A stretch of 22,747 bases of DNA, taken from positions 1 to 22,747 of the IMG/VR virus record IMGVR_UViG_3300034082_000141. The stretch is one strand, 5' to 3'. Both the position numbers and the translations under genes were made by a program. Source of the DNA: a virus. Shown here one piece after another: positions 1 to 22,747 of the stretch; within the stretch, counting starts at the first letter, position 1; every line of letters starts with the position of its first letter. The notes beneath the pieces were generated by a model. It ran no database searches and had not been told where the DNA came from. It saw only the letters and a program-made list of their open reading frames with translations.

Positions 1-1
1 G

Positions 2-1237
2 CAGCATTTGGAAGATGTTAAGAACAAGAAGGAGGCACTACTCGAAGCAGCAGCCGCAGATAAAGACACGCTCATGTCAAACGATAAGTTTGCTGAGTTA
101 CTGAAGATGTTAAGGGTAGACCCGCCAACTAAGATCAGCGCACGCACGGGCAAGACCGCATGGGCATTTGCCAAGACAGACGAGGAGTTCAAGAAACTGG
201 CATCGCATCCCGACCCTCGCGTTCAGGCTTTGGTTGCGGCTCGCCTTGGTAACAAAACAACTTTGGAAGAAACACGCACGCAACGGTTCATCGACATAGC
301 CAAGCGTGGCAAGCTACCTGTACCCATTAAATACTACGCAGCTCACACAGGGCGTTGGGGTGGGGACGACAAGATCAATCTACAGAACTTACCTAGTCGT
401 GGAGCTAACGCTAACAAGCTCAAGCTATCTATCAAAGCGCCAGACGGATGGGTGCTGGTGGATGCTGACTCTTCACAGATCGAGGCTCGCACAGTTGCAT
501 GGCTAGCGGGGCAAGACGACTTGGTTGATGCGTTTACAAGGGGAGAAGATGTATACAAGATTATGGCATCAGCGATATATGGCAAAGCAGTTTCAGAAAT
601 CACTAAGGATGAACGGTTTGTTGGTAAGACGACTATCCTCGGGGCGGGTTATGGTATGGGCGCCAAGAAGTTCCAAGCACAGCTCAAGGGTTTTGGCGTG
701 GATGTTGACGAGGCTGAGTGCCAGAGGATCATCACGATCTATAGATCGACCTACCCTAAAATTCCGTCGTTGTGGAAAGAAGCGCATCGGTGTCTTGAAG
801 CCATCATTGCGGGAAACCATGCGACCTTGGGGCTAAAAGGGGTACTAGAGTTCAGTGCTGAGAACAAGGGCTTTAAGTTACCAAGCGGGCTGTGGCAACG
901 CTACGAGGGACTCAAGGAAGTAACCGACCCCCAAGGCAACAGGCAGTATGAGTACCAGACCCGCAAAGGTGCTGTCAAGTTGTATGGCGGCAAGATTGTG
1001 GAGAACATTTGTCAAGCCCTAGCCCGGTGCGTAATCGCTGAACAGATGTTAAAAATCGGCAATAAGTACCGTGCTGTGTTGACAGTTCATGACGCAGTAG
1101 CCGCACTTGTACCGGAGGCTGATGTTAAAGAAGGTCAGGAGTACATTGAGCAGTGCATGAGATGGCGTCCCACATGGGCGCAGACCCTACCATTAAATTG
1201 TGAATCAGGAGCAGGTAAGTCGTATGGAGAATGCTAA
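2..1237 (+). CDS. polA: DNA polymerase family A (PolA-type), 5'-partial
   Basis: Template-directed DNA polymerase, presumably the phage replicase. The frame is open to the left edge (a TTG at 8 is just an internal Leu codon), so the N-terminus and any 3'-5' exonuclease domain lie outside; about 411 residues are visible. Seen: the TGRW...NLQNLPSRG motif, motif A as DSSQIEAR (usual DYSQIELR), motif B as R-x3-K-TTIL-GAGYG (codons 614-655), and motif C as TVHDAV (1082-1099). The residue four after the motif B lysine is Leu (codon 638-640), where E. coli has Phe762 and T7 has Tyr526. The acidic residue after the motif C Asp is Ala (1094-1096). The gene heads the rightward replication block, and its 3' end overlaps the next small gene. 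Family assignment is very secure; polymerase properties are inferred. Confidence 0.95.
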   Translation, partial: QHLEDVKNKKEALLEAAAADKDTLMSNDKFAELLKMLRVDPPTKISARTGKTAWAFAKTDEEFKKLASHPDPRVQALVAARLGNKTTLEETRTQRFIDIAKRGKLPVPIKYYAAHTGRWGGDDKINLQNLPSRGANANKLKLSIKAPDGWVLVDADSSQIEARTVAWLAGQDDLVDAFTRGEDVYKIMASAIYGKAVSEITKDERFVGKTTILGAGYGMGAKKFQAQLKGFGVDVDEAECQRIITIYRSTYPKIPSLWKEAHRCLEAIIAGNHATLGLKGVLEFSAENKGFKLPSGLWQRYEGLKEVTDPQGNRQYEYQTRKGAVKLYGGKIVENICQALARCVIAEQMLKIGNKYRAVLTVHDAVAALVPEADVKEGQEYIEQCMRWRPTWAQTLPLNCESGAGKSYGEC

Positions 1238-1409
1238 AACAGTTGAGTATGTGTCGTATCAACTTGAACTTAAAAAGGAGATGAAGCTAGCACAGGAAGC
1301 CTTGACCCGCAGTGATTACAAACAAGCAATGGAGCATTGCATCAACATGCAGGTAGAAGTAAAGATGTTATCTAACGCAGTAAGTACTTGGATTAAAGAG
1401 AACCAATAA
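1224..1409 (+). CDS. small hypothetical protein, 61 aa
   Basis: Unrecognised early protein, predicted to be almost entirely alpha-helical, with the amphipathic stretch ELKKEMKLAQEALTRSD followed by two cysteine/methionine-rich turns. I chose ATG 1224, which lies inside the 3' end of the polymerase gene, because AGGAG sits 12 bases upstream at 1207-1211. A GTG at 1200 would add eight residues but lacks a comparable site. Its stop (1407-1409) overlaps the ATG of the next tiny gene as TAATG, so translation is probably coupled. The length and helical character would suit a protein-binding accessory factor, but nothing in the sequence names a function. Confidence 0.7.
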   Translation: MENAKTVEYVSYQLELKKEMKLAQEALTRSDYKQAMEHCINMQVEVKMLSNAVSTWIKENQ

Positions 1410-1513
1410 TGGTAGACCTACTGCTAGCCTTTTTTGTTGTAACCGGTTCAATACTACTGGTGGGGTTGGTAGTAGGTTTTATTATTTGGTTGTCAATAAA
1501 AATAGGAGATTAA
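1409..1513 (+). CDS. 34-aa single-span membrane microprotein
   Basis: A very short frame that starts on the stop codon of the preceding gene (TAATG) and ends one base before the next GTG start. The protein begins MVDLLLAFFVV and continues with about 27 uninterrupted non-polar residues, finishing WLSIKIGD. This is one textbook membrane helix with an acidic residue near the N-terminus and a lysine near the C-terminus. Its end codons also contain the GGAGA ribosome binding site of the next gene. Known phage proteins of this shape include small holin-like, superinfection-exclusion or membrane-anchoring factors; which of these applies cannot be told. The exact packing between neighbours and the hydrophobic composition support a real gene, but nothing else does. 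Confidence 0.55.
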   Translation: MVDLLLAFFVVTGSILLVGLVVGFIIWLSIKIGD

Positions 1514-1514
1514 A

Positions 1515-1739
1515 GTGAACAGAGACTTGAGAGACTACGAGCAGTTGTTGCGTGTACTGGACAACGGTTGGTTTATCACGGAGGAAGAGATGGCGCAGGT
1601 AGCTAACATCATCCGCGCACTGAAAGAAGACGCAGACCGATACCGTTGGTTAAACCAAGTGACGCATCAGATGTTTATGGTCACAGAGAAGCAGCTAAAC
1701 GAGCAGGTTGATCGTGCCATGAATGGGGGACGGGAATGA
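1515..1739 (+). CDS. small phage protein with EDADRYRWL motif, 74 aa
   Basis: Helical protein of unknown role. The central EDADRYRWLNQ stretch (residues 44-54) matches a short motif that recurs in many otherwise unrelated phage early proteins, often annotated as hypothetical or Eaa/Ea8.5-like. The start is GTG 1515, preceded by GGAGA at 1504-1508 at suitable spacing. The stop overlaps the next ATG as ATGA at 1736-1739, so the pair is translationally coupled. No catalytic motif, signal or membrane segment is visible. Likely an accessory early protein; the motif resemblance is from memory of phage families and is not proof of homology. Confidence 0.75.
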   Translation: MNRDLRDYEQLLRVLDNGWFITEEEMAQVANIIRALKEDADRYRWLNQVTHQMFMVTEKQLNEQVDRAMNGGRE

Positions 1740-1993
1740 TTGAAGACGATGATGACATCCAACAGTATGTTGCACAGCGCAAGTGGGTCGGGCTGACGGA
1801 TGCTGATTGGGGTCAGCTATGGCAGGACTTTGAAGACGCTTGTGATGAGTTGGAGGTTGCGTATCAAGAAGAAGCACAAAAGAAACACGGTGAAGGACAC
1901 TACTACATGAGTTCAGAAGATCAATGGGAATACGACAAGAGAACCATCCGCGATTTAGTCGAAGCCAAACTCAAGGAGAAGAACGGTGGATGA
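1736..1993 (+). CDS. acidic small phage protein, 85 aa
   Basis: Very acidic protein that opens MIEDDDDIQQYV. The segment RKWVGLTDADWGQLWQ (residues about 14-29) resembles the WVGLTD(E/D) motif seen in many small phage hypothetical proteins, and the C-terminal helix ends AKLKEKNGG. The start overlaps the previous stop as ATGA. The last codons (1973-1985) contain AAGGAG, the ribosome binding site for the next gene, so the C-terminal KEKNGG is partly dictated by that signal. High negative charge could suit a DNA mimic or protein-binding role, but this is speculation; I do not recognise a function. Confidence 0.78.
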   Translation: MIEDDDDIQQYVAQRKWVGLTDADWGQLWQDFEDACDELEVAYQEEAQKKHGEGHYYMSSEDQWEYDKRTIRDLVEAKLKEKNGG

Positions 1994-2396
1994 AGACAAC
2001 AAACGCGCAAAATTGGTGAGTTATCCTCCATCAGAAATATTAGATTACACGATAGAAGACCTTGTTGATAATAGCGAGTACATAGGATTTTATTTACCAT
2101 ATCAATGGTCACAAGGGAGCGGAGATGGTATTGGCAACCCATGCCCTGAAGACCCTTTAACTATTTACTGGACTGCTGATGTAAACGGATGTGACGATAG
2201 AGTGACATATAAAACAACCTTTGGTGCTTTGTTGGATGATGTTTTTGAAGGCTATGAGTTATGGCAGGAAGATACACCAATGATAGGTTCAAAAGATGTG
2301 CCGATTTTTGTGGGTATTCGTGATGCCCTGCAAAAAGAAATAGACAGGCTGAACGTGTGGATTGATACCGCTAAACCAGAAGAGAAGAACACATGA
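1986..2396 (+). CDS. hypothetical protein, 136 aa
   Basis: Unrecognised soluble protein with acidic and aromatic residues spread along its length, two cysteines (in NPCPED and NGCDD) and no membrane segment. The C-terminal third (GIRDALQKEIDRLNVWIDTA) is a probable helix. It starts at GTG 1986, eight bases before the end of the upstream gene, with GGAG at 1975-1978. An ATG at 1990 lies in a different frame and gives only a nonamer. The stop overlaps the next ATG as ATGA at 2393-2396. Codon spacing and gene packing match its neighbours, so it is very likely expressed; function unknown. Confidence 0.78.
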   Translation: MDEDNKRAKLVSYPPSEILDYTIEDLVDNSEYIGFYLPYQWSQGSGDGIGNPCPEDPLTIYWTADVNGCDDRVTYKTTFGALLDDVFEGYELWQEDTPMIGSKDVPIFVGIRDALQKEIDRLNVWIDTAKPEEKNT

Positions 2397-2614
2397 CTGA
2401 CGAAGACCTAATCAGACGCGCAAAGATAGCATGGCACAACAACGACACTCAACACATTGCACTACCCATATACTCGACAAGCAGCGCACATCTACTGGAC
2501 ATTGCTTTTTACAAAGAGGGACATGAGTGGGTTGGTAGAATCAGCCACGAAGATATGGTTGAGCTAGTACGGGTTGCTGAAGTTTTGAGGAAGGAGAAGA
2601 ATGGTGGGAGCTAA
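2393..2614 (+). CDS. hypothetical protein, 73 aa
   Basis: Small alpha/beta-type protein (helix DEDLIRRAKIAWHN, strands around IALPIYS and LLDIAFY, final helix VELVRVAEVLRKEKNGG). No catalytic motif is recognised. It starts inside the previous stop (ATGA), and its final codons carry AAGGAG at 2591-2596, which serves the next gene starting at 2601. The C-terminal KEKNGG repeats that of the gene ending at 1993, a consequence of sharing the same embedded ribosome binding cassette. It belongs to the cluster of coupled early genes; role unknown. Confidence 0.77.
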   Translation: MTDEDLIRRAKIAWHNNDTQHIALPIYSTSSAHLLDIAFYKEGHEWVGRISHEDMVELVRVAEVLRKEKNGGS

Positions 2615-2822
2615 AACAAAACCCCCGCTGTATCGACAGACCATACCGCTCGAAGATCAGGGCAAGGTCATCACTAGCAGGTACTACAGCGTCAAGCCTG
2701 AGTCGCATCATCTAGGTACGATGCTGAACCCGTACTACAAAGAGTGCAACCTACGCATCGACTGGGGTATGGACGGTGGCATATATAAAGTTGAATTTCA
2801 AAACGTGGAGAAGAACGCATGA
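2601..2822 (+). CDS. hypothetical protein, 73 aa
   Basis: Small, slightly basic protein of predicted beta character, with segments such as KVITSRYYSV and CNLRIDWGMDGGIYKVEF suggesting a short sheet. No recognised family. The start overlaps the preceding gene by 14 bases in another frame and is preceded by AAGGAG at 2591-2596. Its own end (VEKNA) encloses GGAG at 2807-2810, the signal for the next gene, and the stop overlaps that start as ATGA. Position and coupling support expression; function cannot be assigned. Confidence 0.75.
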   Translation: MVGAKTKPPLYRQTIPLEDQGKVITSRYYSVKPESHHLGTMLNPYYKECNLRIDWGMDGGIYKVEFQNVEKNA

Positions 2823-3034
2823 ATGAAGAAGAAGCATGGCAGGAACTTGAACGCAAGCAGCGCAAGGCAGAGGAGCAACACACCACTACCGAAGCTCAGG
2901 TCAAGGCAATGGAATTTATTAACGATCACGCAAGCGAGCTAGGTATCATGACGCTACGCAAAGCGTTTGAGATTGGCTACCGCAGAGGTGTGTATGCAGA
3001 AACTTGGAGACAAGATGCCACACATAAACCTTAG
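2819..3034 (+). CDS. hypothetical helical protein, 71 aa
   Basis: Charged, almost wholly helical protein beginning MNEEEAWQELERKQRKAEEQ, a probable coiled coil, followed by a second helix pair around KAMEFINDHASELG and RKAFEIGYRRGVYAETW. The second half resembles the compact helical bundles of small phage early proteins, but no named family is evident. It starts on the previous stop (ATGA) with GGAG at 2807-2810. It overlaps the following winged-helix gene by 20 bases if that gene starts at 3015. Confidence 0.75.
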   Translation: MNEEEAWQELERKQRKAEEQHTTTEAQVKAMEFINDHASELGIMTLRKAFEIGYRRGVYAETWRQDATHKP

Positions 3035-3365
3035 AGCGCAGAACCCTGTGCGTATACAGGAAGGACTTAAAGAGATAGGTGAGGCGACTAGCTTTGATTT
3101 GTCCGAACACGTTGACTTACCACTTGCTACAGTATCGGCTGTGATTGCTGAGTTGTATAGACGAGGCATGGTGCATATCTCTGGGTGGTCACGCAACAAG
3201 CAAGGCACACCAATTAAGGTATACGGTTGGGGTGAAGGTGAGGACGCCAAGCAACCCATCAAAGGAAGCAAGCCTAAGAAAGTAATTGAGGTTGAGGTGC
3301 AGTTGCCTTTCCCTCGATGCGATGTAGCCGCTGAATGGCTTACACATCTTGTGGCACAAAACTAA
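3015..3365 (+). CDS. winged helix-turn-helix protein, 116 aa
   Basis: Probable DNA-binding protein. Residues about 10-75 look like a winged helix: a first helix (IQEGLKEIGE), a second (FDLSEHVDL), a recognition helix (ATVSAVIAELYRRGMV), then a wing containing VHISGWSRNKQGTPIKVYGW. A basic linker (KGSKPKKVIEVE) leads to a short C-terminal helix. I chose ATG 3015 because GGAGA lies at 3006-3010; a start at 2967 would add 16 residues but overlap the previous gene by 68 bases. It may regulate early or late transcription, or act at a replication site. The fold is inferred by eye from MarR/ArsR-like patterns, not from a match. Confidence 0.7.
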   Translation: MPHINLRAQNPVRIQEGLKEIGEATSFDLSEHVDLPLATVSAVIAELYRRGMVHISGWSRNKQGTPIKVYGWGEGEDAKQPIKGSKPKKVIEVEVQLPFPRCDVAAEWLTHLVAQN

Positions 3366-3409
3366 GAATTACGATAGGATATGGGTAGAACTGTAACCAA
3401 AGGCACTTC

Positions 3410-4084
3410 ATGAAACCCAACTATACGTGGTCGTATTCGTCTCTTGATCTCTTTAAGCAATGCCCACAAAAGTACTATCGCCTACGGGTAGTTAAAGATG
3501 TTAAAGATCCGCCTACTGAACACTTAACCTATGGGTTAGCAGTACATAAAGCTGCCGAGGATTACATCAGCCAAGGCACACCGATACCCGAGAAGTTTGC
3601 AAGCATCTTACAAGAACCCCTTGACCGGCTAATTGCAATGGAGGGGGAGAAGCACTGCGAGCTACGACTTGGGTTGACTCAGAACTTAGATGCTTGCAAG
3701 TTCTTTGACCAAGAAGTTTGGTGGCGTGGGGTGGCTGATCTAATAATCATAAACAATGACTATGCGTATGTGGTTGACTATAAAACCGGTAAATCGTCCA
3801 AGTACGCAGACACCCAGCAGCTTGAGATATTGTCGCTAGCCGTATTCAAGCACTTCCCACAGGTAAAGAAGATCAAAGCGGGGTTGCTGTTTGTAGTGGC
3901 TAATGATCTAATTAAGGCTAGCTACGAGCAGGATAAATCCGGAGTTTACTGGACAAAGTGGCTGGAAGATACTGGGCGTCTTGAAGCCGCTATCACTAAC
4001 GGTGTATGGAACAAGAAGCCTAACTTCACTTGCCGCCAGTACTGCCCTGTGCATGACTGCGAACACAATGGAAAAGGTCACTGA
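3410..4084 (+). CDS. PD-(D/E)XK nuclease, Cas4/RecB-like
   Basis: Probable single-strand or end-processing nuclease used in phage recombination or replication. The 224 residues carry the family signature in order: SSLDLFKQCPQKYYRLR (9-25) with Cys18, His46 in GLAVHKAAE, Asp110 in RGVADL, the catalytic DYK at 123-125 followed by TGK, and Gln136/137 in TQQLEILSLAVF. The C-terminus adds Cys208, Cys212 and Cys217. One N-terminal plus three C-terminal cysteines is how Cas4 and AddB hold a 4Fe-4S cluster, although the spacing here is C-x3-C-x4-C rather than the commoner C-x2-C-x5-C. ATG 3410 has only a weak upstream AAAGG. It is followed within two bases by the HNH-like gene. Confidence 0.88.
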   Translation: MKPNYTWSYSSLDLFKQCPQKYYRLRVVKDVKDPPTEHLTYGLAVHKAAEDYISQGTPIPEKFASILQEPLDRLIAMEGEKHCELRLGLTQNLDACKFFDQEVWWRGVADLIIINNDYAYVVDYKTGKSSKYADTQQLEILSLAVFKHFPQVKKIKAGLLFVVANDLIKASYEQDKSGVYWTKWLEDTGRLEAAITNGVWNKKPNFTCRQYCPVHDCEHNGKGH

Positions 4085-4085
4085 T

Positions 4086-4397
4086 ATGCCGTACACAAAA
4101 AGCCCCCGTCCGTACAAGAAAGAATACGCTTTACAGAAAGCTCGTGGAGAGCATGACAATCGTATGGAACGACAGCGTGGTCGTCGCAAGCTAGATAAAG
4201 AAATGCCAGATAGTAATGGCAACGGTAAAGCAGATGCCCGTGAAGGTAAAGATGTATCCCACGTCAAAGCATTGGACAAGGGTGGTTCAAATAAACATGG
4301 GTTGCGTATTCAGTCCGCTGCAAAAAACCGTTCGTTCAAGCGTGACTCAAAGGGTAACCTCGTATCAGAAATTAGTAGTAAAGAACGTAAAAAGTAA
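4086..4397 (+). CDS. basic HNH-like protein (HNN variant), 103 aa
   Basis: Small, strongly basic protein. The first half (KSPRPYKKEYALQKARGEHD, then RMERQRGRRKLDKE) is a highly charged helix. The second half contains GKDVSHVKALDKGGSNKHGLR and SAAKNRSF, which matches the shape of an HNH nuclease core with His59, Asn69 and Asn81, the last position being Asn rather than His. Zinc cysteines are absent. Phages commonly carry such short proteins, annotated as HNH endonuclease or hypothetical. Start ATG 4086 follows the nuclease stop by one base; an upstream ATG at 3981 would run through that gene. A DNA-binding or nicking role is plausible, and activity is uncertain. Confidence 0.65.
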   Translation: MPYTKSPRPYKKEYALQKARGEHDNRMERQRGRRKLDKEMPDSNGNGKADAREGKDVSHVKALDKGGSNKHGLRIQSAAKNRSFKRDSKGNLVSEISSKERKK

Positions 4398-4620
4398 GTA
4401 TCATTAATTTGTAGTCTTTGGTTTGTTGTACATGGTGACCGCGCGTTAGATGTGAGTGGGGCGGTCAGGGTTTAGATATTTTCCCACAAGAAACCGCATC
4501 AGTCAGTGCTAGGGCAATCCCTTTACCTCAAGCGAGCTGACCGATTGACCACCGTAAGTGGTTGTTAAGAAGGCTAAATCGAAACATCGGTTTAGCCCGT
4601 ATTGCGTTCTGGAGAAGAGA
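4398..4620 (+). other. structured gap upstream of SNF2 helicase gene
   Basis: Largest non-coding stretch in the replication block (160 bases if the helicase starts at GTG 4558, 223 if at TTG 4621). It is rich in complementary segments. TGACCGC (4436-4442) pairs with GCGGTCA (4461-4467). The same GCGGTCAG can alternatively pair with ACCGC (4493-4497) or, through CGGTCAG, with CTGACCG (4537-4543). A separate nested hairpin is GTCA (4502-4505) and GCT (4508-4510) with AGC (4535-4537) and TGAC (4538-4541), enclosing AGGG-CAAT-CCCT (4511-4522). Competing pairings of one segment are typical of regulatory leaders. No promoter, tRNA or known RNA family was recognised. Confidence 0.4.
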
Positions 4621-6177
4621 TTGCAGATTATAGAAAATAAAGCGTTGCTACTAAAGCTACGCGACCCCGGCAGGGTTACAACCGTCATACCGAAATCAAA
4701 AGTACTTGATTCGGGCGAAGTGCTAGTGAAGTGGGGGCTGGAAGAAGCTCAGGTACTAAAGAACTTACGTATTAAAAACGTACCGAGTCCGATACTAGGT
4801 AGCTACAGTTGGCCCGGCTACTACAAACCATTTGCACATCAGAAAGAAACTGCGGCGTTCCTCACGCTACACAAGCGAGCGTTTTGTTTCAACGAGCAGG
4901 GGACAGGCAAGACGGGCAGTGTTATATGGGCAGCAGACTACCTACTGTCTATCGGTGCTATTAAGCGTGTGCTTGTGATCTGTCCTCTGTCTATCATGCA
5001 GTCAGCTTGGCAGAATGATTTGTTCAGATTTGCTATGCACCGCACCGTTGCCATTGCGCACAGTTACACCAGAGACAAACGCATACAAGCTGTTAATAGC
5101 GATGCCGAGTTTGTGATTGTGAACTACGACGGACTGAACATTATTCAGGACGCAGTAGCTAAGGGTGGGTTCGACCTAATTGTGATTGACGAGGCTAACG
5201 CATACAAGACTGTCTCCACAACTCGTTGGAAAACTTTAAACGCTATCGTCAAGCCTGACACATGGGTGTGGATGTTGACGGGTACACCTGCATCACAATC
5301 ACCTACGGACGCATACGGTCTGGCTAAGTTAATTGCCCCGAGCCGAGTACCTAAGTTTTACGGATCATTTCGTGACATGGTGATGCAGAAGATCACGCAG
5401 TTTAAATGGATGCCCAAGCCTAGCGCAGAGAACATCGTGCATGATGTACTGCAGCCCGCGATACGGTTCACGAAGGATGAGTGTCTGGATTTACCTGACA
5501 TGACTTACACCACACGCGAAGTACCACTGACTGCACAACAGCTTAAGTACTACGAGATCATCCGTAAGAACATGCTCGCTACAGCAGCGGGGGAAGACAT
5601 CACTACCGTTAACGCGGCAGCTAACCTAAACAAACTGTTGCAGCTTTCATGCGGTGCTGTCTATACGGATAGTGGAGAGGTTGTAACGTTCGATGCGTCT
5701 AACCGTATCAATGCGTTAAAGGAAGTTATAGAAGAAGCAAGCCACAAAGTACTTGTGTTTGTACCGTACAGGCACGCTATTGAATTAGTTACAGCGGAGC
5801 TACGCAAGGATGGTATTGAAACAGAGATTATTAACGGCGCAGTATCAGCGTCCAGAAGGACAGAGATATTCGCAGACTTCCAAACCTCCGACAAACCCCG
5901 AGTCCTTGTTATTCAGCCTCAAGCAGCAGCGCACGGCGTCACGCTCACAGCAGCAAACGTAGTGGTGTGGTTCGCACCCATCACCTCAGTAGAAACTTAC
6001 TTACAAGCTAACGCTCGAGTGCATCGTGCAGGGCAACATAATCCTTGTACCGTCGTGCAACTGCAAGGCTCACCAGTAGAGAAGAAGATGTACAAGATGT
6101 TGGAGTCTAAGGTGGACATCCACAATAAGATGATTGACCTTTATAAAAATGTTTTGGAAGAGGTTGACACTGTATAG
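4621..6177 (+). CDS. SNF2-type superfamily 2 DNA helicase
   Basis: ATP-dependent DNA translocase/helicase, analogous in role to T4 UvsW-type enzymes in replication and recombination. Motifs in order: Walker A in NEQGTGKTGSV, motif Ia around VICPLSIMQSAW, Walker B in LIVIDEANAYK (DEAN), motif III in MLTGTPASQSP, then the C-terminal helicase lobe with KVLVFVPYRHA, QAAAHGVTLT and the arginine-finger motif QANARVHRAGQ. I favour TTG 4621 (GGAG at 4611-4614, six bases spacing; 518 aa). GTG 4558 directly follows an in-frame stop, has no ribosome binding site and would add 21 basic residues. The 3' end contains the -35 box of the next promoter. Confidence 0.9.
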   Translation: MQIIENKALLLKLRDPGRVTTVIPKSKVLDSGEVLVKWGLEEAQVLKNLRIKNVPSPILGSYSWPGYYKPFAHQKETAAFLTLHKRAFCFNEQGTGKTGSVIWAADYLLSIGAIKRVLVICPLSIMQSAWQNDLFRFAMHRTVAIAHSYTRDKRIQAVNSDAEFVIVNYDGLNIIQDAVAKGGFDLIVIDEANAYKTVSTTRWKTLNAIVKPDTWVWMLTGTPASQSPTDAYGLAKLIAPSRVPKFYGSFRDMVMQKITQFKWMPKPSAENIVHDVLQPAIRFTKDECLDLPDMTYTTREVPLTAQQLKYYEIIRKNMLATAAGEDITTVNAAANLNKLLQLSCGAVYTDSGEVVTFDASNRINALKEVIEEASHKVLVFVPYRHAIELVTAELRKDGIETEIINGAVSASRRTEIFADFQTSDKPRVLVIQPQAAAHGVTLTAANVVVWFAPITSVETYLQANARVHRAGQHNPCTVVQLQGSPVEKKMYKMLESKVDIHNKMIDLYKNVLEEVDTV

Positions 6178-6192
6178 TTATAGTACTAAAAT
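6164..6192 (+). promoter_or_regulatory. near-consensus sigma70 promoter
   Basis: TTGACA at 6164-6169, exactly 17 bases, then TAAAAT at 6187-6192 (five of six matches to TATAAT). The -35 box lies in the last codons of the helicase gene. Initiation would fall near 6199, about 28 bases ahead of ATG 6227. It would drive the coiled-coil, DNA-binding, helix-turn-helix and primase-helicase genes independently of the upstream cluster, consistent with use of host RNA polymerase. Confidence 0.65.
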
Positions 6193-6226
6193 CTAGATGT
6201 AGTTAAAAACATAAAGGAAGAAGAGC

Positions 6227-6607
6227 ATGGAAAACATAACAGCAGATAGGCTGGTCAAGATTTATATAAAGATCAGAGATAAACGCGCAGAGCTTACTAA
6301 AGAAGCTGATGCGCTTGAAGAGCAGCAAAATATTATCCAAGCCAAACTACTTGAGATTTGCAAAGACACGGGCGCAGAGAGTTTGCGCACTGAGTTCGGC
6401 ACAGTCACGCGTCGTATATCAAAACGCTATTGGACAAGTGATTGGGATTCGTTCTACAAGTTTATGAAAGAGCATGACGCGATGCAGTTGTTGCAGCAGC
6501 GTGTGTCCAATGGGAATATGGAACAGTTCCTAGAGGAGAACCCCGACATACATCCACCGGGGCTAAATGTGGATGCTTCATTTGCAGTAACCGTTCGTCG
6601 TAAATAG
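6227..6607 (+). CDS. conserved phage coiled-coil protein, 126 aa
   Basis: Unknown function, but a pattern I recognise as widespread beside single-stranded-DNA-binding genes of phages. The N-terminal half (residues 8-50, IYIKIRDKRAELTKEADALEEQQN onward in two segments) is a long charged coiled coil. The second half has the conserved-looking RRISKRYWTSDWDSFYKFMKE, then NMEQFLEENP and IHPPGLNVDASF, and ends VTVRRK. The overall layout recalls Gp157/Gam-like proteins that act around DNA ends or recombination, but no direct assignment is possible. It starts after AAGGAAGAAG and is the first gene behind the promoter at 6164-6192. GGAGA near its stop serves the next gene. Confidence 0.82.
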   Translation: MENITADRLVKIYIKIRDKRAELTKEADALEEQQNIIQAKLLEICKDTGAESLRTEFGTVTRRISKRYWTSDWDSFYKFMKEHDAMQLLQQRVSNGNMEQFLEENPDIHPPGLNVDASFAVTVRRK

Positions 6608-6618
6608 GAGAAGATGTA

Positions 6619-7506
6619 ATGAGTAATGATCTTGCAATGCTTGATGTTGGCCTTCCTGCGCACTTGAAGGCTTTGGAGCTTGATGACACAACTAAAGCCC
6701 TTATGGGTGGTGGCGGTGGTGGAAGCAAGCGTATCTCTATTGAAGGTGGTGTATGGCGTCTACTGGTTAACGGTAAAGAGATTGCTCAAAAGGAAGAGCG
6801 TAACCTCAATGCAGTTATCATAGCGGCTTCACCAAAAGTATCACGCACGTTCTATGCAGGTGTGTACAAGAAGGGTCAGTCCACTGCCCCCGACTGTTGG
6901 TCTGCTAACGGCGACTACCCTGACAGCACAGTTAAAGAGCCACAAGCTAAGTCGTGTGCTACATGCCCACAAAACGTAAGTGGTTCAGGTAGTGGCACTT
7001 CAAAAGCTTGCCGCTTCTCTCAGCGTCTTGCTGTGGTTCTGGACAACGACATCGGCGGCGATGTATTCCAACTAACCCTACCATCAACATCAATCTTTGG
7101 TGAAGGTGAGGCAGGTAAGTGGCCTCTGCAGATGTACGCTAAGATGATTGGTAGCAAGGGTGTGCCTATCACTGCAGTTGTAACTGAGATGCGCTTTGAT
7201 ACAGCGTCGTCTACACCTAAGATTACGTTCAAGCCATTACGCTTCTTGGAGATCAATGAAATCCAAACAGCTATTGAACAGGGTAAGTCAGACGCTGCAC
7301 AGAAAGCAATCACTATGACTGTCGCACAAGCTGACGGTGTACAGAAGCTAGCAGCACCCGCACCACAAGCACCTGAAGCAAAAGTCGAAGTCGCACCTGT
7401 TGAAGTTGAGACTGAGCCTGTCAAAGTAACTAAGAAGAAAGAAGAACCAGCACCTAAGAAAGACCTTGGTTCAATTCTTTCCGATTGGGACGATGACGAC
7501 AAATAA
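6619..7506 (+). CDS. probable single-stranded-DNA-binding protein with zinc site
   Basis: Likely phage ssDNA-binding protein, 295 residues. A Gly-rich hinge (MGGGGGGS, 29-36) precedes a beta-rich core (about 38-212) with an OB-like run of strands. Cys93, Cys113, Cys116 and Cys131 could bind zinc, as T4 gp32 does. After residue 240 comes a low-complexity Ala/Pro/Glu/Lys linker, then a hydrophobic-acidic tip, GSILSDWDDDDK. An acidic tail of this kind is the hallmark by which SSB, gp32 and T7 gp2.5 recruit replication partners. The gene sits between a recombination-type protein and the primase-helicase, which fits. ATG 6619 has AGGAGA six bases upstream. Fold assignment is inferred, not matched. 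Confidence 0.65.
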   Translation: MSNDLAMLDVGLPAHLKALELDDTTKALMGGGGGGSKRISIEGGVWRLLVNGKEIAQKEERNLNAVIIAASPKVSRTFYAGVYKKGQSTAPDCWSANGDYPDSTVKEPQAKSCATCPQNVSGSGSGTSKACRFSQRLAVVLDNDIGGDVFQLTLPSTSIFGEGEAGKWPLQMYAKMIGSKGVPITAVVTEMRFDTASSTPKITFKPLRFLEINEIQTAIEQGKSDAAQKAITMTVAQADGVQKLAAPAPQAPEAKVEVAPVEVETEPVKVTKKKEEPAPKKDLGSILSDWDDDDK

Positions 7507-7515
7507 GGGGTTGCT

Positions 7516-7746
7516 ATGTCAAAGGGCTACTTAAGCTCTTTTGTCAATGATGTCAAGGCTGCAGATCAAAAGAAAATTGGTGTGCGCTTTGCTTTGTGTT
7601 GCATCTCTAACGACGTACCTGTAACTGATGTGGCGGAGTACTTCGGGGTTACCCGTATGACCGTATACGCATGGTTTCGTGGTAAAAATAACGTCCCTGA
7701 GAAGCATCATACGAAAATGCAGAAGTTCATTGATAAGCTGAGTTAG
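7516..7746 (+). CDS. small helix-turn-helix protein, 76 aa
   Basis: DNA-binding protein of Cro/XRE size. The helix-turn-helix is clear at about residues 35-56: DVAEYFGVTRMTVYAWFRGK, where the recognition helix is TRMTVYAWFRG. It is followed by a C-terminal helix (KHHTKMQKFIDKL). Possible roles are repressor of an early promoter or a factor binding the structured leader just downstream. Start ATG 7516 is preceded by AAGGGG at 7504-7509. It is separated from the primase-helicase by a 90-base gap that holds the three-way-junction element. Confidence 0.8.
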   Translation: MSKGYLSSFVNDVKAADQKKIGVRFALCCISNDVPVTDVAEYFGVTRMTVYAWFRGKNNVPEKHHTKMQKFIDKLS

Positions 7747-7752
7747 TGTTGT

Positions 7753-7835
7753 AGCAGGAAGAGCTAGGTTAGCTACCGAAGAGGGTGATGCCGTCCACCC
7801 CTGCTCTATCCTTTTTAATGACGGACAAGGACGGC
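7753..7835 (+). promoter_or_regulatory. three-way-junction RNA with SD-pairing loop
   Basis: Candidate cis-acting RNA in the leader of the primase-helicase gene. All helices are perfect Watson-Crick: H1 AGCAG 7753-7757 with CTGCT 7801-7805; H2 AGCTA 7762-7766 with TAGCT 7770-7774; H3 GGGTG 7783-7787 with CACCC 7796-7800, directly abutting H1. Loop H3 bases GCCGTC (7790-7795, plus C7796) are complementary to GGACGGC 7829-7835, which overlaps the AAGGA ribosome binding site (7827-7831) of ATG 7837. An earlier GACGG copy (7820-7824) could compete. Junction strands GGAAG (7757-7761) and ACCGAAG (7775-7781) resemble glutamine-riboswitch core strands. A weak T tract lies at 7812-7816. Confidence 0.45.
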
Positions 7836-7836
7836 T

Positions 7837-10695
7837 ATGTTAACGACGAATGAATTCCTGTCAGCAGTACTGCCTCCAAGCGGTATGTACTGTGTGGTGG
7901 GTCTAAAAAAAGATGAGAAGCCAAAACAAAAGTTTGTAGAGTCAATAGAAAAAGTAGAAGAGCTAGCCAAAGAATTAGTAGCAGTGCAGTACGATGCGTA
8001 CTTTGCACTCGCCTCGTTTACGGATGTTGCCGAAGGGCGCACCTCGAAGAACGCTGCGCAATTCAAATCTTATTTTCTTGACCTAGACTGCGGACTTGGT
8101 AAACCCTACGCCGATCAAGCTGAAGGGCTGTCGGCACTTAAACAATTTGTTAAAACCACAGGACTACCAAAGCCTACTATAGTTAACTCAGGACGTGGGG
8201 TTCATGCGTACTGGGTACTGGAAACATCAGTTGAACGTGATATTTGGAAGCCGTTAGCAGAACGACTCAAAGCCCTGTGTGAGAAGCACAAGCTCCATGC
8301 TGATCCTGCAGTGACCGCCGACTCTGCTCGCATACTGCGTGTGCCCGGCACATTTAATTATAAGAACCCTGAGTTCCCACTAGAAGTGCAAGTGCTTGCT
8401 GTAGGTGCGCCTGTATCTAACAGTGTGTTCGAAGCACTCGAAGCCCCAGAGGTTGATGTGTTTGCTGGTATGAGCGGGCAACCGTTTGTTCCTAGGCAGA
8501 TGGATCCTCTTACGCTTGCGTTGATGGGCAACAACCAGTCTAAGTTTAAGACCATACTTATCAAGAGCGTGGAAGCCGAGGGTAAGGGCTGTAACCAGAT
8601 ATTGCAGATATACGAAGCTCAGGATAATATTGAGGAACCCCTCTGGCGGGCAGGGCTTTCTATCGCCCAACATTGTGTAGACCGAGATAAGGCTATCCAT
8701 GCAATATCCAACAAACACCCAAATTACTCAGCAGCGGAGACTGAAAGAAAGGCTAACGAGACTCGAGGCCCGTACACCTGCATCACTTTTAGAAAGCTCA
8801 ATGCAGCCGGTTGCGAAGGATGTACCCACAAGATTTCGTCGCCTATTATGTTGGGCAAAGAGTTTGCTGAAGCGACAGAAGAAGACAACATAGTTGAAGT
8901 CCCTGAGACTGAGACCGCCCCTGCACAAACCGTAGTCATACCCAAGTACCCTTTTCCGTTTGTACGAGGCAAAGTCGGTGGCGTATATATCCGTAAGAAA
9001 GACGAAGAGCTTGGTGACATGGAAGAGCTTATCTATCCTTACGACTTCTATGTAGTCAAGCACATGAAAGACCCCGATGTAGGCGTGACACTACTCATGC
9101 GTCTGCACCTACCTAAAGACGGTATCCAAGAGTTCATCATGCCGTTGGCTGCGGTGATGGCTAAGGACAGATTCAGAGACACAATCGCATCGCATGGCAT
9201 TGCCGTGCTAGGTAAAAAACAGGATTTACTAATGGCTTACATAACACGGTGGGTGGAGGAGCTACAAGCTTCCAACGAAGCAGAGAAAGCACGTAGACAG
9301 TTTGGTTGGTTGCCAGACGACTCCGCGTTTATTCTTGGTGATAGAGAGATCAGAACTACCGAAATTAAATACAGCCCACCTACTGCAACGACGCTACCGC
9401 TTATACCTACGTTTCGCCCAAGGGGGGACTTCCATATATGGAAGGACGTAGTGTCTTACTACCGCACCGAAGGTCTGCAAGCTAAAGCGTTTGCATTGTT
9501 CTTGGGGTTTGGTAACGTCCTACTGAAGCACACAGCAGTGAAAGGATACTTGCTAAGCCTTAAGTCACAAGGTTCAGGTTCAGGTAAGACCACATTACTC
9601 AACGCAATCGGTAGTATCTACGGTAACCCGACCGAGCAGCTTATGCTTGTGAAGGATACCTATAATCAAAAACTGCAGCGTATTGGAACGTACCAACACA
9701 TACCAATCTTGTTCGACGAGATGACAAACATGGCACCAGACCAAAAGTCTAACCTTGTGTACGACATCACTGAAGGTCGTGGCAAGAACCGCATGAGGTC
9801 ACAAGACAATTCTGAACGCATTAACCTGACGCACTGGGCAACCGGACTAATCACAACATCTAACCGTTCTTTGCGTGACGACTTACTTTCGATCAAGAGC
9901 TTTCCTGAAGCGGAGTTGATGCGCCTACTGGAGATGCACATTGCCAACGACCCCAACGGAGACACAGCTTGGTCACGCACACACTTCGGTCGCCTAGAGC
10001 ATAACTACGGACATGCTATTGTGCCGTTCGTGCAGTATGTATCTACGCACCTGCCTGAAGTTATAGAGTTCATGGGTAAGATTCAGTCAAAGATTGAGCA
10101 TGCGGCTGATATGCAGAACTCTGAACGCTTTTGGTCGGTGATGGCTACGCTCGCTATAGTAGGCGGCATGATTGCAAACAGACTGAACATCATTGATATC
10201 CCACACAAACCCGTGTTGGACTTTATCGTTAGCCACATCAAGGACGCTAGAGTTCAGAACCGCATCATGCTGTTGGACAATAGCGACTTCTTGGGCAGTT
10301 TCTTGCAGCGTAAGTTCCACGAGATTTTGGTCATCAACGGCTCAAAAGATGGTAAGACCGGACTAGAAACTGGCCCGATTCGTGAACCTCGTGGAGCGCT
10401 GTCGGTGCGGTATGAGCCTGATACAAAACTTTTGTATGTGGTGTCTAAGGTTTACCGTGAGGAGTGCAACAAGGGTCAGTTGAACTTTGAAGAATCACTA
10501 GGGATGTACAAGAAGAACAAGGCTTTCCTTGGCACGAAGCGCAAGCGCATGGCGGCTGGAACAATTATTAACACAGACGTTAACGCACCAGCTCTTGTGT
10601 TCGATACGACTAAGCTATCGTTCTTCCGAGAAGAGGCACTGCTCAATGTTAAAGATTCTGAATCTGACAATACTTATCCCGTGGATGAAACTTGA
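7837..10695 (+). CDS. primase-helicase (PrimPol/RepB-like plus AAA+ DUF927-type)
   Basis: Predicted bifunctional replication enzyme, 952 residues. The N-terminal primase has FLDLD (80-84) as metal-binding acidic residues, SGRGVHAYW (118-126) with His123, and DSARILRVPGT (162-172), the layout of archaeo-eukaryotic/RepB-type primases. A PriCT-like region follows (about 265-340) with Cys315, Cys326 and Cys329 and HPNYSAAETERK. Residues 370-540 look like DUF927, leading to the motor: Walker A GSGSGKTT (579-586), Walker B ILFDE (624-628), a sensor-like TTSNRSLRDD (about 673-682). It would prime and unwind the phage origin. The start is ATG 7837 with AAGGA five bases upstream, inside the predicted pseudoknot. 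No intact DnaB-type helicase gene lies nearby. Confidence 0.9.
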   Translation: MLTTNEFLSAVLPPSGMYCVVGLKKDEKPKQKFVESIEKVEELAKELVAVQYDAYFALASFTDVAEGRTSKNAAQFKSYFLDLDCGLGKPYADQAEGLSALKQFVKTTGLPKPTIVNSGRGVHAYWVLETSVERDIWKPLAERLKALCEKHKLHADPAVTADSARILRVPGTFNYKNPEFPLEVQVLAVGAPVSNSVFEALEAPEVDVFAGMSGQPFVPRQMDPLTLALMGNNQSKFKTILIKSVEAEGKGCNQILQIYEAQDNIEEPLWRAGLSIAQHCVDRDKAIHAISNKHPNYSAAETERKANETRGPYTCITFRKLNAAGCEGCTHKISSPIMLGKEFAEATEEDNIVEVPETETAPAQTVVIPKYPFPFVRGKVGGVYIRKKDEELGDMEELIYPYDFYVVKHMKDPDVGVTLLMRLHLPKDGIQEFIMPLAAVMAKDRFRDTIASHGIAVLGKKQDLLMAYITRWVEELQASNEAEKARRQFGWLPDDSAFILGDREIRTTEIKYSPPTATTLPLIPTFRPRGDFHIWKDVVSYYRTEGLQAKAFALFLGFGNVLLKHTAVKGYLLSLKSQGSGSGKTTLLNAIGSIYGNPTEQLMLVKDTYNQKLQRIGTYQHIPILFDEMTNMAPDQKSNLVYDITEGRGKNRMRSQDNSERINLTHWATGLITTSNRSLRDDLLSIKSFPEAELMRLLEMHIANDPNGDTAWSRTHFGRLEHNYGHAIVPFVQYVSTHLPEVIEFMGKIQSKIEHAADMQNSERFWSVMATLAIVGGMIANRLNIIDIPHKPVLDFIVSHIKDARVQNRIMLLDNSDFLGSFLQRKFHEILVINGSKDGKTGLETGPIREPRGALSVRYEPDTKLLYVVSKVYREECNKGQLNFEESLGMYKKNKAFLGTKRKRMAAGTIINTDVNAPALVFDTTKLSFFREEALLNVKDSESDNTYPVDET

Positions 10696-10846
10696 GCCGG
10701 GCATGTCGGTATTCATCCCGTGCCTTGATCGTAAGCGGCACATTAGGACACTGCAGAAGGAAGCTGCCCGTATTGGTTACAAAGTAATTTGTAAACAAGT
10801 TGTAGAAAACGGCAAGTATGGCTTGCGTCTATGGAGGGTTGAGTGA
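10685..10846 (+). CDS. small hypothetical protein, 53 aa
   Basis: Short basic protein beginning MKLEPGMSVFIPCLDRKRH and ending KYGLRLWRVE; the middle (TLQKEAARIGYKVICKQVVE) looks like a helix followed by two strands. This resembles compact phage proteins found at the ends of early operons, function unknown. I chose ATG 10685, overlapping the end of the primase-helicase gene by 11 bases; ATG 10703 is an alternative with GCCGGG just upstream. The frame extends further back inside the primase-helicase gene, but that part is a shadow. It is the last plus-strand gene before the terminator. Confidence 0.65.
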   Translation: MKLEPGMSVFIPCLDRKRHIRTLQKEAARIGYKVICKQVVENGKYGLRLWRVE

Positions 10847-10893
10847 TATAGTTGCCTCACTCTTCTCCTTGACTCTCCTTGGTCTAGGCTTTA

Positions 10894-10920
10894 CCCCGCC
10901 CTTGTGCGGGGTTCTTTTTT
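10894..10920 (+). terminator. intrinsic terminator of rightward operon
   Basis: CCCCGC (10894-10899) and GCGGGG (10906-10911) form a G+C-only stem around CCTTGT, extendable by one A-T pair (10893 with 10912), followed by TTCTTTTTT. The T tract is on the plus strand only, so it should stop rightward transcription; leftward RNA would lack a U tract. The last bases overlap the stop codon of the convergent giant gene. Confidence 0.87.
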
Positions 10921-13900
10921 AATAGCCCGCCATATTTCTTAGCTTGTATACATTCTGCAACATGCGGTCTTCTGCAGCTTTGAGACGTTGGATTTCAGCA
11001 GTCTTTTGCTCAGCGTTCATACGACCCTCGGGCAATGCACGAATCTGGTTCTCGTAATCCCGCAACTTAGCTAGCTGGTTACCAATAGCATTGACTTGAT
11101 TCTGAAGCTTGAGCAAAGGTAATTTCTCCTGCATATATTCCCGTGCTTTTTCTGGCGACTCTTTTTTGTAGGCGTTAAGCGTCTTAACCGTGCGAGCTAC
11201 TTCTTCTCGCAATTCATAGAAGTCGTTCTTCATAGCGTTGCCATACTCACTGGCAAAGAATGTACCCATGCCCGGAATCTGGCGCAACACATCACGGTCA
11301 CCTTTCTCAGGCTTAGGTACACCGGAGTCACTCATTAAGGCGTTAGTACCAAGCAGCATAAGCCCACCGACCGATCCCGCATATCCTTTAATCAGGTGGT
11401 CAATTTCTACAGGTGCCAAGATACCAAACTTACCCAAGAGCTTCCCAAGTTCTGAAGTCGATGCTGTGTACTGAGCTTCCTTATCTCGCCCAGCAATACC
11501 TTTACCAACCAAGTCTCGACCAGTAAAGAAGTTGTGGTTTATGCCGACTTCAACCGCTGGCTTAATAAACTGAGGTACAACTGTTGGGCTTAATATGGCA
11601 TTGGCTAGAGCTTCTGACATCGCACGGCGTACCTTCTTACCATCCGTGAATCCGTTGTCAGTCATCATTAAGTACGAGTACTCAGCCGCAAGTTTAGGGA
11701 ACAGCGTCATGTCGCTACGCAACGGCAACATAAATCCTGTGCCGGGAATCAACAGGTGCTTGTCCCGTACTTGAGGATCCATCTTCTCGTATTCCTCGTC
11801 ATCTGCAACCATAGCGGAGTACAGGAACGCCAACGTAGTCACCATCGCAGCGTTAGTAATCAGTGTCCTATAAGCCGCCGCACGTTCGGTAGGTGTAATG
11901 CTACGACCAGCCAGTACTTTAGCCGTGACGTTCATAGCCTGTAGGTATGCGCCAAAAAACGGCACCAACTGCTTACCTACGTTAACGATGCCGTTAGCAC
12001 CCGAACGCTTAAAGTTAATGATCTCAAACGCCCGCTCCATCGCAGCAGACTCATCTCCACCGACCACTGACCCATCCTTCTGACGCTTACCGCCTGTTTC
12101 AAGCAGTGTGCGGTTGTACAGCGCTTGACGCACTGCGTTGTCAGACGCCATAGAGAATTTCTCTAGCGGGGTAAGCAGCTTTTGGAATGCCGACTTCTTT
12201 TTTAGTCCAGTAGCAATCTCTAAGTTGTTGGTAGAGATAGCAGACATGTAGTCGTTGATACCCACAACACCCGCACGGGACAAATACTTACCTGTAGCGT
12301 TAGTACCAAACAAGATGCCCATGAACTGACGAACAACCTCAATTGGAATCATCAACGGGTTCTTAAGCCCAGAGGTAAGCATCGCAGCAAACGAGTCTTG
12401 GGACAACTGACTTACTGAGAACAACGGGTTTAACACAATCGACTGACGCAAGAAAGTTGTAGCCTTAGCTACGTCTTTTAGTATGGGAAGAGCTACAGTC
12501 TCCATACCCTCGAACGCATGTACAAACAACGGATCGGCAAACTTAACACGCTTGCGTTGCCCGTTCTCCCACATACTCACTACGTTGTCACTACGCTTGA
12601 CCGACTCATCCTGCCTGATATCTTCAACTTGATCGGGCATGATCTCTTTAGCTGTGTTGTACATATTCAAGGCAGTACGGTTACGCACAGCACGGGACAC
12701 GGTGTATGTTGTCCAGAGTGCCATGTTGCCAAATACGTCAGCTACAGGTTGATCGCTACCTTTGATCTTAAAGTTCTTTGCAAAGTCAATGAAGCCGTTG
12801 GGATACTTGCGAGGACCAGCACCTGTCTCTAATTGGTCTTCACGGTAGAAAGGCACAAAGTCCATGTACTTCAGCAAGTCATTAGCTTGCTCACGGCTAT
12901 ACAAACCATTCTCTACCGCAACATCCATAGCGTTTGCACGGATGCCATTCCACATAGCTTGTACGTCACGCAACCCATCAACCATATCAAATAGTTTCTT
13001 ACCGGCGTCTACTTGTTCTTTAGTCATGTGACTATAGAACTCTGGCTTTGACTTAGCTAAGCCTTCAACTCGCTCCGCAATAAATGCGGTGTTTGCATAG
13101 TTGCGCAGCTCAGCATCAGTCAGCCCATTTTTCTTGGCGACATCAGACATAAGCTTCATCATGTTCTTCCAACTATCCTTATCCTCAGTAGCGAAGAACT
13201 TATATGATTTTGAATTGTACTTAAGCGCACCATGTTCCAAGAACTGCATAGCCAGTGCATCGGAGTGAAGAGCTTGAGACGTACTGATTTTAGTCATTAT
13301 GTCTTTAATGACGTTCCAATCTTTTTTATCTTTACCTAGTTCGCGGCGAATAGCGTTGTTAAGCCCAGCATCAAATGATAGCGCACCCGTCTCAAACTTA
13401 TCGAGCCAAGTAGTTACCCGCCGAGTCGCCTCTGCCTCGCTAGCATTACCATTTTCTTTAAGCGCTGAACCAACGGGGCTTGGGTTTTGCTTGGTAACAT
13501 CTCTACCTCCAGCGGCTTTAAATTGAGCTTCAAGTTCAGACTTACGTATTACAGCAGCGGCAGGGGGCGCTTTGGCAGTACCTGAAACTTCTTGTTGGTA
13601 CCCACGACCAATGTTCATCGCACGTTCTACGTTGATGATTGCTTCAGCCAACGCATTGTTTGTATCTGACAAGCCAAGCAACTGCATAACCATCTTGGCA
13701 AATTCTTGGAATACATTGCGTTTCTTGTACGGTATTTGTTTGAGAGCCTCTTGAAACTCTGAGTTTGACATAGCTTCTGCCGCAAACTCAGTCAGGCTAG
13801 TCATACCATACTGCTCAGCCAACTCCGGATGATTCTGTAGTAAATGGTTATAAAGATCTTGTAGTTCGGCTAGTGCTTTGTTACTTATAGCACCGCGCTC

Positions 13901-16726
13901 AAACTCAGTAATCAAAGCGTGCATGTACCCATGCACTACCTCATGCAAGACGGTATGGGAATCTACTTGACCTTCTGCAATCCGAACGGTATCTGTGAAT
14001 GGATCATATTGTCCATCAGCTTGCCCCAACTGATCTTTAGGTACTATCTCTATCTTAGGTAATGAATAACGCTTGTTGCTCATCAGACGTCTAGCAATAG
14101 CACGCTCAAGCGATGAGTAGTTGGAACTATTAGCTATTTCATTTAAAGCACGAGCGGTGCTGCCACGATATGCAGCAGCAAGTAACGCAGGAGAAGTAGT
14201 CCCATACAGTACGCGACGGACTTCAGGCGGAGTCTTAGCGCCACTTGCATAGTCCCTAACCTGATACTGATCGGCGTTTAGTTTAGCCAAATAGTCTTTA
14301 GCCTTGCGTTCTTGAGCTTTTAGTGACTCGACTTGCGCATTAACATTAGCTTTCTCTTCCGCGCTAAGAGCTTTGTATACGGGGTTTGCTCGACGCATGT
14401 TTTCTTTAGCGTATAAGTCTGCAGCCAAATACCTAAGCATCTGGTTACGATCACCGTTTACTCCCGCTAAATACTCAGCTTCAAATCGAGCAGCGCCTTT
14501 AAGGTTCTTATCTATTGCAACGGGTGCAGCTTTTGCTCCTCGTACGTCAGATTTAGTTCCTCCAGCAACACCAGCCAATCCTGTTGGTCTAGTGTCTTGA
14601 ACTCCTTGGGCGGCACTCGTTTGCTGGGTGGTTGGTCCAACGCCCACACCAGCCACTCCCACGCCTTGCTCACCTGTTGGTCGTCCAGCTCTTGGCTCAG
14701 CGGCAGTTGGTACTCCTGCGGGTTGCCCAGTAGGAACATTTTGTGTCTCCTGTGTAGGTGGAGTCTCGGTAACTGGTATCTCTTGCGCTTGACGTAACCT
14801 AGCACTGAACGCGTCTTGTAATGCGTTCTGAAAATCTCTGGCCTTGCCTGCCTTACGCTCGCGCTCAGCCGGAAGCTTTTGCTTAGGTACTTTAATACCT
14901 TGTGTTTGTGCAAGCTGCGCACCAAAAGCATTTTCCAATTGCGAAGTCATAGCCGCTTTGCTTTGCTTTGCACTGACGGGTTTCCTACGCAGTTTCAGTC
15001 TATCTTGTTCAGCAAAGAACGGGCTACCCAAAAACTGTTCAATCTTACCCGCAACACCTTCTTGTGTAGTGCGTTCCGCAAATTGAGACAGAGCCTCTCG
15101 TACTTCAGCGCGTTGTTTAGGATCTGTTAAGTCCTTACCTTCAATGGCGTTACGTACTTTCTTATTACCACCAGAAATACCAAGAGCTTTAGTAAGATCA
15201 CGATTGATAACCAATGCTTCAGCAGGCGCAGTTTGTTCAGTAATAGCCGTCGGTTGTGCAGCACCAACACCGGGAAGTCCTAATTGTCCTTCTTGGTCAG
15301 TAAGAGGAAGTGCAAGTTGACCGGGTAATGCTTGAGGGGCGCCCTCTTGTTGTACTTCACCGGTCTGTTGTTGATCTTGTGGGGGTATGTAATCCCCTAA
15401 CAAGTCTGGGTAAGCTTGAGCAAACGCAGACATCTTTGCTTTCCGGGCATCAACTTTGTCCCGCGCAGCAGCAGCTCGTGCTGCGGATGCCTGTGCTTTA
15501 ACTTTAAGCTCTTCAACGGTATTAGCTAGCTCAGCAAACGCTTGGGTATTAGTAGGCCCACCACGCTCAACCCAACCTCTATGGCTAATCTCTGCATTAG
15601 CAAGGGCATTAGCATCGGCTCTAGCTTGTTCGTCTGCAAGGCGGGTAACTTCTTCACCTTCTAGAGCTAACTGTCTTTGGTTCTCTATCTCGGCAAGTGC
15701 GGCTTGACGTTGTGATTCATTTCGCGCACTGACTCCACCAGCTACACCACCGAACAGACCGCCACCAAGGGCGCCCATACCAATAGACTCGCCAAGACCT
15801 TGCGTAAGACTGACATCAGGAAATATTTCTTGCTGAGCTAAGTTAGATACAAACTTACCGCCGCCTTCTTCAATACCTTCACTACCAGCTTCACCAAAGA
15901 ACCCACGCAACATACCGCCGGTGCTAGGCGCACCCTTACCAGCCAGCGCACGTTCAATAGACCGACCACCCGGCAGAGCAGCGGTGCCTAGAGAAATACC
16001 AGCAGCTTGCAACGCAGCTTGACGACCCTGTCCCAGAGCAATACGGTTACGCTCTTCTACGGGCATATCAGGTTGGTCTTTCTCTAAGCGCTTATATATT
16101 GCTTCGTATGTATCAGCGCCTACATCGGTACCTTGCATTACAGCACCCGTACCAACAGCGCCTGCAACACCAGCTTTACCGATAACGTCATCTGCTGCAT
16201 TACGCATCAACAACTTAACGCCGCCACGGGCGAGTAGACCACCACCCATAGAACCAAACAAGTTAGGTACTTGCTCAGCAAAAAAGGAAGTAAGTAGTGC
16301 TGGGTCTTTAACTGTTTCTAAGAAGGCTACACCAGCTTGCTTGGCTACGTCCATAGCCGTGCCTTCACCTTCAGCGGCAGCAATCTTCTGGCTACGCAGT
16401 TGTTCCTTAGCTTTGAGTACAGGCGACTTTAAACCTTGACCGTATTCTTCTACGGTCTTACCAATGCCTTGCAAGCCGGTAGGTGTCTCTTCACGTTCAG
16501 TAAGACCCGTTAGCTGACCGATTTGGCCCGGCAATTGTGCAAGACCACCAAGCCCGCTGATAAACCCACCACCTATATCAGTGAGTGCTTCACCCCAAGA
16601 GCGTTTTTGAGTAGCGGCAAGTTCTGGGAAGGCCGCCATAATCTTTTTGCGGGCATCTGCTTGAGATACATCATCAGGAATGTTTTCTACAACATATCCA
16701 TTAGGTAGCTGTACATCATACGGCAT
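10919..16726 (-). CDS. giant ejection/internal virion protein with HEXXH metallopeptidase and LPD38-like region, 1935 aa
   Basis: Probable internal-core protein ejected with the genome, positional counterpart of T7 gp16 but longer (gp16 is about 1318 aa). N-terminus PNGYVVENIPDDVSQADARK is a pattern of such virion proteins. Several Gly/Ala-rich hydrophobic stretches occur between about 50 and 340. A disordered Gln/Ala/Pro region follows. Zinc-peptidase motif HEVVH at 928-932, with Glu980 or Glu984 in SLTEFAAEAMS as a likely third ligand. Downstream (about 1480-1790) are hydrophobic segments like large polyvalent protein domain LPD38, including KRSGANGIVNVGKQLVPFF. The C-terminus is coiled coil. 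I see no lytic transglycosylase motif. AAGG lies about nine bases before ATG. Confidence 0.85.
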   Translation of the reverse strand: MPYDVQLPNGYVVENIPDDVSQADARKKIMAAFPELAATQKRSWGEALTDIGGGFISGLGGLAQLPGQIGQLTGLTEREETPTGLQGIGKTVEEYGQGLKSPVLKAKEQLRSQKIAAAEGEGTAMDVAKQAGVAFLETVKDPALLTSFFAEQVPNLFGSMGGGLLARGGVKLLMRNAADDVIGKAGVAGAVGTGAVMQGTDVGADTYEAIYKRLEKDQPDMPVEERNRIALGQGRQAALQAAGISLGTAALPGGRSIERALAGKGAPSTGGMLRGFFGEAGSEGIEEGGGKFVSNLAQQEIFPDVSLTQGLGESIGMGALGGGLFGGVAGGVSARNESQRQAALAEIENQRQLALEGEEVTRLADEQARADANALANAEISHRGWVERGGPTNTQAFAELANTVEELKVKAQASAARAAAARDKVDARKAKMSAFAQAYPDLLGDYIPPQDQQQTGEVQQEGAPQALPGQLALPLTDQEGQLGLPGVGAAQPTAITEQTAPAEALVINRDLTKALGISGGNKKVRNAIEGKDLTDPKQRAEVREALSQFAERTTQEGVAGKIEQFLGSPFFAEQDRLKLRRKPVSAKQSKAAMTSQLENAFGAQLAQTQGIKVPKQKLPAERERKAGKARDFQNALQDAFSARLRQAQEIPVTETPPTQETQNVPTGQPAGVPTAAEPRAGRPTGEQGVGVAGVGVGPTTQQTSAAQGVQDTRPTGLAGVAGGTKSDVRGAKAAPVAIDKNLKGAARFEAEYLAGVNGDRNQMLRYLAADLYAKENMRRANPVYKALSAEEKANVNAQVESLKAQERKAKDYLAKLNADQYQVRDYASGAKTPPEVRRVLYGTTSPALLAAAYRGSTARALNEIANSSNYSSLERAIARRLMSNKRYSLPKIEIVPKDQLGQADGQYDPFTDTVRIAEGQVDSHTVLHEVVHGYMHALITEFERGAISNKALAELQDLYNHLLQNHPELAEQYGMTSLTEFAAEAMSNSEFQEALKQIPYKKRNVFQEFAKMVMQLLGLSDTNNALAEAIINVERAMNIGRGYQQEVSGTAKAPPAAAVIRKSELEAQFKAAGGRDVTKQNPSPVGSALKENGNASEAEATRRVTTWLDKFETGALSFDAGLNNAIRRELGKDKKDWNVIKDIMTKISTSQALHSDALAMQFLEHGALKYNSKSYKFFATEDKDSWKNMMKLMSDVAKKNGLTDAELRNYANTAFIAERVEGLAKSKPEFYSHMTKEQVDAGKKLFDMVDGLRDVQAMWNGIRANAMDVAVENGLYSREQANDLLKYMDFVPFYREDQLETGAGPRKYPNGFIDFAKNFKIKGSDQPVADVFGNMALWTTYTVSRAVRNRTALNMYNTAKEIMPDQVEDIRQDESVKRSDNVVSMWENGQRKRVKFADPLFVHAFEGMETVALPILKDVAKATTFLRQSIVLNPLFSVSQLSQDSFAAMLTSGLKNPLMIPIEVVRQFMGILFGTNATGKYLSRAGVVGINDYMSAISTNNLEIATGLKKKSAFQKLLTPLEKFSMASDNAVRQALYNRTLLETGGKRQKDGSVVGGDESAAMERAFEIINFKRSGANGIVNVGKQLVPFFGAYLQAMNVTAKVLAGRSITPTERAAAYRTLITNAAMVTTLAFLYSAMVADDEEYEKMDPQVRDKHLLIPGTGFMLPLRSDMTLFPKLAAEYSYLMMTDNGFTDGKKVRRAMSEALANAILSPTVVPQFIKPAVEVGINHNFFTGRDLVGKGIAGRDKEAQYTASTSELGKLLGKFGILAPVEIDHLIKGYAGSVGGLMLLGTNALMSDSGVPKPEKGDRDVLRQIPGMGTFFASEYGNAMKNDFYELREEVARTVKTLNAYKKESPEKAREYMQEKLPLLKLQNQVNAIGNQLAKLRDYENQIRALPEGRMNAEQKTAEIQRLKAAEDRMLQNVYKLRNMAGY

Positions 16727-16737
16727 AGCTCACACCT

Positions 16738-18084
16738 TTATTTAAGGGCACCGAAATCTATTCTTTTGTTTTTGGGTTCTTCCGCACTAGATCCAGCTCC
16801 GGGTATCATAGCCATACGTTGCGCACTAGCCCAATACTCCATTTTAGTTGCTTCATCGGCAAACGGATTAGCTTTCATAAAATCTGAAAATAATCCTCTA
16901 GCTGTGTTAAGTCTTCGAGTAATTATAGCGTCTTCACTACCAGCTCCTGCTGTAGCATATCTAGCTAACAAACCTTCAACTTTCTTATCTTCAATACCAA
17001 GTTTACGCGCTTCAAGGGCAAGTTTCTCTTTGCTAATACCAAGCCCCATAAGCTGCTTAAGACGATCAGCATCTTCTTTACGGATACCTCTCATTTCTTG
17101 CTGGTAAGCCTGTGTACCTTGTAGTGCGCCTTGTGCAATGTTAGCCAGAGGGTTAGGTGATGTACCACCTGCAATACCCAGACCTGTCTGAAGAAGAGCC
17201 ATAGCTTTAGCTTGCTGTCGATCTTTAGCAATACCTTTACGCTCGTCCATCAACATCGCAGCGTATTGATCCAAAGCACTCATTGGTGCAGGCGCAGCTT
17301 CCGCAGCAGGAGCAGCGGCACGGGGAGTACCACCAGCAGGCGTACCCGCACGAGGAGTACCAGCCGCACCCGGTAAAGCGGCGATTGCTTTTGGTAATTG
17401 CGCTTCTGTTCTAGCTACGTCTGTGGGTGTTAATCCTTCTGTCAATGATCCACGAGTTGAACTTTCTGTTTCGGGAGCAGCTAACTGCGGAGCTGACTGA
17501 CGTAAAAATCTTTGACGTTGAGCTTCTTCTGTTGCAGCACGTTCGGCTTGAATTTTTGCTACGCGTGCAGCGTCTTGGTCTGCACTAATAGTTGACCCAC
17601 CAAACTCTGGAGACACTCCATCTACCGAAAATACTTCTGGCGCAGCACCTGCTATACCTGTGTTAGCAGCAGGGGGAATAACTGTATTATTATTTCCGGA
17701 ACTATTAATCCGTGCAATTAATTCGTCTAATGCCCGCTCTGAAGGCGAACGTCTGTCTGGATCTCTTACCTGTCCTTCGTCTCTAAACGCAACAATCCCA
17801 CCGTTAGCGTAGTCTTCGTCGTCGTCAGTAATAGGTAAGTTGCTTGGCAACTGATCCACGCCACCTCTGCTAGCCTCTGCCATAATTTGTTCGGCGATTG
17901 GAGGCTGTTGTTGGGCTTGCTGCCCTTGCTGCGCCATAGCCATTTGTTGTTGCTGACGCATCTTATCTTGTAGGAGAGGGACGCCTACATAGGCAGGTAC
18001 AGTACCGTTTTTAATAGCTTGCTGGAGTTGTGGGATGGACAGCTTTTGAGCCATTGCCACACGAGCGTTCATATCAGTAATCAT
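16738..18084 (-). CDS. probable internal virion protein (gp15 position), 448 aa
   Basis: Virion protein of the late block, located between the giant protein and the 406-aa protein, the place of T7 gp15. The N-terminus (AMAQKLSIPQLQQAIKNGTV, then PAYVGVPLLQDKM) is a helix pair I associate with podoviral structural proteins. A Gln-rich helix follows (43-60), then DYANGGIVAF at 91-100, a motif shared with the 500-aa virion protein. Residues about 120-290 are low-complexity Ala/Pro/Thr/Gly, with repeats such as GTPRAGTPAGGTPRAAAPA. The C-terminal 160 residues are helical and charged. Eleven bases separate it from the downstream giant gene. A structural role is inferred from context. Confidence 0.75.
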   Translation of the reverse strand: MITDMNARVAMAQKLSIPQLQQAIKNGTVPAYVGVPLLQDKMRQQQQMAMAQQGQQAQQQPPIAEQIMAEASRGGVDQLPSNLPITDDDEDYANGGIVAFRDEGQVRDPDRRSPSERALDELIARINSSGNNNTVIPPAANTGIAGAAPEVFSVDGVSPEFGGSTISADQDAARVAKIQAERAATEEAQRQRFLRQSAPQLAAPETESSTRGSLTEGLTPTDVARTEAQLPKAIAALPGAAGTPRAGTPAGGTPRAAAPAAEAAPAPMSALDQYAAMLMDERKGIAKDRQQAKAMALLQTGLGIAGGTSPNPLANIAQGALQGTQAYQQEMRGIRKEDADRLKQLMGLGISKEKLALEARKLGIEDKKVEGLLARYATAGAGSEDAIITRRLNTARGLFSDFMKANPFADEATKMEYWASAQRMAMIPGAGSSAEEPKNKRIDFGALK

Positions 18085-18088
18085 CGCG

Positions 18089-19309
18089 TTATCCTTTCAT
18101 GGCGTTATACATGCCAAGGGTATCCAACCCATCTCCAGCTTCAATCTTACCGCCTTCTTTCTTACCCATCTGGTACAGACCATAACCAGCCATACCAAGA
18201 CCTGTAGCCTGTGAGATTGCGCTAGGGTTCTGGTACATAGACTGCGCACTCTGCGACATGGGCAAGCCACGGTAGATGTCAGACATAAACCCAAGCTGTT
18301 TGTATGGGTAGTTCTGACTGTCTTGATACTGTTGGTAGCCAATATCTAAACCACGTTGTTCCATGCCTTGTTGCGCTGCACCAGCTCGCATCTGAGCATC
18401 AGCGATACCCATTTGTTGGTTAAACTGTGCATTGCCAATATTGGTTAATGTATTAGCACCTTGCAAACCAAGACCGTAAGCATTCTGTGCGCCTTGGACA
18501 CCTTGCAGACCCATACCAGCACCTTGGATGCCCGCCTGTGCGCCTTGGATTCCAGTTTGCAAACCCTGTAAACCAAGATTAGATCCATACTGCATTGACT
18601 GCATAGCCTTGTCGTAAGCCGACTGAGATCCTTGTGCTTGGATGTTAGCCAAAGTTGTGTTGCGGTTACGCTCGTTCTCAGCCCTCATCAACGCATCACG
18701 AGTACCACCAAACGCACCTGCAGCAGCGCCTTTACCCATTACCTGTGAACCAGTAATGTCGTATCCACGGTTAGCTTCTTGCTTTTGCAGGTCAACCACG
18801 TTCTGCATGTAAGGCGACATATAAGCACTTACAGACCCGGGAGACGTTGCCATCTGAGCGTAACGGTCACCAGCGCCCGTGGCTACAGCGCCATAACCAG
18901 CACCGACCCCACCATACCCAGCACCGGACGCACCGTAGCCTAGCGCAGGAGTAGCCGTCGCCATACCGCCTTGCGTTGCTTGATTAGCGTAACCCGTTGC
19001 TTGAGCAAGTTGAGGAGCAACCTGCATATCCCCAATACTCGTAAAAGCCTGCGCTTGCATGGGTGTAAACGCAGCAACCTGTTGACCAGCGTATGGTCGG
19101 TATGGGTTGTTGTTAACGTCTGTTAGCGCAGCAGCCTGCCCAAGAGAACGTTCCACATAAGGTCGTGCATATTCAGGGATAGATGTCGTTGTGACGTTTT
19201 GATTGGTCGGAACTCCAGACCCTGCACCACCACCTTGCGGTTTAATTGCACCGTTTGGGCCGCGTTTAAATGCCTGTTCAGGCAGCATATCAAAATGGTT
19301 GTATCTCAT
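18089..19309 (-). CDS. probable internal virion protein (gp14 position), 406 aa
   Basis: Late virion protein in the gp14 position. The opening RYNHFDMLPEQAFKR and the core SPYMQNVVDLQKQEANRGYD (165-184) with GAAAGAFGGTRDALMRAENE (194-213) form a signature I recognise across podoviral virion gene clusters. Residues 122-141 are GYG-rich. Residues 246-284 are a Gly-Leu/Ile-Gln-Gly repeat with amphipathic period. A hydrophobic stretch near 369-381 precedes KKEGGKIEAGDG. Such proteins are thought to span the host outer membrane during ejection in T7, and the repeat plus glycine-rich character fits membrane insertion, but this is inference. It overlaps the GNAT-like gene by four bases. Confidence 0.78.
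   Translation of the reverse strand: MRYNHFDMLPEQAFKRGPNGAIKPQGGGAGSGVPTNQNVTTTSIPEYARPYVERSLGQAAALTDVNNNPYRPYAGQQVAAFTPMQAQAFTSIGDMQVAPQLAQATGYANQATQGGMATATPALGYGASGAGYGGVGAGYGAVATGAGDRYAQMATSPGSVSAYMSPYMQNVVDLQKQEANRGYDITGSQVMGKGAAAGAFGGTRDALMRAENERNRNTTLANIQAQGSQSAYDKAMQSMQYGSNLGLQGLQTGIQGAQAGIQGAGMGLQGVQGAQNAYGLGLQGANTLTNIGNAQFNQQMGIADAQMRAGAAQQGMEQRGLDIGYQQYQDSQNYPYKQLGFMSDIYRGLPMSQSAQSMYQNPSAISQATGLGMAGYGLYQMGKKEGGKIEAGDGLDTLGMYNAMKG
18458..18574 (-). repeat. Gly-Leu/Ile-Gln-Gly repeat in virion protein
   Basis: Residues 246-284 of the 406-aa protein consist of near repeats of G(L/I)QG with x-Q-x spacing, including GLQGLQTGIQGAQAGIQGAG followed by GLQGVQGAQ and GLQGAN. The DNA shows recurring CCTTGGA units. 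The period suggests an amphipathic or collagen-like surface; the number of units probably varies among relatives. Confidence 0.7.
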
Positions 19310-19719
19310 ATTGTCACTCCGACAATCCTATATTTTTCGGTAAAGCCGTATCGTTTCCACAGGCGACCAACAGATTCATTGACCGCTCCTTCTACTGCTG
19401 TAGCACCAAATGTTTGGAGTAAGGTGCAGAACTGCTTAAATGTGCCGGGGTTGGTAATTAAACGACCGCCTATGTACGTAATAAAAGCCACTCGGTGGCT
19501 TGGGCGATTCATAAAACTTACTGTTGCCGCACCTTTTAATTCACCAGCATCGTTTACTGCTACAACTAATAACCATTGACCTGTTGTAACCATCGTACGC
19601 GCTTGGTCTAACGTGTAATCTTTCTCGCCTACTTGCTGCTCGATTGCGTCGTTTAAGTATCCGGATATTTGAGGCCAGACTTGATTGACGAATTCAATCG
19701 CAACGTGCTGTATTTTCAT
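19306..19719 (-). CDS. GNAT-like protein (T7 gp13 position), 137 aa
   Basis: Compact alpha/beta protein with N-acetyltransferase (GNAT) fold pattern: helices WPQISGYLNDAIEQQ and TLDQARTMV, strands WLLVVAVN and LKGAATVSFM, then FITYIGG, and a C-terminal ESVGRLWKRYGF(T)EKY typical of GNAT ends. A canonical acetyl-CoA loop (R/Q-x-x-G-x-G/A) is not evident, so it may be a non-catalytic family member. T7 gp13 is nearly the same length (138 aa), GNAT-like in character, and sits just before gp14, gp15 and gp16, which supports a virion assembly role here. The start overlaps the stop of the 500-aa gene as ATGA, and its own stop overlaps the next start likewise. Confidence 0.7.
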   Translation of the reverse strand: MKIQHVAIEFVNQVWPQISGYLNDAIEQQVGEKDYTLDQARTMVTTGQWLLVVAVNDAGELKGAATVSFMNRPSHRVAFITYIGGRLITNPGTFKQFCTLLQTFGATAVEGAVNESVGRLWKRYGFTEKYRIVGVTI

Positions 19720-21218
19720 GCCGGTAGATTTCTATACGCCTTGGAGTCAACAGCAACCTTGCCTTTACCAACAGATTTACGACGATTACTTTGAACGCGA
19801 TCCATCATGGCATACAAGCGTTTTGCACCGGCATCAGTACTTCCGTTACCAAGCTCAGAAACAATACGAGCAGGAACAACGAACTCACCATCAGCAAGGC
19901 GAGCAGGCTGACGAGCGCCAATTTGAGCAGGTATGTCATCGCTAACTCCATCGCCGGGGCCTTTTAACAAACGACCGCCGTCAGAATAATCACCGAGATG
20001 ACCGCCACCAGCATAGCCTTGATACCGACCTTGCATTGGGTAGTGAGGAGCCATGTTAACTGTTTGGTGTGCGCCAATGCGGTCACCCATACCCATATCG
20101 TCAGGACTTTGGTAACGACCACCAATATCTCCACCCATTGCGTACGATTCCATCAAACCACCTGCGGCTGCACCGCCACTACCTGAGTCGTAATATGCGG
20201 ATTTCTCTGACTTAAGCGCGTCAAGCTCCTCACGCATTTTTTCTAAGTCAGTTTTTTTGTTACCGGGCGCTTCAAATGTGCCTACGTAACGTCCTGTTAC
20301 TGGATCAAAGCGCAAGCCACCTATCCCAGCATCAGCCGGTTTAGTTAAAGCAGGCGTAGGTAAAGGAACATACGCGCCATATCCAGCAGATCCCGGCACT
20401 TGCATGGCTGCAGGACGAGGATTAATGTTGTACTGTTGATTAGCACGTTCCATTAGCTGTTGGTTGTACGCTTGAACAGCCGGGTTTACAGGGCGAACAA
20501 CAGAGTAGTCTTGTGGCTTGCCGCCGTCAGCTAACGCAATGATTCCACCACCAGCTTTGTTGTAATCTTCAACAGGCGTAACATCGCCAGCAGTGTATTT
20601 GTCTATAAAGTAAGGCTGTCCGGGTTGACCGTACAACGGATTAACTTCACGGTTAAATGTGTAGTCGCGGATGTTGCCTTGGTCTGCTTTGTCAGGTTCT
20701 TCACCCGGTGCCATCATGCCACCAAGTACGCCACCTGCAAGTGCGTATTTATTTTGGGATAAGAAGTTACCGATACCGCCGCTAAACATACCACCAGAAC
20801 CAGCACCACCAGTAGCACCGCCAGCAACACTACTTGTCAAAGGGAAAGCGCTACTAGAAAGAGGAAAGGCGCTACTTGCAACATTGCTGGTTAAAGGAAA
20901 AGCGCTGCTACTAAGAGGAAAAGCACCACCTGCCGCACCGGGCGCACCTGCTAAGATGGAACTTTGCGCCGCAGGTAAAACTCCTGCCCCAGCACTCCCG
21001 CCTGCAATTCCGGTAGCGCCAAATCCCGAAGCAGCAGCACCTTCTACTGCTCCAGCAACAGGGGCGGCTCCAGCAGCGGCAGCGGGCATAAATGCTCCAC
21101 CTAACGCTCCACCAATGCCACCCATCAGAGCGCCTTGCAGAACATCTTTCTTTTGAAGCGCAGCAATGCCGCCACCAAGGGCAGCGCCCATCATTAAACC
21201 AGCTACGATAGGGATCAT
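19716..21218 (-). CDS. glycine-rich virion protein, 500 aa
   Basis: Structural protein of the late block. Residues 1-45 are a hydrophobic glycine-zipper stretch (GLMMGAALGGGIAAL, GALMGGIGGALGGAF), likely membrane-interacting. Residues 46-98 are Ala/Gly-rich, 99-131 hold an AFPL(S/T)S repeat, and 140-170 are again glycine-rich. GGGIIALADGG near 220-235 echoes GGIVAF of the 448-aa protein. The conserved C-terminus has GPGDGVSDDIPAQI, then PARLADGEFVVPARIVSELG and GAKRLYAMMDRV, a signature I recognise in podoviral virion proteins of unknown function. The C-terminal PARLADGEFVV domain is probably the folded part. AGGTGA precedes ATG. A role in ejection or the tail channel is inferred from position. 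Confidence 0.75.
   Translation of the reverse strand: MIPIVAGLMMGAALGGGIAALQKKDVLQGALMGGIGGALGGAFMPAAAAGAAPVAGAVEGAAASGFGATGIAGGSAGAGVLPAAQSSILAGAPGAAGGAFPLSSSAFPLTSNVASSAFPLSSSAFPLTSSVAGGATGGAGSGGMFSGGIGNFLSQNKYALAGGVLGGMMAPGEEPDKADQGNIRDYTFNREVNPLYGQPGQPYFIDKYTAGDVTPVEDYNKAGGGIIALADGGKPQDYSVVRPVNPAVQAYNQQLMERANQQYNINPRPAAMQVPGSAGYGAYVPLPTPALTKPADAGIGGLRFDPVTGRYVGTFEAPGNKKTDLEKMREELDALKSEKSAYYDSGSGGAAAGGLMESYAMGGDIGGRYQSPDDMGMGDRIGAHQTVNMAPHYPMQGRYQGYAGGGHLGDYSDGGRLLKGPGDGVSDDIPAQIGARQPARLADGEFVVPARIVSELGNGSTDAGAKRLYAMMDRVQSNRRKSVGKGKVAVDSKAYRNLPA
20826..20924 (-). repeat. AFPL(S/T)S tandem repeat in virion protein
   Basis: Four copies of AFPL followed by SS or TS occur within residues 99-131 of the 500-aa protein (FPLSSSAFPLTSNV, then SAFPLSSSAFPLTSSV). 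The unit appears duplicated as a pair, so it probably grew by duplication of a roughly 17-residue block. Such short hydrophobic-Pro repeats may vary in copy number between related phages. Confidence 0.8.
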
Positions 21219-21235
21219 AGTTTCACCTGAATAGG

Positions 21236-21274
21236 ATATTAGTTAATATTATCATGTAGGTAGCCGCGATACAA
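21236..21274 (-). promoter_or_regulatory. weak extended -10 promoter candidate / AT palindrome
   Basis: Read on the minus strand: TTGTAT (21274-21269), 17 bases, then TAATAT (21251-21246) with TG one base upstream (extended -10). The palindrome ATATTA-GT-TAATAT occupies 21236-21249. The gap between the fibre gene and the 500-aa gene is only 33 bases, and initiation would fall about 20 bases before ATG 21218. The -35 match is poor, so this is tentative. Confidence 0.28.
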
Positions 21275-21938
21275 AGGTTATTGAACCAACGGCTGAAGGA
21301 GCTGACGGCCTAGCATGAGGAGAGACTTGCGCTGGGATGTAATCCATGTAAACGCCATCTACAGGACCGACTGGATTGTAAGCCAAGTCTGTTTCCCACC
21401 AGAGTTTAAACGAGTCGCCAGCGTTAATCTCAAAAACAATCGACGAATACGCTACAACATAGTTATAAACACCAGAGCTTTTTCTAGCCTGCAAAGTAAA
21501 TTTGCTTGTGGAACCAGCAACCAATGACCCATTAACCTGAAGCCAAACATAAACGTCATGGATTGCGTTGGCTGTGTTTGCAAGCTGCAGGCTGTAGTCT
21601 ATTTTGTACACGCCACTAACTGCAGCCGTAGCCGTATTGTCTACATTCAGCGTAAAGCTATTACCGGACACCAGCGTATCCCAAGTCACAACCGTTGGAA
21701 CACTATTACCTGTTGCGTACTGCTCACCATTATCTTCGGCAGCAATGTACGGGAATTGCAAACTACCACCACCTGATGTACTACTTAACGCGCCCGTGAA
21801 GTTATCAATCGAATTGAAGTACAGACGCAGAATGTTCGTAAACTGTTCGTGGAAACGAGCCTCGTACTCCCCCGGCGCAATCGGCAGGTTCGGTGCTTTG
21901 GGGGCTAATAGAACGCCAGTTTTTGGTTCAGTTGCCAT
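21252..21938 (-). CDS. probable tail fibre or receptor-binding protein, 228 aa
   Basis: Short fibre-type protein. The N-terminus contains YEARFHEQFTNILRLYFNSIDNF (split here: HEQFTNILRLYFN, SIDNF), a helix motif that recurs in phage fibres. The rest is nearly all beta: FTLNVDNTATAAVSGVYKID, ANAIHDVYVWLQVNGSL, INAGDSFKLWW, resembling the C1q/TNF-like jelly roll or other trimeric knobs. Ser, Thr, Asn and Gly are abundant and charges few, as in receptor-binding tips. It lies directly downstream of the nozzle-like gene (stop and start overlap by one base at 21938). Host receptor is unknown. A head decoration role is possible but less likely. Confidence 0.7.
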   Translation of the reverse strand: MATEPKTGVLLAPKAPNLPIAPGEYEARFHEQFTNILRLYFNSIDNFTGALSSTSGGGSLQFPYIAAEDNGEQYATGNSVPTVVTWDTLVSGNSFTLNVDNTATAAVSGVYKIDYSLQLANTANAIHDVYVWLQVNGSLVAGSTSKFTLQARKSSGVYNYVVAYSSIVFEINAGDSFKLWWETDLAYNPVGPVDGVYMDYIPAQVSPHARPSAPSAVGSITFVSRLPT

Positions 21939-22747
21939 TAGCGTCTGCCATCATTTCTGATGTCGATTCGTGGGGTGCCTAACTGCCATGAGACGCCAAG
22001 CTCAGTTGACTCAACCCTAAATGCCATCTGTCGTCCCCGCAGGCGGGTGTACACCTGACCGTCAAACTCTTGGATGTTATACGCACGGGATGCGGCGTAG
22101 TTATCATCGCTTTGGACTCGCGGGTTGGCTGAAGAACCGTACGGCGCACCAGAGTTCTGCCGTGGCTTAATGGTCATCGTGACATAGGGCTGGTTTACGT
22201 TCGAGCCGTTGAAGTTAATGTCAGGCAGGATACGCCACACAAACCCAAAGTTATGCCCGTCACCAATGTCAAAGTCAGACGACTGAATGTAGGCACTGAT
22301 TGGTACTGGGGATAACCCTGCTACGTCATCAACGTTGGATTCATGGAACAAGATGCGCTCGTTGTAGTCAGCAGCCATTGGGAACTGACGGATACCCGAA
22401 TCAAGCCAAGCCGTGCGGCTCATTGTGCCGTAATACCAAACCTTGTCGAGGTAGTTATAGATCACGTACTTATCCACAACGTTCGAGTTGGTTGAGCAGT
22501 AGAACCACCAAACCTCGTTATAACCCTCATTGCTGCCTGCAAAGATCTGGTATGACTGATCCTTGTTTATATCGTTAAAGATATATTGGCGCAACGAACA
22601 AGGCAGTGTTTCAACACGACCGGAGTATTGGTAGAACTTTCCGTCGCCCATCCAGTACGTGATGTTGTTAATCGTAATGGCTGAGTTCGGCGAGATGATG
22701 GAGATGTTGTCCATCAAAATATCAAACTTGTAGACGTAGGGCGGTCC
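21938..22747 (-). CDS. tail nozzle-like protein (T7 gp12 position), 5'-partial
   Basis: Probable tail tube nozzle or tail-associated structural protein. The frame is open to the right edge; reading continues upstream through PPYVYKFDILMDN, so only the C-terminal 270 residues are present and a TTG at 22715-22717 is internal. Seen: repeated beta segments with aromatic turns (ITYWMGDGKFYQYSG, NEVWWFYCSTNSN, VIYNYLDKVWYYGT), SSDFDIGDGHNFGFVWRI, and a C-terminus with RGRQMAFRVES, ISWQLG-like GVSWQLGTPRIDIR and NDGRR. The recurrence of W/Y-rich strands suggests a beta-propeller, like T7 gp12. The nozzle role rests on synteny and this pattern; the exact family is not certain. Confidence 0.7.
   Translation of the reverse strand, partial: GPPYVYKFDILMDNISIISPNSAITINNITYWMGDGKFYQYSGRVETLPCSLRQYIFNDINKDQSYQIFAGSNEGYNEVWWFYCSTNSNVVDKYVIYNYLDKVWYYGTMSRTAWLDSGIRQFPMAADYNERILFHESNVDDVAGLSPVPISAYIQSSDFDIGDGHNFGFVWRILPDINFNGSNVNQPYVTMTIKPRQNSGAPYGSSANPRVQSDDNYAASRAYNIQEFDGQVYTRLRGRQMAFRVESTELGVSWQLGTPRIDIRNDGRR

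Follow-up and report, generated by a model that had tools for sequence, protein, structure and literature searches.

Genomic setting and fold of the leader

The window, by which we mean the whole 22,747-nucleotide stretch analysed here, is a virus contig whose left half contains a block of replication genes on the + strand. This block encodes DNA polymerase A, a PD-(D/E)XK nuclease, a SNF2-type helicase, a 76-aa helix-turn-helix protein (7516–7746, +; its matches to HTH_23 and HTH_3 lie below the curated cut-off) and, as its last gene, a 952-aa protein (7837–10695, +) with a primase-like match at its N-terminus and a DUF927/helicase-like region. A 295-aa conserved protein matching phrog_27714, of unknown function, is encoded directly 5' of the helix-turn-helix gene (6619–7503), and the virion block includes a 1935-aa protein, encoded on the – strand (10919–16726), that matches only PHROGs of unknown function. 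The 90-base gap ahead of the 952-aa protein gene, the putative target of control, contains a leader RNA element that is real and conserved.

The leader, also on the + strand, forms a three-way junction of helices P1, P2 and P3, with unpaired strands UA (7765–7766), GAAGA (7778–7782) and CU (7801–7802) at the junction; UA is kept in the alignment of homologous leaders and was built into the search pattern for the broader scans, and GAAGA and CU are identified by both the Rfam match and that alignment. P1 pairs GGAAGAGC (7757–7764) with GCUCU-A-UCC (7803–7811), in which A7808 is bulged. P2 is the hairpin GGU-UAGCU-ACC (7767–7777), with its stem at 7767–7769/7775–7777 and a loop (7770–7774) that holds the self-complementary AGCU, and P3 pairs GGGUG (7783–7787) with CACCC (7796–7800) beneath loop L3, AUGCCGUC (7788–7795). 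A run of five uridines (7812–7816) lies directly 3' of P1. Two tail sites complementary to L3, and thus alternative partners for it, follow: copy 1, GACGG (7820–7824), which is complementary to L3 positions 7791–7795 and which we propose to be a decoy, and copy 2, GGACGGC (7829–7835), which overlaps the Shine-Dalgarno-like AAGGA (7827–7831) and ends 1 nt before the ATG at 7837.

A preliminary description of this locus had noted that GCCGUC in the loop (7790–7795) is the exact complement of GACGGC (7830–7835) at the ribosome binding site, and that GACGG occurs in tandem (7820–7824 and 7830–7834); both statements hold. It had also proposed three simultaneous 5-bp helices, H1 to H3, two of them directly stacked, of which only H3 (GGGUG/CACCC) is part of the conserved fold, where P1 and P2 take the place of the other two and a 2-nt CU linker separates P3 from P1. 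No coordinates had been given for H1 and H2, and we reconstructed them as AGCAG 7753–7757/CTGCT 7801–7805, from the remark that the 3' strand of H3 abuts that of H1, and AGCTA 7762–7766/TAGCT 7770–7774. Reconstructed H1 was rejected, being paired in only 44% of cells among relatives, as was H2, for which relatives show no double changes.

Folding of the single sequence was likewise rejected as proof of structure. The minimum-energy structure of the 55-nt core alone is the three-way junction with two extra pairs inside it, and that predicted for the full leader is a different one, which uses the pairing of L3 with copy 2 and breaks the junction; the full leader is moreover no more stable than its shuffles (z –0.36). 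Some 5-bp hairpin is present in 32% of dinucleotide shuffles of 7753–7835, and one that also has 6 nt of its loop matched exactly within the last 12 nt in only 0.17%, a statistic picked after the feature had been seen. No DNA similar to the window leader was found in cultured phages.

Conservation among homologous leaders

A search with the primase protein recovered 48 loci in viral contigs, with identities down to about 52%, and the RNA element is present at all of them except one (L043). In an alignment of 33 homologous leaders from this set, the pairs of P1, P2, P3 and L3:copy 2 are 96.5% paired (98.1% for P3), a value that falls to 40–54% when the partners are slid by one to three columns (about 47% at one column). 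Double-change cells number 46, compared with 11.3 in shuffles, with both sides changing at nine pairs, and the covariation sits in P1 (four of six pairs) and P3 (four of five). The preliminary description had made its model depend on compensatory changes in homologous leaders, and these are found in P1–P3; they are missing from the loop–ribosome binding site pairing in the primase group, where the five pairs are kept but are nearly invariant and show no double changes. L3 itself is almost fixed across this diverse group, and the UCGCC/GGCGA covariation in L010–L015 represents a single event; the strongest support for the loop–ribosome binding site pairing comes from other lineages.

The exception, L043, encodes a primase relative with 69% identity and has a different leader (L043:4926–5003) with the arrangement GGGGUG...GGGUG(aaguaaacaac)CACCC...CGCCCC followed by AGUGGCUAUG, which may be a replacement element. 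The element is absent before the more distant primases of Pseudomonas phage Rollin, where the gap is 21 nt, and of a Rhizobium phage.

Relationship to int-alpA and other RNA families

The window element belongs to the int-alpA family (RF02996) by both score and structure. The match at 7757–7824 (+) spans the full model (1–71) and scores 37.6 bits against a gathering score of 35.8 (E 4.1e-6), a margin of only 1.8 bits, and the two have in common the three-way junction, the junction strands UA/GAARA/CU and the closing pairs. The Rfam model reaches a 3' tail (...AAgGG) complementary to its own P3 loop (CCuU), and this feature is reproduced in the window by loop CCGUC and the tail GACGG at 7820–7824. 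The window differs in its loop sequence, in having a second site, overlapping the ribosome binding site, beyond the end of the Rfam model, and in its location, which is not between int and alpA but between a helix-turn-helix gene upstream and the primase-helicase gene downstream; we treat location as a naming feature rather than a structural criterion. Examples of int-alpA RNA in E. coli (L169, L170) and a Klebsiella phage (L171) have two tail sites too. Rfam types int-alpA as an sRNA, one paper that names it lists it among the predicted sRNAs of E. coli genomes with function not given, and no published function was found in the literature searched, the founding description apart.

Antisense RNAs and translational riboswitches are the other close parallels. 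The C4 RNA of phages P1 and P7 lies 5' of the gene under its control and pairs with target sites near the ribosome binding site, and the window RNA resembles it in sitting 5' of its putative target gene with sites near the ribosome binding site. Membership of C4 (RF01695) was rejected, however, since no match was seen in window positions 7400–8100 up to an E-value of 5, whereas the P4, N15 and E. coli positive controls do match; P4 and N15 match isrK as well as C4, with no match to int-alpA, and the C4 and int-alpA families do not cross-match at the loci compared. SAM-II and preQ1-II are translational riboswitches with pseudoknots at the ribosome binding site, in which a conserved core is combined with a competing loop or strand that can take up the Shine-Dalgarno sequence. 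The leader RNA shares this arrangement, and comparative sequence points to sequestration of the ribosome binding site by a competing structure as in riboswitches, but Rfam gave no match to a riboswitch family here and, unlike in riboswitches, the core is unchanged across lineages in which both L3 and its targets have been exchanged completely.

Distribution and downstream genes

In viral contigs the core pattern is matched by at least 120 stretches, and in bacterial contigs, taken at one genome per species, by at least 118, although some bacterial matches are possibly due to chance or to phage contigs binned into assemblies. The bacterial matches listed come from records titled Bacillus, Parageobacillus, Streptomyces, Bradyrhizobium, Rhizobium, Planctomycetota, Nitrospirae, Chloroflexota, Gemmatimonadetes and others. 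A parser demanding P1 and P3 retained about 200 distinct instances among the matches listed, or 136 without near-duplicates. Because this wide set was gathered with the core pattern and the parser, conservation of the core within it is by construction; the match between L3 and the tail, the P2 palindromes and the hairpin at the ribosome binding site were not selected for. Of 20 diverse loci among the matches listed, 13 score above the cut-off of the RF02996 model.

Among the matches listed, the genes 3' of the RNA are those of phages and mobile elements. DUF1376 or primosomal proteins lie downstream in 10–11 of 108 and integrases in five, with others encoding HNH endonucleases, AP2 and NUMOD domains, DUF559, a DnaB-type helicase, methylases and the antirepressors Rha, KilA-N and AntA; in Pseudomonas phage YMC11/02/R656 the RNA precedes a Rha gene within a structural operon. 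Since the same RNA precedes so many unrelated gene families, the earlier suggestion that the primase regulates its own synthesis through it is not supported.

In E. coli, a BLAST match to the Rfam consensus is present in 215 of 5,426 genomes. At two loci that were examined, an integrase gene is followed by the RNA, a hypothetical gene and then a helix-turn-helix regulator, and both adjoin yicC; int and alpA are both part of the phage-inducible islands of E. coli (PMC6092414), and these two int-alpA loci are presumably such islands. One E. coli int-alpA locus (L169:4568–5273) also has, next to Icd-like genes, two C4 antisense RNAs together with a match to isrK. We note too that a HEARO RNA shares a contig with one instance and that two type II hammerhead ribozymes are present on another (L105:3952–4181; L254:6394–7779).

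One loop, two competing sites

Among the 136 instances in the matches listed, L3 and its tail sites differ widely, with such sets as CCGUC with GACGG/GGCGG, UUCAUCAC with GUGAUGA/UGAUGG, and CUCCGCCU with AGGCGGA/GGAGC. Two L3-complementary sites, scored as separate exact matches of at least 5 and 4 bp, are nonetheless present in 85% of these non-redundant instances, a share that falls to 19% (maximum 29%) if each instance is given the loop of another. In 97 of the matches listed both sites and a clear start codon could be identified, and the loop footprints of the two sites overlap in 96 of them, such that the two pairings would be mutually exclusive. Copy 1 pairs further toward the 3' side of the loop than copy 2 in 60 of the listed instances, equally in 33, and in the reverse order in four. 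The end of copy 2 lies a median of 7 nt from the start codon, with 95% falling within 0–15 nt. The overlap of the footprints, together with the position of copy 2, suggests that a single loop chooses between a decoy and the ribosome binding site, and both the earlier proposal that the tandem copy is an alternative partner and that of translational control through the loop find support in these comparisons.

Outside the CCGUC-loop group, an extra hairpin of at least 5 bp occurs in the tail of 49% of the listed instances, against 14% in shuffles, and typically holds the Shine-Dalgarno sequence in its loop; in such leaders the pairing of L3 with copy 2 would be a kissing contact. A count intended to compare the two strands gave 52 G-U and 46 A-C cells across the 136 listed instances, over positions that extend beyond the helix ends.

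Action in cis and transcriptional context

Contigs with two or more copies of the RNA mostly show different L3 loops, each fitting its own tail, which favours action in cis. Loops CUUCCGA and UUCCUA are found in L062, CCCUCGC and AUCCACG in L242, and ACUCUGA and ACCUGUCA in L204, where the latter is common to two of the three copies. In these contigs and in L192, with two or three copies each, every copy precedes a different gene and mostly has its own loop, so that each contig apparently represents a single element with a small set of co-regulated genes.

Outside the CCGUC-loop group, a –10 box stands 14–21 nt before the core C (42 sites in the 20-nt zone, 7.7 expected), a placement from which the transcript would start at P1, making the RNA the 5' end of the mRNA. 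No –10 box of its own was found in the CCGUC-loop group, which includes the window phage. In all 23 CCGUC-loop instances an upstream ORF, mostly of 76 aa, ends 11–27 nt before the junction C, and in the window the stop codon of the helix-turn-helix gene lies 18 nt 5' of junction base C7764. The window RNA, having a close upstream stop codon and no –10 box of its own, is thus probably read within an operon. A ribosome terminating at a stop codon so placed would extend as far as the 5' strand of P1, and we infer that it could open P1 in leaders of the CCGUC-loop group.

Self-complementary P2 loops

Self-complementarity over at least 4 nt is seen in 36 of 54 distinct P2 loops among the matches listed, against 15.5 expected and a maximum of 28 in 5,000 shuffles, and over at least 6 nt in 12 of them (1.5 expected). 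The 4–6-mers involved include AGCU, UGCA, GCAUGC, CUGCAG and ACCGGU, and often run right to the loop's 3' end. Such stretches are underrepresented in L3 loops, being seen in 4 of 120 listed compared with 26.9 expected. These patterns suggest kissing dimers formed through the P2 loops, which would explain both the enrichment in P2 and the depletion in L3. In close relatives the palindrome is lost from loops such as UCGCU and UAGCA, and we therefore treat the P2 kissing dimer as a lead only.

A proposed translational switch

We consider it probable that the leader is an int-alpA-class RNA acting in cis to switch translation of the primase-helicase gene, through an exclusive choice by L3 between a decoy and the ribosome binding site. 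The three-way junction, with its nearly invariant core, would hold up L3. Pairing of L3 with copy 1 (7820–7824) would leave the ribosome binding site free, an ON state, and pairing with copy 2 (7829–7835) would cover the Shine-Dalgarno sequence and start region, an OFF state. The conserved core may sense a host metabolite, an ion or a protein, or may set the order of folding, and in the window phage the upstream ribosome may additionally open P1. The sequence comparison shows the junction fold, two sites that are complementary to L3 and overlap on it, the position of copy 2 at the ribosome binding site and, in many relatives, the hairpin there; it is from these that we infer translational control by the pairings, the ON and OFF assignments, and a sensing or folding-order role for the core. 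What the preliminary description observed is in this way partly confirmed, and its interpretation partly supported.

A trans-acting antisense or immunity RNA, like C4 of P1 and P7 or CI of P4, would be cut from the leader, and its L3 would bind other transcripts to control immunity or copy number. Rfam's typing of int-alpA as an sRNA, the great differences of L3 and both its targets between lineages, the presence of the element in phages and islands with C4 and int-alpA near each other in one E. coli island, and P2 loops suited to dimers all agree with such a role. We nevertheless regard it as unlikely, as the target sites lie directly 3' on the same transcript, multi-copy contigs mostly have different loops that each fit their own tail, the L3 sequence hardly varies among the diverse primase relatives, and P4 and N15 match other families. 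Still less probable is a transcription attenuator, in which P1 and the U-run would be a terminator and the pairing of L3 with copy 1 or copy 2 would decide read-through. The run directly after P1 in the window has counterparts (TTTT) in 17 of 23 CCGUC-loop leaders, but in only 32 of 113 other instances among the matches listed, and the compact GC hairpin and U-run of an intrinsic terminator are not seen class-wide; what P1 encloses is a three-way junction of 38 nt, and copy 2 is located at the ribosome binding site.

Two further explanations seem very improbable. An autoregulatory operator bound by the primase itself would account for the leader at all but one of the 48 primase relatives, but the core also precedes DUF1376, HNH, AP2, integrase, Rha, KilA-N, methylase and other genes, and is missing at the distant primases of Rollin and the Rhizobium phage. 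It is equally hard to credit that the element acts as DNA, as a recombination site or an operator palindrome; integrases and HNH genes are frequent neighbours and P2 loops are palindromic, but the element has a fixed orientation toward the downstream gene, its complementarity is placed at the ribosome binding site, the –10 box is set for a transcript starting at P1, and G-U pairs occur within the helices.

These results recast int-alpA, an orphan Rfam family typed as sRNA, as a putative cis-acting translational switch with a decoy, and add to its int/alpA context the replication operons of phages as well as antirepressor and homing endonuclease genes, in records titled Proteobacteria, Bacillus relatives, Streptomyces, Planctomycetota, Nitrospirae and others. 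New here are the second, competing site that overlaps the ribosome binding site, the indications that the RNA acts in cis, the wide variety of genes and hosts, the hairpin at the ribosome binding site and the palindromic P2 loops, part of which may already be in the founding description of int-alpA. Swaps of loops and tails make the proposed switch immediately testable. More speculatively, these RNAs might constitute one widespread and unrecognised class of translational switches in phages and mobile elements of many phyla, set before replication initiators, antirepressors, integrases and homing endonucleases, in which the invariant junction would sense one common intracellular signal and P2 kissing may read the concentration of the RNA's own transcript. 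The constancy of the core, set against the turnover of the pairing sequences, suggests that a common sensor or folding device is at work in phages of distant hosts.
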